From Paludisphaera borealis (GTDB taxonomy: Bacteria; Planctomycetota; Planctomycetia; Isosphaerales; Isosphaeraceae), in the NCBI RefSeq assembly GCF_001956985.1, contig NZ_CP019082.1:5518001-5582000 (forward strand): 64,000 nucleotides of DNA, given 5' to 3'. This document shows positions 1-64,000 of the stretch, one piece after another. Position 1 is the first letter of the stretch. Each line of letters starts with the position of its first letter. A program made the translations under genes and the position numbers. Below the pieces are notes generated by a model, which saw only the letters and a program-made list of their open reading frames with translations, had not been told where the DNA came from and did not search any database.

Positions 1-1
1 C

Positions 2-3000
2 CACCAGACGTGCGGCCCGGCGACGCTCTCGGCCCTGGCCCGGTTCTGGGGGAGGGAGGCCGACCACCTCGAAGTCGCCGGCGAGATCTGCTACGATGGC
101 ACGCCCGACCATCTTGAGCGTTCGTGGGCCGAGGCCAACGGCTGGACCGCCCGCGAGTTCACCGTGACCTGGGACTCGGCTCTCGCCCTGCTCGACCGGG
201 GCGTTCCGTTCACGCTGACGACCGTCGAGACCCAGAGCGCGCACCTTCAAGCCGTCATCGGCTACGACGCCCGGCGCGGGACGCTCTTGATCCGCGACCC
301 CACCCTGCCGCACGAGGGGGAGGCGCTGGGCGAGCCCTTTCTGAAACGCTATCGATCGGTCGGCCCGCGCGGGATGGCGATGATCCCCCGCGATCACGCC
401 GAGTTGTTCGACGGCCTCGATCTGCCCGAGTCGAACCTCTACGATCACCTGAATCGCATGCAGGTCGCGCTCCGGGATCATGACCGCGAGGCCGCCGCGG
501 CCGCGCTCGACGCGCTGCGGGCCGAGGCGCCGGGCCACCGGCTGACGCACCACGCCCGCAGACTGCTGGCGATCTACGACGTCGACGCGCCGGCGATGCT
601 CTCGGTCCTTGAGGCGCTGCGCGCGGCCTTCCCCGACGACGTCAACCTCCGGCTCTCGCAGCTTTCGTGCCTTCGCGAGCTGGGGCGGCGCGACGACCGA
701 CTGGCTCTCTATCGCGAGGTCTGCGCCGGCCGTTCGGCCGACCCGATCCTTTGCCGCCAGTACGCCCAGGAGCTGTTGACCGACGCGCGTGAGCACCCGG
801 CCGCCGAGCGGCTCGCCCGCCGGGCCCTTCGCGCCCGCCCGGCCGACGCACTCGGCCTGTACGTTCTCGCCCGCATCGCGTGGGACGCGGGCCGGCTCGA
901 CGGCGCGATCGAGCTTTATCGATTCGCCTCGTGCCTTGAAGACAAGAACGAGGGATTGGTTCGCTCTTACTTCAGCGCGGCCCGTCACGTTCACCGCGAA
1001 GATGAGCCGCTCAGGCTGATGGCGGCGCGTTGCCGACGGTTCGGGGCGATATCGTCGCAGCCGGCGCGGACGCTCCACGAGGCGCTCTCGATCCTCGAAA
1101 GCGCCGTCGAGGCGGCGGCCGTGCTCGACGAGGCGCTGCGGCTTCGGCCGGACGACGGCGAGCTGATCCTGTTCGCGGCCGAGGCCGACGCAGTGACCGG
1201 CGAGTTCGACCGCGCGGCCGCACGGCTCGACGAGGCGCGCGGCCATTGCCGACGCGGCGACTGGCTGCGCGCCGCCGCGGGTCTGGCGTCGAATCGCGGC
1301 GATCTCGTCGCCGCGCTGGGGCTCTGGCGGGAGGTTCTCGAAGCCGAGCCCGCCGTTCTCGACGCCAACCGCGCCGTCGCCCGGCTCCTGGCCGAGACCG
1401 AGGACCGGTCCGCGGCTCTGGCTCATCTGACGCAGGCCTGCGAGCGGTCGCCGCACAACTACGCGCTGAACCAGGCCCTCATCGAGCGGCTCCGCGCGGA
1501 GGGCTCTGACGAGGCTGAACTCGCCCTCCGCCGCCTTCTGGACGTCCACCCGGCCGACGCCTGGGGGCGCCGCGAGCTGGCGCTTTTCCTCGGCGAGCAC
1601 GGAAGGGCCGACGAGGCGGCGGCCGAGATGGAGATCGCCTCGGCGATCGAGCCGCTGAGCACGGTTGAGGCGTCGGTGCGCGGGATCGTTCTCGAGCACG
1701 CCGGCGGTCTCGCCGAGGCTCGCGAGGCGTACCGCGAGGCGATCCGCCGCGACATTGACAACGAGTCGGCCGTCAGCCGCCTGATCGAGACCTGCGACTC
1801 GCAGTCCGAGCGGCTCGAAGCGCTCGCGTTCATCGAGAGCGAGCTGGCGCGGCAGGTCACGTTCGGCGACGGCCTGCTCGCGTTCGCTCGCCGTGCCGAC
1901 GGTACGCTCGGCCCCGACGATCTTCTGGCCACGCTCCTCCGTGCCCTGGAGGCGCGCCCGGACCTCTGGCATGCCTGGTCGGCCGTGATTTGCGAGCGGA
2001 TCGGTCGGGGCGACCTCGACGAGGCCGACGCCCTGGCCCGCCAGGCCGTCGAGCGGTTCCCGCTGCTGCCGAGGCTTTGGCTCGACCGCGCCGCCGTCTG
2101 CCGCGCCCGAAGCGACCGCGACGGCGAGCACGAGGCGCTCGGCCGCGCCTTGCGGATCAACCCCGGCTGGGGCACGGCCGCCCGCGAGCTTTCGCAAGCG
2201 CTGGAACGCGAGGGGAAGAATGAGGAGTCGCGCGCGGTTCTCGAACGCGCCGCGGCCTACTCACCGCTCGACGCCGTCAATCACGGCTACCTGGCCGACA
2301 CGCTCTGGCTGTTGGGTGAGAAGGAAGCGGCGGTCGAGCGTATGGCCCGCTCGTTGCGGATCGACCCGGGGTACGAGTGGGCCTGGCGGACCCTGGCCGT
2401 CTGGTCGCGTGAGCTGGAACGGCCCGAGGCGACGGCCGAGCTGGCTCGCGAGGTCGCCCAGCAGCGGCGCGGAGACAGCCGGGCCTGGCTGGCGCTGGCG
2501 CGAATGCTCAGCGGGCCCTCGACCCTGGACGAGCGGCTCGAAGCGCTCGACCGCGCCGCCGCCCTCGCCCCTCGCAGCGCCGAGCCGCACGACCTGAAGG
2601 CGGAGGTTCTCGCCGAGTCGGGCCGATTCGACGAGGCCGAGGCTGCCTGCCGGCCGCCGTCGTGGGGCGACCGTCCGCCGCTCACGCTCCGGGGCCGCGC
2701 CGCGTGGATCGCCGCCCGTCGCGGCGACCTCGCCGGGGCTGTCGCCCGGATGCGCCCGGTGCTCGACGAGAACCCCGGCTATTACTGGGGGTGGAATCTG
2801 CTCGTCGAGTGGGTTCGCGACGCCGGTTCCAACGACGAGTATCTCGAAGCGACCGAGGGCCTGGTCCGGCTGTCTTCCGACGACGCGGTCTCCCACGCCT
2901 ACCGCGGCGAGGCCCTGCTCCGCGCCGAAGACCCCGCCGGGGCGAAGCTGAGTTTCCGTCGCGCCCTGGAGTTGGCGCCCTCGCACGAATTCGCCGCGAT

Positions 3001-4075
3001 GAACCTGTTCGATCTCGAGTTGGCCGATGGGGAGATCGACGCCGCGAGGACCACCCTTGAGGCGCTCAAAACCCACGGCGACGGCGGCGCCTTCGTCATC
3101 TCTCGCGAGGTCCAGTGGCACGCCGCCCGCGCCGAGCCCGGCGACCGCGCGGCGGCCCGCGAGGCGCTCGAACGGCTCAGCCTCGCGGGCGACGTCGGGT
3201 CGGAGTGGCCGTTCCGCGCCGCCGTCGACGCCTTGACCAGGTCCGGCTGGGGGCAGGACGCCGATTCGGCCTACGCCAAAGCACTGGAGCGGCCCGACGC
3301 CGCTTCGGCCATCGGTATGATCTGGGCTGAGCGATGGGGGGGCCGTCGCGACTGGCGCCAAGCCCGCAAGCTCCCCCCGCTGCTGGCCGCCGGCGGCGAG
3401 TCCGCGCATCAGGCCCTGGCCGCGTACATCAAAGCCCTGGGCCAGGCGCGCCGCCGATTTCGGCTTTCGTCCAGCATCCGGCGTCACCGCGCGTCGCTTC
3501 GCGGCCATGCATGGTGCTGGGGGATGGTCGGTTATGCGCTCACCAACCTCGGTCGCAATCGCGCCGCCGTCCGCTGGCTCGCCGACTGGCCCGACCGCGC
3601 CGACGTCGAGCCCTGGATGCTCGTCAACCTGGTCATCTCGTTCCGCGCCCTCGGTCGGGACGAGGAGGCGGCCCGCGTCAGCCGTCACGCTCTCGAACTT
3701 CCGGCTTCCCACGGCACGAGCGATCACATCCTCTGGCTGGCGCTGGACGACCTTCTGGAGGGCCGCGCCGACGAGGCGGCCCGCCGGCTCGACGGCCTTG
3801 ATTCCGCGCCGTTCGACGCGACGAAACGGTATCTCTACGACCTGGCTCTGATCCTCCGCGACGTCGAGCGCGCCGAGCCGGCCGCGCGCCGCCGCGTGGC
3901 GATCCTGGCCCGCCGCGACGTCAAGTCGCTGAACCGCGAATCGTACGTCTCGCCGTCCGACTTCAACGCCGTGCTGAGCGTCTTCCGCCGGGCCGCGCGC
4001 CGCCTCGCCCACCATGTCGGCCCCTGGCGGGGACGAGTTTCGTTGCTCGAATTCTGCCCTCCGAACCGCGCGTGA
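2..4075 (+). CDS. C39-like peptidase fused to a very long TPR array (5' end outside window)
   Basis: The reading frame is open from the first bases of the window, so the N-terminus is missing; 1357 residues are visible. The first residues contain HQTCGPATLSALARFWG, a papain-like C39 peptidase motif with the likely catalytic Cys codon at 11-13. The His of SAHLQAVIGYD (codon 242-244) and the Asp of LIRDP (codon 296-298) complete a C39-type triad. The rest is Ala/Arg/Leu-rich helix pairs typical of tetratricopeptide repeats, for example repeated LGRDDEA- and GRADEAA-type helices. Known C39-family domains cleave leader peptides or act as bacteriocin-processing-like proteases; the TPR part suggests a scaffold that presents substrates (inference). 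The stop is followed 89 bases later by the SGNH gene on the same strand. The domain call is fairly sure; the substrate is unknown. Confidence 0.8.
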   Translation, partial: HQTCGPATLSALARFWGREADHLEVAGEICYDGTPDHLERSWAEANGWTAREFTVTWDSALALLDRGVPFTLTTVETQSAHLQAVIGYDARRGTLLIRDPTLPHEGEALGEPFLKRYRSVGPRGMAMIPRDHAELFDGLDLPESNLYDHLNRMQVALRDHDREAAAAALDALRAEAPGHRLTHHARRLLAIYDVDAPAMLSVLEALRAAFPDDVNLRLSQLSCLRELGRRDDRLALYREVCAGRSADPILCRQYAQELLTDAREHPAAERLARRALRARPADALGLYVLARIAWDAGRLDGAIELYRFASCLEDKNEGLVRSYFSAARHVHREDEPLRLMAARCRRFGAISSQPARTLHEALSILESAVEAAAVLDEALRLRPDDGELILFAAEADAVTGEFDRAAARLDEARGHCRRGDWLRAAAGLASNRGDLVAALGLWREVLEAEPAVLDANRAVARLLAETEDRSAALAHLTQACERSPHNYALNQALIERLRAEGSDEAELALRRLLDVHPADAWGRRELALFLGEHGRADEAAAEMEIASAIEPLSTVEASVRGIVLEHAGGLAEAREAYREAIRRDIDNESAVSRLIETCDSQSERLEALAFIESELARQVTFGDGLLAFARRADGTLGPDDLLATLLRALEARPDLWHAWSAVICERIGRGDLDEADALARQAVERFPLLPRLWLDRAAVCRARSDRDGEHEALGRALRINPGWGTAARELSQALEREGKNEESRAVLERAAAYSPLDAVNHGYLADTLWLLGEKEAAVERMARSLRIDPGYEWAWRTLAVWSRELERPEATAELAREVAQQRRGDSRAWLALARMLSGPSTLDERLEALDRAAALAPRSAEPHDLKAEVLAESGRFDEAEAACRPPSWGDRPPLTLRGRAAWIAARRGDLAGAVARMRPVLDENPGYYWGWNLLVEWVRDAGSNDEYLEATEGLVRLSSDDAVSHAYRGEALLRAEDPAGAKLSFRRALELAPSHEFAAMNLFDLELADGEIDAARTTLEALKTHGDGGAFVISREVQWHAARAEPGDRAAAREALERLSLAGDVGSEWPFRAAVDALTRSGWGQDADSAYAKALERPDAASAIGMIWAERWGGRRDWRQARKLPPLLAAGGESAHQALAAYIKALGQARRRFRLSSSIRRHRASLRGHAWCWGMVGYALTNLGRNRAAVRWLADWPDRADVEPWMLVNLVISFRALGRDEEAARVSRHALELPASHGTSDHILWLALDDLLEGRADEAARRLDGLDSAPFDATKRYLYDLALILRDVERAEPAARRRVAILARRDVKSLNRESYVSPSDFNAVLSVFRRAARRLAHHVGPWRGRVSLLEFCPPNRA

Positions 4076-4164
4076 CGAGGGGGCCGCGGCGGCATTGATC
4101 GCGGCCGTCGGCTCACGCACAATAAGGTCCGTAGTGGACACTCGAATTCGCGTGTGAGGACCGG

Positions 4165-5475
4165 ATGGCGCGTTTCTTTTCGATGCGGCGGCCCGCCCGG
4201 GCCGACCAGCGGGTTCTCGGGGGCGTCGAACGCTCACGGCGGCTTCAGCGACGGTTCAAGCTCGGCATCGTGGTGGCGACGTTGATCGTGGTCGCCGGAA
4301 TTCTGGCAGCGGTTCCCCGGGGCCGTCACCTGGTCGCCTCGGTCGCCGATCGGGCGCGCCAGTCGGCGCGATGGGCCGTCGGGCTGCCGGTGCCGCGCGA
4401 GGAAGTCGACGCCCGCCATGAACGCGATCGGCGTCAGGCGGTCGACGACGCCGCGCGGAAGTTCCGCGACGCCTTCCCCACGATGGATGAGCCGATCCAG
4501 CGGCTGTTTCGATACGCGGGGAGCGACCCGGACGCCGGCCTGCTCCGCTGGGGCAACTTCGACCAGACGTTGCTGCTTCCCTCGACCGTCTTCGAGCCCG
4601 ACGACGCCGGCCGCTCCTACTGCCTGAAGCCGAATACGCGGTCGATCTGGGTGCGGAACGTCTCCCCCAAGGGATCGCCCCTGACGTTCCTGATCGTCCC
4701 CGACCGCCCCGAGCTTGCCGAGGTGCTTCAGGGGACCGGCGGGATCATCGTGACGACGTCCGTCCAGACCACGAACTCGTGGGGCCTGCGCGGGCCCGAG
4801 CCCGATCCGTCGGCCCCGCTGCGGGGGATCGTCCTGGGCGACTCGTACATGCAGGGGATGTTCATCGACGACGACCACACCCCGCCCGAATGCCTCCGGC
4901 GCTACCTGGAAAACCACGAAAAGACCGGCGTTTCGATCTTGAACACCGGCTGTCTCGGCTACTCGCCCGAGCAGTATTACTATTCGCTCCTCAAGTTCGC
5001 CGACCGCTTCAAGCCCCAGTTCGTCGTGATGAGCGTCTTCGCCAACGACTTCGGCGGCATCCTGGAGGTGGCCCGGGGCAAGGGGGACTGGGATGAGGGG
5101 CGGTACTGGCTGGGTGAAATCCAACAAGTCTGTCGCAGTCGGGGTTTGCTCCTCCTCGTGGTCCCCGCCCCACTCGACAGCCAGATGAACTCCGCGCGGT
5201 TCGCCGGCTACTATCCCGGGCTGATCTCGAACATCCTTAACGGCAGCAGTGAGGCGTATCTTGATCCGACCGAAGAGTTCATCAATCGAAATATCGCGAT
5301 GATCCTTGAAGGCGATCGCGCGGGGAATCGGCCGACGGGCAGTCCGCTTTACAACAACGCAATCGGCGACGGCCACTTCTCGCCGGCCGGCGCCGAGGTC
5401 TGGGCCGAAGCCGTCGGCCGCCGCCTCGTCCTCCTGCTCGACAAGGCCCGCGGCGCCCGGCGGCCGAGCCCCTGA
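4165..5475 (+). CDS. Membrane-anchored SGNH/GDSL-type hydrolase
   Basis: A 436-residue protein. A hydrophobic segment near residues 32-52 (GIVVATLIVVAGILAAV), preceded by many Arg residues, suggests a single N-terminal membrane anchor with the rest outside the cytoplasm. LGDSYMQG provides the GDS nucleophile block (Ser about residue 227) and DGHFSPAG near the C-terminus provides the Asp-x-His block (His about 404). FANDFGG may be the third SGNH block. Such proteins are esterases or O-acyl transferases acting on cell-surface glycans; the substrate here cannot be read. The start is supported by GAGGACCGG just upstream. It follows the TPR/C39 gene and may be co-transcribed with it. A second SGNH protein lies at 9971-11299 on the other strand. 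Confidence 0.8.
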   Translation: MARFFSMRRPARADQRVLGGVERSRRLQRRFKLGIVVATLIVVAGILAAVPRGRHLVASVADRARQSARWAVGLPVPREEVDARHERDRRQAVDDAARKFRDAFPTMDEPIQRLFRYAGSDPDAGLLRWGNFDQTLLLPSTVFEPDDAGRSYCLKPNTRSIWVRNVSPKGSPLTFLIVPDRPELAEVLQGTGGIIVTTSVQTTNSWGLRGPEPDPSAPLRGIVLGDSYMQGMFIDDDHTPPECLRRYLENHEKTGVSILNTGCLGYSPEQYYYSLLKFADRFKPQFVVMSVFANDFGGILEVARGKGDWDEGRYWLGEIQQVCRSRGLLLLVVPAPLDSQMNSARFAGYYPGLISNILNGSSEAYLDPTEEFINRNIAMILEGDRAGNRPTGSPLYNNAIGDGHFSPAGAEVWAEAVGRRLVLLLDKARGARRPSP

Positions 5476-5612
5476 ACGACCGCGCGGCTTAGTCCCTTTC
5501 TTCGCCCCAGGGCGGCGAGTACGATGTGGCATTCCGTCGACTCGACGACCAATCCCCGCGCCGGACGCCGCTTCCCGCCGTCTCGCCGCCTTCTCCTGGA
5601 GATGACGCAGCC

Positions 5613-8039
5613 ATGCCAAGATCGACTCGGCTCTCCCCCATCCGGGGATCGAGGATGAGATACACCGGCTTCGTCGCACTTGCGGCGGCCGTCCTGATGA
5701 TGAACGCGACGCCTGCGTTCGCCCAGGGTGGGCAACGCCTTGCCGGTTCGGCGACCCAGCTCAAGCAGCCCGTGGCCAACCAAGTCTTCCAGCGCGACGT
5801 CAACGGCGTCGCGTCGATTCCGATCGAGCTTGACGACTCCTTGAAAGGCGGCAAGATCGCGAGCGTATCGATCGGAAATCGCCAGTATGAACTGGTCGAC
5901 GGCAAGATCGTCGGGGTTCCCACCGGCGGGCCTTATTCGATCGCGATCATGTACGACAAGGACAATGAACATCAAGCCCTCATGTTCAACCCTGGCATCT
6001 TCGTCGGCGACCTCTGGGTTCTGGCCGGGCAGTCGAACATGGAAGGCGTCGGCGACCTGATCGACGTCACGCCGCCGCACGAGAAGGTTTTGGCCCTCGG
6101 GATGGACGGCAAGTGGGTTCAGGCTCAGGAACCGCTGCATTGGCTGGTCGATTCTCCTGATCCGGTCCATTCGGGAGATCCCAAGGACCGGGCCGAGCGG
6201 TCGGTCCAGCAGCACAAGACGCGGACCAAGGGTGCCGGTTTGGGTCTGCCGTTCGCGGTGTCGATGGTCGAGCGCACCGGCGTCCCGGTCGGCCTGGTGA
6301 TCACCGCCCACGGCGGAACGAGCATGCAGGGATGGGACCCCGCCAAGAAGGGCGAGGGGGGGAACAGCCTTTACGGATCGATGCTTCGTTCGGTCAACCT
6401 GGCCGGCGGCAAGGTCAAGGGCGTGCTCTGGTATCAGGGCGAGAGCGACTCGTCGCCGGAAGGGTCGAAGATCTACGAGCGCGTGTTCGCCGACTTCATC
6501 GCGTCGGTCCGGTCCGATCTCGGTCAGCCGGACCTGCCGTTCTACTTCGTGCAGATCGGCCGGTTCGTCATCGGCGGCGATCCCAAGGGCTGGAACACCG
6601 TCCAGGACGCCGAGCGCCGGTTGCCTGACAGCATCGCCAACACAGCCGTCGTCTCGGTGATCGACCTCGAACTTGACGACGCAATTCACGTCGGCACGCA
6701 GGGGCAAAAGCGCGTCGGACAGCGATTGGCGAAGATCGCCCAGCGCGAGCTGTTCGGGCAGGTGGGTGCCACGACGCCGACCCTCGACCGCGTCATGCGG
6801 GGAGCGAACAACACCCTGGTCGTGAAGTTCCGAGGGGTCAACATGAGCGCGCCTCAGCCCGCCTCCGCCATGGCTCGCGCCGGGATGGGTGGACGAGGGG
6901 GAATGGGGCCCGCCGCAGGCATGGGCGGAATGGGCGGCGGGCAAATGGGTGGAATGGCTGGCGTGGGCGGTGGGCAACCGGGAGGCTTTCCGAACCAGGT
7001 CAGCATCGGCGAGACCTCGAATCTGGGACTGCGGCCCGAGCGGCACATCGCGGGCTTCTCGATCCGCAAGGAGGACGGCTCGGCGATCCCCTTGATCTTC
7101 GATGCGAGCGTCGGCAAGGCGCGCGACGCGGTGGTCCTGAAGCTCTCCGGGCCGGTCCCGCCGGGCTCGTTCCTCTGGTACGGCCACGGCTACGACCCCT
7201 ACTGCAACCTGACCGACGGCGCCGACATGGCTGTCCCCGTCTTCGGACCGATCGCGCTCGATGAGGTCGTCGAGCCCAAGCTGGTCGTCGCAGCCGCGGC
7301 CCCGGCCCCGGCCCCGGCCGCGAAGCCGGAAGCCAAGAAGGAGAACGCGCCGGTCAAGCTGCTGATCATCACGGGCGACGAGTATCACGGCTGGAAGGCG
7401 ACGACCGAGTCGCTCAAGTCGATCCTGTCCGAAGGGGGCAAGATCGCCGTCGACGTGACGACCACGCCTTCGAAAGACCTGACCGACGCCAACCTCGCGA
7501 AGTACGACGTTCTTCTGCTCAACTACAAGGACACCGACAAGGGCGCTCCCGAGACCCGATGGTCCGAAGCCAACAAGGAAGCGTTCCTCAAGGCCGTGCG
7601 CGAAGGCAAGGGGCTGGTGGCCTACCACTTCGCCTCGGCCGCCTTCACCAAGCCGAACTGGGAAGAGTTCGAGAAGGCCGTCGGCGGCTGGCGCACCCAG
7701 GGCTTCCACGGCCCCGCGCACGCGTTCACCGTCAAGAAGACCGACGCCAAGCACCCGATTTCCGAGGGCCTGGCGGTCAAGTTCGACCACGCGATCGACG
7801 AGCTGTATCAGAACTCGAAGCTGCCCGCCGGCGCCGAGGTCCTGGCCACCGCCTATTCCGATCCCGCCAAGCCCAAGGGGACGGGCAAGGACGAGGCGGT
7901 CATCTGGGTCAACTCTTACGGCAAGGGCCGCGTCTACAGCAACGTCCTCGGCCACGACGTCGGGGCGCTCGCTGACCCCAACGTGCACCCGTGGCTCCGT
8001 CGGGGCGTGATCTGGGCGGCGACGGGCAAGGTCGACTGA
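5613..8039 (+). CDS. Sialate O-acetylesterase-type (SASA) domain fused to a ThuA-like domain
   Basis: About 808 residues from the chosen ATG (GGAG at 5598-5601). An ATG at 5655 would start exactly at the signal peptide MRYTGFVALAAAVLMM...AFAQ, and both starts are possible. The first half is a carbohydrate esterase of the SASA type: AGQSNMEG with nucleophile Ser about residue 141, WYQGESDSS, and DAIHVGTQG giving Asp about 356 and His about 359. A Met/Gly-rich low-complexity stretch follows (about residues 420-458). After an Ala-Pro linker, the last ~220 residues from LLIITGDEYHGW resemble ThuA/trehalose-utilisation domains with a class I amidotransferase-like fold. The protein is probably exported and acts on acylated sugars (inference). 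The next gene begins 27 bases after the stop, so they likely form an operon. Confidence 0.85.
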   Translation: MPRSTRLSPIRGSRMRYTGFVALAAAVLMMNATPAFAQGGQRLAGSATQLKQPVANQVFQRDVNGVASIPIELDDSLKGGKIASVSIGNRQYELVDGKIVGVPTGGPYSIAIMYDKDNEHQALMFNPGIFVGDLWVLAGQSNMEGVGDLIDVTPPHEKVLALGMDGKWVQAQEPLHWLVDSPDPVHSGDPKDRAERSVQQHKTRTKGAGLGLPFAVSMVERTGVPVGLVITAHGGTSMQGWDPAKKGEGGNSLYGSMLRSVNLAGGKVKGVLWYQGESDSSPEGSKIYERVFADFIASVRSDLGQPDLPFYFVQIGRFVIGGDPKGWNTVQDAERRLPDSIANTAVVSVIDLELDDAIHVGTQGQKRVGQRLAKIAQRELFGQVGATTPTLDRVMRGANNTLVVKFRGVNMSAPQPASAMARAGMGGRGGMGPAAGMGGMGGGQMGGMAGVGGGQPGGFPNQVSIGETSNLGLRPERHIAGFSIRKEDGSAIPLIFDASVGKARDAVVLKLSGPVPPGSFLWYGHGYDPYCNLTDGADMAVPVFGPIALDEVVEPKLVVAAAAPAPAPAAKPEAKKENAPVKLLIITGDEYHGWKATTESLKSILSEGGKIAVDVTTTPSKDLTDANLAKYDVLLLNYKDTDKGAPETRWSEANKEAFLKAVREGKGLVAYHFASAAFTKPNWEEFEKAVGGWRTQGFHGPAHAFTVKKTDAKHPISEGLAVKFDHAIDELYQNSKLPAGAEVLATAYSDPAKPKGTGKDEAVIWVNSYGKGRVYSNVLGHDVGALADPNVHPWLRRGVIWAATGKVD

Positions 8040-8066
8040 ACGATCCTCACAAGGGAGTATTTATAC

Positions 8067-9335
8067 ATGAAGCGCTATTTCCGAATCGGGGCGACGGCCC
8101 TCCTGACGCTCGGCTTCGTCGCGCCGCTCTTCGCCGAGGAGGCGAAGACGCGGCGGCTGTCGCGCGCCGAGTATCTCGACAAGATGAAGGCCGGCTGGAT
8201 CGGCCAGATGGCCGGGGTCGGCGTCGGCGCCCCGACCGAGTTCCGGTATCAGGAGACGACCGTCCCCGAGGACAAGGTCCCCAAGTGGACGCCCGAGACG
8301 GTCAACCAGTTCGACCAGGACGACATCTACGTCGAGATGACGTTCCTGCGGACGCTCGAACAGCACGGTCTGGACGTCTCCAGCCGCCAGGCGGGGATCG
8401 ACTTCGCCAATAGCCAGTATCCACTCTGGCACGCCAACAAGGCCGGCCGCGACAAGCTCCGCGCGGGGGTCGCGCCGCCGGACAGCGGGCACCCCGCGTT
8501 CAACGACCACGCCGACGACATCGACTACCAGATCGAGGCCGACTACTCCGGCCTGATCGCTCCGGGACTGCCGAACAGCGTGATCCGGCTGGGCGAGGTC
8601 TTCGGCCGGCTGATGAACTACGGCGACGGCCTCTACGGCGGCCAGTTCGTCGGCGCCATGTACGCCGAGGCGTTCTTCACGAACGACGTCGAGAAGATCA
8701 TCCGCGCCGGGCTCGCCGCCATCCCCGAGAAGAGCCAGTATCACGAGTGCATCAGCGACGTCCTGGCCTGGCATCGCGAGCATCCCAACGACTGGCTGGC
8801 GGCGTGGAACAAGATCGAGGCCAAGTACCAGAAGAACCGCGACTACCGCCGGTTCTCGTGCAGCAAGAACGAGAAAGAGCCGTACAAGTTCAACATCGAC
8901 GCCAAGCTCAACGGCGCGTACATCGTGATGGGCCTGCTCTACGGCGAAGGCGACCCGGAGAAGACCATCGTCATCTCGACCCGCTGCGGCCAGGATTCGG
9001 ACTGCAACCCGTCGAGCGCGGCTGGCGTGCTGTTCACGACGATCGGCTATGCCAAGCTGCCCGAGAAGTACAAGAGCGGGCTCGATACCCAGACAAAGTT
9101 CAACTCGACGCCGTACTCGTTCCCGCAACTGGTCGCCGTCTGCGACAGCCTCGCCGAGCAGGTGGTCCGCCAGGCGGGCGGCCGGCTCGACAAGTCCGCC
9201 GAGGGGGCCGAAACCTTCGTTCTCCCCGTCCACTCGCCGCGCCCGAGCGCCCTGGAGACCTGCTGGGAACCCGGCCCCAAGGCTGACAGCCGGTTCACGC
9301 CCGAGGAGCAGAAGCAGATCGAGGCCAAGAAATGA
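8067..9335 (+). CDS. Secreted ADP-ribosylglycohydrolase-fold protein
   Basis: A 422-residue protein with an N-terminal signal peptide (MKRYFRIGATALLTLGFVAPLFAEE). MAGVGVGAPTEF, FDQDDIYVEMTFL (about residue 83) and GQDSDCNPSSAAG (about residue 308) match the Mg-binding regions of the ADP-ribosylglycohydrolase (DraG/ARH) superfamily, with Asp clusters at both ends of the fold. Export argues against action on cytoplasmic ADP-ribosylated proteins; planctomycete members of this family may act on extracellular glycosides or other ribosyl compounds (inference). The start has a strong AAGGGAG nine bases upstream. The stop overlaps the next gene's start by four bases (ATGA), indicating translational coupling. 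Confidence 0.85.
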   Translation: MKRYFRIGATALLTLGFVAPLFAEEAKTRRLSRAEYLDKMKAGWIGQMAGVGVGAPTEFRYQETTVPEDKVPKWTPETVNQFDQDDIYVEMTFLRTLEQHGLDVSSRQAGIDFANSQYPLWHANKAGRDKLRAGVAPPDSGHPAFNDHADDIDYQIEADYSGLIAPGLPNSVIRLGEVFGRLMNYGDGLYGGQFVGAMYAEAFFTNDVEKIIRAGLAAIPEKSQYHECISDVLAWHREHPNDWLAAWNKIEAKYQKNRDYRRFSCSKNEKEPYKFNIDAKLNGAYIVMGLLYGEGDPEKTIVISTRCGQDSDCNPSSAAGVLFTTIGYAKLPEKYKSGLDTQTKFNSTPYSFPQLVAVCDSLAEQVVRQAGGRLDKSAEGAETFVLPVHSPRPSALETCWEPGPKADSRFTPEEQKQIEAKK

Positions 9336-9961
9336 CGAGACTCGACTCTCACGCCCGACGGCTCGCGCCGGGCGTTTCCTTTCTCGCGCTCTTCGTGATC
9401 GCTTCGGCGACGGCCAGCGCGGCCGAGCCGAAGAAGATCGACCTCCGCACGCGGAAAGGGGTCGAGGCGGTCAAGGGGGCGTGGCGGTGGCACGACGTCA
9501 CACTGGTTCCGGTCGTCGGCAAGAACAAGGACGGTTCGCCCAACAAGACGTATAATTACGAGCCCCGTGCCATGGGGCTTGATTACGACGACACCAAGTG
9601 GGAGGTGATCGCCCCCGAGACCCTCAAGGACGCGCGCTCGACGGGCCAGATCTGCTTCTGCTGGTACCGGATCAACGTCACGCTCCCGCCAGAGGTCGAG
9701 GGTAAGCGGGTCTTCTTCCAGACAGTCGTCGACGACTACGGCGAGGTCTGGGTCGACGGCAAGCTCCCGTACAAGCCGGGCGACACCGGAGGCCCGATCG
9801 CCGCCGGCTTCAACGCGCCCAACCGCGTCGAACTCAAGGACGCCAAGCCGGGCAAGTCCTACCAGCTCGCCGTCTTCGGCATCAACGGCCCGATCTCGTA
9901 CACGCCCACCAACTGGATCTTCCTCGGCCCCACGTTCCTGGAACTGGTCGATAAGAAGTGA
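9332..9961 (+). CDS. Secreted jelly-roll (galactose-binding-like) protein
   Basis: A 209-residue protein whose ATG overlaps the preceding stop codon (ATGA). The N-terminus is a signal peptide (LAPGVSFLALFVIASATASA). The body, with DDTKWEVIAPETLK, CFCWYRINVTLPPEVEG and YGEVWVDGKLPYKPGD, resembles the sugar-binding jelly-roll domain at the N-terminus of glycoside hydrolase family 2 enzymes, where the aligned WYR and VWVDG segments are typical. No catalytic domain is present, so it is probably a carbohydrate-binding accessory protein working with the two enzymes upstream (inference). The coding end lies 9 bases from the converging SGNH gene, leaving almost no room for separate terminators. Confidence 0.7.
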   Translation: MTRLDSHARRLAPGVSFLALFVIASATASAAEPKKIDLRTRKGVEAVKGAWRWHDVTLVPVVGKNKDGSPNKTYNYEPRAMGLDYDDTKWEVIAPETLKDARSTGQICFCWYRINVTLPPEVEGKRVFFQTVVDDYGEVWVDGKLPYKPGDTGGPIAAGFNAPNRVELKDAKPGKSYQLAVFGINGPISYTPTNWIFLGPTFLELVDKK

Positions 9962-9970
9962 TCGCGTGAG

Positions 9971-11299
9971 CTAGTTCTTACCTTTCGACCTACCCCCGGT
10001 CGCATCCCGCCAGGTCGCGTGGATGCGCCGGGCGATCGTCGCGTAGCCGTCGGCGTTCGGATGGGTGTCGTATCGCCAGAACAGAACCGACCCGGCGGCC
10101 TCGGCTTTTTCGAGGTCCGCCGTGGCGTCGGCCAGCGGAAGGCTCATGTCGCGGCAAAGATCGGCCAGGAACCGGTTCTGACTGCGATACTTCGGGTCGG
10201 TCGCGAGCGCCTCGGCGATCGTCCGGTCCATGCCCAGCTCGACGAGCGACGGGACGTAACGGCTGTTGACGACGCCGCAGAACGGCACGTAGGCGAGGAT
10301 CAGCCGCGCCTGGTTCTTCTGGCAGACTTCGGCCATGCGCTGGAGGTACCGGAACGGCGAGCCCCCCTGGCCGAAATCGTGTGCGAGCGCGACGGGCATG
10401 TCGGCCGACTGGTTGTACAGCCATGGGTTGAGCCGTCCCGCGACCATGTCGTCGTAGAGCGCGGGGGACAGGTTGTCGGGGCGTCCCTTGCGGTCGGTCC
10501 AGGGGTTGGTGGAATCGGGCACGGGGGCGAAGAACTGGACCGGCAGGTGCAGCCACCGGCGGTAGATCGGCTCCTCGAAGATCGCCCGGCTGGTGAGGAC
10601 GGCGAGTCTCGGCCGCCACCAGAGGCGGGAATCGCCGACGAACGGCTTCCCCGGCGTGTCGAAGACGGGCAAATAGGCCGGCGCCGGCAGGTCGTTGGCG
10701 TAGAGCACGACCACGACGTCGGTCGGATGCAGCAGCGAGACCGCATCGCGCGTCAAGATCGACAGATGCGGCAGGCTCGCGGCGATCACGCCGAGGTTGA
10801 CGACCTCGGCGGCCGTCCCCTCGCGCTGTAAGATCCGCGACCACTCAGCGGTGATCGTCGTCCCGTCGTCGGCCCCCTGGCCTTCGGTCACGCTGTCGCC
10901 GATCACCAGAATCCGCCGCCGCCCCGCGCTTGGCTCGATCGCGAAATCCGGACCTCGAAACCCGTAGAGGTTCAGATTATGGACCTTCGAGAACCCGTCC
11001 GGCCGACTCTCCAGCAGCAGCCGATCGTACACCAGTCCCCGCTTCATGGCCTTGCCAAGCTGCGGATGCACCTGCGCCATCTGCTGGTAATGAATCCGGT
11101 TGAACCCGTTCACCTCCGGCAGCGGGAACAGGAACCGAAACAGCGCCTCCTGGCCGACGAGCAGGAAGGACAGGGTGACAAGTCGAAAGAGCCACCGCCG
11201 ACGCCTCCGCCGTGTGAGAAGCGCCGGGGACGCATCGACTCTCGCGGTAGGCGTCTCCGGCTTCGGTTCGCTTCGGCTCTCGACGTCCGGCGACGGCAT
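9971..11299 (-). CDS. Membrane-anchored SGNH/GDSL hydrolase family protein
   Basis: About 442 residues from the ATG at 11299 (AGGGG ten bases upstream); a GTG at 11338 in the same frame would add 13 residues. After an Arg-rich start, LFRLVTLSFLLVGQEALF is a probable membrane anchor. RILVIGDSVTEGQGADD is the GDS nucleophile block and RYDTHPNADGYATIA is the Asp-x-x-His block near the C-terminus; VVLYANDLPAP supplies the Asn block. All three SGNH signatures are therefore present. The family includes esterases and alginate/peptidoglycan O-acetylation factors; which applies here is not readable. It converges with the 9332-9961 gene. Confidence 0.8.
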   Translation of the reverse strand: MPSPDVESRSEPKPETPTARVDASPALLTRRRRRRWLFRLVTLSFLLVGQEALFRFLFPLPEVNGFNRIHYQQMAQVHPQLGKAMKRGLVYDRLLLESRPDGFSKVHNLNLYGFRGPDFAIEPSAGRRRILVIGDSVTEGQGADDGTTITAEWSRILQREGTAAEVVNLGVIAASLPHLSILTRDAVSLLHPTDVVVVLYANDLPAPAYLPVFDTPGKPFVGDSRLWWRPRLAVLTSRAIFEEPIYRRWLHLPVQFFAPVPDSTNPWTDRKGRPDNLSPALYDDMVAGRLNPWLYNQSADMPVALAHDFGQGGSPFRYLQRMAEVCQKNQARLILAYVPFCGVVNSRYVPSLVELGMDRTIAEALATDPKYRSQNRFLADLCRDMSLPLADATADLEKAEAAGSVLFWRYDTHPNADGYATIARRIHATWRDATGGRSKGKN

Positions 11300-11532
11300 G
11301 GATTCACATCCCCTCTCGTTGATGCTTCGGCTGCTCACGATCTCAAACCAGGATAAGTGCGCGACGGCCGCCTCGCCATCGCATTGACCGCGAGGCCCGA
11401 AATTGCCAAGGCTCTCGATCGAGGCCGGTTCCGCCCGTGACGATCGACTCCAGCCCTTGTCCCCGGCCGGGCTTTTGTTTAAAGTTCAGCTTGACGCGGT
11501 GATGAACGGATGTCGGGTGGAGGTTGGTCGGC

Positions 11533-12420
11533 GTGGCGCTTTCGGAAACGAATTTGAAGGGCATTCCCAGACGGCAGGGGAAGGTCCGCGACGTTTATGA
11601 TCTGGGTGATCGGCTGCTCCTGGTCGCCACCGATCGCATCAGCGCGTTCGACTGGGTTCTCCCGACGCCGATCCCCGACAAGGGACGCGTGCTGACGAGC
11701 CTGAGCGGCTTCTGGTTCGACCGGCTCGGCGTGCCGAACCACCTGATTTCGAGCGACGTCGCCGACCTGCCGATCGAGCTTTCCGACGAGGTCCGCGAGG
11801 AGCTGCGCGGGAGGTCGATGCTCGTCCGCAAGGCGCGGGTCGCGCCGTTCGAGTGCGTCGTCCGGGGGTATCTGTCGGGGAGCGGCTGGAAGGAATACAA
11901 GGCGTCGGGGACGGTCTGCGGGATCAGGTTGCCCAAGGGTCTGGTCGAGAGCGACCGCATCGATCCGATCTTCACGCCGGCGACCAAGGCCGAGACCGGT
12001 CACGACGAGAACGTGCCGTTCGAGGTCATGGCCGATGCGCTCGGGACCGAGATCGCCGCGACCCTGCGCAGGCTGAGCCTCGAAGTCTACGAGAAAGCCG
12101 CGATCGAGGCCCGGTCGAAGGGCCTGATCCTCGCCGACACCAAGTTCGAGTGGGGGTTCGACGACCGCACGGGCGAGCTGCTGCTGATCGACGAGGCGCT
12201 CACGCCCGACAGCTCGCGGTACTGGGCGATCGACGCGTACAAGCCGGGCGGCCCACAGCCGTCGTTCGACAAGCAGTTCGTTCGCGACTGGCTCGAAGCG
12301 ACGAGCTGGGACAAGGCCAGCCCGCCCCCGCCGCTGCCGGCCGACATCGTCGCCCGGACCCGCTCGAAGTATATTGAAGCGTACGAGCTGCTCACCGGCC
12401 AGGTCTTCCCCTGGCGCTGA
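11533..12420 (+). CDS. purC: Phosphoribosylaminoimidazole-succinocarboxamide synthase (SAICAR synthase)
   Basis: Catalyses the ATP-dependent joining of aspartate to CAIR in de novo purine synthesis, in the cytoplasm. RQGKVRDVYDLGDRLL is the nucleotide-binding start of the family, ATDRISAFDWVLPTPIPDKG follows, and the substrate-binding ECVVRGYLSGSGWKEY and ILADTKFEWG segments are intact. At about 295 residues it belongs to the longer form of the enzyme (like the yeast type) rather than the ~240-residue form. The GTG at 11533 is chosen because GGTGGAGG at 11516-11523 is nine bases upstream; a TTG at 11524 directly abuts it. aroC follows 68 bases later on the same strand. Confidence 0.95.
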   Translation: MALSETNLKGIPRRQGKVRDVYDLGDRLLLVATDRISAFDWVLPTPIPDKGRVLTSLSGFWFDRLGVPNHLISSDVADLPIELSDEVREELRGRSMLVRKARVAPFECVVRGYLSGSGWKEYKASGTVCGIRLPKGLVESDRIDPIFTPATKAETGHDENVPFEVMADALGTEIAATLRRLSLEVYEKAAIEARSKGLILADTKFEWGFDDRTGELLLIDEALTPDSSRYWAIDAYKPGGPQPSFDKQFVRDWLEATSWDKASPPPPLPADIVARTRSKYIEAYELLTGQVFPWR

Positions 12421-12488
12421 GTCGAGTGGCTCGGCCGAAGATCCGAGATCGTCCCCTGTCTTCTTGAGTCGATGGAAAGACCCCGCAC

Positions 12489-13652
12489 ATGCTCCGCTAC
12501 CTGACCGCCGGTGAGTCGCACGGACCGGCCCTCACGGCCATCGTCGAAGGCTTCCCCTCGGGCGTCGCGATCGACAAGACGTTCATCGACCGCGAACTGG
12601 AACGGCGCCAGGGGGGCTACGGACGAGGCAAGCGGCAGAAGCTTGAGACCGACCGGGTCATCATCGATTCCGGCACCTTCCACGGCGTTAGCACCGGCGC
12701 CCCGATCACCCTCCGCCTGATCAACAACGACGCCAAGCTCGAACGTCTGGCCGAGCCCGCGTCGCCTCGCGGCGGTCACATCGACCTCGCCGGGTCGATC
12801 AACTACCAGACCGGCATCCGCCAGGTTCTGGAGCGAGCGAGCGCCCGCGAGACGGCCCTCCGCGTGGCGGTCGGCGCCTTGGCCCGGCTCTTGCTCCGCG
12901 CGGTGGGGATCGAGGTGTTCGGCTACGTTTCCGAGTTGGGCGGAATCGCCGCTCCGCCGTTGAGCCGTGACCTCTCCGTCCGCGACGCCAGCCCGGTCTA
13001 CACGCTGAATCCCGAGGCCGATGTCGCCATCGTCGCGGCCATCGACGCCGCCCAGAAGGCCGGCGACACCCTCGGCGGGGTGGTCGAGGCGGTTGTCACC
13101 GGCTGCCCGATGGGCCTGGGGAGCCACGTCCAGTACGACCGCAAGCTTGACGCCCGCCTGGCCGCCGCCGTCATGAGCATCCAGGCGATCAAGGCCGTCG
13201 AGATCGGCTTGGGAGTCGAAGCCGCCCGCCGGCCCGGGTCGAAAGTCATGGACCCGATCCAGTTCGATCCCGATCACGCCGAGGACGACCGCCGCTTCGG
13301 GTTCCGCCGGCCGACGAACAACGCGGGGGGCATCGAAGGAGGCACGTCCAACGGCGAGCCGATCGTCGTCCGGGCGTTCAAGAAGCCGATCAGCACCCTC
13401 GCCGCGCGGGGGCCGTCGGTCAACATGGCGACCAAGAGCCCGACGCCCGCCTCGTACGAGCGGTCCGACGTCTGCGCCGTGCCCGCCGCTAGCGTGATCG
13501 TCGAGAACGTGGTTGCCTTCGAGATTGCCTCCGCCCTCGTCGAGAAGTACGTTGGCACCAGCCTCGAAGCCGTCCAGGCCGCTTTGGCCGCGATCCACAC
13601 GCTCAACCGCCAGCACCTGGCGTCGTGGGGCGAGGAACAGGCGTCGGGCTGA
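12489..13652 (+). CDS. aroC: Chorismate synthase
   Basis: Last step of the shikimate pathway: anti-elimination of phosphate from EPSP to chorismate using reduced FMN. The full family set is visible in 387 residues: the N-terminal RYLTAGESHGPALTAIVEG, RGGYGRGKR-like region (ERRQGGYGRGKRQ), SARETALRVAVGAL, and the C-terminal GGIEGGTSNGEPI and KPISTL. Length is normal for long-form bacterial enzymes. It lies downstream of purC with a 68-base gap and no obvious terminator, so the two may be co-transcribed. A 630-base repeat-rich spacer follows. Confidence 0.96.
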   Translation: MLRYLTAGESHGPALTAIVEGFPSGVAIDKTFIDRELERRQGGYGRGKRQKLETDRVIIDSGTFHGVSTGAPITLRLINNDAKLERLAEPASPRGGHIDLAGSINYQTGIRQVLERASARETALRVAVGALARLLLRAVGIEVFGYVSELGGIAAPPLSRDLSVRDASPVYTLNPEADVAIVAAIDAAQKAGDTLGGVVEAVVTGCPMGLGSHVQYDRKLDARLAAAVMSIQAIKAVEIGLGVEAARRPGSKVMDPIQFDPDHAEDDRRFGFRRPTNNAGGIEGGTSNGEPIVVRAFKKPISTLAARGPSVNMATKSPTPASYERSDVCAVPAASVIVENVVAFEIASALVEKYVGTSLEAVQAALAAIHTLNRQHLASWGEEQASG

Positions 13653-13711
13653 CAAGAACATGTTGAAGCTCGTGAGCCGATCCACCCGCTGACGCTTCCA
13701 GTCCAAACCGC

Positions 13712-13754
13712 CATGACGCCTTTGGGACACCCGGCCTCGTGAAAATGGAGTCGG
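13712..13754 (+). repeat. Dispersed repeat B, copy B1
   Basis: A stretch reading CATGACGCC-TTTGGGACACCC-GGCCTCGTGAAAATGGAGTCGG. Closely similar stretches occur at 22036-22080 (same orientation) and at 39114-39153 (reverse), with decayed copies near 29140-29182 and 45482-45515. At two of these places repeat B adjoins hairpin repeat A. Here A (14147-14220) lies in the same relative order but about 390 bases away. Confidence 0.7.
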
Positions 13755-13916
13755 GGTTCGGTATGGCCGGGTCGGATCGGCGGCACTCGGCGCGGAGGCC
13801 GTCTTCGCACGTGGCGTTTCGAGCCCGCATGGCAACCTGGCCCGCACCCCGATCGGCTCGGTCCTCCGGACCGAACCCGATCTTGTCGCCCCCGTCGCGA
13901 GGCGTGGAGCACGAAG

Positions 13917-14108
13917 TGCAGACTGCTCCACGCGCGACGCTGGTGCAAGCCGCGTGGGCGGCCAGCCGCCTACGGCCGTTGGGCGAAGCGGATGGGGCGG
14001 AAGAAGGCCGTGGTGGCGGTGGCGCATAAGATCCTGGTGGTGATCCACCGCATGCCGTCCACCGGCGCCGACTGCCACGACCCCTTCCCGACCCCGAAGG
14101 CCGCATGA
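13917..14108 (+). pseudogene. IS110-family transposase remnant (C-terminal fragment, frameshifted)
   Basis: One frame gives ATLVQAAWAASRLR (from 13934) and, after a shift near 13975-13986, another gives KRMGRKKAVVAVAHKILVVIHRM ending at a TGA at 14106-14108 (the motif spans 13986-14054). In intact IS110/IS116/IS902 transposases these two motifs, the AAWA segment and the GRKKA-VAVAH-LLV segment, lie about 20-30 residues apart near the C-terminus. Here the region between them is shortened and out of frame, and no RuvC-like N-terminal DEDD domain is visible upstream. It is therefore a decayed fragment. Flanking repeats B1 and A4 are described separately. The identification rests on motif recognition only. 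Confidence 0.65.
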
Positions 14109-14146
14109 CCCTCCCGACGCCCCCGCGCCCGGAATTCTCGGAGCAG

Positions 14147-14220
14147 AGCAGCTCGAACCGCCAGGGAGGGGATCGCCCACGAAACATGGGGATTCACTCG
14201 TTGGCGGTTCGGGCTCGTAT
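14147..14220. repeat. Dispersed hairpin repeat A, degenerate copy A4
   Basis: The right arm GATTCACTCGTTGGCGGTTC-GGGCTCGTAT resembles the right arm of the perfect copies at 29050-29117 and 39012-39099. The left arm, around 14150-14165, contains CGAACCGCCA, complementary to TGGCGGTTC in the right arm. Both arms differ from the other copies at this position but still pair, a compensating change that suggests the hairpin is under selection or spread as a variant. Confidence 0.55.
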
Positions 14221-14281
14221 TTGGACCGTTCGGCGGCACGGGTCGGGGCGAGCCCGTGCCGATCAATCGTTTGCCGACGGC

Positions 14282-16093
14282 TCAGGGCGAGACCGGCAGG
14301 CGTCCGATCTTCGAGCGGGCGAAGACGCCGGCTCCGTAGTTGCCGAGGGCCGTGCGGCCGCCGGTGCCGTAGGCGAACCCGCGCACGTGGCCGCGGATCT
14401 GGCCGCGCCCCGCGGTGCCGGTCGCCTGGTTGTACACGCCGTTGGCGGGGATGTACGTCGCGGAGACGACGCTGTTGACTAGGTCGCCGTTCTGCTTGTA
14501 CGAGGCGATCCGACTGGCGCGTCGGGTCCCCTGGAGCCCCTGGAGGTACGTCTGGTAGTTGAATCCCGTCTTGATCTCGCTGTTCAGCAGGTTGCCCGTG
14601 ACGTTGACGTGGTTGATCGAACCATCGGTCGTGATGGCCGTGTTGGTCATCGCCGTGCCGGGCTGAACCACGTAGTCCGGCGTGCTGGGCTGGTTGAGCG
14701 AGACGAAGTCGGGGTTCTGGGCGGTGATCAGGTGGACGTCGGCCGCCTTGGCCCGGATCGACCGGATGTTCCTGGCCCGGACGACGCCGCCGAGATCGCC
14801 CGCCGCGGGGTATCCCGTCGAGCCGGCGGGGATTCCGTAGTTGGTCGCCGGCAGGAGCTGGGTCTGCGTCGCCGTCCCCGTTTCAGAGGTCGACGGGACG
14901 GTCGCCGAGGCGGTGTACACGCCGGTCGGGTCGCCGAGACCCTTCTTGAACGTGAGGTCGCCGATGTTCCCGTTCACGTCGAGGGCCACCGCGTCGGCGT
15001 TGCCGCCGAACGTCGCCCGTCGCAGGTACCGCAGGCCGCTCTCCGACGAGGTGAACGGAGTGGTGTTCTTCTGCGCCGTGAAGTTCTTGGCCGACCCTCG
15101 GACCTTGAGGTTGTCGACCGCCAACGCCTGAAGCGACGTGCGGCCGGTCGTGCCGACGATGTTGTAGAAGAACTGGTAGGCCGCCGGAGGAGGGCCCGAG
15201 ACCGGGTATCCGGACCACGTCTCGACGGTTCCGTCCTGGCTCCCCGCGATGTAGTTGGGGGCGACCGCCGACTGGGTGGCCGACACGATGCTGAAGTTCT
15301 GGACCGTGCCGTTGATCGAGAACTGGACGTACGGCGTCGTGATCGGCGTCGTCGGGATCGTGTCCGAGGTGGAGTCGAAGACCGAGTTGTAGATCGAGTC
15401 GAGGTAGATCGACGGCTTGACTTTCAGCGGCACGTTCGGGTCGCCGATCGTGATCTGGTACGGCGCGGCGCCCGTGGACTGATCGAAGATGCCGACGATG
15501 TCGTGGAACTGGAGCGTCTGCACGCCGCCGTGGAGGAAGATGCCGGTGGCCGCGGACTGCGCCGGCGAAACGCTGCTGGTCAGGTCGAAGCCGTTGAGCT
15601 GGATCGACTTGACCCCCTGCGCGGCGATCAGTTGGTTGAACTTCACGACGCCGTTGGTGAGCGTCCGGGCCGAGGCGACCGTCGAACCCGTCACGTAGGT
15701 CGAACGGATGTTCGAGCCGACGATCTGGATGGTCGCGATGTCGTCGTCGAGGGCGCCGTCGTTGGGCGTCGTGTCGGTGACGATCACCTGACCGGGGCCG
15801 TGGACGGTGATCGTGTACTCGTTGCCGGCGCGGTCCTTGCCCGAGACGATCTTGCCCTGGTTGCTGACCAGGGGGCCGTTGGGGTCGTTGGGCCGTTGCA
15901 GCGACTGGGCGCTGACGAACTCGCGCTGATTGGTGATCGGGTTGCGGACGTACAGGTCGCTCGGAATATACGGCGACAGATAGCCCGCGATGTTGGAGGC
16001 GAGCAACTGGCGGGATTCAAGGACCTCGGGCCCTTGAAGCCGACTGCGCCGGACCGAACCGGGCCGGCTAGACCCTCTCCGCATGATTCCCAT
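14282..16093 (-). CDS. Large surface/extracellular protein with planctomycete LE-R-LLA N-terminal motif
   Basis: A 603-residue protein of unrecognised function. The N-terminus is Arg/Ser-rich and carries LESRQLLAS at residues 25-33, a motif shared by many exported planctomycete proteins just before the mature region and often seen in place of a classical hydrophobic signal peptide. The rest is rich in Thr, Asn, Gly, Val and Ser with many short beta-strand-like segments (GNEYTITVHGPGQVIVTDT, NIRSTYVTGSTVASA), consistent with a beta-helix or similar repetitive surface fold. No enzyme motif was found. The ATG at 16093 has AAGGGAG seven bases upstream. Lysines are few and the composition differs from the cytoplasmic neighbours. 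It could be an adhesin-like or S-layer-associated protein (inference). Confidence 0.7.
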   Translation of the reverse strand: MGIMRRGSSRPGSVRRSRLQGPEVLESRQLLASNIAGYLSPYIPSDLYVRNPITNQREFVSAQSLQRPNDPNGPLVSNQGKIVSGKDRAGNEYTITVHGPGQVIVTDTTPNDGALDDDIATIQIVGSNIRSTYVTGSTVASARTLTNGVVKFNQLIAAQGVKSIQLNGFDLTSSVSPAQSAATGIFLHGGVQTLQFHDIVGIFDQSTGAAPYQITIGDPNVPLKVKPSIYLDSIYNSVFDSTSDTIPTTPITTPYVQFSINGTVQNFSIVSATQSAVAPNYIAGSQDGTVETWSGYPVSGPPPAAYQFFYNIVGTTGRTSLQALAVDNLKVRGSAKNFTAQKNTTPFTSSESGLRYLRRATFGGNADAVALDVNGNIGDLTFKKGLGDPTGVYTASATVPSTSETGTATQTQLLPATNYGIPAGSTGYPAAGDLGGVVRARNIRSIRAKAADVHLITAQNPDFVSLNQPSTPDYVVQPGTAMTNTAITTDGSINHVNVTGNLLNSEIKTGFNYQTYLQGLQGTRRASRIASYKQNGDLVNSVVSATYIPANGVYNQATGTAGRGQIRGHVRGFAYGTGGRTALGNYGAGVFARSKIGRLPVSP

Positions 16094-16355
16094 GGAAGAC
16101 TCCCTTCCCTGGCGGCTCGTGGCAGTGAGCCGCCCTCCCTGATTCGGTTGGTCATCCGGCCAAGACGGACAGACGCGCGAATCGCCGACCGACGACCGAC
16201 GCGGTCCGTTCCCCGAGGGGAAAGGAGCCCGCGCCCTGTCGGAACGATTCGCTTACGACTCTCTTGTTCGGTCCGGCTCGTGAACGGACTTCATACGAGC
16301 CGGGAACATAGGGGGGCTCGGAAGCCGAGGGAAGCGAGGAAAGCGAAGGGAGTGA

Positions 16356-16718
16356 TTAGACCGAAGAGACGGAGCGAAGCGATGCGACGGCTTGTTCTTC
16401 ATCGTCGACGATGACGAAGTAGCGGTCGAGCTTCATGACCTGGAGGAGGTCGCGGACGATCGACTGGAGGCGGAAGAGGACGATCTTGCCGTTGCGGGTC
16501 TCGATCCGTCGTTTGAGGCCGACCAGGATCGCCACGCCCGAGCTGGACAGGTAGTCGATCTTGTTCATGTCGAGGGCGACGCGTGGTTCCGAACGCGACT
16601 GAACGAGGTCGAAGAGGGCGTCGCGGAGGGGCGTGTTGCGGAAATCGTTGAGCCCGGAAGGGTCGGTGAACGTGACGAGCAGGGCGTCCGCGTCATCCCG
16701 GGTTGTGAAAGTGCTCAT
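16356..16718 (-). CDS. STAS-domain anti-sigma factor antagonist
   Basis: A 120-residue protein starting at the ATG at 16718 with GGAGGAG upstream. It is a single STAS domain: VALDMNKIDYLSSSGVAILVGL (residues 47-66) aligns with the SpoIIAA/RsbV phosphorylation loop, where D-x-SSG carries the phosphorylated Ser; KIVLFRLQSIVRDLLQVM and KLDRYFVIVDDEEQAVASL are the C-terminal helices. Such proteins bind anti-sigma kinases and release a sigma factor when dephosphorylated. No partner kinase gene is adjacent in this window, so its target is elsewhere. It stands alone between a surface protein and a repeat-rich spacer. Confidence 0.9.
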   Translation of the reverse strand: MSTFTTRDDADALLVTFTDPSGLNDFRNTPLRDALFDLVQSRSEPRVALDMNKIDYLSSSGVAILVGLKRRIETRNGKIVLFRLQSIVRDLLQVMKLDRYFVIVDDEEQAVASLRSVSSV

Positions 16719-17346
16719 AGCGACGGCAGCTCCTCCAGAGGGACGCCTCGACCTTCGAGTTCCCGTTCCAGCGACCAAATAGATGCAGCGAGGCTCCGCG
16801 AGCGGCCGGCGGGCTTCCCGGTCGTCGATCCCGACGACGAGCCAGCGAGGCGGCCGTGGGGAGGATTGTGACTCGACCGGGCCCCAGAGCCTCAAGACGC
16901 CGGCCTCGCGCCAAACGCCTCGCAAACTCCGACCGCTCCGGCGAAACCACGTATTTTCCATCCCATCTTACCGCGCGGGTTTCTTCACCTGCAATTCAAG
17001 GAGTCTATCATAATACCCTAGGTCGCGAATCGAATCGTTTTCTTCGGCGATCTCGAATGATAAAATCAACCTCGCCATACTGGGGTGGCACGGGTTGGGA
17101 CGAGCCGACCCCGCGCCATCCATCAAACAAAACCGGCTGTCGCGAGCATGCCTTTTCCCCTTCGAGGGGAGAAGGTGGCCGGAACGGCCGGATGAGGGGG
17201 GATCATGGGGATTTTCGAGGGCCGAGGCGTTCGAAACCCCCTCTCCGCCCCTTCAGGGCACCTTCTCCCCGCATGCGGGGAGAAGGGAATTCGGCCTCGT
17301 CCCGTGTGCGACCCAATGGTAAACCGCGCCAGATTAGGGGATACGC
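16719..17346. other. Spacer of about 630 bases; AT-richer middle plus repeat C1
   Basis: No convincing gene is seen. Around 16960-17060 the DNA is noticeably AT-richer than its surroundings, as expected for promoters of the flanking genes. From about 17134 the spacer is occupied by dispersed palindromic element C1. Confidence 0.6.
17134..17290. repeat. Dispersed palindromic element C, copy C1
   Basis: Begins CTGTCGCGAGCATGCC, followed by a short hairpin (TTCGAGGGGAGAAGG region), then GGTGGCCGGAACGGCCGGAT and GAGGGG, an inner segment, and a reversed counterpart (CCCCTCTCCGCCCCTTCAGG) ending in CCTTCTCCCCGCATGCGGGG-AGAAGG. The same element, with the same outer CTGTCGCGAGCATGCCTT, is present at 35721-35896 in reverse. 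The paired ends give it the look of a small non-coding inverted-repeat element. Confidence 0.75.
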
Positions 17347-17823
17347 TTGAATCGGTTTGTGCTGGCCTTGAAGACGTTCTGGCGGACCCTGACCGATGCC
17401 GACTTCGCGGCCCGCGTCGAGCCGCTCTTCTCCCGTCAGCCGACGGGTCCGGACCTGCGGATCTTGGCGGTCTTGCAGCGCGACGGTCGGCTGGTCGACT
17501 TCCTCGAAGAAGACATCGACGCCTACACCGACGCCCAGATCGGCGCCGCAGTCCGCGACATCCACCGGGGGTGCCGCAAGACCCTGCACGACTACCTGAC
17601 CATCGAGCCGATCCTGACCGGCCCCGAGGAGAGCCAGGTGCACATCCCCGCCGATTTCGACCCGGCCGCCGTCCGCCTGATCGGCAACGTCAACGGCGTC
17701 GCGCCGTTCAACGGCGTGCTCAAGCATCACGGCTGGCGGGTGCGGTCGGTCCATCTGCCGGTCCTGCCGGTCGCCCGCGACGACTCGTCGGTGCTGTCCC
17801 CCGCCGAAGTCGAGATCCCCTGA
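17347..17823 (+). CDS. DUF2760 protein, partner of the adjacent Hsp70
   Basis: A 158-residue protein with a TTG start. The segments GPDLRILAVLQRDGRLVDFL, ED--AYTDAQIGAAVRDIHRGC, and the C-terminal IGNVNGVAPFNGVLKHHGW match the DUF2760 family, whose genes in many bacteria sit directly before an Hsp70-family gene, as here (159 bases upstream). The biochemical role of DUF2760 is not established; the conserved pairing suggests a specialised chaperone cofactor or client-recognition partner (inference). The spacer to the Hsp70 gene contains a long perfect inverted repeat that could act as an attenuator or mRNA stabiliser. Confidence 0.85.
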   Translation: MNRFVLALKTFWRTLTDADFAARVEPLFSRQPTGPDLRILAVLQRDGRLVDFLEEDIDAYTDAQIGAAVRDIHRGCRKTLHDYLTIEPILTGPEESQVHIPADFDPAAVRLIGNVNGVAPFNGVLKHHGWRVRSVHLPVLPVARDDSSVLSPAEVEIP

Positions 17824-17839
17824 GATCCTGTCTCGTAGA

Positions 17840-17908
17840 GGGAGGGCGAGGCTCCCGCCGAGCCGCACGCGGAGTTGAAAACCGGCTCGGCGGGAGCCTC
17901 GCCCTCCC
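17840..17908. repeat. Perfect 26-base inverted repeat in the DUF2760-Hsp70 spacer
   Basis: Left arm 17840-17865 (GGGAGGGCGAGGCTCCCGCC...) and right arm 17883-17908 pair over 26 bases with a 17-base loop. There is no T-run, so it is not a standard intrinsic terminator. It belongs to the type of GC-rich palindrome common between planctomycete genes; only one copy is seen in this window. Confidence 0.8.
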
Positions 17909-17982
17909 GCAATTCGCGCTTGAGGGACAGACTCTGAGATCCTGAGCCGTCGTAAGATTTCGATTCGATTCAAGAGGCCGGC

Positions 17983-19806
17983 ATGTCGCGATTCGTCGTG
18001 GGCGTCGATCTGGGTACGACCAACAGCTCCCTGGCTTACGCCCCGTCGGGCGAGGGCCCGGCCGATCCGTCGTCGCCGCCGGTCCCGATCGAGCAGCTTC
18101 CGATCCCGCAGGTCGTCGGCCTGAACGACGTTGCGCCTCGGCCGCTGCTTCCCTCGTTCCTGTACCTGGCCGGAGCCAAGGAGTTCCCCGCCGGGGCGCT
18201 CGACCTCCCCTGGAAGGCGTCGCTGGATCGCGCGGCCGGCGTCTTCGCCCGCGACCACGGCGCGAAGGTCCCCGGCCGGCTGGTCAGTTCGGCCAAGAGC
18301 TGGCTGTCGCACGCCGGGGTCGACCGCCGGGCGGCGATCCTGCCGTGGACGGCGGCCGACGACGTCGCCAAGGTCTCGCCGGTCGACGCCTCGGCCGCGT
18401 ATCTGGAGCACCTGCGCGACGCCTGGAACTCCACGATCGCCGGCAAGACCGCCGCCGACCGCCTGGAGAATCAGGACGTCCTGTTGACCGTCCCCGCCTC
18501 GTTCGACGCCGTGGCCCGCGAGCTGACGATCGAGGCCGCCGGCAAGGCCGGCCTCAAGCACGTGACGCTGCTCGAAGAGCCCCAGGCCGCCTTCTACGCC
18601 TGGCTTTCGGCCCGGGGGGACGACTGGCGGAAATCCGTGAAGGTCGGCGACGTGATCCTCGTCTGCGACGTCGGCGGCGGCACCACCGACTTCACCCTGA
18701 TCGCCGTGACCGAGGAGGCCGGCGACCTCGTCCTGTCGCGGCTCGCGGTCGGCGAGCACATCCTGCTCGGCGGCGACAACATGGACCTGGCCCTGGCCTA
18801 CGCCGTGGCCGGCTCGCTGCCCCAGGGCATGGACGGGCTCGACGCGGCCCAGCGGGTGGCCCTCGGCCACGCCTGCCGGACGGCCAAGGAGACCCTGTTC
18901 GCCGACCCCAAGAAGGCGGCGGCCCCGGTCGCGATTCTCGGTCGCGGCTCGAAGGTCATCGGCGGCGCGATCAAGACCGAGCTGACCCGCGAGACGCTGC
19001 ACGCGGTGCTGGTCGACGGCTTCCTGCCCCGATGCGCGCCGACCGACCAGCCCGTGCGCGGGCGTCGCGTGGGCCTGACCGAGATCGGCCTGCCCTACGC
19101 CGCCGACCCCGCGATCACCCGCCACCTCGCGCGGTTCCTGGGCCAGCAGGCCGGCTCGCTGCACACCGGCGGGTCGATGATCATGCCGTCGTCGGTCCTG
19201 TTCAACGGCGGCGTGTTCAAGTCGAACGAGCTGCGCGGGCGCGTGCTCGACGTGCTTTCCGAGTGGGCGGGCAAGCCCGTCCCCGAGCTACGATCGAACG
19301 ACCTGGACCTGGCGGTCGCCCGGGGCGCCGCGTATTACGGGCAGGTCCGCAAGGGCCGGGGCGTGCGGATTCGGGGGGGCGTGGGGCGGTCGTATTACGT
19401 CGGCCTGGAGACCTCGGCACCTGCGGTGCCAGGCGTTTCGCCGCCGGTCAAGGCCCTCTGCGTCGTGCCGATGGGCATGGAGGAGGGGACCGAGGCCGAC
19501 GTCCCCAGCTCGGAACTCGGCCTGATCGTCGGCGAGCCGGCCGTGTTCCGGTTCCTCAGTTCGACGACCCGCCGCGACGACCCGCTGGGTGCCGTGCTCG
19601 ACCGCTGGAACCCGGAAGAGATCCAGGAACTCGCCCCGCTCGAAACGGCCTTGCCCGTCGAGGGCGACGCCGAGGGCGCGGTCGTCCCGGTCCGGCTGCA
19701 CTCCCACGTCAACGAGGTCGGCGCACTCGAACTCTGGTGCCGGAGCACCCGCGACGACCGTCGCTGGAAGCTCGAATTCAACGTCCGCGAGCCGAGCGAA
19801 GACTGA
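17983..19806 (+). CDS. Hsp70-family chaperone-like ATPase
   Basis: A 607-residue protein. The actin-like ATPase signatures are intact: phosphate 1 VGVDLGTTNSS (residues 6-16), phosphate 2 CDVGGGTTDF (from residue 228) and the adenosine motif LFNGGVFKS (about 406). The N-terminal ATPase part extends to about residue 460; the remaining ~140 residues are shorter and more divergent than the DnaK substrate-binding domain and lack the helical lid and acidic tail. It is therefore a specialised Hsp70 relative, not DnaK. It follows DUF2760, its usual partner, and is two bases from the downstream molybdopterin-domain gene, so the three form an operon. Clients are unknown. Confidence 0.9.
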   Translation: MSRFVVGVDLGTTNSSLAYAPSGEGPADPSSPPVPIEQLPIPQVVGLNDVAPRPLLPSFLYLAGAKEFPAGALDLPWKASLDRAAGVFARDHGAKVPGRLVSSAKSWLSHAGVDRRAAILPWTAADDVAKVSPVDASAAYLEHLRDAWNSTIAGKTAADRLENQDVLLTVPASFDAVARELTIEAAGKAGLKHVTLLEEPQAAFYAWLSARGDDWRKSVKVGDVILVCDVGGGTTDFTLIAVTEEAGDLVLSRLAVGEHILLGGDNMDLALAYAVAGSLPQGMDGLDAAQRVALGHACRTAKETLFADPKKAAAPVAILGRGSKVIGGAIKTELTRETLHAVLVDGFLPRCAPTDQPVRGRRVGLTEIGLPYAADPAITRHLARFLGQQAGSLHTGGSMIMPSSVLFNGGVFKSNELRGRVLDVLSEWAGKPVPELRSNDLDLAVARGAAYYGQVRKGRGVRIRGGVGRSYYVGLETSAPAVPGVSPPVKALCVVPMGMEEGTEADVPSSELGLIVGEPAVFRFLSSTTRRDDPLGAVLDRWNPEEIQELAPLETALPVEGDAEGAVVPVRLHSHVNEVGALELWCRSTRDDRRWKLEFNVREPSED

Positions 19807-19808
19807 AA

Positions 19809-20294
19809 ATGAGCGATCAACCCACGCTGCTTATCGTCGACGGCGCCGTCGCGAAGCCCCTGCGCCTCAGCTTCGACGACCTCGCCGGTCTCCCCGCCGC
19901 CGACCGGGTCGACGACATCTCCCGCTTCCACCCCAATCGGCAAGGGTCGGGCGTGACGTTGGAGGCCGTGCTGCGGTTGGCCGAGGTTTCGCCCGAGGCG
20001 CGCTACATCACCTTGCACGCCGACCGCGACGACTTCCACGTCCCGGTGCCGCTCCAGGCGGTCCGCGCCGAGGCCGTCATCGTCTTCCACCTGAACGGCG
20101 TTCCGCTCGGCCCCAAGCACGGCGGCCCGATCCGGTTCATCATCCCCAACCCCGCCGCCTGCCACACCGACGAACTCGACGACTGCGCGAACGTCAAGTA
20201 CCTCAGCCGCATGGAAGTGACCACCGGCCGAGGCCGCGACACCCGCCCGACCACCGACGCCGAACACGCCGCGCTTCACGAGAAGCAAGGCTGA
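19809..20294 (+). CDS. Molybdopterin-binding (sulfite-oxidase-type) domain protein lacking the usual Cys ligand
   Basis: A 161-residue protein starting two bases after the Hsp70 stop. LRLSFDDLAGLP, ITLHADRDDFHVPVPL, and GVPLGPKHGGPIRFIIPN with VKYLSRMEV follow the order of the oxidoreductase molybdopterin-binding domain (the SUOX/YedY core). In catalytic members a conserved Cys ligates Mo just before the W-G-V-x-L segment; here that region reads DDISRFHPNRQGSGVTLEAV with no Cys. The only Cys residues are in NPAACHTDELDDCANVK, near the family's substrate side. It may bind a cofactor or metal without redox catalysis, or be purely structural (inference). Its place in a chaperone operon is unusual. 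Confidence 0.75.
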   Translation: MSDQPTLLIVDGAVAKPLRLSFDDLAGLPAADRVDDISRFHPNRQGSGVTLEAVLRLAEVSPEARYITLHADRDDFHVPVPLQAVRAEAVIVFHLNGVPLGPKHGGPIRFIIPNPAACHTDELDDCANVKYLSRMEVTTGRGRDTRPTTDAEHAALHEKQG

Positions 20295-20384
20295 CGGCGG
20301 GGCGGTCGACGAGGGAGATCAAGAAATGCCGCTGCAAGCATCAGTCGTTGTCGATGTGGTGATACGTTCTCTCGCCCAGAGTTC

Positions 20385-21857
20385 TCAGTGTCCGAGGCTG
20401 CGGCAGACGGCCAGGTAGGCCGGTTTGAGCTTTTCGAAGTCCTTCTCGGGTCCGTAGGCGAGGACCGAGAGCCGGCGGTCCTTGGTCAGCAGCGTGACGT
20501 GGTAGCCTTTGAGGTTGGAGCCGAACAGGCCGCCCGACGCCTTGAACAGGGAGATCCGGCCTTCGCCGAGGCCCGAGCCCTTGAAGACGTCGGGCTTGCC
20601 TTCCTGGTACTCGCTCAGCTCCCCGGCGGCGACCTTCTTGTACATCTCGTGGGCGCGATGCACCGGCGCGAGTTCGCTCCCTTCCTCGAACTGGCCCGCC
20701 GAGTCGGAGCCCGACATGAGCGAGCCCTGGATGTCGGCGTAAATCTGGATCTTCGCCGGGTCCTTGGTGAGGATGATGTACGAATACGTGTTGTCGGGAC
20801 GGGCGCCGGTGTCGGTTTCCCAGCCTTGAGGGTGGCGAAGCCGGAACGCGCCGTCCTTCGCGGAGAGTTCGACGGAGGCGATCTTCAGATCGGCCGCCGG
20901 GTCGCTCTTGCCAGCGTCCTTGTCGACGAGTTCCGCCGCCGCCTTGGCGTCGGCCTTCGCCTTGCCGCCGGCCGCCGGCGCGCCGGTGAGCCGGATCAAC
21001 TGGACGATCAGCTTGCCGCTCTGCGGGTCCATGAGGTCGAGCGTCGAGGCGCCGAGCTTGATCTTGAACTCGCGATCGTTGGTCTCGCCGTCTTCGTCCT
21101 TGAGGATGAGCTTGAGGCGGTTGCCCTTCACGGAGTAGGTTCCGGTCGTGGTGGACTCGCCGTTAATCGTCATCGACGCATTCTTCTTCGCGTCGAGGAC
21201 GAGGTCGTAACCCGTGTGGGTGAGCGACCGGCTGATCTCGTGCTCGACCATCGAGCCGCCCCACTTGCCGATGATCGAGGCGGGCTTCAAGAAGACGTCG
21301 TATGCGATGTAGCCTAACCCGCAGACGAGCAAGAGCGCGACGCCGCCGACGCCGGCCAGCACCCGCTTGTCGAGCCCGTCGGACTCGCCCGCCGACTTCT
21401 TTTTCTTCTTCTTGCCGGTCTTCTTTTTCTTCGGCTCGCCATTCGCGGAAGAGGAATCGGGCAGGGGGGCGAGCCGGGCGAGCGGCGCAACCGGTTCGGA
21501 GGCCGGTTCGAGGTCGTCGAAGAGGGACGACGGCGGCTCGTCGTCGAATTCGCGAACCGGGGGGGCCGGCTTCGGAGCGGGCCTGCTCGGCTTCGGCGGC
21601 GGGACGGCGGCCTTGGCTGAGACTGAGGTCGGGGCCGGGGCGGTTCGTTTGGCGTCGTGCTCGACGTACCCGCGAGCGAGCAGCTCGTGGGCGACCGTCT
21701 CGCTTGCGGCACGGGCTTCCGACTCGCTCGGCAGCTCTTTCTCCTGCCGCGTCGTGGTTCCGTCCGGCTTCATCCGGACGACGCTCATGCGAGCGCCCAC
21801 GACTTCCAGGACGACGATCTTGCGGTCGGTCGACGAGCCCAGGCTGAACCTACGCAT
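20385..21857 (-). CDS. Single-pass membrane protein with Lys-rich stretch, lipocalin-like and C-terminal domains
   Basis: About 490 residues from the ATG at 21857 (GAGGAAGG upstream). Architecture: a small N-terminal domain (residues 1-65, KIVVLEVVGARMSVVRMKPD); a long Pro/Ala linker; a basic tract (EPKKKKTGKKKKKKSAG) at about 150-165; a transmembrane helix VLAGVGGVALLLVCGLGYIA (about 175-195); then IIGKWGGSMVEHE...TINGESTTTGTYSVKGNRLKL, similar to lipocalin-like domains in which a GxW start and a TGTYS strand are typical. The last ~180 residues (FRLRHPQGWETD, AKIQIYADIQGS) resemble PsbP-like or similar domains. Function is not known. It converges with the chaperone operon 90 bases away. Confidence 0.7.
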   Translation of the reverse strand: MRRFSLGSSTDRKIVVLEVVGARMSVVRMKPDGTTTRQEKELPSESEARAASETVAHELLARGYVEHDAKRTAPAPTSVSAKAAVPPPKPSRPAPKPAPPVREFDDEPPSSLFDDLEPASEPVAPLARLAPLPDSSSANGEPKKKKTGKKKKKKSAGESDGLDKRVLAGVGGVALLLVCGLGYIAYDVFLKPASIIGKWGGSMVEHEISRSLTHTGYDLVLDAKKNASMTINGESTTTGTYSVKGNRLKLILKDEDGETNDREFKIKLGASTLDLMDPQSGKLIVQLIRLTGAPAAGGKAKADAKAAAELVDKDAGKSDPAADLKIASVELSAKDGAFRLRHPQGWETDTGARPDNTYSYIILTKDPAKIQIYADIQGSLMSGSDSAGQFEEGSELAPVHRAHEMYKKVAAGELSEYQEGKPDVFKGSGLGEGRISLFKASGGLFGSNLKGYHVTLLTKDRRLSVLAYGPEKDFEKLKPAYLAVCRSLGH

Positions 21858-22035
21858 CACGGACCTTCCTCAACGAATCGGTCGCCGCCGAGGTCGCATC
21901 AAAGAGATTGTGATTCATGACTCGGACGGATGCCGGGCATCATACACAAACGCAAACATTTTCGCCAAGAGGCCCGGCCGTCGGTTTCCCGAATCTCCAC
22001 GATCCCTTCATCATTCGACCCGCGCGAGGAACCAT

Positions 22036-22080
22036 CATGACGCCATTGGGACACCCGGCCTCATGATAATGGCGTCGGGG
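22036..22080 (+). repeat. Dispersed repeat B, copy B2, overlapping the 3' end of the kinase gene
   Basis: CATGACGCC-ATTGGGACACCC-GGCCTCATGATAATGGCG matches B1 (13712-13754) at most positions. The stop codon of the kinase gene (22061-22063) and its last few codons (PTPLS) lie inside the repeat, so the repeat supplies the gene's C-terminus. Confidence 0.7.
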
Positions 22081-24442
22081 GTTCGGTCGTGTCGGGTTGT
22101 GGCTTCAACAAAACCGCCGCCTCATCGTCGAGAAAGTGCAGCTCGAAGTCGCCGTAGCGGTACCGCTTGGTCCATTGGACGGCCTCGTGATAGAGGGTGC
22201 GGGCGCGATCCAGTTCGCCCTGCCGGGCGAGGATCATCGACAGCACGAACCATTCGTAGGCGTCGCCGCCGTCGCGAATCTTCATCGAGTGCTCGGCCGC
22301 GTCGCGGGCGGTCTCCAGGTTGCCGTTGCGGTACTCGGCGAGGGCCAGGGTCATGAACGGCCGGATGCCGCCGGCCTGGGTCTTGCGGTTGTGAACCTTC
22401 TCCGACGTGACCTCGACCAGCCGTCGGGCCGCCTGGAGCGCGACCTCGGGCTCGCGGATTTCGACGAGCGGACAGAACAGCCGTTGCCAGGCCGCGTACT
22501 GGAGGATGGCGATGTCGTCGGGAGCCAGGTTCATCGCCTTCCGGCTCATTTCGATGCCCCCCCGGAGATGAGGGACCGCCGCCTCTTTCTCGCCATGCAG
22601 CCAGAGTTCGGCGCCCAGGTGGAAATGGCCCCGGCCCAACTCGTTCCAGCGGGGCGCCGTCGGTCCGTCGGCCAGGAGTTTTCTGGCGGCCTCGATCGCT
22701 TTGCGATACGCGTCTTTCGTGCCCTCGAAATCGTCGGCCGCGGTATAAAGGAGTGCGATCCGGAGCCAGATCTCCGGGGCCTCCTCGACGGTCCGTCCTT
22801 CGCCTTCGAGCGTCTTGAGGTACTCGTGGTAGCACGAGACGGCCTCGTCGACGACGTCGCGCCGGGCCGAGACGAACTTGGGGTCGCGGTCGAGATCGGG
22901 GTTCGCGAGTTTCTTGATCGGTTCGGTGATCCCGTTGAGCACCCAGTAGGCGTTATCGGCGGCGATCTCGGCTTCCAGCCGGGCGGTCTCGGCGTTCTTC
23001 TTCGCGAGCCCGAGGGCGTCCTTGGTCGCGTCGTGCGCCCGGCCGATCAGGACGATCGAGACGGCGAGCATGACGACCGCCAGCATCAAAGTGGCCAGAG
23101 CCGAGGCGACGAGCGACGGGTGCCGGCGTCCCCATTTCACGGCCCGATCCCACCACGTCGGCGGCTTCGCCAGGATCGTCTTGTCTTCGAGGAACCTCCG
23201 CAGGTCGTCGGCCATCTCCTGGGCGGTCGCGTACCGGCCCTCGACCTCGCGGTTCATCGCCTTCTGAAGAATCGTCTCCAGCTCGTGGGGAACCTTCGGA
23301 TCGACCCGCCGGGCCGGAACGGGTTCATGGTCGGCGATCCTCCGGAGGATGTCCTGGTGGGTGGTCCCCGGGACGGCGGGGGCCAACGTCGTGTACTCGT
23401 AGAGCGTCGCCGCCAGCGAGTAGACGTCGGTCCGATGGTCGACGAACGCCCGCTGCCCAAGCGCCTGTTCGGGGCTCATGTAGCGGAGCGTGCCGAGCAG
23501 GTCGCCGGTCATCGTCAGCCCTCGGTCCTCGCCGAACCGGGCCAGGCCGAAGTCGGTGACCCAGAGGTTCCCCCGCAGGTCGATCATCAGGTTCGAAGGC
23601 TTGACGTCGCGGTGGATCACCCCCTGGCGATGGGCGTACTCCAGAGCCAGGGCGGCCTGAAGCCCCACTTCCGCGACCGTCCGGTAATGGTCGGGCTTGC
23701 GGGGCGACGACCGTGACAGCCTGGGAAGAGTCGAGAGTACGTCGGCCGCCGCGGGCTTCGAGTCGGAGGGCGAGGGCAGGGGGGACGCGGCCTCGGACTC
23801 ACCGTGGCGACCGGGTATGTAAACGGTCGTGGCGGGCCCTTGCGGAGCCGTGGCCGAGCTGTCCGGCGACGAGTCGACCGCCCCCGATTCGACTTGCAGC
23901 TCGTGGATCTGGGCGGCCAAAGTCTGGCCTTCGATGAACTGCATGGCGTAGTAGTGGACGCCGCGATCGCAGCCGACGGCGAAGATCGGCACGATGTTGG
24001 CGTGATGCAACTGCGCCGCGGCTTGGGCCTCGATCTCGAACCGCCGGACGTGCTGGTCGTCGAGGGCCGCGGCGAACGGCAGGACCTTGAGGGCCACCTT
24101 GCGGCGGAGCGAGATCTGCTGGGCCTCGAAGACGATCCCCATCCCCCCCCGGGCGATCGACCGGACGACCAGGAAATCGCCGAGCACCATCGGCTCTTCA
24201 TCGTTCGCCGCCTCCGGGTCCCACGACGGCCCTCTCTCGGATGCCTCGGGGGAGCATAACACGGTCAGGCAGCTTCGGAGGTGGTCGGCGATCGAGGGAT
24301 GCTCGGCCGCGAGCGTCTTCAGGTCGATGTTCGGACCGTCGTCGAGCGCGGCCCGAAGTGCTTCGAGCACGCGCGCCAGCCGCGCTTCCTCGGAGACGTC
24401 CGCCGCCGAGCCGTTGGCCGCAATCTGGTCGCCCACGCCCAT
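22061..24442 (-). CDS. Ser/Thr protein kinase with membrane segment and C-terminal TPR region
   Basis: A 793-residue protein. The kinase domain begins near residue 85: SIARGGMGIVFEA (glycine loop, about 95-106), VALKVL (Lys 119), HRDVKPSNLMID (about 275) and TDFGLARFG (about 298), all with catalytic residues intact. Between the N- and C-lobes is an insertion of about 70 Ser/Pro/Ala-rich residues, often seen in planctomycete kinases. ASALATLMLAVVMLAVSIVL (about 445-465) is a transmembrane helix; the remainder, probably outside or peripheral, forms TPR-like helices ending with KPQPDTTEPPTPLS. Such PknB-type receptors sense signals through the exterior part; the ligand is unknown. GGGGGATCGGGA precedes the ATG. 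The 3' end lies within repeat B2. Confidence 0.92.
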   Translation of the reverse strand: MGVGDQIAANGSAADVSEEARLARVLEALRAALDDGPNIDLKTLAAEHPSIADHLRSCLTVLCSPEASERGPSWDPEAANDEEPMVLGDFLVVRSIARGGMGIVFEAQQISLRRKVALKVLPFAAALDDQHVRRFEIEAQAAAQLHHANIVPIFAVGCDRGVHYYAMQFIEGQTLAAQIHELQVESGAVDSSPDSSATAPQGPATTVYIPGRHGESEAASPLPSPSDSKPAAADVLSTLPRLSRSSPRKPDHYRTVAEVGLQAALALEYAHRQGVIHRDVKPSNLMIDLRGNLWVTDFGLARFGEDRGLTMTGDLLGTLRYMSPEQALGQRAFVDHRTDVYSLAATLYEYTTLAPAVPGTTHQDILRRIADHEPVPARRVDPKVPHELETILQKAMNREVEGRYATAQEMADDLRRFLEDKTILAKPPTWWDRAVKWGRRHPSLVASALATLMLAVVMLAVSIVLIGRAHDATKDALGLAKKNAETARLEAEIAADNAYWVLNGITEPIKKLANPDLDRDPKFVSARRDVVDEAVSCYHEYLKTLEGEGRTVEEAPEIWLRIALLYTAADDFEGTKDAYRKAIEAARKLLADGPTAPRWNELGRGHFHLGAELWLHGEKEAAVPHLRGGIEMSRKAMNLAPDDIAILQYAAWQRLFCPLVEIREPEVALQAARRLVEVTSEKVHNRKTQAGGIRPFMTLALAEYRNGNLETARDAAEHSMKIRDGGDAYEWFVLSMILARQGELDRARTLYHEAVQWTKRYRYGDFELHFLDDEAAVLLKPQPDTTEPPTPLS

Positions 24443-24619
24443 TCCCGATCCCCCAAACCACTCCGTCGGGTCGCTTGCCCTCCCCCTTTATTCTAACTGA
24501 CTCTCCGGGGCAAGTCTCATTGAGCGATCGGGCGATTTGAACTATGGTAACCGTGGGGGTCGTCGGGAGACCGGAGGGACCGGGTCTTCGGCGATCGAAT
24601 CGAGCCGAGGGAGGCAAGG

Positions 24620-25951
24620 ATGTTTCCCCTTTCGCGACCATTCCGACAAGGGCTGGCGACCGCCGCCTTGGTCGCGGCCACGGTGCTGCCGACGGTTTTC
24701 GTGGCGGCCTACGCCTGGCGGATCAACCGGCCGGGGCACATCCGCGACGTCGAGATCGTGCTGGGCAGGCAGCTTGGGCTTCAGGTCACGCTCGACGCCG
24801 TGCTGTATCCCCAGCCTGGCGAGGTGGTCTACCGCGGGATCGTCCTGCGGCAGGAGGAGCCGCGCGGGAAGGGTCTGGTCGAGATCGCCCGGGCGGGGAT
24901 GGTCCGGCTGGTGCGGAGCGATCGGGAGCTGACCATTCACGCCGAGGGCCTGGCCCTCCGCGGCGAGAGTCCGAAGCTCGCCATGGCCCAGATCGGGACC
25001 CTGATCCAGCGGTCGGGCGAACTGGCCTTCGACCACGTCAGCCTCACCGCCCCGACCTGCCAGGTCGACCTCGGCGACGGTCTGGGGTTCTCGGTTCAGG
25101 ACGTCGCGGGGGCGTTCTCGGCCGACCAGGCGAAGCCGATGCTCCGCGTGGCCTACCGGTTGGTCGAGCCGGGGTCGAAGACCCGGTGCGAGCTGACCCT
25201 CACCCGTGACAGGGCCAGCGACCCCGTGGGGACGAGCCTGGTGCTCAAGACCCTGGAGGGGCTGCCGCCCCCGGCCCGGGTGCTGAACGTCTTCTTCGAC
25301 GCCACGGGGTGGATGGGCGAGCGGGCCAAGGTCGACGGCGTGCTCACGCTCCGGCAGTCGGGGAGCCGCGAGTGGGAAGGCGACTTCACGGGCGACCTCC
25401 TCGACGTCGACCTGGGCACGCTGGTGGGACGCCGATTTCCGAGGCATCGGCTGGCCGGCCCGGCCCGGGTGGCCGTTCACAAGGCTCGATGGGGAGACCG
25501 GCCGGGGCAGGGGCCGGGCTGGCTCGAAGCCAAGGGGAAGCTCAGCGCCGGGCAAGGGGCCGTGGGTGTCGACCTGCTCGCGGCCCTGTCCCGCGAGATG
25601 AAGTTCCGGCTGACCCCCCGGGCCTCGCGCGTCGACCCCCGCAGAACCGAGGTCGAGTTCGGCTCGCTCGGGCTGGAGTTCGACATCCAGGCCAACGGCG
25701 AGATCCAGCTCGCCGGAGCCCTCGGCGACGGGTTCCCGCCCGACGCGGTGCTGGCCGGCGGCGGCAACGCTCTGGCCTACGCCCCACAGGGCGCCGCCAA
25801 CGTCTATGGACTCATCAAGACGCTCTTTCCCGTCGCCGATTCGCCGCCGGGGAGCCTCGTCCCCCTCACCACCGAGTCGCGGGTGCTGCTCTGCCTGCCG
25901 ATCGCCCCGGATATCGCGTCAAAGGGTGTGCGTTCCATGGATGCGAACTGA
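24620..25951 (+). CDS. AsmA-like membrane-anchored protein
   Basis: A 443-residue protein with GGGAGG six bases before the ATG. Residues 8-33 (RQGLATAALVAATVLPTVFVAAYAW) form an N-terminal membrane anchor, followed by HIRDVEIVLGRQLGLQVTLD and many alternating beta-strand segments (LTIHAEGLALRGE, GELAFDHVSLTAPTCQVDLG). This resembles AsmA/DUF3971-type proteins that span the periplasm with long beta-layers and move or shield lipids near the outer membrane. Length is shorter than TamB-type proteins. Assignment is by pattern, not by a defined motif. It runs divergently from the kinase gene and converges with recA across a terminator-like hairpin. A much larger AsmA-like gene is at 46541-49909. 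Confidence 0.55.
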   Translation: MFPLSRPFRQGLATAALVAATVLPTVFVAAYAWRINRPGHIRDVEIVLGRQLGLQVTLDAVLYPQPGEVVYRGIVLRQEEPRGKGLVEIARAGMVRLVRSDRELTIHAEGLALRGESPKLAMAQIGTLIQRSGELAFDHVSLTAPTCQVDLGDGLGFSVQDVAGAFSADQAKPMLRVAYRLVEPGSKTRCELTLTRDRASDPVGTSLVLKTLEGLPPPARVLNVFFDATGWMGERAKVDGVLTLRQSGSREWEGDFTGDLLDVDLGTLVGRRFPRHRLAGPARVAVHKARWGDRPGQGPGWLEAKGKLSAGQGAVGVDLLAALSREMKFRLTPRASRVDPRRTEVEFGSLGLEFDIQANGEIQLAGALGDGFPPDAVLAGGGNALAYAPQGAANVYGLIKTLFPVADSPPGSLVPLTTESRVLLCLPIAPDIASKGVRSMDAN

Positions 25952-25960
25952 GGCCCGTCA

Positions 25961-26025
25961 TTGTAGCCGACTTCCGTGGGGTCGGTCCCTGGGCGGCGGA
26001 CCGGGGTCGGAGACCCCGGCTACAA
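25961..26025. repeat. Hairpin between converging AsmA-like and recA genes
   Basis: Outer arms TTGTAGCCG (25961-25969) and CGGCTACAA (26017-26025), inner arms GGTCGGTCC and GGACCGGGG. It lies exactly between two converging stop codons and may serve as a bidirectional terminator although there is no T-run. The text around it (GGGGTCGGAGACCCCGGCTA) has the look of a dispersed planctomycete palindrome. Confidence 0.65.
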
Positions 26026-26038
26026 CGGGAGTCGGATT

Positions 26039-27121
<1,083 letters not shown>

Positions 27122-27186
27122 GGCGTCGGCTCCTTACGAATTTGCTTGTTCTATGTACGTGCGATCACTATGATAGCACCGGGTGG

Positions 27187-27801
27187 TCATTCGGTCAAGT
27201 CGTCGGTCCGGGTTCGCGCGCTGGCCAATGGGGCGCGGGCGAGGGGAGCGTAGGCGGGACCTTCGGGGGTGACGGTTGAGGAGAAGGTGACAACCTCTCC
27301 GACGCTGAACCCGCCGAGCGACCAGGTCTGGTGCCGGGCGACGACGGCGCCCAGGCTGTTCGGCTGCGCCGCGCTTCGACCGGGCTTGATCCGCCCCAGG
27401 GTGATATGGGGGGAAAACCGCTCGTCTTCGGGGATGCACCCGACCTCTTCGAGGGCCGCGCCGACCGCTTTGTGGAGGTCGGCGAGCAGCGCGAGGCCCT
27501 CGCCTTCGACCTTCGCCCACAGAACGCGCGGTCTGGCCAGATTAGGGAACGCGCCCAGGCCGGTTATGGTCAGCTCGAACCGCTTGACGGTCCGTGAGGC
27601 CTTGGCCACGGCTCCGCAGATCTTATTCAGATCGACGTAAGGGACGTCTCCCAGGAACGCGAGGGTCAGGTGGAACGGCAGCGTCTCGCTCCATCGGACC
27701 GAGGGCAACTGCGGGGCCAGCCGACCCTGGAGTTTGGTCAGCCGATCGCCCATTGAGTCGGGAAGGGGGATTGCAATGAATGTGCGTGTCGTCTGGGCCA
27801 T
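27187..27801 (-). CDS. thpR: RNA 2',3'-cyclic phosphodiesterase (2H family)
   Basis: A 204-residue protein of the 2H phosphoesterase fold. The two catalytic HxTx motifs are intact: HLTL at residue 44 and HITL at residue 132, with AFLG and GRIKP following them as in bacterial ThpR/LigT. Length is slightly above the usual 175-190, because of a C-terminal extension. The enzyme hydrolyses 2',3'-cyclic phosphate ends of RNA. It lies 65 bases upstream of recA on the same strand and may share its transcript. Cytoplasmic; no signal sequence. Confidence 0.92.
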   Translation of the reverse strand: MAQTTRTFIAIPLPDSMGDRLTKLQGRLAPQLPSVRWSETLPFHLTLAFLGDVPYVDLNKICGAVAKASRTVKRFELTITGLGAFPNLARPRVLWAKVEGEGLALLADLHKAVGAALEEVGCIPEDERFSPHITLGRIKPGRSAAQPNSLGAVVARHQTWSLGGFSVGEVVTFSSTVTPEGPAYAPLARAPLASARTRTDDLTE

Positions 27802-27851
27802 TGAGCGGTCGTTTTCCGTGTGTGTGGGTCGAGGCGTGTTGAAGTCGAGGC

Positions 27852-28310
27852 TCAGCGGCGGTAGGACAGCTCGGATTTGATGATCTCGACGAACCGTCGC
27901 CAGAGCCGCGCCAGGGGCGTGGGCTCGGCCTCGCCGTCTTCGATGTTTCGCATCACCTGGTTGGGTAGCACGTGGATGACGAGTTTGAGATTCTCCTCAC
28001 TCAACTGTCGGAGGTCGACGTCGTCGAGGAAGAAACCGGTCAGGGGGTTGCGATTCTGGGTGAAGGCCAACGTGACCGCCCCCTTCCGATCGCCGTCGAG
28101 CCAGACCCGGGCCGAATCGCCGGCCCCCACGTCGCCGAGTGCGATCTTCGTCTCGCCGAAGCCGACCACCAGATTCTCAAGCGTCGTATCGCCGTCGTTG
28201 ACCACCTCGACCGCCGCCCTCGACCCGTGATTCATCCAGACGACGACCTCGAACCCGACCGCCAGCAAGGCGACCGCGCCGATCAGGAGCATCCATTTTC
28301 GTCTCGTCAT
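27852..28310 (-). CDS. Small membrane-anchored protein of unknown function
   Basis: A 152-residue protein from the ATG at 28310; residues 4-24 (RKWMLLIGAVALLAVGFEVVVW) form an N-terminal membrane helix. The exterior part, AVEVVNDGDTTLENLVVGFG and VWLDGDRKGAVTLAF, looks like a small beta-sandwich; the end (LARLWRRFVEIIKSELSYRR) is a basic helix. No recognisable family. It is the last gene before a repeat-rich island and is 50 bases upstream of thpR on the same strand. Earlier in-frame starts exist up to 28391 but precede the repeat-derived region and are less likely. Confidence 0.6.
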   Translation of the reverse strand: MTRRKWMLLIGAVALLAVGFEVVVWMNHGSRAAVEVVNDGDTTLENLVVGFGETKIALGDVGAGDSARVWLDGDRKGAVTLAFTQNRNPLTGFFLDDVDLRQLSEENLKLVIHVLPNQVMRNIEDGEAEPTPLARLWRRFVEIIKSELSYRR

Positions 28311-28427
28311 GGTGTCGTCCGTCTCGGCTTCAATCCACATCTCGCGGGGGAGACGATCAATCAAGATCCCGCGCGGAGAACCGGCTGGCAAGACAAGTGT
28401 CGTCGGATTAACCGCCTCGCCCTCCCC

Positions 28428-29015
28428 GGAAATTGGCTTCGTTCGCGCCGAAACCGCCTCGCGCGGTCGTTCTGAGTTCGGAAACTCGCGCCTCGCCGCT
28501 CACCGTCGAGCATGGCCGACCCACTCAGACTCCTCCGCCGAGATCAGCTTCGTTCGCGCCGAAATCACGCCGTTTTCCTCGTCTCGGCCCCCTCCCGGCG
28601 CGAGCCCAACCGGCCGGAAACGGACCTGGCGCGATCGGCCCAACCGGCTCCGACGTCGTCCCGAAATTGGCTTTGATCGTCCTGGCGCATTCGCCCTTTT
28701 CGTCGACGTAACCATCATGATTGGAAGGGTTTCGTTGTCATCGGTCGATTGGCTTCGTTCGCGCCGAAAGCCCTGGTTTCTCCGCTTCGCTCACGACCTC
28801 GACGGCTTCGGAACACTCGCCTTCGAGATCGATCCCGCCTTCGGGCGGATTGGGTCCGTTCGTGCGCCGTCTCCAACTCGAAGGAGCTGACGCCGTTGGC
28901 TTCGTTCGGCGCGTTTCTCGCACCGCGAGTCCTCAGGCCGCCTCACGGCGAGATTGGCTTCGTTCGCGCCGCTTCGACTCGACTGAGCCGACCATCGCCG
29001 TTGGCTTGATCTGAA
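28428..29015 (+). repeat. Array of eight irregularly spaced ~20-base repeats (core GATTGGCTTCGTTCGCGCCG)
   Basis: Copies begin near 28432, 28543, 28666, 28748, 28848, 28895, 28953 and 29000. Four are near-perfect (for example AATTGGCTTCGTTCGCGCCG at 28431-28450 and GATTGGCTTCGTTCGCGCCG at 28748-28767); the others diverge (GGCTTTGATCG, GATTGGGTCCGTTCGTGCG). Start-to-start distances range from about 47 to 123 bases. Spacing is too irregular and the copies too variable for a CRISPR array. All copies point the same way. In one frame each reads IGFVRAE or a variant, but the frame shifts between copies, so this is not a coding repeat. Confidence 0.75.
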
Positions 29016-29049
29016 AATAGCTCGTGGGACGATCGGGGAGCGAAATACA

Positions 29050-29182
29050 AGCCCGAAGCGCCAGCGAGTGAATTTCCGGTCGCCCAGCGGGGAATTCACT
29101 CGCTGGCGCTTCGGGCTACCATTCGGAGGCCGCCCGCGTGACTCCTCGTCAGCTCATTTTCCTGAGGTCGGTCGCCCCAAAC
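29050..29182. repeat. Composite element: hairpin repeat A1 plus decayed repeat B tail
   Basis: Arms 29050-29074 (AGCCCGAAGCGCCAGCGAGT...) and 29093-29117 are perfect reverse complements over 25 bases with an 18-base loop. About 20 bases later, 29140-29182 (CATTTTCCTGAGGTCGG... CCCCAAA) is a decayed reverse copy of repeat B. The same A-then-B arrangement, better preserved, is at 39012-39153. Confidence 0.8.
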
Positions 29183-29389
29183 TGGAGCATGCCGATTCGT
29201 TCGTCCCGATTTTCAAGAATTCCACCGCCTTCATTGGAGCGGTCCCGTGCATCGCCCTCGTCCGCAACCGAGATGTCAAAGAGCCCGTGGACCGCGAGGG
29301 TCTACCTCTAATTTACGACGTGTGACGGGTCGCTGAGGAAATACCCGGCGGGGAATCCGCTCCGCGCGTGCATGGTCCCGATATTCCTC

Positions 29390-29467
29390 TCCGCGTCCTC
29401 CGAATCCTCCGTGGTAAATCGTCCCGACGTCCAAAGAAACTCACCACGGAGGACCGGAGAACGCGGA
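29390..29467. repeat. Imperfect inverted repeat (ACCACGGAGGA type)
   Basis: Left arm TCCGCGTCCTCCGAATCCTC-CGTGGT (29390-29415) pairs with right arm ACCACGGAGGACCGG-AGAACGCGGA (29443-29467) with few mismatches and a ~27-base loop. Palindromes of the CACGGAGGA type are scattered in many bacterial genomes; only one copy was noticed here. Confidence 0.65.
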
Positions 29468-29621
29468 CGGAAGACGACTCAGTCGATCATCTGGGAGCGG
29501 CCGTCTCTCAGATGCGGGACGTTGAAGTTGAGGGCTCATTCGGGGATCTGATGGCTTGAGGCGGTCTTTTTTGTAGGCTGGGCGTCGGTCGTCAAACCCA
29601 TTTATCCGGGAAGGATGTCGC

Positions 29622-30458
29622 ATGCTGATGCACACGGTCCTGCTTACCTCGCTGGGGCTCGCATGGGCGGGCCCGACTTCGACGGCGGATCGGGCGCTGT
29701 TCTTCGCCGAAGGGTTCGAGGATGCGAAGTCTGCGAGCCGAGGTTGGTACGACGGGAGCCGCTTCGTGCTGTCGGATGATGCGGTCGTCGGGAAGCACGC
29801 CGTCCAGTACCACTTTCCGAAAGGGAAGCTGATCCCGTCCGACTCATCGGGAGTCCGTCATTCCATCGAGCCGTCCGAGGTCGTCTACCTGCGGTTCCAC
29901 CTCAAGCTGTCGCCGAACTGGTCGTGGACGAACAAGCCCTATGGTCCGCATCTGCTCCACTTCATGACGACCGAGAACGACAAGTACCACGGACCAGCCG
30001 CCAGTCACCTGACGCTCTACATCGAGCCGGTCAACGGCAAGCTGCGGCTGGCGACGCAGGACATCCAGAACAAGGACGCGCCACACGGCTTGAGCCAAGG
30101 ACCGCTCAAGGGGGGCTACAACGGGCGGTTCTTCGACAGCCAGGACGTCCTGTTCGACGACGGGAAATGGCACTGCGTCGAGGCGATGTTCAAGCTCAAC
30201 AGCCTGGACATGGCTCGGGACGAGCCGAATCGCGATGGTGAGCTTCGAGGCTGGGTCGATGGGAAGCTCGTCATCGAGCGAACCGACGTGGTGTTCCGAT
30301 CGACCGACTTCCCGAAGATGAAGTTCAACCAGTTCTTGATGACGCCGTACTTCCATCACGGCGTCCCGCACGATCAGACGCTCTGGATCGACGAGCTGGC
30401 CGTGGGCGCGAAGCGGATCGGGGCCGCAAACCAACCCGTCGACAGCCCCTCCCCGTGA
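29622..30458 (+). CDS. Secreted concanavalin-like (LamG/polysaccharide-lyase-like) protein
   Basis: A 278-residue protein with a short signal peptide (MLMHTVLLTSLGLAWAGPTS) and GGAAGG seven bases before the ATG. FFAEGFED, VGKHAVQYHFPKG, VYLRFHLKLSPNW, ASHLTLYIEPVNGKLRLATQ, GKWHCVEAMFKLNS, LRGWVDGKLVIERTDVVFR and LWIDELAVGAKRIG follow the strand order of concanavalin A-like jelly rolls found in LamG domains and some polysaccharide lyases (the GKWHCVEAMFKLN and WIDELAVG elements are typical). It is probably exported and binds or cleaves a polysaccharide; no catalytic residues can be assigned. It converges with the sigma factor gene 22 bases away. Confidence 0.65.
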   Translation: MLMHTVLLTSLGLAWAGPTSTADRALFFAEGFEDAKSASRGWYDGSRFVLSDDAVVGKHAVQYHFPKGKLIPSDSSGVRHSIEPSEVVYLRFHLKLSPNWSWTNKPYGPHLLHFMTTENDKYHGPAASHLTLYIEPVNGKLRLATQDIQNKDAPHGLSQGPLKGGYNGRFFDSQDVLFDDGKWHCVEAMFKLNSLDMARDEPNRDGELRGWVDGKLVIERTDVVFRSTDFPKMKFNQFLMTPYFHHGVPHDQTLWIDELAVGAKRIGAANQPVDSPSP

Positions 30459-30480
30459 GCCTGATTCTTCACAGTGTCGA

Positions 30481-32199
30481 TCAGGACGGGCCGGCCGGGT
30501 CGAGCATGATGTTGGGGATTTCGATCTTCTCCAGACCCCTGGTCTGGACGAGGAATTGCTTGATTTGGTCAGGAAGGAGATCGAATTCCATGTTGAGTTG
30601 TTGGAAGCTCGGAACGCCAAGTCCTGAGTGGTTCCTCGCAGGGTGCTCCACGTCATTCTGGTCGATCGCCACGACTCGGAACGGTTTATCGTCCGGGAAG
30701 TTATGGGTGATCGTCCACTTCGTTCCCTTCTCGGTTGCGATCGCTTCACTGGTGATGAAGCTCGGTCCGCTGATAGAGCCCGAGGCGGATTCGGATTTGC
30801 CGAACATGCGCATGGTCTTCCAGGGACTTGTATGAACCTGGAAATAGATCGTGCAGGATTTCCTCTCTCGTTCGAAGAGGACGGTCGACTCGCTCAGATC
30901 GGGCACGGCTTTGCCGTTGCGCTTCGCGATGCCCTTGGAGACCTGTTGGCCGTAATGAATCGACCACATGTGCTCCAATCCGGCAGGCACACCCGAGATG
31001 CGCACCACGATCGAGCGAGCAACGAACGATTCGTCCGAACTGGGTTTTGCGCTTGACGTACCGCTTCGCACCACGACCGAACGAGCACCGCGCAGGTCGC
31101 CCGAACTGATTTTTGCGTCGGACGGGTCGCACGGCGGCTGTTCCAGAGGAGTGCCGTTTGGGTGCCACCAGGTGCGAGGTCCGGAAGGGTGGGTGGAAAC
31201 CCCGACGACCTCGATGGTCGCTCCGTTGGGGAGGCTCTTGACCCATCGAGAATCCATCGCGACAGGCCGGTTCGGCTTGTCCTGGGGCCTCGTCCCGATC
31301 GCAGGGGACTGCGAACTGGAAACGCGGCGTTGCGGCGGGAGCTGCGTCATACCGGCGGCCGTCAGGCCGAGCGCGACGACCGCGCCTGCCGCCGCAAGGC
31401 CGATTTTCTCCAATGCCATCATCTTCAGCACTCCTTCGAACAAGGTTGTGACTGTCGGTGGGATGACGCCAACGCCGAGGGAGGCCGCCGCGCGGACGGT
31501 CGATTTCACGATCACGGGAGGGACGGCTGCGCGGGATTCGGCGGCGACGGTCGCGAGCACGCTTGGCGTGAGCCCTCGACGAACGAGGCTCCGTCGCAAA
31601 CGCAGTCGGCCTCGGGCCAGCCGGCTCTTGATCGTCGCCGTCGGCCAGTCGAGCTGGCGGGCGGCCTGGTCGTAGGTCATGCCCTGGAGGTAGCAAAGCT
31701 CGATCGGGCAGCGATATTTCAACGGGAGCCGGTCGACCTCCTCGTTCAAGGCGTCGCCGATTTCCCGCCTCTCGACGTCGACCGCCGGATCGGTCGGCGC
31801 GTCGGGTGCGGAGAGGCCGGGCCGATTCGCGCGACGTTCCGTCTCGAAGCGTGCTCGACGCGCCACGCGATGGGCGACGCCGTAGAGCCAGCGGCCGAGG
31901 GACTCGTCCACGCGCACCGATCCGGCCCGGCGAACGAGCACGAGGAACGTGGCCTGGAACGCGTCCTCCGCTTCATGATTGTCGCGAAGAACCCGGCGGC
32001 AGACGCCCCATACCATCGCCCCGTGGCGGTCGACCAGCGACGCGAAGGCGATCTCGGCCGCCGCGGCCGATTCCGACGACTCGGCGCGCTTGGCCGCGAA
32101 CCGCCGCAGCAGTTGGCTGTCGGTCAAGCCCGTCGTCGTCCCCTCGGCGAACAGGGTTCGTAACTGCCGCAGCGCGGAGGCGGGTTGTCGGTTTGCCAT
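30481..32199 (-). CDS. ECF sigma factor with transmembrane segment and C-terminal extracytoplasmic domain
   Basis: A 572-residue protein. The first ~210 residues are an ECF sigma factor: region 2 with LVDRHGAMVWGVCRRVLRDN, EAEDAFQATFLVLVRRAG and WLYGVAHRVARRAR, and region 4 with LPLKYRCPIELCYLQGMTYD and TATIKSRLARGRLRLRRSL. A hydrophobic helix (KIGLAAAGAVVALGLTAAGM, about 265-285) follows, then ~285 residues with two direct repeats of a short motif (DAKISSGDLRGARSVVVRSG and similar), likely outside the membrane. Such fused sigma factors are a planctomycete speciality: a sensor domain is attached directly instead of a separate anti-sigma protein. The signal is unknown. Confidence 0.88.
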   Translation of the reverse strand: MANRQPASALRQLRTLFAEGTTTGLTDSQLLRRFAAKRAESSESAAAAEIAFASLVDRHGAMVWGVCRRVLRDNHEAEDAFQATFLVLVRRAGSVRVDESLGRWLYGVAHRVARRARFETERRANRPGLSAPDAPTDPAVDVERREIGDALNEEVDRLPLKYRCPIELCYLQGMTYDQAARQLDWPTATIKSRLARGRLRLRRSLVRRGLTPSVLATVAAESRAAVPPVIVKSTVRAAASLGVGVIPPTVTTLFEGVLKMMALEKIGLAAAGAVVALGLTAAGMTQLPPQRRVSSSQSPAIGTRPQDKPNRPVAMDSRWVKSLPNGATIEVVGVSTHPSGPRTWWHPNGTPLEQPPCDPSDAKISSGDLRGARSVVVRSGTSSAKPSSDESFVARSIVVRISGVPAGLEHMWSIHYGQQVSKGIAKRNGKAVPDLSESTVLFERERKSCTIYFQVHTSPWKTMRMFGKSESASGSISGPSFITSEAIATEKGTKWTITHNFPDDKPFRVVAIDQNDVEHPARNHSGLGVPSFQQLNMEFDLLPDQIKQFLVQTRGLEKIEIPNIMLDPAGPS

Positions 32200-32316
32200 G
32201 ATCGTCGGCCCTGCGTCGAGGCGGATTTCCTTCCCGTCGACACTACCATGCGGGAAGTCGCGGACTCGGCCCCGTTTTTTGTTTCGAAAGTTCGGGCGTC
32301 CGGAGCCGAGCTTCGC

Positions 32317-32931
32317 TCAGAACGAGCAGCCCGAGACCATCTCCGTCGGCGCACCTTCGGTTGCGAGCGGGACTTCGCCGAGTCCTGTGAGCCGCGCGAG
32401 GCGCGCACCGATCTCGGTCAGGGTCGACGCCGAATAGCCGGGCCAAAGCTCTGCAATCGCCCCGCCGGGCGCGACGAGCATCACGTAGGCGGAGCGCTCG
32501 GCTTCGCAGGCCGTGATGATCCGCTTGTCGGGATCGGCCAGGATCGGGTGGCGGGCGCCGTGGCGGGCGGACCAGTCGCGGGCTGTGGCGAGGTCGCCGT
32601 CGATGACGCCGAGGAACGAGGCCCGCGCGCCGTAGGCGGCCTGAAGCGCCTGGAAATACGGGTCGGCCGACTCGCTGCACGGACAGCCGTCCTGGATGAA
32701 GATCAAGACGAGCGGGCGGTCGATCGCCTCCGTCGCCGGCGCGTGGGATCGGCCGTCCGACCCGATCGCCTCCAGCGAGGTCACGCGCCGGCCGGTCGCC
32801 GCGCCGGCGGCGGTTCTCATGGTCGGTGTGACCGGGTGGTAGGGGGCCGCGGGCTTCAACGCGGCGACGGTCAGCACCACCAGGCCGGCGAGGATCAACA
32901 GTCCGGAAGCCTTGACCCTGGTCGTCATCAT
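32317..32931 (-). CDS. Exported thioredoxin-fold (AhpC/TSA-like) redoxin
   Basis: A 204-residue protein. The start (ATG at 32931) overlaps the stop of the MFS gene (ATGATGA), so it is translationally coupled. Residues 7-24 (GLLILAGLVVLTVAALKP) form a signal or anchor. LVLIFIQDGCPCSESADPYFQ is a peroxiredoxin-like active site with CPC; RHPILADPDKRIITACEAERSAYVMLVAPGGAI is the following thioredoxin-fold half including the cis-Pro-equivalent region. The last residues are GCSF. It probably reduces or oxidises an exported thiol partner. An operon with a transporter and a divergent TetR gene suggests a stress or export function (inference). Confidence 0.75.
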   Translation of the reverse strand: MMTTRVKASGLLILAGLVVLTVAALKPAAPYHPVTPTMRTAAGAATGRRVTSLEAIGSDGRSHAPATEAIDRPLVLIFIQDGCPCSESADPYFQALQAAYGARASFLGVIDGDLATARDWSARHGARHPILADPDKRIITACEAERSAYVMLVAPGGAIAELWPGYSASTLTEIGARLARLTGLGEVPLATEGAPTEMVSGCSF

Positions 32932-34223
32932 CCCAGCGCCGGCTCGGGCGAGGGGTCGAGCAGAACGTCTTCGACCGGCTCCGTGCGAGTGCGGCCGATC
33001 TGGAGGACGAACGCGGCGGTGATCAGGCAGAGGGCCCCCGAAGTGAGGAAGGCGCGCTGATAGTCGCCGGTCCACGACCGGATCGCGCCCGCGCCGAGCG
33101 CGGCCGAGGCGGCGCCGATCTGGTGGGCCGCCACGATCCAGCCGAACATCACCCCGGCGCGGGCCCTGCCGAAGGCGTCGGCCGTCAGCCGGACCGTCGG
33201 CGGCACGGTCGCGATCCAGTCCAGTCCGTAGATCAACGCGAAGATCGGCAGGCCCCACGAGGCCGGTCCCAGGACCACGGGCAGGAACACGAGGGCCAGG
33301 CCGCGAAGCCCGTAGTACCAGCAGAGCAGCAGCCGGTTGTCGAGGCGATCCGACAGCCACCCCGAGGCCGTCGTCCCCACAAGGTCGAACAAACCCATCG
33401 TCGCCAGCAGGCCGGCGGCCTGGACCTCTGGGATGCCGTAGTCGAGGCAGGCCGGGATCAGGTGGGTTCCGACCAGCCCGTTGGTGCTGGCCCCGCAGAC
33501 GAAGAAGCTGCCGGCGAGGAGCCAGAAATCGAGAGAGCGGAGGCCGTCTCGCAGGGCCGAAAGAGCGTCGGCCACCGGGTTCGACGCGACCGGAACCGCC
33601 TCTTCCATGTCAAGCCGGGCGCCGTAAGGCCGCAAGCCGACGTCCGACGGTTGATCGCGCAGGAAGAGAGCGACGAGCGGGATCACCAGGGCCGACGCGC
33701 CCGCGACCAGCAGCGAGACCGGCCGCCAGCCGAGCGTCTGGACGATCCACGCCAGGAGCGGCAAGAAGACCATCTGGCCGGTGGCCGCGCTCGCCGTCAG
33801 CGCTCCAAGCACCAGGCCGCGGCGCTCCACGAACCAGCGGTTGACGACCGTCGCGGCCAGCACCATCGCGGTCATGCCCGTCCCGCCGCCGACGACCACG
33901 CCCCAGAGGAAAATCATCTGCCAGGCGGCCGTCATCCGCGTCGTCAACGTCACGCCGGTCGTCACGACGACCAGCGAGATCAGCACCGTCTTCCTCAAAC
34001 CCAGGCGACCCATGAGCGCCGCCGCGAACGGCCCGATCAGGCCGTAGAGGACCAGGTTCACCGAGATCGCCAGCGAGATCGTCGCCCGGCTCCAGCCGAA
34101 CTCCTGCTCCAGCGGGACGATCAACACCCCGGGCGCGGAGCGGACCCCGGCCGTCGCCAGCAGGACCAGGAACGTGACCCCGGCGACGATCCAGGCGTAA
34201 TGGAGCGATCCCCGCGTCGACAT
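32928..34223 (-). CDS. MFS transporter (monocarboxylate/oxalate-formate antiporter type)
   Basis: About 431 residues from the ATG at 34223 (an upstream ATG at 34232 adds three). Twelve hydrophobic segments can be traced. HYAWIVAGVTFLVLLATAGVR, FGWSRATISLAISVNLVLYG and GWRPVSLLVAGASALVIPL resemble the MCT/OFA subfamily, where FGWSRATIS-like TM1-2 loops are common. Likely substrates are small carboxylates (family inference). It is followed, with a four-base overlap, by a redoxin gene, and is divergent from a TetR-family regulator across a ~105-base spacer that probably contains the promoters of both and the operator. Confidence 0.82.
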   Translation of the reverse strand: MSTRGSLHYAWIVAGVTFLVLLATAGVRSAPGVLIVPLEQEFGWSRATISLAISVNLVLYGLIGPFAAALMGRLGLRKTVLISLVVVTTGVTLTTRMTAAWQMIFLWGVVVGGGTGMTAMVLAATVVNRWFVERRGLVLGALTASAATGQMVFLPLLAWIVQTLGWRPVSLLVAGASALVIPLVALFLRDQPSDVGLRPYGARLDMEEAVPVASNPVADALSALRDGLRSLDFWLLAGSFFVCGASTNGLVGTHLIPACLDYGIPEVQAAGLLATMGLFDLVGTTASGWLSDRLDNRLLLCWYYGLRGLALVFLPVVLGPASWGLPIFALIYGLDWIATVPPTVRLTADAFGRARAGVMFGWIVAAHQIGAASAALGAGAIRSWTGDYQRAFLTSGALCLITAAFVLQIGRTRTEPVEDVLLDPSPEPALG

Positions 34224-34328
34224 GGCTCCCAATCTCCTCTCACCCCTTGATCCCGGTGGCCCGCTTCAGGGATGATGTTACGGACGGGTCTGTCTCATGT
34301 CAATTCGGTTGCGAGGGAGGCGAGAGCA
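34224..34328. promoter_or_regulatory. Divergent promoter region between MFS and TetR genes
   Basis: A ~105-base spacer between divergent start codons. By analogy with TetR-family pairs it should contain the promoters of both genes and the regulator's operator. No palindrome was confidently recognised, so this is inferred from gene layout only. Confidence 0.4.
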
Positions 34329-34904
34329 TTGGAACCCGCGAAGACGGCGCGCGAGCGTGTCCTCGACGTAGCGACGGACCTGTTTTACCGCGAGGGGGTT
34401 CGCGCGGTGGGAATCGACACGATCATCGCGCGGTCGGGCGTGGCGAAGATGAGCTTGTACCGCAACTTCGCCTCCAAGGACGACTTGGTGGTCGCCTACC
34501 TGGAGGAGCGGAACCGGCGGTTCTTCGCCTGGTGGGATCGCGCGACGGGGGCGGACGACGACCCCCGCGAGCGGTTGTGGAACCTGATCGCGGCCACGAT
34601 CGAGAAGGTGCGACACCCCGAGCACCGGGGGTGCCCGTTCCTGAACACGTCGACCGAGTTTCCCGACGCCGGCCACCCCGCGCACGCGGTGATCGCGGCC
34701 CACAAAGGCGAGGTCCGGGCGCGGCTGCTCGACCTGTGCGGCCGTCTGGGGGCGTCGCGGCCGGAGGTGTTGACGGAACAGTTGATCGTCTTGATGGACG
34801 GCGTGTACGCGTTCCCGCAGTCGTTCTCCGACCCGAACGCCGCGTCGGCCGTTCGCGAGGCGGCCGCCACCCTGATCAAGGCCCAGACGGCCAAGACCCG
34901 CTGA
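34329..34904 (+). CDS. TetR/AcrR-family transcriptional regulator
   Basis: About 191 residues from the TTG at 34329, chosen because GAGGGAGG (34313-34320) lies eight bases upstream; an ATG at 34272 would add 19 residues and overlap the spacer. The N-terminal helix-turn-helix is clear: ARERVLDVATDLFYREGVRAVGIDTIIARSGVAKMSLYRNFASKDDLVVAYL. The C-terminal ~130 residues are the variable ligand domain with CPFLNTSTEFPDAGHPAH, a motif often seen in regulators of small-aromatic or thiol stress responses. Divergent orientation suggests it represses the MFS-redoxin operon (inference). Confidence 0.85.
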   Translation: MEPAKTARERVLDVATDLFYREGVRAVGIDTIIARSGVAKMSLYRNFASKDDLVVAYLEERNRRFFAWWDRATGADDDPRERLWNLIAATIEKVRHPEHRGCPFLNTSTEFPDAGHPAHAVIAAHKGEVRARLLDLCGRLGASRPEVLTEQLIVLMDGVYAFPQSFSDPNAASAVREAAATLIKAQTAKTR

Positions 34905-35086
34905 AACGCGACGCGCAAGCCTCGATCGGCGGTCGAATCATCCTGGTCCTGTCGATTGCGATCAACGAGATTCGAAAATTACGCAGATCTTTCTTGCAGG
35001 CGCCAAGGGTGGGTTGTACTGTCTTTGGGATCAGGCTCTCGCACTGGTAGGCCCCTCAGATCCAACACACAGTCAATAATCCGGTG

Positions 35087-35545
35087 ATGATGCAAACGGC
35101 CGCCTCGATGCGATCGGCACGGTTTGGGACGACGGCGCTTCTCGCGCTGGCGGCCCTCGCCCTGATTGCGCCGACACCGGCGCAAGCCGGTTGCAAGGGG
35201 CACGGGGTCGCCCGGACGCGCGACCCCGCATTAGCCGGCCTGGATGAGTTGTGGGACGCCGGGGCGTTGGCCGAACTCGCGCAGTCCGGCCCCGCAAGGT
35301 CCAATCCGGCCGACGCGCCGGTACCGTGCTCCGGGGCCTTTTGCTCGGGCAGTCCGGCCGTTCCCTCGGCCCCGCTCGTCGCGCCGATCGACGGCCACGG
35401 CCTGTGGGCGAATTGGATCGACCGGCCCGAATCACGCGAGCTGAATTCCCAGCCCCTTCCGTTCGACGAGTCCCAGCTTCTCCCTTCCTACTGCGGGCTC
35501 TCCGTCTTCCACCCTCCCCGATCGGCCGCCCCGGCGTCTGTCTGA
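35087..35545 (+). CDS. Small secreted protein of unknown function
   Basis: A 152-residue protein from the ATG at 35087 (GTG just before is an alternative). A signal peptide ends at AQAG (about residue 34): RFGTTALLALAALALIAPTPAQA. The mature part has three to four Cys residues (CKGHG, PCSGAFCSG, SYCGL) and is otherwise low in recognisable structure. No family was identified. It stands alone on the plus strand between a regulator and a repeat-rich spacer. Confidence 0.5.
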   Translation: MMQTAASMRSARFGTTALLALAALALIAPTPAQAGCKGHGVARTRDPALAGLDELWDAGALAELAQSGPARSNPADAPVPCSGAFCSGSPAVPSAPLVAPIDGHGLWANWIDRPESRELNSQPLPFDESQLLPSYCGLSVFHPPRSAAPASV

Positions 35546-36051
35546 CGCTTCCGCGCTTGCGCGTTCAATGGGGTGATCCCGCGCTTCTCGCGCCCTTAGC
35601 ATCGGTCGAGGGAACTGCCCCCGAGGGGGCATGAGATCGGTTCATCCGAATCCGTGCCGTCCGGAATGAGCGCGGTTTGCTCGCGCGTCGCGGTTGGATA
35701 TCAATAATGCTGTTGCAAACAGCCTTCTCCCCCCGGGAGAAGGTGGCCGGAACGGCCGGATGAGGGTCGTCGGAATCATCAACGGATTTCGGACGCCGAG
35801 TCACGGGGCCGTCACGCAACGCGAACCGCTATGACCCTCATCCGCCCCTGCGGGGCGCCTTCTCCCGAGCGGAGAAGGCATGCTCGCGACAGTCTGCTTT
35901 GACGACCGACCACGATCCAATTGCACTCCCTGCGCGCCGCGCGGGCGTCTCTCCAACAGAGGTCGCCCACGGGGCCGATGATCGCCGTCCGCGCATTCCG
36001 AAGTCCACAATCGTCGCGCTTCATCATTCGTACAGGTAAAGAGAGGCTTTC
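35546..36051. other. Spacer of about 500 bases with dispersed element C2 and promoter of DUF1559 gene
   Basis: No gene is supported. Element C2 occupies about 35721-35896. The last ~60 bases before the DUF1559 start (ATTCGTACAGG and AAGAGAGG) are AT-richer and carry the ribosome-binding site of that gene. Confidence 0.6.
35721..35896. repeat. Dispersed palindromic element C, copy C2
   Basis: Left end AGCCTTCTCCCCCCGGGAGA with AGGTGGCCGGAACGGCCGGA and TGAGGG; right end, reversed, CCCTCATCCGCCCCTGCGGG with GGAGAAGGCATGCTCGCGAC-AG. The outer right sequence is the reverse complement of the outer left sequence of C1 (17134-17290), so the two elements are related over their whole length but in opposite orientation. 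The inner ~60 bases differ. Confidence 0.75.
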
Positions 36052-37029
36052 ATGACTCGTCGTTCCGGTTTCACGCTGATCGAATTGCTGGTCGTGATCG
36101 CGATCATCGCGGTCTTGATCGCGCTTTTGCTTCCCGCCGTGCAGTCCGCTCGCGAGGCGGCTCGGCGGTCGCAGTGCGTCAACAACCTCAAGCAGATCGG
36201 TCTGGCGCTGCACAACTACCACGACGTCCAGGGGGCGTTCCCGATTGGTCGGGGCCTCAACGTCGCGACCAACACGTCGAACGACATCTCGCATCAGGCG
36301 CGGCTGCTTCCTTACATGGAGCAGACGACCATCTCGAACTCGATGAACTTCAGTCTGAACTCGTCGCACGCGTCGAACGCGACGGCCATGGTGACGAGCG
36401 TGAACGTCTTCCTCTGTCCGAGCGACTCCGCGGACGCGCTCCCGGTCGGATGGGCGGGCATCAACTACCGGACCAACTGCGGGACGAGCATCGTCAACTC
36501 GTACGGCACTCAGGACACGTCGCAGGTCAACACCATGATGCCGCCCCCCAACGGCCTGCTGTTCACTGACTACACCGTGCGGATCGCCAGCGTGGTCGAC
36601 GGCACGAGCAACACCGCCGCCTTCAGCGAGCACGTGAAGGGCGACTTCAGCAACACGATCTCGACTGAGCTGTCCGACACCTATCGTCCGGGCACCTACC
36701 CGGCTTCCGCCGACGAGGCGTATCAGCAGTGCCTGGCGGTCAACATCCTCGACCTGACCAAGCAGGGGAACTCGAACGGCGGCGCGCCTTGGATGACGGA
36801 CACGCACACGTCGACGCGGTACTACCACGGCAGCCCGCCGAACTCGCGGTCGTGCATGTTCCCGCCGTCGCGGATCAGCACGACGGCCAACAGCCGCCAC
36901 CCCGGCGGCGTCAACGTGACTCTAGCCGACGGCTCGGTCCGGTTCGTCAAGTCGTCGGTCAGCATCCCGACCTGGCGCGCTCTGGGAACCCGCAACGGCG
37001 GCGAGGTCCTCAGCAGCGACAGCTATTGA
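36052..37029 (+). CDS. DUF1559 protein with type IV prepilin-like N-terminus
   Basis: A 325-residue protein. [20 protein letters not shown] is a prepilin-like leader and hydrophobic stalk (residues 4-23), followed by [34 protein letters not shown], diagnostic of the DUF1559 family (formerly SBP_bac_10), very abundant in planctomycetes. The body contains [29 protein letters not shown], also typical (an H-x-GGVN motif). DUF1559 proteins are thought to be pseudopilin-like surface or assembly components; their exact role is not established. AGAGAGG lies ~8 bases upstream of the ATG. A small lipoprotein follows 44 bases later. Confidence 0.93.
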
Positions 37030-37073
37030 TCGAGAGTCGACTCATCTCAACCTTTCGTTCGGAGATTTCCGCA

Positions 37074-37475
37074 TTGAACGGGAAACGGACCCTTTCGCCC
37101 CGCCGGCCGTTGTGGCTGGCAGGCGCCCTGATACTGGTGCTTGGAACCGGCGGCTGCGGGCCTTCCGCGACACCCGCCGACCACGCCGACGGCCGCAAGG
37201 CCCTCCAGACCGCGCTCGACGCCTGGAAGGGGGGCCAGACGCCCGACGCCCTCGCGAAATCAACCCCCTCGATCCACGTCGCCGACGATGATTGGGACTC
37301 GGGGCTTCTGCTTCAGAGCTACAAGGCCGACGACGAGGGCAAGCTCGTCGGGACCGACCTCAACTACGCCGTCGTCCTCGAGTTGAAGAACGACAAGGGC
37401 AAGGTCACGTCGAAAAAAGCCGTCTACGCTGTCTCCACGCATCCGCAGCTTCTGGTTCTGCGTCAGGACGACTGA
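37074..37475 (+). CDS. Small lipoprotein following the DUF1559 gene
   Basis: A 133-residue protein whose only plausible start is a TTG at 37074 with GGAG nine bases upstream. The N-terminus RRPLWLAGALILVLGTGGCG is a lipoprotein signal with lipobox GTGGC; the mature part (ADGRKALQTALDAWKGGQTP, SIHVADDDWDSGLLLQSYK, NYAVVLELKNDKGKVTSKKAVYAVSTHP) looks like a small alpha/beta domain. Such small lipoproteins frequently follow DUF1559 genes in planctomycetes, suggesting joint export or assembly (inference). It is probably in an operon with the gene upstream and perhaps with the AhpD-like genes downstream (49 bases). Confidence 0.75.
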   Translation: MNGKRTLSPRRPLWLAGALILVLGTGGCGPSATPADHADGRKALQTALDAWKGGQTPDALAKSTPSIHVADDDWDSGLLLQSYKADDEGKLVGTDLNYAVVLELKNDKGKVTSKKAVYAVSTHPQLLVLRQDD

Positions 37476-37524
37476 TCATCCCGGATCAAAAGATACACAC
37501 CGATTCGAAAGAGGATGTCAACCG

Positions 37525-38904
37525 ATGAGACTACGATTGCTATCCGTCCTCGCGGCCTCGATGTTCGCGGCCTTGCCGGCGGTCTGCCTGGCGGACGACG
37601 CTCCGGCGTCGGACGCACCGTCGAAAGTCGCCGCGACCCGGCAGGAATTGAAGGAACAGCTTGAAGGCTCGAAGCAGTCGCGCCCGCGACTTCCGTTGCC
37701 CCCTCCGACCGAGGAGGAGCTTGCCGAAGCCAAGGCGCGCGGGGCCGCCGCCAAGGCTCGGCCCGGCTCGGGCGGGATGGGCGGCGGCATCGTCAACAAC
37801 GGCCGGCTGCGTCAGATCCACATCGATCCCGCCCTCCTCGGCGACCGCAACGGCGGCTCGCGCGAGCCCGACCCGACGATGACGGTCGACAACACGTTCA
37901 AGACGATGCTCTTCTGGATCGTGTCGCGGGCCAACAATTGCACTTATTGCCAGGGCCATCAAGAGGTCAAGCTCGCGGGCGACGGCGTGAAGGAAGACAC
38001 GATCGCCGCCCTCGACGGCGACTGGTCGGAGTTCACCCCCGCCGAGCGCGCCGCGTTCGTCTTCACGCGCAAGCTGACCTTCGAGCCCAATGCGCTGACT
38101 GACGCCGACGTCGACCGGCTGCGTCAACACTACAAAGATTTGCAGATCCTTGAGATCATCATGACCGTGTCGGGCAACAACGGGACGAACCGCTGGACCG
38201 GCCCGCTGGCCATCCCCCAGGAGAAGCACCGGGTCTTCCTGACCCCGACGGCCGAGAAATACAAGTCGCTGCGCAGCCTGGTGGCGCCCCTCGATCCGAA
38301 CGCGACCGGCATGGTCTGCGCGAAGCCAGCCTCGCGCGGCGAACTCGAATCGCGCGAGCAGGTCGAGAAGGCCCTTGACGCCGCCCGTAAGCGCACCCCG
38401 AGGCTGCCGCTGGCCGACGACGCCCAGGCCCGCTCGGTGCTCCCCGCCGACTGGTCGGGATCGGGGCCCGCGCCCCAGTGGGCGCGGCTGCTGGGCAACT
38501 TCCCCAAGGGGGGCAAGCGGCTGGCCGACGCGTTCGCCCGCGTCGAGACCAAGGGCAAGCTCAGCCCGGTCCTCAAGAGCAAGATCGCCTGGGTCGGCGC
38601 TCGCCAGGACCGCGCCTGGTACGCCCTCGGCCACGCCAAGCGGCGGCTGAACGATCTGGGATTGAGCGACGACCAGGTCTTCGCCCTGGACCAGCCCGAC
38701 TTCGCCAGCCCGCCGGCCGAACAGGCGGCCCTCGCCCTCGTCCGCAAGATCACCGTCGACCCGGCGCTCGTCACCGACGCCGACGTCGAGGCCGTCCGCA
38801 AGCACTATTCCGACTCCGAAACGGCCGAGGTCGTCTACCTCGCCACCCAGGCCGCGTCGTTCGACCGGCTCACCGAGGCCGCCGGCTTGCGACTCGAGAA
38901 TTGA
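37525..38904 (+). CDS. AhpD-like (carboxymuconolactone-decarboxylase-fold) protein with an active and a degenerate domain
   Basis: A 459-residue exported protein (signal peptide LLSVLAASMFAALPAVCLADD). The first domain contains SRANNCTYCQGHQEVKL, the CxxC...H redox motif of the AhpD/CMD fold, followed by IAALDGDWSEFTPAERAAFVFTRKLT. The second half repeats the same order, with GARQDRAWYALGHAKRRLND where the CxxC is replaced by RAWY, and LALVRKITVDPALVTDADVE. It therefore appears to be an internal duplication with one redox-competent and one degenerate copy. Its paralogue follows at 39198. Likely role: periplasmic thiol or peroxide chemistry (inference). Confidence 0.8.
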   Translation: MRLRLLSVLAASMFAALPAVCLADDAPASDAPSKVAATRQELKEQLEGSKQSRPRLPLPPPTEEELAEAKARGAAAKARPGSGGMGGGIVNNGRLRQIHIDPALLGDRNGGSREPDPTMTVDNTFKTMLFWIVSRANNCTYCQGHQEVKLAGDGVKEDTIAALDGDWSEFTPAERAAFVFTRKLTFEPNALTDADVDRLRQHYKDLQILEIIMTVSGNNGTNRWTGPLAIPQEKHRVFLTPTAEKYKSLRSLVAPLDPNATGMVCAKPASRGELESREQVEKALDAARKRTPRLPLADDAQARSVLPADWSGSGPAPQWARLLGNFPKGGKRLADAFARVETKGKLSPVLKSKIAWVGARQDRAWYALGHAKRRLNDLGLSDDQVFALDQPDFASPPAEQAALALVRKITVDPALVTDADVEAVRKHYSDSETAEVVYLATQAASFDRLTEAAGLRLEN

Positions 38905-39197
38905 ACTCGAAACGATCGGGCCGCGACTGCCGTGCGGCTTGATCGTCACGCGCCGGAACCCATCACCTCGTGCCGCTCTGGCAAATAGACTTGAGACGAA
39001 CCAGCGCATGCCCGAGTACAAGCCCGAAGCGCCAGCGAGTGCAGGGTTTCGAACGGCCGACCGCAAATGCACTCGCTGGCGCTTCGGGCTTGTACTCGGA
39101 CCCCGCCGACCGCGACTTCATTTTCATGAGGTCGGGTGTTCCCACGGCGTCATAATAGTTTCCTCCTCACGTCGGACTCTCAGAAAGGACAGACCCC
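38905..39197. other. Spacer between the two AhpD-like paralogues
   Basis: About 290 bases, half of which is the composite A2/B3 repeat element. The remaining part shows no gene; the second paralogue's ribosome-binding site (AAAGGA) is at its right end. Confidence 0.6.
39012..39153. repeat. Composite element: perfect hairpin A2 plus repeat B tail (B3)
   Basis: Arms 39012-39043 (CCGAGTACAAGCCCGAAGCG...) and 39068-39099 are exact reverse complements over 32 bases, loop 24 bases. Fifteen bases later, 39114-39153 (GACTTCATTTTCATGAGGTC-GGGTGTTCCCACGGCGTCAT) is a well-conserved reverse copy of repeat B. The unit lies between two tandem paralogous genes. Confidence 0.85.
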
Positions 39198-40664
39198 ATG
39201 CGCAAGACCGCGACTTTGGCGGTGGGCTTGATGTTCGCTTCGGCCGGAATCGGCAAGGCAGACGAGCCCCGTCCCGTACCGCTCACGCGACCCGAAATGA
39301 AGCGGCTGATCGAAGACATGAAGGCTCGCAAGCCTCGGATTCCGCTCCCCGAGCTGACCGAGGCCGAGAAGGCGAAGCTCGGCGAACGCGGGGCCGGCTA
39401 CGAGAGTCGCATCCGGGCGCTCTATCTGCCCGCCGGCGAGGGTTTCGGCTACGGTGGGAATCGGCCCGCGACGGCCGGGAACGCGGCCGGTCGGGCTCGA
39501 GGCGATGCGAACCGGGGAGCCGCTCCGGCGGGCGCGGGGCCGGAATTCGCCCGCAACGCCGACCCGAACATGTCGCTGGACGGTGCGTTCAAGGTTGAGC
39601 TGTTCTGGATCGCCTCGCGAGCCAACAACTGCCAGTATTGCCTGGGGCACCAGGAAGGGAAGCTCTTGCGAGCCGGTTTGAAGGAGGACGAGATCGCCGC
39701 GCTGGACGGCGACTGGTCGGAGTTCAACCCCGCCCAGCGCAAGGCCTTCGCCTTCGCCCGCAAGCTCACGTATGAGCCGCATACGCTGAGCGACGCCGAT
39801 ATCGACGGGCTCCGCAAGGATTATCAAGACTTGCAAATCCTTGAGATGATCCTCTCGGTCGCGGGCAACAACGCGATCAATCGCTGGAAGGAAGGCGCCG
39901 GGGTTCCCCAATCGCAGGGGGGCGGCGGCTTCGGCAGGCGGACGGAGAGTGGCGAGGTCGCCGCCCCGGCTGCTCCCGCTGCGGCTCACACCTATTTGAC
40001 CCCGACGTCCGAGAAGTTCCAGTCTCTGATCACCAAGGTCGCGCCGGTGGTGAACGATTCCAAGACCGGCGAGCCCACGAAGCTCACGGTCTGCAATCGG
40101 CCGCCGCTCGAATCCCGGGCCGACGTCGCGAAGGCGCTGGAGACCGCCCGCGCGCGAACCCCGCGTCTGCCGCTCGTGGACGACGCCAAGGCCCGCGCGA
40201 TCGTGTCGTCGACCCTGCCGGATGGGCCGTTGCCGCAATGGGTCCGCCTGGCCGCCAACTTCCCGCGCGAGGGAGCGAACCGGATCACCGCGGTCCTCGC
40301 GGCTGACGAGAAGGGGGACCTCAAGCCGCTGCTGAAAGCCCAGGCGAGCTGGATCATCGCCCGCCAGGACCGCGCCTGGTACGCCGCCGGCGTGGCGCAG
40401 CGGCGTCTCAAGGAACTGGGCCAGACCGATGATCAGATCGCCGCGCTGGACGGCGATTGGTCGGAGTTCTCACCGGTCGATCGGGCGATGTTCACGGTGG
40501 CGCGCAAGCTGGCCGCCTCGCCCGTCGTGCTGACCGACTCTGAAGTCGATGCGGCTGTCAAGCTGGCCGGCCCCCGCGACGTCGTGCAACTGATCAGCTT
40601 CACGACCACCCGCGCCTGGTTCGATCGCGTCACCGAAGCCGCCGGACTGCAACTGGAGAAGTGA
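39198..40664 (+). CDS. AhpD-like double-domain protein, paralogue of the 37525-38904 gene
   Basis: A 488-residue exported protein (MRKTATLAVGLMFASAGIGKAD). SRANNCQYCLGHQEGKLL is the AhpD-type CxxC...H motif of domain one, followed by DEIAALDGDWSEFNPAQRKAF. The second half contains IARQDRAWYAAGVAQRRLKE, with DRAWY in place of the CxxC and Val replacing the family His, and LDGDWSEFSPVDRAMFTVARKL. It shares its plan with the upstream paralogue, including the N-terminal RKPRIPLPELTEAE versus RPRLPLPPPTEEEL. A Gly/Ala/Asn-rich loop of about 60 residues is unique to it. Tandem duplication followed by divergence is the simplest explanation. Confidence 0.8.
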   Translation: MRKTATLAVGLMFASAGIGKADEPRPVPLTRPEMKRLIEDMKARKPRIPLPELTEAEKAKLGERGAGYESRIRALYLPAGEGFGYGGNRPATAGNAAGRARGDANRGAAPAGAGPEFARNADPNMSLDGAFKVELFWIASRANNCQYCLGHQEGKLLRAGLKEDEIAALDGDWSEFNPAQRKAFAFARKLTYEPHTLSDADIDGLRKDYQDLQILEMILSVAGNNAINRWKEGAGVPQSQGGGGFGRRTESGEVAAPAAPAAAHTYLTPTSEKFQSLITKVAPVVNDSKTGEPTKLTVCNRPPLESRADVAKALETARARTPRLPLVDDAKARAIVSSTLPDGPLPQWVRLAANFPREGANRITAVLAADEKGDLKPLLKAQASWIIARQDRAWYAAGVAQRRLKELGQTDDQIAALDGDWSEFSPVDRAMFTVARKLAASPVVLTDSEVDAAVKLAGPRDVVQLISFTTTRAWFDRVTEAAGLQLEK

Positions 40665-40679
40665 CGTTCTAGGTCCGGT

Positions 40680-42101
40680 TCAGCGACCCGTCGGCCAGAT
40701 CGGGTCGTTGATCTGGGACCAGGGCTGACGGCCTTCGCGAAGGCCCCGCGCAACTTCGCTGTCGGCCCAGTCCCAGACGCGACTCGGTTTGTGGTCGACG
40801 TCGATCGGGGCGATGTTCCACGAACTCGGATAGCAGAACGCCCCGATCGCCTGGACGGTCACGGCCAGCACGATGGTCACGACGAAGCCCGCAACCAAGA
40901 GTCGGCTGTGGGCCCAGGCCCATTCGAGTCCGAAGCCGAGCAGAACCGCGAAGATCGGCATGGCGTCGGTCCAGTAGCGCGGTCCGAAGCTGTGACCGGC
41001 CCACCAGACCGAGTATTTGGACAACATGACCAGGTCGACGACCAGCGCGCCGAGCATCCAGCGGCCCAGCGGCCAGGATCGGAGACGGCCGATGGTCGCC
41101 GGCAGGGTCGCCAGCGCAAGGACCAGCCAGGGGCAGAAGACGAACAGGCCCCGGTTCGGGCTGAACAGCGTCCCGGCCAGCCCCTCGGCGAAGCTCCCCG
41201 ACCAGGTCCCGTCGCGACCGTGGAGCTGGGGGTGGAGCTTTTCGAGTTCCGACAGCCCGCCCATGACGGACTGGAAGAACCACAGGTTGTAGGCGAGCAG
41301 GGCCGATCCCAGGAGGATCGGCCCGGGCAACAACCAGGCGAGCGCGCGAGGGCGTTCAAAGGCCACGCGGAGCATCAGGGCCACGGCGAAGATCAGGTCG
41401 AGCGGACGGCAGCAGACCATCATCGCCGTCGTCGCGCCCCCCAGGAGGAGCCGCGCCGGGCTCGTCGGCGGGGGCGTCAGGAAGATCATCGAGAGCGTCA
41501 GCATCAAGACCGCCGGGCTGTGCTCCCAGGGCGCCTGGCTGGCGATCATCCAAAGATTCGACCCGAGGGCCACGGCGAGCGTCGCGGGCGCGGCCATCGG
41601 CCCGACGCCGAGCCGGCGCAGCAGGCGGTGGATCGCCATCGCCGTCAAGGCCGCGATCAGCGCCGTGGCGACCTTCGACATCCGGCCGGCCCGGAGGAAC
41701 GCCCTCCCCGGGTTTCGGTCCCACCCCGGGGCGATCCGGTCGAGGATCGCGAGCTGGGCCGCCACGAGCGGGAGACTGACGAGAGCCGGACCGATCGCAT
41801 AACGCGATATGATATGGCCATGCGACCGCCGCATCGCCCATGACAGCGGGCCGCCGCCGCGGTCTATCAAGACCGGCGCGAATCGGTCGAGATAGGGGCC
41901 GTCGCCGCGGGCGATCGCCATCGGCAGCAACTCGCCCGCCGCCGTGTCCTCCGAACCGATCGGGTCGATTCGATTCGACAGATAGACGGCCGTCAGCACG
42001 ACGCCGAGCAAGAGCGTCCAGCCCCAGCCGCCGGCCCCGGGGGCCGGAGCGACCGTCGGGTCGACAACCGTGGTCTCGACGCGTTGGGCTGGCTTCGACA
42101 T
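40680..42101 (-). CDS. Polytopic membrane protein of GT-C glycosyltransferase type
   Basis: A 473-residue protein with about nine to eleven hydrophobic segments. LFSPNRGLFVFCPWLVLALA and YSVWWAGHSFGPRYWTDAMP are typical of a family of PMT-like (GT39-related) membrane proteins in bacteria, where the SFGPRY and SPNRGLF motifs recur. These use lipid-linked sugar donors; an acidic pair after the first helix (IDPIGSEDTAAG) could be the metal site. Donor and acceptor are unknown. The ATG at 42101 follows an AAGG. It converges with the AhpD-like gene 15 bases away. Confidence 0.65.
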   Translation of the reverse strand: MSKPAQRVETTVVDPTVAPAPGAGGWGWTLLLGVVLTAVYLSNRIDPIGSEDTAAGELLPMAIARGDGPYLDRFAPVLIDRGGGPLSWAMRRSHGHIISRYAIGPALVSLPLVAAQLAILDRIAPGWDRNPGRAFLRAGRMSKVATALIAALTAMAIHRLLRRLGVGPMAAPATLAVALGSNLWMIASQAPWEHSPAVLMLTLSMIFLTPPPTSPARLLLGGATTAMMVCCRPLDLIFAVALMLRVAFERPRALAWLLPGPILLGSALLAYNLWFFQSVMGGLSELEKLHPQLHGRDGTWSGSFAEGLAGTLFSPNRGLFVFCPWLVLALATLPATIGRLRSWPLGRWMLGALVVDLVMLSKYSVWWAGHSFGPRYWTDAMPIFAVLLGFGLEWAWAHSRLLVAGFVVTIVLAVTVQAIGAFCYPSSWNIAPIDVDHKPSRVWDWADSEVARGLREGRQPWSQINDPIWPTGR

Positions 42102-42170
42102 GATCGGAACCTTGGGAGTGGGAGGACGCGAAAGCCAACGTAGAGCGCGGCTCACGCTCGGGTTGCGCAC

Positions 42171-42250
42171 GCGCCCTACAAGCCCGAAGCGCGATCGAGT
42201 GCATGCGTCAGGGATTCATTCACTCCCTGGCGCTTCGGGATTGTAACGCG
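42171..42250. repeat. Dispersed hairpin repeat A, copy A3 (imperfect)
   Basis: Left arm CCCTACAAGCCCGAAGCGCG-ATCGAGTG and right arm CACTCCCTGGCGCTTCGGGA-TTGTA pair with three or four mismatches around the same loop size as the perfect copies at 29050 and 39012. No repeat B tail is adjacent. Confidence 0.7.
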
Positions 42251-42289
42251 CCGCCGCCGCCGGCGCGTGCGGCATCCGACTCGGTCAGG

Positions 42290-44040
<1,751 letters not shown>

Positions 44041-44550
44041 ATGATCGATCCATCCGCCTTCATCGCCGCCGGGGCCGTCGTTCTGGGCGACGTCCAGCTC
44101 GGCAGAGACGCGAGCGTCTGGTACAACGCCGTCCTCCGGGGCGACGCCGAGCGGATCGCCGTCGGCGACGAGACGAACATCCAGGACCTGTCGATGCTCC
44201 ACGCCGATCCCGGCTTCCCCTGCGTCGTCGGCCGCCGGGTCACCGTGGGACATCGCGCCATCCTCCATGGCTGCATCGTGGAGGACGATTGCCTCATCGG
44301 CATGGGCGCGACCCTGCTCAACGGAGTCCGTATCGGCCGAGGCTCGGTCGTCGGCGCCGGCGCGGTCCTCGTCGAGGGAATGGACGTCCCGCCCGGTTCC
44401 TTGGTCCTCGGCGTTCCCGCCCGGATCATTCGTCAGGTCGACGAATCGACCCGAGCCCGGATCGACCACGCCTGGCGGCACTACGTCGAACAGTCCCGAC
44501 AACACCTGGCCGGTGACTTTCCGGTCGTCCCGCCGACGCGGCCCGCGTGA
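44041..44550 (+). CDS. Gamma-class carbonic anhydrase-like hexapeptide-repeat protein
   Basis: A 169-residue left-handed beta-helix protein. Hexapeptide repeats run through VVLGDVQLGRDASVWYNAVLRGD. The three metal ligands of the gamma class can be placed at His54 (SMLHADPG), His71 and His76 (VTVGHRAILHGC), with the family spacing of 17 and 5 residues. RGDAERIAVGDETNIQD carries the conserved Arg/Asp/Gln residues; GVPARIIRQVDE is the C-terminal helix. Members hydrate CO2 or are inactive paralogues involved in ferripyochelin-type binding; activity here is likely but unproven. Confidence 0.92.
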   Translation: MIDPSAFIAAGAVVLGDVQLGRDASVWYNAVLRGDAERIAVGDETNIQDLSMLHADPGFPCVVGRRVTVGHRAILHGCIVEDDCLIGMGATLLNGVRIGRGSVVGAGAVLVEGMDVPPGSLVLGVPARIIRQVDESTRARIDHAWRHYVEQSRQHLAGDFPVVPPTRPA

Positions 44551-44627
44551 CGCCCGTAAGGGATTCGCAAGTAGAACAGTCGCCCGAGCGTTCGAGCCGG
44601 ATGTGGATTCGGATGTGGATGTGGAGT

Positions 44628-44678
44628 GCGGCGGCTTGCCGCCGCATGAGTGTTAGGCGCGGGAGCAAGCTCCCGCGC
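44628..44678. repeat. Two short perfect GC palindromes after the carbonic anhydrase gene
   Basis: GCGGCGGCTTGCCGCCGC (44628-44645) and GCGCGGGAGCAAGCTCCCGC-GC (44657-44678). They follow a GGATGTGGA-type short tandem repeat at 44600-44625. Lacking T-runs, they are not obvious intrinsic terminators but lie 80 bases after the stop codon, between converging genes. Confidence 0.7.
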
Positions 44679-44750
44679 TCCACGGTTCGGTCGCACGCCA
44701 CGCGTCCTGGGGGGCGGACTAGCTTGCTGTTTTCAGGTCCCCAACTAAGA

Positions 44751-45152
44751 TTACGGCACGACGCCCAGAGTGCCGAACTGCCGAAAATGTTCGTCGAACG
44801 CAAAGGCCGTGGCGATCCCGAGCCGCTCCATGACGACACGACTGACGCAATCAGTGAAGCTCCAGCCCTTGTCCTGATAGGTGGAGAAGACCCGCCACGC
44901 CTCTTCGACGTCGAACGGCGTGACCCGTTCCATTTCGCATACTTGACCACGAAGAATCCGCGGCCCGATTTCGAGGGCGCGTTGGTACTCGCCGCGCACC
45001 TTGAGCAGCGTCAACAACTCGTCGAGCACATAATCGGTCGTGATGAGTGGCTGAGCGTTGCGGTCGAGCCACGCTTTGGCGGCGTTATGGTCGGGATCAG
45101 TGGGGACGAACCGGGCGAACCACGCGCCGGTATCGACGAATATGCCGCTCAT
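44751..45152 (-). CDS. PIN-domain ribonuclease (VapC-type toxin)
   Basis: A 133-residue single PIN domain. The acidic active site is complete: Asp7 (IFVDTGAWFA), Glu45 (DYVLDELLTLL), and Asp residues in SFTDCVSRVV and FAFDEHFRQFG. PIN toxins cleave RNA in an Mg-dependent way. Its start codon overlaps the stop of the upstream antitoxin-like gene by four bases (ATGA), the standard toxin-antitoxin arrangement in which the antitoxin is translated first. Confidence 0.9.
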   Translation of the reverse strand: MSGIFVDTGAWFARFVPTDPDHNAAKAWLDRNAQPLITTDYVLDELLTLLKVRGEYQRALEIGPRILRGQVCEMERVTPFDVEEAWRVFSTYQDKGWSFTDCVSRVVMERLGIATAFAFDEHFRQFGTLGVVP

Positions 45153-45391
45153 CGCGTGTAGATGAGGCGGTCATGGTCGCGGTTAGTCAGGCCGTCGCCG
45201 TGCTCGGCTGTAGGCATTGTATCGACCAATCGGCATAGTTGGGTCAACGCCTCGTGTTGCTTGGCGGTTCGATCGACCGAGGGACTCTCGGTACGGATCG
45301 ATTTCAGGATGCGGTTTGCGACCTCCCACATTTCCGGCGCGGATAGTCCGGACAGCGTCTGCTCGATAGCCTCCCATTGCTGCTGTGTCAT
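45149..45391 (-). CDS. Antitoxin-like protein partner of the PIN toxin
   Basis: An 80-residue protein just upstream of and overlapping the PIN gene; GAGGATC precedes the ATG. The N-terminal half (WEAIEQTLSGLSAPEMWEVANRILKSI) is helical and the C-terminal half (DTMPTAEHGDGLTNRDHDRLIYTR) is charged and probably the toxin-binding tail. No AbrB, MazE or Phd/YefM signature could be confirmed, so the DNA-binding type is unclear. It is called an antitoxin mainly because of position. Confidence 0.65.
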   Translation of the reverse strand: MTQQQWEAIEQTLSGLSAPEMWEVANRILKSIRTESPSVDRTAKQHEALTQLCRLVDTMPTAEHGDGLTNRDHDRLIYTR

Positions 45392-45710
45392 CGTGGAGAT
45401 CCTCTGTTGTCAACCTCTTCATCCCCAATTCAACTTAGCACATTCGGCTCATGTGGGCCAATCGGTGGGCGGCCTCCCAATTACAAACCAGGCGTCCCCA
45501 CGGCTTCGTGAGGGTCTGGATTTGCTTTCCGCATTCGCTGAGTCGAATCTGGTCTTTTCGATCGCGATGAGTCAGGAATCGTCGTATCATCGGAGCGCCG
45601 GGCGGCCTCCATGACGGCGCCCGCGAGAACGACCAAGAACAAATCCAACACTATCCGCGCCGCACGGGTCTCTCGCTCCGCAGGCTTTGTGGAAGGAGGC
45701 GACCGAGGTG
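45392..45710. other. Spacer with possible decayed repeat B (B5)
   Basis: Nothing coding is supported in these ~320 bases. At 45482-45515 a reversed stretch (CACGAAGCCGTGGGGACGCC-TGG) resembles repeat B, but more weakly than the other copies. Confidence 0.45.
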
Positions 45711-45983
45711 ATGAAAATTCTCTCACGTCTGGTGATCCTTGCCTCCCTGGCGGTTCTGGGCGCCGACGCCGTCCGGGCTTGTCCGCTTTGCAGATCGGAG
45801 ACGGGGGAGCGGGTGCGGGCCGGCATCTTGAATGACGATTTCGCCTACCACCTCCTCGTGACCTTCCTTCCTTTCCCCGTGTTTCTCGGCGTCGTGGCGG
45901 TGATGTATTTCGGCCCGCCGTGGGCGAGGCAGGCATCTCGGCGGTCGGACTCGCCCGAGCCGGGAGCGGCGGAGGAGCCCTGA
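45711..45983 (+). CDS. Small exported CxxC membrane protein
   Basis: A 90-residue protein. The start ATG at 45711 lies 11 bases after GGAGG. The N-terminus (MKILSRLVILASLAVLGADAVRA) is a signal peptide, and just after the probable cleavage site is CPLCRSETG, a CxxC pair. A second hydrophobic segment (HLLVTFLPFPVFLGVVAVMYFG) anchors it. Cysteine pairs directly after a signal peptide suggest metal or thiol chemistry at the outer face of the membrane (inference). The DUF2243 gene follows 19 bases later. Confidence 0.6.
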   Translation: MKILSRLVILASLAVLGADAVRACPLCRSETGERVRAGILNDDFAYHLLVTFLPFPVFLGVVAVMYFGPPWARQASRRSDSPEPGAAEEP

Positions 45984-46002
45984 CCCGGAATCGAGGCGAA
46001 TC

Positions 46003-46509
46003 ATGGACAACGCATCAAAGCTCCGGCAGCTGACCGCCGCCGGGACCTTACTCGGCATCGGTATGGGCGGGTTCGTCGACGGCATCCTGTTCCATCAGGT
46101 GCTGCAACTCCACGGCATGCTCTCGGCGAAGTATCCCAGGACGGGCGTCGATGCGACGACCGCCCTGGTGAACGTCGAGATCAATATGTTCTGGGACGGA
46201 CTGTTCCATGCCTTCACCTGGACCATGACGGCTTTGGGAATCGCCCTCCTCTGGCATGCGGTCCAGCGAAGGGACGTTCCCCTCTCGACCAGGACCTTGG
46301 TCGGGTCGCTGGCGCTGGGCTGGGGCCTGTTCAACCTGATCGAGGGCGTCATCGACCACGAGCTGCTGGGGATACACCACGTCGTCGAGGCCGGGAATCA
46401 CCTGCCCTGGGATATGGCGTTCCTCGCCTCCGGGGTCGTCCTGATCCTCTTCGGCTGGTCCACGATCCGGGCGGATCACGGCGACGATACGGCGACGGCG
46501 GCTCGCTGA
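46003..46509 (+). CDS. DUF2243 integral membrane protein
   Basis: A 168-residue protein with four predicted transmembrane helices. GMGGFVDGILFHQVLQLHGMLS, VNVEINMFWDGLFHAFTWTM, and GLFNLIEGVIDHELLGIHHVVE match the DUF2243 pattern, in which paired His residues lie near the membrane face (H-Q-x-L-x-x-H, H-x-x-x-x-x-HH). These histidines suggest metal or haem binding; DUF2243 genes are often near cytochrome-oxidase-related genes in other bacteria (general knowledge, not seen here). GAGG lies six bases before the ATG. It is probably co-transcribed with the CxxC protein upstream. Confidence 0.88.
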   Translation: MDNASKLRQLTAAGTLLGIGMGGFVDGILFHQVLQLHGMLSAKYPRTGVDATTALVNVEINMFWDGLFHAFTWTMTALGIALLWHAVQRRDVPLSTRTLVGSLALGWGLFNLIEGVIDHELLGIHHVVEAGNHLPWDMAFLASGVVLILFGWSTIRADHGDDTATAAR

Positions 46510-46540
46510 TGCGACGCGGGGGTGGTTCGCGGCCTCGGCA

Positions 46541-49500
46541 TCAGCGCCGCTTGGGCTGGGCGAGGTCGCGGCCGACGCCTTCGAGGGCTTTGAGGGCGTC
46601 GCGGCCGAACGAGCCGCCGGTGGAGTTGCCGTTGCCGTTGCCGGCGGCGGGGGGGATGACCTGGTCGAGCAGGCGGCCGGCCTGGGCCTGCACGCCGCGC
46701 TTGACCATCGAGCGGGCAGCGTCCTTGAGGGCGAGTCGGAGGCCGTTGCGGTCGATGATCGGGTGCGAGATCGTGCCGCCGATCGGGATCGTGATGTTCG
46801 TGCCGCCGACGAACTGCTTGGCGGCGGCGTTGCCCCCGAGCATCTGGGGCGTGACGGGGACCGATGCGCGCAAAGCCAGGGTTTTGTCGAAGCCGACGGA
46901 CCCCTGGATGCTCGCCTTCGTGCCGTTGGCCAGCGGGATCGTCAGCCCGCTCTGCTTGACCCGGCCGTCGGCGATCTGGAGCTGCAACGGCTGCTCCAAC
47001 GTCAGCTTGGGCGCGGTGTTGCCCGTCAGCGTGACGATCTCGGCGGTGAACGGGCCGGGCTGGAAGACGACGTCCTGGAAGACGAGTTGGCCGTCGACGC
47101 GGAGGGCCCCGTCGCCGATCAGCGGGATCGACGCGCCGTCGACCGTCAGCGAGACCTTGCCGGAGACGTTGCTGGACTTGCTGAGGATCGGGGCGATGTA
47201 CGACAACACGTCGTCGGAGACGTCCTTGTTGATCGCCGCGCCCTCGATCTTGGTTCCCTTGGCCAATCGGAGCCAGAGGGCGTTCGGGTCTTCGAGGTCG
47301 AGGTCGGCGCTGATCGCGAGCGTCCCGTCGTTGAGCGTTGACGCGATCGGATCGAACACGGCCTTGCCGCCGGCCAATCGCAGCACGACCGGCGTCGGGC
47401 CGATCTTCATGCCGAACGCCTGAGCCGAGGCGAGATCGACCCCCAGCTCTCCTTCCATCCCCTTCAACATCTGGGACGCCGAGCCCCCCGCAAGCGACCC
47501 CTTGAGGTGGAACGGCCTCACGGTCGCGCGAACCTGGGCGTGCGGCTCGACGGCCGATGCCACGAGCGGGTCGAGCGTCTCCCAGCGCGGCTCCAGGGTG
47601 CCCGCGACGTCGGCCAGGCGCCTGGCGCGGGCTTCGGCGATCGTCCCGCCGCCGACCAGCCGGCCGTAGACGGTGGTCAGGTCCAGGTTGGTCAGGACGA
47701 GCTGGTCGTTGGACGTCGCATAGGCCCCGTTCAGGGCGAGGGAGACCGGGCCTCGGGGGGTGGTCGCCACGAGATTGGGCGAATTCACCCAGCCGTTGAA
47801 GTCGAGCCGACCGTCGAGCTGACGGGCCAGGGTCACCCGTCCCGACCAGTCGCCTCCCAGGCCGCGCGGGGGAGAAGCCGTCCAGTAGCCGAGCGCCCGA
47901 TCGAGCGCCGACAGCTCGCCGACGAGCACGGTGTCGATGGTCATCGGAGCGTCGGCCTTGCCGATCCCGCTCAGCATGAACCCCTGGGGGCCGATGGCGA
48001 TGCCGGCGGACGGCTGTGCGCCGACCGGAACGAGAACCAGTTGCCCGGCGGCCACGTCGAGCTGACCCTTCGCTCGCAGGCTGACCGCGGCCGAGGCGGC
48101 CCGGCGGTCGACGGGGGTCGCGGTCAGTTGGACCTCGTCGAGGTGATACACCTGGCCGACCCGTCGTACCGAAACCTTGCCCGAGGCGACGGCCGGGGCG
48201 GGCGTCGTGATCGGGATCGAGCCGTCGAGGACGACGGCGGCGACGCCTTCAGTGACCGTCGCTTGCAGGCTCGCCTTCGTCTCACCGGCCTTGACGCCCA
48301 GCCGGACGGCGTGCCAGTCGAGCGGCGTCCCGTTCTTGTCGCGAGGACCGTCGGCGGCCCCTTCGAGGCGGACGTGGTCGCGAATGATCGGCTCGGCCGT
48401 GAGGCCCGCGACCTTCAACCCGTCGAACTCGGCCGCGAGCCGGGCCTTGAACATCCCGCCGTCGGGGCGATAGTCGGCGGCCACTCTTCCCTTGCCGGCG
48501 AGGTTCACCGCGCCCAGCTCGATCAGCTCGCGGGCCTGCGCTTCGATCGCCGCGAGGTCGACCGTGCCCGAGAGCTTCACGCCGCGCTCAAGGTCGCCCG
48601 TCGCGGTGGCGTCGACGCCCGCCGCCTTGATGGCGAACGACTCGACGGCCGTGTTCCCCTTGCTGCGAACCAGGGCGGTCGAAAACGAGGCGGGTTTGTG
48701 CAAGGTGAGCGGGCGTCCCCCCTCGGTCGCGGCCAGGTCGGCCAGGTTCGCCGAGAGGTCGAGCCGCTCGGCACCGTCGCGCGTGGTCAGGGCGGCCTCG
48801 ATTCGGGCCTGGCCCTTGTTGATCACGATGCCGTGTCGCAGCGGAATCGCCCGCGGCAAGAGCTTCGAAGTCGCGGCCAGGTCGACGTGGCCCGACAGCC
48901 GGGTGGGAGTTTCGCCGGTCGCCGGGATGTCGCCGGTCGCCGTCAGCTCGCCGATCGGGCTTTTGAGGTCGAGCTTGCGAATCGACCAGCCCGAGGACGT
49001 CTGCGTGACGTCGCAGCCGGCCGTCACACTCTCCAGCGCGAGCCGATCCCCCGCTAGGACGGGGCCGTCGGCGACGACGTCGCGGAGGACCACGTCGCCC
49101 TGGGCCGACCAGAGACCCTGCTTGCGGTCGGCCTTGAGGGGCCCGTCGAGCCGCCACCTGGCAGTGACGCCCGCCTGGCGGACGGCGAGCGGCCAGTTCT
49201 TGCCGGTGAGGGTCAACGATTGGTCGGGCGAGGTCCCGGGCGCCGCGTTCATGTCGTAACCGGCGTGCAGATCCAGGGAACGGCCTTCGTCGGTGAGGGT
49301 CACGGCGACGTCGAGGGGCTTGCCGGGGACGATCGTCGCCGAGGCCTCGAAGGCGCCCGCGGTGATCGGCTCGGCCAGTTCGGGGCTGGCGATCCGCGCG
49401 CGGCCTCCCTTGACGACGACCGCCACGGCCGGGCTCTGTCCCGGTCCCGGACCTGGATCACCGCCCCGAGACTCGCCGCCCCCGCCCATCAGCCCGCCGA

Positions 49501-49909
49501 GCGCGTCGAGGACGTCGATGGAGCCGTCGGCTCGGCGCTCGACGTCGACGCTCGCCCCTTCGACACGGATCACACCGTAGTCGGATCGAGACGCGACCAG
49601 GCCGAGGATTCCCCGGTCGGTCCGGACGGAATCGGCCGTGACGACGGTTTTGCCCTGCGGGTCGACCAGGACGAGATCTTTGAGGACGAGCCCGCGCGTC
49701 CAGGACAGCGACACCCCGCCCAGCTCGATCCGTCCCGGATTGAGCTTCTTGTTGATCGCCTGCACCAGCATGCGGCGTGCGGGGGAGGTGCTGAGCACGG
49801 TCGGCAGCGACGCGAGCATGAGGAGGAACAGGATCGCGAGAACCACGATCGATCGGATCAAGCGTCTGAGTCGCTTCGGCGGCTTCGCGGCGATGACTTG
49901 TTCGTCCAT
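46541..49909 (-). CDS. Very large AsmA/TamB-like envelope protein
   Basis: A 1122-residue protein from the ATG at 49909 with GGAAGGAG upstream. RLIRSIVVLAILFLLMLASLPTVLS (residues 14-38) is the only membrane segment; the remainder is a continuous series of beta-strand-like segments (for example VDLASAQAFGMKIGPTPVVLRLAGG and LQLQIADGRVKQSGLTIPLANG) typical of AsmA-like proteins, which form long hydrophobic grooves for lipid movement. The last ~150 residues, up to GGTISHPIIDRNGLRLAL, correspond to the family's membrane-distal part. Assignment is by architecture. Convergent with DUF2243; a 445-base spacer lies upstream. Confidence 0.75.
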   Translation of the reverse strand: MDEQVIAAKPPKRLRRLIRSIVVLAILFLLMLASLPTVLSTSPARRMLVQAINKKLNPGRIELGGVSLSWTRGLVLKDLVLVDPQGKTVVTADSVRTDRGILGLVASRSDYGVIRVEGASVDVERRADGSIDVLDALGGLMGGGGESRGGDPGPGPGQSPAVAVVVKGGRARIASPELAEPITAGAFEASATIVPGKPLDVAVTLTDEGRSLDLHAGYDMNAAPGTSPDQSLTLTGKNWPLAVRQAGVTARWRLDGPLKADRKQGLWSAQGDVVLRDVVADGPVLAGDRLALESVTAGCDVTQTSSGWSIRKLDLKSPIGELTATGDIPATGETPTRLSGHVDLAATSKLLPRAIPLRHGIVINKGQARIEAALTTRDGAERLDLSANLADLAATEGGRPLTLHKPASFSTALVRSKGNTAVESFAIKAAGVDATATGDLERGVKLSGTVDLAAIEAQARELIELGAVNLAGKGRVAADYRPDGGMFKARLAAEFDGLKVAGLTAEPIIRDHVRLEGAADGPRDKNGTPLDWHAVRLGVKAGETKASLQATVTEGVAAVVLDGSIPITTPAPAVASGKVSVRRVGQVYHLDEVQLTATPVDRRAASAAVSLRAKGQLDVAAGQLVLVPVGAQPSAGIAIGPQGFMLSGIGKADAPMTIDTVLVGELSALDRALGYWTASPPRGLGGDWSGRVTLARQLDGRLDFNGWVNSPNLVATTPRGPVSLALNGAYATSNDQLVLTNLDLTTVYGRLVGGGTIAEARARRLADVAGTLEPRWETLDPLVASAVEPHAQVRATVRPFHLKGSLAGGSASQMLKGMEGELGVDLASAQAFGMKIGPTPVVLRLAGGKAVFDPIASTLNDGTLAISADLDLEDPNALWLRLAKGTKIEGAAINKDVSDDVLSYIAPILSKSSNVSGKVSLTVDGASIPLIGDGALRVDGQLVFQDVVFQPGPFTAEIVTLTGNTAPKLTLEQPLQLQIADGRVKQSGLTIPLANGTKASIQGSVGFDKTLALRASVPVTPQMLGGNAAAKQFVGGTNITIPIGGTISHPIIDRNGLRLALKDAARSMVKRGVQAQAGRLLDQVIPPAAGNGNGNSTGGSFGRDALKALEGVGRDLAQPKRR

Positions 49910-50354
49910 GGCTGCGTGGGCTCCTTCCCGGGTGGACCTTCGAATCGTCGGTCGGGCCGAGACCAATCCGGCCCATCGGGCCTTGTCAAATCTCGACCCG
50001 AGGCGTTCATCCGCTTGACAGCCCGGTGAGGCCGCTCGCAAGCCCGATGAGGGTCGTTCGGCTGGCAGTGATTCGTGCGATTTCAGTAGCTTGCCTGATT
50101 ACGACGATTGGTCCAGCCCAGTCCGCGAGTTCGGCGGCCTCTGCGCTGAGGATTCAACCTGCATTGGATCATCCAACTCTGGGGCGTCCGCGGGCTGCGA
50201 GGTAGCCGTCCTTCTCTTGTCGACACGACACACCATTTTCAAATATCTCGGAACCAGCGCCGAATAGTATCGCGACACGTCCCCGGCGGCGATGGAAGAT
50301 TCCTCGCGCTCCTTGGGCCGAACTTTCCAATTTCCCACGATGATGGAACTTGCG
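49910..50354. other. Spacer of about 445 bases between divergent genes
   Basis: No gene or repeat was recognised. The section at about 50200-50290 is AT-richer than its surroundings and probably contains the promoters of the two divergent genes. Confidence 0.45.
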
Positions 50355-51800
50355 ATGAGACTCACGACGGGCGCGATTCTTCTCCATGTGGTTTTCGGTG
50401 CGTCGTTGGCCCGGGCTCAGGATGCGCCTCGGCCGCCTGGGACGGTCAAGGCCGAGGCGACGACGGGCTCTGCTTCGGCCGGCGTCGACTCTTATGTATT
50501 GGGCCTGATGCAGAAGCGCCACATCCCGGGCGTTTCAGTCGCCGTCGTGCTGGACGGGAAAGTGGTGCTGGCGAAAGGGTACGGCCTGGCGAACGTCGAA
50601 CTCCAGGTTCCGGCGACGGAGAACACCGTCTATCAACTCGCCTCGGTGACCAAGACGTTCACCGCGACCGCGATCATGATGCTCGTGAAGGATGGGAAAC
50701 TCACGCTCGACGACAAGATCACGGCGCGACTTTCGGATCTCCCGGCGGCCTGGGAAAAAGTGACTGTCCGCCATCTGCTGAGTCATACATCAGGAATCAA
50801 GAGTTATACGTCCGTTAAGGATTTCTTCAAGACGGCGCGTAAGGACTACGCCCAGCGCGAGATCATCGATCTGGTGGCGAAGGAGCCGCTGGAATTCGTG
50901 CCGGGCGAGAAGTGGAACTACAGCAATACGGGCTACTTCTTGCTGGGGATGCTCATCGAGAAGGTGGCCGGCAAGCCGTACGGGGAGTTCATGGCCGAGC
51001 GCATCTTCAAGCCGCTCGGCATGGCGCGGACGCGCGTCAACGATCTCCGGGCCATCATCCCCAACCGCGCGCAAGGGTATGAGTGGGACGGCAAGGAGCT
51101 GAAGAACGGGGAGTACGTCAGCCCGACCCAGCCGTTCTCGGCGGGCATGCTCGTCTCGACCGTCAGCGACCTGGTCAAGTGGGACGCCTCCCTCGCCAAC
51201 CACACCTTGCTCGACGAGGCGACCTTGCAACAGATGTGGACCGCGACTCGACTGGCCAAGGGGGAGGCGGGCTACGGTTTCGGATGGGGGATCGACAAGG
51301 TGAACGGCCACCGACACGTCTCGCACGGCGGCGGGATCCCGGGCTTCTCCACCGAACTCGCCCGCTTCCCGGACGACAAGCTGACCGTGATCGTCCTGAC
51401 CAACTCGGACGGCGGCCACGCGGGCGCGCTCGCCCGTGGAATCGCCGGCCGGTTCGTACCGGCGCTCGAAGAGAAGGCCGCGGAGCCGATCGCCGACAAG
51501 GACGGCAAGACCACCGAGCGTCTCCGGCTCATGCTCGAAGGAGCGCTGAAGGGCGAGGTCGATCTCGAACTCTTCACGGACACGGCCAAGAAAGCGCTCG
51601 TCCCGCACATCAAGGAAGGCAAGGACAAGCTCGCCCCGCTCGGCGCTTTGAAGACGTTCGAACTCCTGGAGCGGAAAGAAAACGACGGCGCCTTGCAGTT
51701 GCGCTATCGAGCGGTCCTCGAGAAAGAGACGCTCAAAGTCTTCATCGCTCTCGACAAGTCCGGCAAAATCCAGGGCCTGGGGCTCCAACCCGAGGACTGA
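50355..51800 (+). CDS. Exported serine hydrolase of the beta-lactamase / class C penicillin-binding family
   Basis: About 481 residues from the ATG at 50355, which begins a signal peptide (MRLTTGAILLHVVFGASLARAQ); in-frame ATGs at 50340 and 50343 are alternatives. The class C triad is intact: Ser97-x-x-Lys100 (LASVTKTFTA), Tyr189-Ser-Asn191 (YSNTGYFLLG) and HVSHGGGIPGF (His about 324, the KTG-equivalent). The ~110-residue C-terminal tail (TERLRLMLEGALKGEVDL and following) is an accessory domain seen in family members that act as D,D-peptidases or esterases. It is probably periplasmic. Antibiotic hydrolysis cannot be predicted. Confidence 0.9.
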   Translation: MRLTTGAILLHVVFGASLARAQDAPRPPGTVKAEATTGSASAGVDSYVLGLMQKRHIPGVSVAVVLDGKVVLAKGYGLANVELQVPATENTVYQLASVTKTFTATAIMMLVKDGKLTLDDKITARLSDLPAAWEKVTVRHLLSHTSGIKSYTSVKDFFKTARKDYAQREIIDLVAKEPLEFVPGEKWNYSNTGYFLLGMLIEKVAGKPYGEFMAERIFKPLGMARTRVNDLRAIIPNRAQGYEWDGKELKNGEYVSPTQPFSAGMLVSTVSDLVKWDASLANHTLLDEATLQQMWTATRLAKGEAGYGFGWGIDKVNGHRHVSHGGGIPGFSTELARFPDDKLTVIVLTNSDGGHAGALARGIAGRFVPALEEKAAEPIADKDGKTTERLRLMLEGALKGEVDLELFTDTAKKALVPHIKEGKDKLAPLGALKTFELLERKENDGALQLRYRAVLEKETLKVFIALDKSGKIQGLGLQPED

Positions 51801-52132
51801 CAATTACCCCAGGGCTGTCGCTCGTTGCGGAGGGAGGCTGCTTTTGCGAGGAAGTCATGCTTGATCCTCGTCGGTCGGCATGGTGGGGCTGAGGTCTCGA
51901 AGAATTAAAAAGCGAAGCGTGGCCTCACAAGCTGGTCCGTGAAAACCAAAAACAAGGACTGACCCCAGCGCCGAGGTCTGACCTCAGCGCCGACCCAAAT
52001 ACAAAGTCTGACCCCAGCGCCGACCGGGAGTTGACCTGACCCCTCGGAGCTTGACCCCTGAGAGCTGGGGGAGCTTGGCCCCTGGGAGCATTTGAGCAGC
52101 GGAGTGGCTTCTTCGCGTGGTCGCCCCTGGCT
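51801..52132. other. Spacer with clustered GTCTGACCCCAGCGCCGA repeats
   Basis: Between 51952 and 52025 three tandem copies read ACTGACCCCAGCGCCGA, GTCTGACCTCAGCGCCGA and GTCTGACCCCAGCGCCGA; further GACCCCT-GAGAGC-like units follow to about 52090. No gene is seen. The left end (51940-51970) is one arm of the inverted repeats that enclose the YdeI-family gene. Confidence 0.7.
51940..51970 (+). repeat. Left inverted repeat flanking the YdeI-family gene
   Basis: TGAAAACCAAAAACAAGGAC-TGACCCCAGCG; its imperfect reverse complement is at 52782-52812 on the other side of the gene. See the right arm. Confidence 0.65.
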
Positions 52133-52717
52133 TCACCCCGAAGCCTTCCTCCACGTAAACTGCGGCACCCGCTCGCCCCGGGCCGAGTACGCTGCCAGCG
52201 AGTTCAGCCGCTTCCGTCGCGTTTCTTCCTTCTTGGCGCTCGCGACCCACCAGTTGACCGCCTTGCGGTAGGACGCGGGCTGCTTTTCATAGAACTTCCA
52301 GGCCGCCGGGTCCTCCCGCAGGAGGCCCAGGTACGGCTCGGGCATTTCGACGTCCCCCTGCTCATGGGAGTAGATGCCCGACCGGTCCTCCTTCCGGGCC
52401 TCGAACGCCGCCAGGCCGTTCGGCTGCATGCGGCCCAATTCGGTCAGGGCCTGGATCCGGGCGATGTTCACGGTGCTCCAGACGCTGCCCTTCTTACGCG
52501 GCGTGAACCGGATCGTGTAGCTCTCGGCGTCGATGCCCTTCCGGACGCCGTCGATCCACCCGTAGCAGAGGGCCTCGTCCACCGATTCCGGCCAGGTGAG
52601 ACGCTTCCGTCCCAAACCCTTTTTGTAGAAGCCGACCAGGAGGCGATCCGCCGTGGCGTGGTTCTCGGCGAGCCAAGCCCGGAAGTCCTCGGGCGTTTCG
52701 AAGAAGATGGGGTCCAT
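52133..52717 (-). CDS. YdeI/OmpD-associated family protein
   Basis: A 194-residue protein. FFETPEDFRAWLAENHATAD, LLVGFYKKG, TWPESVDEALCYGWIDGVRK and SYTIRFTPRKKGSVWSTVN match the YdeI family (bacteriocin-protection/OmpD-associated proteins), followed by the C-terminal DUF1905-like part ending with the RKAVNWWVASAKKEETRRKR basic region. Its molecular activity is not firmly established. The gene is enclosed by imperfect ~30-base inverted repeats at 51940-51970 and 52782-52812, with a cluster of related tandem copies on the left side, so it may have moved as a cassette. Confidence 0.85.
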   Translation of the reverse strand: MDPIFFETPEDFRAWLAENHATADRLLVGFYKKGLGRKRLTWPESVDEALCYGWIDGVRKGIDAESYTIRFTPRKKGSVWSTVNIARIQALTELGRMQPNGLAAFEARKEDRSGIYSHEQGDVEMPEPYLGLLREDPAAWKFYEKQPASYRKAVNWWVASAKKEETRRKRLNSLAAYSARGERVPQFTWRKASG

Positions 52718-53020
52718 GCGCTTCAGCCCTGCCGCTTGACCATCGCGTCGACCCAGGCCGCCGGGGGCGGACTTGGAGGCCGTCGGAGTCAGACTTTGTT
52801 CTTGGTTTTTCGTGCCCGTCTCGACTCTGTATCGGCCGCCCGGACGTTTCCGTTACAGGTGCACGTTTTCCGCAAACGGCTTGACCCGGACGAATCGACG
52901 CCATAGGGTTGAGCGACAGTCAAATTGGCTGTTGGAGGCGTTCGCTGGCCGGGGGTTCCGGTGGGTTGGCGTCTCGGCCCGGCGTCGCTTTGATGGGCCT
53001 AATCGACGCACCTTTCTCCC
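52718..53020. other. Spacer between YdeI-family and NTase-HD genes
   Basis: About 300 bases, without a gene. It contains the right inverted repeat (52782-52812) and probably the promoters of the two divergent genes. Confidence 0.5.
52782..52812 (-). repeat. Right inverted repeat flanking the YdeI-family gene
   Basis: Read in reverse: GAAAAACCAAGAACAAAGTC-TGACTCCGACG, matching the left arm at 51940-51970 in about 24 of 31 positions. The AAAGTCTGAC core is shared by the tandem copies on the left side. Confidence 0.65.
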
Positions 53021-54130
53021 ATGGCTGACGAACGCATCCGGCGGCAGATCGCCTTTCTCGCCGCCCAGCTCATGTATCATCGGACCGAGTCCGAGTACTT
53101 CACCGCGAAACGCAAAGCCGCCAAGCAGCTCGGGGTCGAGTATCGATTCCGGCCGGCCGACCTGCCGTCGAACGCCGAGATCCGCGATCAGATCCAGGCG
53201 ATGGCCCGGATTCACGAGGGGCCGAAGCGGCTCGATCACCTGCGCGACATGCGCTTCGAGGCCCTGCGCCTCATGCGCAAGCTCGCCCGGTTCCGCCCCC
53301 GGTTGATCGGCAGCGTCTGGACGGGGCACGTCCGGCAAGGGTCGGACATCGACATCCACATCTTCTCCGACAGCCAGGCGATCGTCACCGACGTCCTTCA
53401 GGAATTCGGACTGGAGTACGAAGTCGAGCACAAGCGGATCGTCAAGTACGGCGAGGAGCGGGTTTTCACCCACATCCATATCGACGACCGCTTCCCGTAC
53501 GAGCTGACCTTGTACCCCGAGGACAAGGTGCATTACGTCTTCAAAAGCTCGATCACCGGCCAGCCGATCGAGCGGGCGTCGATCGCCGAGCTGGAGGCCG
53601 CGTTGAAGGCCGAAAACCCCGACGTCGATCTCGATTTCGAGGTCGAACGGGTCGAGGATCAGATCGACCGCTTCGAGTTGTATCGCATGTTGCTTCGCCC
53701 TCTCGAAGGGGTCAAGCAGAGCCCGAAGCATCACCCCGAGGGAGACGCGCTCTACCACAGCTTGCAGGTCTTCGAGCTGGCCCGCGACGAGCGGGGGTAC
53801 GACGAGGAGTTCCTGCTGGCCGCCCTGTTGCACGACGTCGGCAAGGCGATCGACCCGGCCGACCACGTCGTCGCCGGCCTCCAGGCCCTTGAGGGGACGA
53901 TCACCCAGCGCACCGAGACCCTCATCGCGCTGCACATGGACGCCCTCGCCTACCGCGACGGCTCCCTCGGCGCCCGCGCCCGGTCGCGGCTCGAACAGTC
54001 CGAGGAATTCGACGACCTGATGCTGCTCCGCGAACTCGACTCCCGAGGCCGCCAGCCCGGCGCGATCGTCTGCGAACTGGAAGAGGCGCTCGACTACATC
54101 CGCGATCTGGCCGAAGAATACGAGGAGTAA
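53021..54130 (+). CDS. Nucleotidyltransferase-fold plus HD-domain protein
   Basis: A 369-residue protein with two domains. Residues ~95-210: IGSVWTGHVRQGSDIDIHIF is a polymerase-beta-type nucleotidyltransferase core (GS at 97-98, Asp109 and Asp111). Residues ~245-369: HHPEGDALYHSLQVFELAR and AALLHDVGKAIDPADHV (HD about 271) form an HD phosphohydrolase domain with the metal-binding His-Asp. The combination resembles tRNA-nucleotidyltransferase-like or (p)ppGpp-type enzymes in outline, but the order of motifs matches neither. Substrate is unknown. The downstream membrane gene starts 36 bases later. Confidence 0.75.
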   Translation: MADERIRRQIAFLAAQLMYHRTESEYFTAKRKAAKQLGVEYRFRPADLPSNAEIRDQIQAMARIHEGPKRLDHLRDMRFEALRLMRKLARFRPRLIGSVWTGHVRQGSDIDIHIFSDSQAIVTDVLQEFGLEYEVEHKRIVKYGEERVFTHIHIDDRFPYELTLYPEDKVHYVFKSSITGQPIERASIAELEAALKAENPDVDLDFEVERVEDQIDRFELYRMLLRPLEGVKQSPKHHPEGDALYHSLQVFELARDERGYDEEFLLAALLHDVGKAIDPADHVVAGLQALEGTITQRTETLIALHMDALAYRDGSLGARARSRLEQSEEFDDLMLLRELDSRGRQPGAIVCELEEALDYIRDLAEEYEE

Positions 54131-54166
54131 GTTCGGGACAGCCATCAATGGGAGGGTTCCGCCGAA

Positions 54167-56323
54167 GTGACGACGAACGGCAGGTCGTGGGACAAGGTGA
54201 AGGGTTGGCTTCAGCGTCTTCGCCCGTGGGTCGATCCCGGGTCGTATCGGCCGCTGATTCTGCTGGTCGTCGTCGCTCTCGGGGTGTTGCTGGGGCCGCT
54301 GGCGCTGGACGTCGTCTTCGCGATGGTGTTCAGCCTGCCTCCGTGGTTCCGGAAAGCGTTCGGCCAGGGGTTGGTGCTGTCGATCCTCGGGATCGGGTTG
54401 ATACGTCTGTGGAGGGTCAAACCATCGGACGCCTGGCCGATCGGTTCGATTGCGGGGGATCAACCGCCCAGATCGGCCGCTGATCGCTGGATTCCCTGGG
54501 TTTTGCGTTTGGGGGTGCTCTCGCTCGCGTACCCGATGCTGAGTAACCCCGACGGCTTCGGGTTCTCCGACTGGGATTTCGTGCTCGACAAGTTCGAGGC
54601 GTTGCGGCGGACGATCCTGGTCTGGGGGCAGTTTCCGTGGTGGAACCCCTGGTCGCGCGGTGGGTTTCCCCTGGCGTCCGAGCCCCAGATCGGCGCGATC
54701 TCGATGGCGACTCCGCTGGTGCTGGTCCTGGGGACGCCGACCGGCCTCGGCGTCTCGGCGATCCTCTGCCTGCTGCTCGCCGTCGAGGGGGCCTATCGGC
54801 TCGCCTGGCTCTGGTTTCGAGAGCCCTGGGCGGCGGCGGCCGCGGCGATCGTTTACGGTCTGAACGGGGGCGTGGTCATCGACACGTCCCTCGGATACAT
54901 CCTGGCGATGAGCTATTGCAGCGTCCCGTGGCTGGCCTACTTCGCCTTTCGGATCGGCCGGAGGTTCTCCGACGGTCTCTGGCTGGGCTTCTGGATGGCC
55001 TTCGTGGTGCTGAACGGCATCCAGTACATGAGCCTTTACGCCGCCCCGCTGACGACCGCGATCTGGCTCCGCGCCTTCCGGGTCCAGCCGTCGGAGCGTC
55101 GCAAGGCTCTGCTGCTTCACACGGCGGCGGCGGTCGGTGTGTTCTTACTGATGTGCGGCTGGCGGCTGAGCACTATCCTCTTGATCTTGCTCGATGACAA
55201 GCGCGAGCGCGTCACGTACTGGAACGAGACGCCGCTCACCCTTTTCCACTACCTGATCCATCGCCCGTCGCCCCACTGGACGGGCGACTTCAACGCGGCG
55301 CTCGGCACCGTCTTCGGCGAACTCACCTGCTATGTCGGGCCGGTCGTCCTCGCTCTCGTCGTCGTGAGTCTGGCGTTCGGCTGGCGGTGGTGGCACACGC
55401 TGGCGCTCGCCTGCTTCTGGCTCGCGATCGGCTCGTTGAAATGGTATCAGCCGAGCGCCTGGCTGATGGACTGGCCGTTCATCGGGTCGGCCCACGTGGT
55501 CACCCGCTGGCGGTTCCTGGGGATGCTGGGGCTCGGCCTGGCGGTCGGCAGCGTCGTGGCCCGATGGCGCGGCTCACGGCGATGGGCGGTTCGCGCTCTG
55601 GCCGCATCACTCGTCGGCGTCGTCGCCGTGGACTTCCTCGTTCTGGGCCATCAGCAATTCCCGCTGGCGTTCAGCGTTCGGCCCGATCCCGAGTTGTTCC
55701 CTGGGCCGCCGGTCCCGGAGATCGTGAACGTCAAGAGCGGCCTTGGCTACCCGTGCTCTCTGAGAGGGTACGGCGTGATCCAGGGATATGAGCCGATGCT
55801 GAGCTATTACCGCAACGCGCCGACGCTTCGCTTGGCTCGCGAAGACCCGGAGTATCGCGGCGAAGCCTGGACCGATCGCGGAACGGTCGAGCCGATCTTC
55901 TGGAGCCCGAACCGTCTGATCTTCCAGGTCGAACCGGGCGAGACGGTTCACGTCAATCAAAACCCCAGCTCCTGGTGGTGGGCCAACGGCCGACCCGCAT
56001 TTCCGGGCCGCCGCTGCGCCGAACTGCTCGTGCCGTTCATCGCGACGGCCGACGCTCAAGGACGGCTCGTGCTGGAGATCCGCCCTCGCGGCTTGTCGTT
56101 TGGAATCGGGCTTCACGTCGCGGGGGCGATCCTCATCGGTTTGGCGTGGATGCTGCTCCGTTTACGGCCCGAGCGATCCGATGTCCTCCCCCGGATGACG
56201 GGTCGTCGAGCTTCTCAAGCAAAGACGCCCCGACTCCCAACCTGGATCAGGCGGGGAGTCGGGGCGTCGTTTGAGCTTGGGAATTTACGATGGGGGAGGC
56301 GTGTCAGTACGAGTCGGAACTGA
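54167..56323 (+). CDS. Large polytopic membrane protein (YfhO-like)
   Basis: A 718-residue protein with a GTG start and GGGAGGG upstream. About 12 hydrophobic segments are visible. WGQFPWWNPWSRGGFPLASEPQ, followed by AAAAAIVYGLNGGVVIDTSLGY, resembles YfhO/GT-C-type proteins, in which P-x-WNP-x-x-x-GG-P-x-x-x-x is conserved. The soluble C-terminal part (about 540-690) may bind a glycan acceptor. The last ~20 residues are encoded across a strong hairpin (56223-56269) and the frame runs 20 bases into the 3' end of the converging DUF1559 gene, so the true C-terminus could differ if a frameshift is present. Confidence 0.7.
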   Translation: MTTNGRSWDKVKGWLQRLRPWVDPGSYRPLILLVVVALGVLLGPLALDVVFAMVFSLPPWFRKAFGQGLVLSILGIGLIRLWRVKPSDAWPIGSIAGDQPPRSAADRWIPWVLRLGVLSLAYPMLSNPDGFGFSDWDFVLDKFEALRRTILVWGQFPWWNPWSRGGFPLASEPQIGAISMATPLVLVLGTPTGLGVSAILCLLLAVEGAYRLAWLWFREPWAAAAAAIVYGLNGGVVIDTSLGYILAMSYCSVPWLAYFAFRIGRRFSDGLWLGFWMAFVVLNGIQYMSLYAAPLTTAIWLRAFRVQPSERRKALLLHTAAAVGVFLLMCGWRLSTILLILLDDKRERVTYWNETPLTLFHYLIHRPSPHWTGDFNAALGTVFGELTCYVGPVVLALVVVSLAFGWRWWHTLALACFWLAIGSLKWYQPSAWLMDWPFIGSAHVVTRWRFLGMLGLGLAVGSVVARWRGSRRWAVRALAASLVGVVAVDFLVLGHQQFPLAFSVRPDPELFPGPPVPEIVNVKSGLGYPCSLRGYGVIQGYEPMLSYYRNAPTLRLAREDPEYRGEAWTDRGTVEPIFWSPNRLIFQVEPGETVHVNQNPSSWWWANGRPAFPGRRCAELLVPFIATADAQGRLVLEIRPRGLSFGIGLHVAGAILIGLAWMLLRLRPERSDVLPRMTGRRASQAKTPRLPTWIRRGVGASFELGNLRWGRRVSTSRN
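56223..56269. terminator. Strong hairpin near converging gene ends, inside the YfhO-like coding end
   Basis: Arms ACGCCCCGACTCCC and GGGAGTCGGGGCGT separated by about 18 bases. The stem is GC-rich and is followed by CGTTTGAGCTT on the plus strand and by an A-rich/T-rich flank on the minus strand. It sits 35 bases from the 3' end of the DUF1559 gene, which it may terminate, while lying inside the coding sequence of the plus-strand gene. Confidence 0.65.
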
Positions 56324-57329
56324 CGACCTCACCGCCGCTGACGCTGCCGAGTGAACGCCAGGTGTCGCCGTTGATGCTGCTCTTGATGAAGTGGACCGAG
56401 CCGTCGCCGAAGAGGACGTTGACGCCGCCGGGGTGGTAGCTGCGCGAGATGATCGCCGCATAGGTGGGGCCGCCGGCCTTCTCGCCCTTGCTGATCAGGT
56501 CGACCTCGGCCGAGTTGGCATTGGGGCCCCCCTGGACGACCTTGTTCGGCGGCCAAGCCGTTGTAAAGCCGGTCTCCGTCGAGGCGCCGTCGACCCACTC
56601 GGCGTGCCCGGTCGTCTTGTAGGTGCAAGCCCCGGAGAGGTATTCCGGCACGGCCGCGTAGGGGTCGGCGGCCGGCGAGGGCATGGAGCCGGGCTCAAGG
56701 ACCGTCGACAGCGAGCAACTGGTCAGAAATCCCTGGTACGTCTTGACTTCGGAAGAGATCAGCGTGTTGCTCAGGCCGTCGGTGAATTCGGCCAAGCGAC
56801 GGCTTCGATTCGGGCTGAACGCGCCTCGACTCGGAGCCGAGCCGACGCCGCCGAAGACGTACCAATCGCCCACGTTCACGTTGTAATTCAGGACCCCGTA
56901 CTGAGCCGTGGCCGTCGGCTTCGGCTGGGGCTTGATCTCGCTCGGGCAGATGAACCCGGCAATCGTCATCTGCGGCACCGTCGTGTTGGCCGGCTGCGAG
57001 TAAGACAGCGTGAAATTGATCAGGTTGAACGCATTCTCCTGCTCGATGAACGGGAGCAAGCGAGCCTGAGCGCTCCAGCCGTTCGACCAGAACCCCGTCC
57101 CGGTCTTGGTCGTGGCCACGACCACCGACATCGGCAGGACGCTCTGGCTGCTCTCGTAATTGGCGAGCGCCAGCCCGAGCTGCTTCAGGTTGTTCGTGCA
57201 CTGAATCCGCCTCGCCGCCTCACGAGCCGCCTGCACCGCCGGCAACAGCAGCGCGATCAAGACGGCGATGATGGCGATCACCACAAGCAGTTCGATCAGC
57301 GTGAAACCTCGTGTACGCGCTCGTTGCAT
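56304..57329 (-). CDS. DUF1559 protein with type IV prepilin-like N-terminus
   Basis: About 341 residues from the ATG at 57329 (GGGGAG 13 bases upstream); an ATG at 57350 would add seven. [21 protein letters not shown] is the prepilin-like leader, followed by LLLPAVQAAREAARRIQCTNNLKQLGLALANYE and, near the C-terminus, SRSYHPGGVNVLFGDGSVHF, the two DUF1559 hallmarks. It shares this plan with the 36052-37029 protein, but the middle is divergent. No small lipoprotein follows directly. Its end overlaps the converging YfhO-like gene by 20 bases. The promoter region at 57360-57430 is AT-rich, with the near-palindrome GAGACTCAGTCTC at 57410-57422. Confidence 0.92.
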   Translation of the reverse strand: MQRARTRGFTLIELLVVIAIIAVLIALLLPAVQAAREAARRIQCTNNLKQLGLALANYESSQSVLPMSVVVATTKTGTGFWSNGWSAQARLLPFIEQENAFNLINFTLSYSQPANTTVPQMTIAGFICPSEIKPQPKPTATAQYGVLNYNVNVGDWYVFGGVGSAPSRGAFSPNRSRRLAEFTDGLSNTLISSEVKTYQGFLTSCSLSTVLEPGSMPSPAADPYAAVPEYLSGACTYKTTGHAEWVDGASTETGFTTAWPPNKVVQGGPNANSAEVDLISKGEKAGGPTYAAIISRSYHPGGVNVLFGDGSVHFIKSSINGDTWRSLGSVSGGEVVSSDSY

Positions 57330-57534
57330 GGCTGGCTTGAAGCTCCCCATCGAAGAAGAATCCCAACTCGGGGCCAGATTTCATTAAGATTTCTTAGTCT
57401 ATTGGAATTGAGACTCAGTCTCAGGTTCAGAGAAGTCTGGCAGACATGAATCTCTGTGTCAAGTGGTCAGCATTGAAGGATCGCTAAGGTGAAGGGCGGG
57501 CCGCGGGGCAGATTTGGGGAGAGGTTTCGCCGCT

Positions 57535-58950
57535 CTACCAGCCTTTGAGATACTCTCGAAGCCGCATTACGGCCTCGGGCTCCATGGCTGGACCGTACGT
57601 CTCCAGAGCGGTCGAGATACGACGGAGGTTCTCCGGCGACGGCGGGGTGAAAGAGCGATTGAATCGCGCGAACCAGTCCGCGATGAGCCGATGCGCTCGC
57701 GCCGCGATCTCCGGATCATCGTCGGAGCACGCTCGGATGAGATAGGGGAGTCGTTCCCATTTCCCCAGTCCGGCCAGCAAGCCCAGGGAATGGCGGCGCG
57801 CATGGGAACGGCGATCCCGTTCGAACACCTGCCAGAGCCGTTCCGGGGCGATCAAGCGGAGCCGCCCTCGGAGGGCGTCCTTGGCCGCGCGGCTGACGTT
57901 CGGCCGGTCGTCCTCAAGGGCTCGGAGCAAGTCGTCGATGTGGGAATCGCCATCGAGCCGGCCCAGGGCTCGGGCGGCGGCGCGGCGGATCTTCGTGTTG
58001 GGTTGAGACAGCCACGGCTCGACCAGTTTGGCGTCCTCGCGGGTTCCCGTCTCTCCGAGGCCGGCGAGGGCGGAGGAGAGGTTCTTCAGGCGGCCTTCGT
58101 AAACTGCCGCGCGATAGAACGACCGGGCGTCGAATCCGCCGGACTTCGCCAGGTGGTAGCGGGCGATCTCCCGGATCGAGACGTGCGGGTCGAGCAGCGA
58201 GGCCCTGAGGACGGGCTCGACATGCTCGGGCGACATCTCAACCAGCCCGACGAGAGCCTGCCGGCGCACCGGCATGAACCGATCGCGCGCCATCACGGCC
58301 GTCAGGTCGAGATAGTCCTCAAGGCCGAGCGTCGAACCGGCCGTCCGGGCCGCCCAGAGGCGGACGCTCGGGTCGTCGTCCCGGATCGCTTGTCCGAGAA
58401 ACTCCAGCCGAGGGATGTCGGCCGTCTCGATCGCCAGGCGGAAGCAGAGCCGCCGGACGGCCCGGTCGGCGGAAGTAAGACCCTCCAGCAGGGCCGGGCG
58501 AGACTCCGGGGCCCGAAGCTGATCAAGGACGGCGGCGACGAACGGCGCGTGGTCGTGCCGGCCGCAATCGGCGAGCCGGATCACGAGCGGGAGGTTGCGG
58601 ACGAAATGCCCGGCGTATTCGGGACGGAGCCGCGCCTGGAGGGCGGCGAGGGCCGCCTCACGCACCGGAGAGACCCAGTCGTTGACGCAAACGAGCAGGA
58701 ACGGGACTTCGGAGCCGTCGGTGCTTTTCGCCAGCCGTCGCACGGCTGCCTCTCGGACGTGGCCGTTGCGGCTCATGCTGGCGACGTCCGGCGAGTCCAG
58801 AGCAATCCGGTCGGTCGCGAACGGTTGATACAAGTTCTCGGAAATCGGAGCGTTTGAAACACGACGACCGAAGATGAAATACTCCGCCACGCTTAGGAGA
58901 AGGCGTTGGAAGATCGAAAGTGGGTCGGGCGGCGAGGTGTAAGCGTTCAC
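57535..58950 (-). CDS. HEAT-repeat protein
   Basis: About 471 residues from the GTG at 58950 (GAGG nine bases upstream); an upstream frame extension to 59025 is also open. Residues ~70-440 are repeated ~30-residue helical pairs with DxxxxVRxxAxxAL-type cores (SPVREAALAALQARL, DPSVRLWAARTAGSTLG, MPVRRQALVGLVEMS, NTKIRRAAARALGRLDG, RPNVSRAAKDALRGR), typical of HEAT repeats. No catalytic domain is visible. These proteins act as protein-protein scaffolds or phycobilin-lyase-like proteins; no cofactor motif was seen. Its role here is unknown. Confidence 0.82.
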   Translation of the reverse strand: MNAYTSPPDPLSIFQRLLLSVAEYFIFGRRVSNAPISENLYQPFATDRIALDSPDVASMSRNGHVREAAVRRLAKSTDGSEVPFLLVCVNDWVSPVREAALAALQARLRPEYAGHFVRNLPLVIRLADCGRHDHAPFVAAVLDQLRAPESRPALLEGLTSADRAVRRLCFRLAIETADIPRLEFLGQAIRDDDPSVRLWAARTAGSTLGLEDYLDLTAVMARDRFMPVRRQALVGLVEMSPEHVEPVLRASLLDPHVSIREIARYHLAKSGGFDARSFYRAAVYEGRLKNLSSALAGLGETGTREDAKLVEPWLSQPNTKIRRAAARALGRLDGDSHIDDLLRALEDDRPNVSRAAKDALRGRLRLIAPERLWQVFERDRRSHARRHSLGLLAGLGKWERLPYLIRACSDDDPEIAARAHRLIADWFARFNRSFTPPSPENLRRISTALETYGPAMEPEAVMRLREYLKGW

Positions 58951-59106
58951 AGGAGCAATCCTCTCGCTCGATGGCGCACGGGTGATGCGGTTCGTTCGTT
59001 GGCAGCCTCGGTCTCTCCCGGTCACCTCGTGAGCGAGGGGGGGGCGGGGCGACCTCCATCGGGTTCGAGGCCGAAATCGAGCATCGGGTTCGCGGCTTCC
59101 GACAGA

Positions 59107-59637
59107 TCAGCGAATCTCATCGGGTTCGATCCCCCATTCCTCTCGAACGAACTCCGGGACCTTCCGGAAGCTCGCCCGGCCGTCGGCCCACCGGATCGTC
59201 TCGGGCCGTCTCGCGACCTCGGTGCAGAGAAGGCTGGGATGGGGCGTGATCCCGACCCGGCCCAGGTCGAGTCGGTCGGAGTCCCAGCAAGTCTGGATCG
59301 TGACGTCGGGATGCGTGCGCTCGTGAGTATGGCCGGCGCAGGCTCGGTGCAGCAGGTGGAAAGCGTGGTCGGGCAGTTCGAAGAGCCGGCCTCGGAGCGT
59401 TCGGGCGAACTCGGCGGCGCGAGGACCGTGGTCCGGGTCGTGCCCCTCGTTGACCCGCCGGGAGTCGTGGAGCACGGCGAACAGCCGAACCACCTCGACT
59501 TCGGCGCCCGTCTCCCCGGCCAGGTGGAGTCCGTTCTCGTACACCCTCGCCCAGTGTGCGACGCCGTGGTCGCCGTCCCATGGTAGGGCGTATTCTTCGA
59601 GGACGGCGCGGAGGATCAGGGGGATGTTCGTCGCCAT
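59107..59637 (-). CDS. HD-domain hydrolase
   Basis: A 176-residue protein from the ATG at 59637. DHGVAHWARVYENGLHLA and FAVLHDSRRVNEGHDPDHG show the HD phosphohydrolase ligands (His, His-Asp) and a second H-D-P-D-H motif that supplies further metal ligands; CWDSDRLDLGRVGI is the final conserved Asp region. Members hydrolyse phosphate esters of nucleotides; the substrate is not readable. It runs divergently from the cupin gene; between them is a 240-base spacer with a possible gene remnant at its right end. Confidence 0.85.
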   Translation of the reverse strand: MATNIPLILRAVLEEYALPWDGDHGVAHWARVYENGLHLAGETGAEVEVVRLFAVLHDSRRVNEGHDPDHGPRAAEFARTLRGRLFELPDHAFHLLHRACAGHTHERTHPDVTIQTCWDSDRLDLGRVGITPHPSLLCTEVARRPETIRWADGRASFRKVPEFVREEWGIEPDEIR

Positions 59638-59699
59638 CGTGCTCCGATCAGGCTTCACGCCGGCTCTCGGGCCAGGGGTTGGAACGGTCCGCGATTTCC

Positions 59700-59879
59700 C
59701 ATAGTTTATCACTACGGCGGCGCGAGATCTCCGATCGGAACCCGCTCGTCTCCGTCGGGTCGGCGGTTGGCCCGCGCCGGGCGGAGCGCCTGCCGAGGGT
59801 GATTCAGGAGGAAGCGTTTCGGAAGGGCCTGATCCCCTACATCCCAGAAGACCGGGCGGGCGATCCCGCCGAGGAGTAG
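59700..59879 (+). other. Possible 3' remnant of a gene upstream of the cupin gene
   Basis: A frame ending at TAG 59877-59879 reads ERLPRVIQEEAFRKGLIPYI and ends DRAGDPAEE, which looks protein-like and stops only two bases before the cupin GTG. However, no proper start codon lies upstream in that frame within the spacer, so it is either the end of a lost gene or a chance frame. No family was recognised. Confidence 0.3.
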
Positions 59880-59881
59880 CC

Positions 59882-60211
59882 GTGAACGGTCTCACGAACC
59901 TGTTCGCCGAGATTCCCGCCGAGCCGCCCGAGGAACTGTTGCAGACGCTCCTTCACGCGCCGGGAGTTCGCATCGAGCGGATCGTCTCATTCGGCCACGC
60001 TTCGCCCGAAGGGTTCTGGTACGATCAGGAGACGGCCGAATGGGTGCTGTTGCTGACCGGTGGGGCCAGGCTGAGATTCGAAGGGGAGGAGCCGATCGAC
60101 CTGCGGTCGGGCGCGTTCGTCAACATCCCCGCCCACACGCGACACCGGGTCGAGTGGACCGACCCGAGCCAGCCGACGGTCTGGCTGGCGATCCATTACG
60201 ATTCGACGTGA
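59882..60211 (+). CDS. Small cupin-domain protein
   Basis: A 109-residue protein with a GTG start and GAGGAG about seven bases upstream. It is a single cupin barrel: EGFWYDQETAEWVLLLTGGA contains the first cupin motif (with Asp/Gln/Glu in place of the usual His pair), RLRFEGEEPIDLRSGAFVNI the linking strand, and IPAHTRHRVEWTD the second motif with His residues. Such stand-alone cupins often act as sugar- or metal-binding enzymes of unknown substrate. The next gene starts about 105 bases later. Confidence 0.85.
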   Translation: MNGLTNLFAEIPAEPPEELLQTLLHAPGVRIERIVSFGHASPEGFWYDQETAEWVLLLTGGARLRFEGEEPIDLRSGAFVNIPAHTRHRVEWTDPSQPTVWLAIHYDST

Positions 60212-60315
60212 CGACGCCGACCGGTCGGCGATTCACCTCGGAGACGGGCGCTGTTCGGGTTCCTGGACGGGGCGTTGAAGAAGCGACGGCGAAGCGGAAC
60301 GGAAGGAGCTCGAGA

Positions 60316-60654
60316 TTGACCGTGCCGTTTTACGACACTCTGGAGGCCGAACCCGTCGACGACCTCTCCTGTCTCGTCGAGGTCGTGCGCATCTACGGTT
60401 TCGACTGGGGCCGCTTCGACGAGGACAATTGGCGGGAACTCTCCCGCGTCTATGAATCCCTCCCCGGGGATGTGCGCCTCCACGCCATGCCATGGTGGTT
60501 CGGCGACGACGAGGACGTCCCACCCTTCCTGTCGGCGTCCGTGGAACCCCCCGGCTTGCAGGTCTACGGCGTCCTTCCGGAGGCCGACTGGTGGGCGTGG
60601 GACGAACAGTTCCGATCGCGGGCCGCGACGCTCCCATGCCGCAGCTTCAATTAG
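60316..60654 (+). CDS. Small acidic protein of unknown function
   Basis: A 112-residue protein; the TTG at 60316 is chosen because GGAAGGAG (60301-60308) lies seven bases upstream. The composition is strongly acidic and aromatic-rich (VRIYGFDWGRFDEDNWRELS, AMPWWFGDDEDVPPFLSA, LPEADWWAWDEQFRS), suggesting a compact cytoplasmic domain, perhaps of the SMI1/KNR4 kind that serves as an immunity or interaction module. No family could be confirmed. It may be co-transcribed with the cupin gene. Confidence 0.5.
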   Translation: MTVPFYDTLEAEPVDDLSCLVEVVRIYGFDWGRFDEDNWRELSRVYESLPGDVRLHAMPWWFGDDEDVPPFLSASVEPPGLQVYGVLPEADWWAWDEQFRSRAATLPCRSFN

Positions 60655-61148
60655 CGAGGCGAGACGCCCGACGACACTCCGAGAGAAACCGGACTTGTGG
60701 AACGTGACGCCGGGCAGTGCAACGCCGCTCCAACGGCTGGCCCGTGTCGCGCGTTTCGCCGCGTCGACACCCTTTCGACCGGGACGGGGTCCTTCGGCGA
60801 GGCTCGAGTGAACGAGTCTTCGATCGCTCTGGAAAAAAACTTCGGAAGCGGTGTCGAATTCGCCTTACGGTGGCAAACTAGATACACGAAATCGACTTGC
60901 GATCGTCATCGCTCTCGACCTCATCAGATGTCCGATCTGCACCTTTGCCTGAAATCTACTTGGCCACTCCCGTCTCGAAGTCGAGGTTCGGATGAGCCCG
61001 CCTTCTTGAGTCGTCGTGAGTGAATCATGAACGAGTTCCGACTTAAGCGTTCGAGATGAGAGCGAGCATCGCCTTTCGACTGATGGACCGATTACCTTCG
61101 ACGTCGGAAACTCCGGGGCGAAGGTCCTCCTCATCGAGACTGCGGAAC
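60655..61148. other. Spacer of about 500 bases upstream of the sigma factor operon
   Basis: No gene or known repeat was identified. Around 60825-60910 the DNA is AT-richer, which may mark the promoter of the sigma factor operon. Confidence 0.45.
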
Positions 61149-61706
61149 ATGCCTCATGCCACGGATCTCAACGCCACGATCGACGAAGTACTCCGTGGCG
61201 ACAAAGACTCGTTTCGAAAGATCATTCGCGATTTCAGCTTGTTCTTGCGGAGCTTCATCGCGGCTCACGTCCACCAGATGGACGTCGTCGACGACCTAGC
61301 ACAGGACGTCTTCATCGCGGCGTTCCGGAACCTGCATGAGTTCCGTCGCGACGAGGACTTCGGGGCCTGGCTTAGGGGGATCGCCCGGAACAAGGTCTAC
61401 GAGTACTTCCGCAACTCGTCGCGTCGCCACAAGGCGATGGAACGATTCCATGAGGAGGTTTCTCGGCTGATCGAGTCGAAGTTTGAGGAAGTGGTCTCCA
61501 ACGATCGCTCGGAGTCGATCGAGGTGCTTTTGCAGTGCATCGGGCGACTTCCCGATCGGATGCGCCGGGTCGTGCGATCCGGGCTCGACGGGCACAAGCC
61601 CGTCGAACTCGCCGGCGAGCTTGGTACGACGGTGGGCGCGGTCTATCGCCTTCAGTATCGGGCGAACCATTTGCTGCGAACCTGCATGCAGAAGGCGTTG
61701 GAATAA
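61149..61706 (+). CDS. RNA polymerase sigma factor of the planctomycete/verrucomicrobial group
   Basis: A 185-residue protein. Region 2: FRKIIRDFSLFLRSFIAAHVHQ, DDLAQDVFIAAFRNLHEFRR and WLRGIARNKVYEYFRNSSRR; region 4: CIGRLPDRMRRVVRSGLDGH and AGELGTTVGAVYRLQYRANHLLR. This matches the sigma-70 subgroup typical of Rhodopirellula- and Verrucomicrobium-type bacteria, whose gene is directly followed by a FecR-domain membrane protein, as here (the stop TAA overlaps the next ATG by one base). The start ATG at 61149 is internal to a longer frame; upstream residues lack similarity. Confidence 0.9.
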   Translation: MPHATDLNATIDEVLRGDKDSFRKIIRDFSLFLRSFIAAHVHQMDVVDDLAQDVFIAAFRNLHEFRRDEDFGAWLRGIARNKVYEYFRNSSRRHKAMERFHEEVSRLIESKFEEVVSNDRSESIEVLLQCIGRLPDRMRRVVRSGLDGHKPVELAGELGTTVGAVYRLQYRANHLLRTCMQKALE

Positions 61707-63421
61707 TGGACCAAGATCTGATCGATCTGCTCTCGGCCTGGCGAGGAGCGGAACTCGCGACGTCCCGAGTCGAGGAACTGCTTTCGCGGCTCCGACAGGA
61801 CGAGGAGCTCTTGCGGTCGTTCGTCCATGAGATTCGCATGCTGGGCATGCTCAAGGCCGTCCAGACCGTGGAGCCCAGGTGGCTCTCGCTTCAGGAGGAG
61901 TTGGGATGGGGAACGGACGAGGGCCGATTCGACGACGACCACGAAGACGAGATCATGCGGCGCGTCGGGGGCTCCGGATTCAGCCGGGGCCCCAGGCCCC
62001 GTCCGAGGTGGACGGGGGCCGCGGTACTTACCGCGCTGCTCCTCGCGCTGGCGATCTTTCGGTGGACGAATTGGCGAGTTGAGACTGCCGACCACCCGCC
62101 CGGCCTTTCCTCGACGCTGCAATCCAAAGGCGTCGAGGCCGACGACGTATTGGCGATCGTATTGAAGCTCGACGAGGTGCAGTGGGAGGCGATGAGCGAG
62201 CCCGGCTTGAACGAGGGTGCCGTTCTGTCGTCGGGGCGATTCTCGATTCGCTCTGGTCACGCGGTCCTCTCCTTCTTGAACGGCGTGACGTTGACGCTCG
62301 AGGGACCTGCAGACATTGATCTGGTGTCGATCGACAGGGTCTACTGCCGCCGGGGCAAATTGCGAGCCAGGGTGCCCGAAAGCGCCAAGGGGTTCGTCGT
62401 CGTCTCCGCCGGATCGGCCGTGATCGATCTCGGCACCGAATTCGCGCTCAACGTCGAGGCCGACGGCAAATCCAAGGTCAGGGTCTTCGAAGGCGAGGCG
62501 GAAGCCGGAGTGATCGGCCCGAAGGGCTATCCTCGCCGCATTCAACGCATCGAGAAGAGCAAGGAATTCGAGCTCGATCCCGGCGCCGGAAGGATTGCGG
62601 AGGCGGTCGCGGATGTCGAGGGCTTCGCCACCCCTCCGAAACTGATGGCCCCTGGATTGCGATTGGATCCGACTTACCCCTCGGCGGTGCTTCGGTCGAA
62701 GCCCAAGAGCTATTGGCGATTTCAAGCCTTGGTCGACGGCGGCGTTCCAAACGAAGTCGTGGGCGAAAGGCCCCTCGTCGTTCACGGCCCGATCACCGTG
62801 TCGGGAGGCTCCCAGGGCGACGGATACGCCGTTTTCAAGGCCGGCCATCCGGAGCAGTTCCTGTCCACCGTCGGCCTCTGGAGGTTCGACAGCGAGCCGG
62901 GGTGCGCGGTAGAACTCTGGTTCATGGCCGACCAGATCCGCCATGCCTCGCTCTTTGGACTTCGCCCGACGACGGAGGACCTCGCGCAGGCGAGTCAGAA
63001 GCGATATGTTCACGCCTTGCTCCTTGAGCTCACCGCGTATGAACGCTATTCCTTGAACAAACCGGCGTCGATCCGCTTCTTGCGACGGTGGCCGCTCAAC
63101 GACAACGTGGGGACCGACCTCTTCTCCGACAAGCTCTACATTCCTTGGCGCTGGCATCATGTCGTCGCGCAAACGAACGGCGCGAGCATGGACCTCTACG
63201 TCGACGGGGTGAAGAGCCATTCCGCCCCCGTGGAAGGAGGGCCCTCCAATCTGCTTTGCGAGTTGGCCGTAGGGCGGCTCACGTCGGAGCCCTCGGCGCC
63301 GAAGGGCAGCCGATCGTTCGTCGGCCGGCTGGACGAACTGGCCGTCTACGATCGGCCGCTGACTTCCCAGGAGATTCGTCTCCATTACGAATTGGCCAAA
63401 CCCGAACTCCCCGCGGAATGA
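61706..63421 (+). CDS. FecR-domain and LamG-domain membrane protein (anti-sigma partner)
   Basis: A 571-residue protein whose ATG overlaps the sigma factor stop (TAATG). Architecture: a cytoplasmic N-terminal part (residues 1-100, probably sigma-binding); a transmembrane helix WTGAAVLTALLLALAIFRW (about 104-122); a FecR domain (about 170-270; SGRFSIRSGHAVLSFLNGVT, GKLRARVPESAKGFVVVSAG, DLGTEFALNVEADGKSKVRV); and a C-terminal LamG/concanavalin-like domain (about 330-567; WHHVVAQTNGASMDLYVDGV). It is typical of planctomycete surface-signalling systems: the exterior LamG would bind a polysaccharide and control the sigma factor (inference). Confidence 0.9.
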   Translation: MDQDLIDLLSAWRGAELATSRVEELLSRLRQDEELLRSFVHEIRMLGMLKAVQTVEPRWLSLQEELGWGTDEGRFDDDHEDEIMRRVGGSGFSRGPRPRPRWTGAAVLTALLLALAIFRWTNWRVETADHPPGLSSTLQSKGVEADDVLAIVLKLDEVQWEAMSEPGLNEGAVLSSGRFSIRSGHAVLSFLNGVTLTLEGPADIDLVSIDRVYCRRGKLRARVPESAKGFVVVSAGSAVIDLGTEFALNVEADGKSKVRVFEGEAEAGVIGPKGYPRRIQRIEKSKEFELDPGAGRIAEAVADVEGFATPPKLMAPGLRLDPTYPSAVLRSKPKSYWRFQALVDGGVPNEVVGERPLVVHGPITVSGGSQGDGYAVFKAGHPEQFLSTVGLWRFDSEPGCAVELWFMADQIRHASLFGLRPTTEDLAQASQKRYVHALLLELTAYERYSLNKPASIRFLRRWPLNDNVGTDLFSDKLYIPWRWHHVVAQTNGASMDLYVDGVKSHSAPVEGGPSNLLCELAVGRLTSEPSAPKGSRSFVGRLDELAVYDRPLTSQEIRLHYELAKPELPAE

Positions 63422-63604
63422 ACGGGGCGAGCCTCCAACTCCGTCGTCGATGCGAATCCTCCGAATCAATTCGGTGGCAATGGTGTGCGAGTTATAGGTT
63501 TATGTTCATGATGCCGCCGGTCAGTTCGGAATCAGCGGTGGTGTCCGAAACGCTGGTGGAAGCGGGAGCCCTCGAAGGGCTCCATGCCGGGAGGAGATTT
63601 ATCG

Positions 63605-63859
63605 ATGAGTCGTCTTCAAGCACTCGCGACGGGCTTCGCCTTGGTGGGTTTGGTTGGTGTCTTCCAGGGTTGTGGAGGCTCGAGCGACGGGCAGGTGTCT
63701 CCCGAGTTCAGGAAGGCCGACCTGAGATCGCAGGATGCGATGAAGGAGTTCATGCAGAACAACAAGAAGGCCAAACCCAAGACCAAGCCGAAATCGACGT
63801 CCCACCTCACTCCGCCTGGCGGGGCGTCGTCGGCCGACTCCATCGGAAGGAACGCGTGA
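63605..63859 (+). CDS. Small lipoprotein downstream of the sigma/FecR pair
   Basis: An 84-residue protein; the ATG at 63605 has GAGGAG eight bases upstream. The N-terminus (LATGFALVGLVGVFQGCGGSS) is a lipoprotein signal with a Cys at about residue 22. The short mature part is Lys-rich (EFRKADLRSQDAMKEFMQNN, KKAKPKTKPKS), with no recognisable fold. Small lipoproteins of this kind are common after DUF1559 or FecR genes in planctomycetes. The 183-base spacer from the FecR gene may contain its own promoter. Confidence 0.7.
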   Translation: MSRLQALATGFALVGLVGVFQGCGGSSDGQVSPEFRKADLRSQDAMKEFMQNNKKAKPKTKPKSTSHLTPPGGASSADSIGRNA

Positions 63860-64000
63860 CGTCGGCGTCTCGGTCGATGCGTGCCATTCGCTGTAAAAAT
63901 GCTCGTAATATGATTGGTTGATGTTGCGACTCGATCCGGCCGGTCCGGAGCTCCGCGTTTCATTCTCCTGACCTTCATTCAGGATTCGTTGTTGCAGAGG

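Follow-up and report, generated by a model that had tools for sequence, protein, structure and literature searches.

Among the described systems with which the locus analysed here can be compared are the ribose-scavenging (rus) loci of Bacteroides, reportedly described by Glowacki et al. in 2020. For one Bacteroides thetaiotaomicron locus, a single table row in PMC10434189 lists a ribokinase, a TonB-dependent receptor, SusD, DUF4969, a nucleoside hydrolase and a DMT permease, and no ADP-ribosylglycohydrolase (ARH); an ARH inside the B. thetaiotaomicron ribose locus was a candidate dropped on account of its absence from that row. The same paper also reports that Prevotella intermedia carries an ADP-ribosylglycohydrolase family protein in a locus under iron regulation (PMC10434189). 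In proteins of the ARH1, ARH3 and DraG type the metal ligands lie in the motifs [ST]DDT and D[ST]D[ST], and a conserved glycine and histidine contact the pyrophosphate in ARH1 and ARH3, according to excerpts from PMC6309922. In the open-access literature, covered by titles and the starts of abstracts, no paper was found on the ARH subfamily described below, although one may exist.

The window, that is, the whole stretch of 64,000 nucleotides of Paludisphaera borealis DNA that was analysed, carries three genes whose coordinates, strand and spacing match the closely spaced and overlapping reading frames described in the first-pass annotation:

5613-8039, + strand: gene A, a SASA and ThuA fusion (Pfam; ORF of 808 aa from the ATG at 5613)
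8067-9335, + strand: gene B, an ADP-ribosylglycohydrolase-fold protein with a signal-like N-terminus (Pfam PF03747; ORF of 422 aa)
9332-9961, + strand: gene C, a GH2-N-type jelly-roll protein with a signal-like N-terminus (structure model; ORF of 209 aa)

The gap between A and B is 27 nt and B and C overlap by 4 nt, a spacing that suggests that all three may be carried on one transcript. The likelier start of gene A, judged by its signal peptide, is the ATG at 5655. Its SASA domain (PF03629) covers residues 132-376 (E 3.2e-54, 184.4 bits against a cut-off of 24.8) and its ThuA domain (PF06283) residues 583-802 (E 4.9e-32, 112.3 bits against 33.4), with a Gly/Met-rich stretch behind the former and a Pro/Ala-rich linker ahead of the latter. 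The SASA part, a predicted carbohydrate acetylesterase-like domain, contains GQSNMEG at 139 and DAIH, whose Ser141 (in GQSN) and Asp356/His359 we take to be the catalytic residues. Against NCBIfam, A, B and C gave zero matches at E 0.1.

The order A-B-C is kept in all five other genomes of the genus, so the arrangement, which the first-pass annotation had proposed looking for in other planctomycetes, is not unique to this genome. In other Isosphaeraceae-coded genomes, too, SASA and ThuA are either fused or encoded side by side, and in Aquisphaera insulae SASA, ThuA and ARH are found in a single ORF of 1260 aa, as they are in one of 1299 aa, confirmed by Pfam, in G028, a further genome of the Aquisphaera genus code. 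Because the three domains form one polypeptide in these two genomes, A and B belong together and are a real unit.

The three proteins had been taken as exported, and signal-like N-termini are indeed present on A, B and C and absent from two downstream housekeeping genes, according to our own hydrophobicity heuristic, which gives false positives (2 of 11 ribokinases, and 0/7, 2/3 and 1/10 of other controls) and which also rings in 8/8 nucleoside hydrolases and 2/3 binding proteins. A signal peptide on the ARH fold had moreover been regarded as unusual, a view that does not hold for this subfamily, in which 69 of the 72 assessable members look exported by the same heuristic, 16 of the 88 ARH-cluster ORFs being left out of the count owing to a missing motif or too little upstream sequence.

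Gene B scores against PF03747 at residues 43-333 (E 2.8e-27, 96.6 bits against a cut-off of 26.2), and its structure model (pLDDT 92.8) has the all-helical ARH fold, with a Foldseek match to DraG (2.6e-7) and a structural match to ARH3 6g1p over 297 residues at 2.9 A (VIA Z 29.1). A single-sequence search of PDB sequences with B gave no ARH match, while a 62-row profile gave MJ1187 as the best (E 1e-5). In the 62 aligned sequences, which we chose from the collected loci, E58, D85, D86, D310 and D312 are invariant (62/62), and the acidic metal-site residues, including the Mg-binding Asp residues whose loss had been raised as an objection, are thus kept. The Thr/Ser metal ligands are changed, with Q84 in 52/62, Cys313 in 61/62 and Ile or Leu at 87 in 53/62; the canonical motifs are absent from B, which has QDDI and DSDC where the two other PF03747 proteins of the same genome have SDDT and DTDT/DADS. 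When aligned by MAFFT at 16% identity and with a five-residue gap before AMR, the paralog motifs AMR and THRD fall on QIE (155-157) and MNYG (183-186) of B, and by this weaker alignment the pyrophosphate motifs appear to be replaced as well, the letters of B assigned to pyrophosphate binding being putative. Comparison of the B profile with the two canonical paralogs was not significant (probability 5% and 1%).

At least 563 ARH-encoding stretches were confirmed in one scan, and part of the relatives of B have ribose-related genes nearby. A ribokinase or a RhaT/ureide-permease-like transporter lies near the ARH in 12 of the 80 named loci, or in 10 of the 52 with more than 3 kb on both sides, as counted with queries drawn from those same loci. 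Among Bacteroidales loci, from which no queries were taken, it is found in 10 of 25, against 0 of 34 control loci that are not phylum-matched and that include one holding an ARH (L186) and one a distant ARH (L149); a control chosen for its nucleoside hydrolase (L148) rings for nucleoside hydrolase and ABC genes. By score the Bacteroidales ARHs are a more distant branch, at 442-503 bits where members of the 80 reach about 650-700. Zero ribose or nucleoside-hydrolase matches were found in 65 of the 80 loci, many of which end early. The one kinase that was checked, in L021, passes two ribokinase equivalog cut-offs, and a nucleoside hydrolase is fused to the ARH in L029 (868 aa) and probably in L015, where the ORF is cut at a contig edge. 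On a FastTree phylogeny with 26 of 87 inner branches starred, the eight Isosphaeraceae ARHs are sister (95*) to that of L057, behind which genes for a periplasmic sugar-binding protein and an ABC ATPase lie on the same strand. The binding proteins of the ABC systems have an allose model as their best match and ribose as the next, all below equivalog cut-offs. A label marking loci with ribose, nucleoside-hydrolase or such ABC genes, which 17 rows carry, takes at least 11 changes on this tree. A ribose-related role is favoured by these neighbours in part of the subfamily.

In whole-genome profile searches of the host, ribokinase, nucleoside hydrolase and transporter gave no match inside the window, and PF06800 and PF07168 transporters none in the genome. 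Outside the window, a sugar ABC operon begins with a nucleoside hydrolase that by eye looks exported, and one ribokinase scores above the cut-off.

The explanation we tentatively prefer, while giving it somewhat less than an even chance, is that B is a secreted metal-dependent ribosidase releasing ribose and that the SASA-ThuA protein acts on an acylated substrate, A and B being exported as a unit, as their union in one polypeptide in Aquisphaera suggests. B keeps the dinuclear-metal acidic residues and the catalytic Glu, and since its hold on the ADP moiety appears altered from the usual one, it would most likely cleave a ribofuranoside, either nucleoside-like or glycan-linked, outside the cytoplasm to yield ribose. 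SASA probably strips O-acyl groups off the same material, and ThuA may be an accessory or a further carbohydrate-processing domain. In some relatives the neighbouring transporter and ribokinase would take up the freed ribose, and the host would use the product by means of its ribokinase and of the ABC operon headed by its nucleoside hydrolase. We infer the activity, the substrate, the order of the steps, the changed ADP site and the use of the product by the host. The pathway for acylated or ribosylated sugars suggested in the first-pass annotation is therefore sustained as regards the A-B unit and the ribose-linked neighbours in part of the subfamily, and is itself a conjecture.

The same fold and metal site would also suit a true extracellular ADP-ribosyl hydrolase, acting on ADP-ribose, NAD-derived molecules or ADP-ribosylated proteins, with the esterase removing O-acetyl, for instance from O-acetyl-ADP-ribose; the family and predicted fold of B are those of DraG and ARH3 and all five acidic residues remain, but the replacement of the Thr/Ser ligands by Gln and Cys, together with the differing AMR and THRD positions in a region of uncertain alignment, makes this quite unlikely. 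Another substrate altogether, a different furanoside or acylated glycan, would be consistent with the 68 of 80 loci that have neither ribokinase nor transporter, many of them ending early, with sulfatase matches in 10/80 loci and with the SASA partner, which suggests acylated glycans, the ribose neighbours of relatives then reflecting a substrate preference peculiar to those clades. Such a secreted metal-dependent glycosidase is rather unlikely, with ribose, nucleoside-hydrolase or sugar-ABC genes turning up in several branches that lie apart on the tree, one of them being the sister of the clade to which the window's ARH belongs. A third possibility is that ThuA and the ARH-fold protein act outside the cell on oxidised glycosides, in a 3-ketoglycoside route in which the esterase deacylates them. 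Planctomycetes are rich in genes of the ThuA, 3-keto-disaccharide hydrolase and Gfo/Idh/MocA types, and because of this abundance chance neighbours are likely. Gfo/Idh/MocA matches occur in 7 of the 80 loci, and L020, L023, L026 and L030 each have a row of genes on one strand, for ThuA, a xylose-isomerase-like TIM barrel and a 3-keto-disaccharide hydrolase, that closes with the ARH (families assigned by Pfam for representatives and by sequence cluster for the rest); DUF1080 is proposed to be a 3-ketoglycoside hydrolase in an excerpt from PMC9007349. These four loci form a single FastTree branch (support 93), however, and the Pfam scan of seven window proteins showed no such gene next to A-B; we regard this route as unlikely.

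The remaining alternative concerns gene C, which had been counted as part of a three-protein unit and could be its carbohydrate-binding component. C adjoins B in 6/6 genomes of the genus, the window's own included, and overlaps it in the window; its model (pLDDT 82.4) matches GH2 N-terminal jelly rolls, e.g. 5uj6 (VIA Z 13.9, 137 residues, 2.6 A), and hence resembles a sugar-binding domain in predicted fold, while against Pfam nothing rose above the cut-off (best an Ams1-like jelly roll, E=0.027). Many ARH relatives, besides, bear a C-terminal extension. Against a machine made of A, B and C stands the distribution of C, which is present in 15 other Isosphaeraceae-coded genomes, with the ARH not found in 12 of the 13 that were also searched for it, and which in G028 lies about 37 kb from the ARH. 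Because no ARH was found in those 12 carriers, C is not in general an intrinsic third member of the A-B unit, rather a looser neighbour, and we hold the three-protein claim to be very unlikely. C was also considered as a split-off C-terminal extension of longer ARHs, a candidate rejected after an extension profile reached only E=0.15 against C and a C-family profile a best E of 0.028 among 64 extensions, which is not significant, with hhalign probabilities of 4-6%. In 9 of 15 fetched loci C adjoins a C45-type hydrolase gene. A relative of this gene is found elsewhere in 6/6 genomes of the genus (split in two in G004, and with some rows counted that have a TGA inside), and replacement of the C45 gene by the A-B operon was rejected; C was therefore presumably parted from the C45 gene by rearrangement.

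Should B free ribose, many of the proteins scoring as ADP-ribosylglycohydrolases would be scavengers of environmental sugars and would not regulate protein modification, and the fusion of SASA, ThuA and ARH would be a direct clue to the substrate of ThuA. The broader proposal is possible, though doubtful, that B belongs to an undescribed and widespread family of secreted ribosidases that use a dinuclear metal centre on the ARH fold and no longer act on ADP-ribose. In Paludisphaera-type Isosphaeraceae the enzyme would be wired, and in Aquisphaera fused, to an esterase-ThuA protein, stripping ribose from acylated ribosides, and on this proposal it would count as a new family of carbohydrate-active enzymes.

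When set beside known systems, B resembles DraG, ARH1 and ARH3 in predicted fold, Pfam score and metal-site Glu/Asp, and differs from them in its predicted export and in having Q-DD-I/L and D-S-D-C in place of the two canonical metal motifs, as well as, relative to the canonical paralogs, QIE and MNYG at the aligned positions. Relatives of B in L065, L074, L086, L226, L228, L229, L234 and L236 lie, as in rus loci, with a ribokinase and SusD, most also with a transporter and L065 and L074 also with a nucleoside hydrolase, whereas beside A-B there is no ribokinase, nucleoside hydrolase, transporter or SusD. Gene A scores above both the SASA and the ThuA cut-offs, and departs from those families in that several Isosphaeraceae-coded genomes join the two domains in one protein, to which A. 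insulae and G028 add the ARH. The modelled fold of C is that of the GH2 N-terminal jelly-roll domain of beta-glucuronidases and beta-galactosidases, but C is a stand-alone, predicted exported protein without the catalytic barrel of GH2 enzymes.

The putative exported operon is made up of three consecutive genes, and open reading frames (ORFs) were found at the very positions proposed for them by the first-pass annotation:

5613-8039, + strand: gene A, with SASA and ThuA domains (Pfam)
8067-9335, + strand: gene B, an ADP-ribosylglycohydrolase-fold (ARH, PF03747) protein (Pfam)
9332-9961, + strand: gene C, with no Pfam family above the cut-off

A and B are separated by 27 nt, C overlaps the last 4 nt of B, and all three products have signal-like N-termini by a simple hydrophobicity rule, whose false positives were 2/11 ribokinases, 0/7 endonuclease III-like proteins and 2/3 dehydrogenase-like proteins (the latter two names assigned by eye). 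The operon is flanked by two GDSL/SGNH-like genes, one upstream (4165-5475, below the Pfam cut-off) and one downstream (9971-11338, above the cut-off and on the strand opposite to the operon).

B was matched in nine of the 59 genomes searched, namely its own, all five congeners (other genomes of the genus), G028, G045 and G043 (the last at 30% identity). A sample drawn from the phylum gave matches at E 1e-60 in 14 of 392 genomes, own counted, so B is patchily distributed. Gene order is conserved, with a SASA-ThuA gene 5' and C 3' of the ARH gene in each of the five congeners. In G028 a single 1299-aa ORF contains SASA, ThuA and ARH, each over its Pfam cut-off, and the same three domains share a 1260-aa ORF in Aquisphaera insulae, with identical layout and lengths in genome G123; a search with B found no ARH in G011, which shares its genus code with G028 and G123. 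A Gly/Met-rich low-complexity stretch is present in A (6873-6992, 3' of the SASA domain), and the G028 fusion has a similar one. SASA and ThuA occupy one ORF in 9/15 fetched SASA-ThuA loci, that of G123 among them, and are two adjoining genes in at least four, while two were not resolved by ORF calls; ARH was found in none of the 11 genomes behind these loci that were searched for it. The SASA-ThuA pairing is more widespread than its ARH link. A and B form an exported unit that is both real and conserved, and their fusion is genuine; the parts belong to known families and their combination is new.

The three-gene unit of the first-pass annotation holds within the genus but not beyond it, as no ARH was found in 12 of the 13 C-bearing genomes outside it that were searched for one (from 15 such genomes, some less than 90% complete). 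C was matched at E 0.001 in 34/297 genomes of the class, 21 of which carry the window's family code, own and five congeners included. It adjoins a gene of one sequence cluster in nine of 15 fetched loci, the tested member being a C45 autoproteolytic acyltransferase/hydrolase, and several loci also lie near guaA-, purC- and aroC-like genes (purC identified by Pfam in the window, the others by eye). Since C in the window is still near purC and an aroC-like gene, with the C45 relative ~69 kb distant, we infer that it joined A-B through rearrangement in this genus. The predicted model of C resembles a GH2-N jelly roll. In two genomes of another family (L115 and L116), two C-homologue matches lie in one open frame, of 431 and 452 aa.

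The relatives of B were studied in the best 80 of at least 563 confirmed stretches from a scan of named genomes (57-77% identical). The records, nearly all metagenome-assembled, belong to Planctomycetota, Verrucomicrobia, Bacteroidota groups, Hydrogenedentota, Armatimonadota and others. Of the 72 ARH ORFs that had the required motif and enough sequence upstream, 69 carry signal-like N-termini, 21 of these showing a lipobox-like pattern. Export is therefore a trait of the subfamily, and the exported ARH-fold protein, correctly recognized in B, is not peculiar to it. Two of the three exceptions carry a nucleoside hydrolase domain N-terminal to ARH, and the second is probably another such fusion:

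L029:7014-9620: nucleoside hydrolase-ARH fusion, hydrolase domain first, one ORF
L015:22-2184: nucleoside hydrolase ahead of ARH, one ORF, cut at the contig edge

Among these best 80 of at least 563, ribokinase matches occur in 11 loci, transporter matches in 11, one or the other in 12, and a match to at least one ribose-related or nucleoside-hydrolase gene in 15. If the background density is set by the own genome, where PfkB-type matches of all kinds number 8 in 7.65 Mb, the Poisson chance of 11 matches in 1.04 Mb is 2e-8, ignoring kinship and post hoc query choice. Among the kinases, that of L021 was checked and passes as ribokinase at an equivalog cut-off. Among the transporters, that of L047 was checked; it resembles RhaT, scoring below the cut-off for that family, and exceeds the Ureide_permease cut-off. 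Because the queries were derived from the 80 loci themselves, 25 Bacteroidales loci of a separate search (22/247 genomes at E 1e-60) were examined, and ribokinase or transporter was found in 10; their ARHs represent a more distant branch, given scores of 442-503 bits (one locus 236, further copies lower) versus ~650-700 for members of the 80. Neither gene was found in 34 control loci, which were Isosphaeraceae-type and not matched for phylum. Five Bacteroidales loci (L226, L228, L229, L234, L236) have three consecutive ARH genes adjoining a SusD-like gene, with a flanking ribokinase and, in four, a flanking sugar transporter.

A main rival to the ribose reading places ARH and ThuA in a 3-ketoglycoside setting. 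In four planctomycete contigs (L020, L023, L026, L030) ARH stands last in a conserved series of genes, behind ThuA, a TIM barrel and a 3-keto-disaccharide hydrolase, so that the ThuA-ARH association occurs a second time, in surroundings that suggest 3-ketoglycosides; Gfo/Idh/MocA matches in 7 of the best 80 of at least 563 loci also favor it, and sulfatase matches occur in 10.

In a FastTree phylogeny of 90 ARH rows, the Isosphaeraceae clade (8 rows, support 100) is sister (95) to L057. In that locus the ARH gene precedes, on its own strand, genes for a periplasmic sugar-binding protein and an ABC ATPase. Such binding proteins score best to an allose model and second to a ribose model, both below cut-offs. 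A context label given to rows with a ribokinase, a transporter, a nucleoside hydrolase or ABC genes of this kind covers 17 rows and requires at least 11 changes on the tree, short-flank rows being scored as without. The own genome has a single ribokinase over cut-off and a single match to nucleoside hydrolase, which looks exported on visual inspection and is the first gene of a sugar ABC operon (L148:5802-10390), so the host could use freed ribose; no link was seen between that operon and A-B, and a genome search found no PF06800 or PF07168 transporter.

The most plausible reading of B, with low to moderate confidence, is a hydrolase that frees ribose, not one that acts on ADP-ribosyl bonds. 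The Mg-binding acidic residues, which were to be checked, are in place, E58, D85, D86, D310 and D312 being invariant in 62 aligned sequences; Gln occupies position 84 in 52 of them, Ile or Leu position 87 in 53, and Cys position 313 in 61. Superposition of the predicted B model on ARH3 covers 297 residues at 2.9 A, with Z 29.1. According to PMC6309922, the motifs are E...SDDT...DSDS for ARH1 and E...[TS]DDT...DTDT for ARH3, and both bind the pyrophosphate through a conserved Gly and a conserved His. Two other PF03747 proteins of the own genome have SDDT, GxGAAMR, THRD, and DTDT or DADS, whereas in B their AMR aligns to QIE (155-157), preceded by a five-residue gap, and their THRD to MNYG (183-186), so that their His lands on Asn184, in a mapping made at 16% identity to which profile comparison gave no confirmation.
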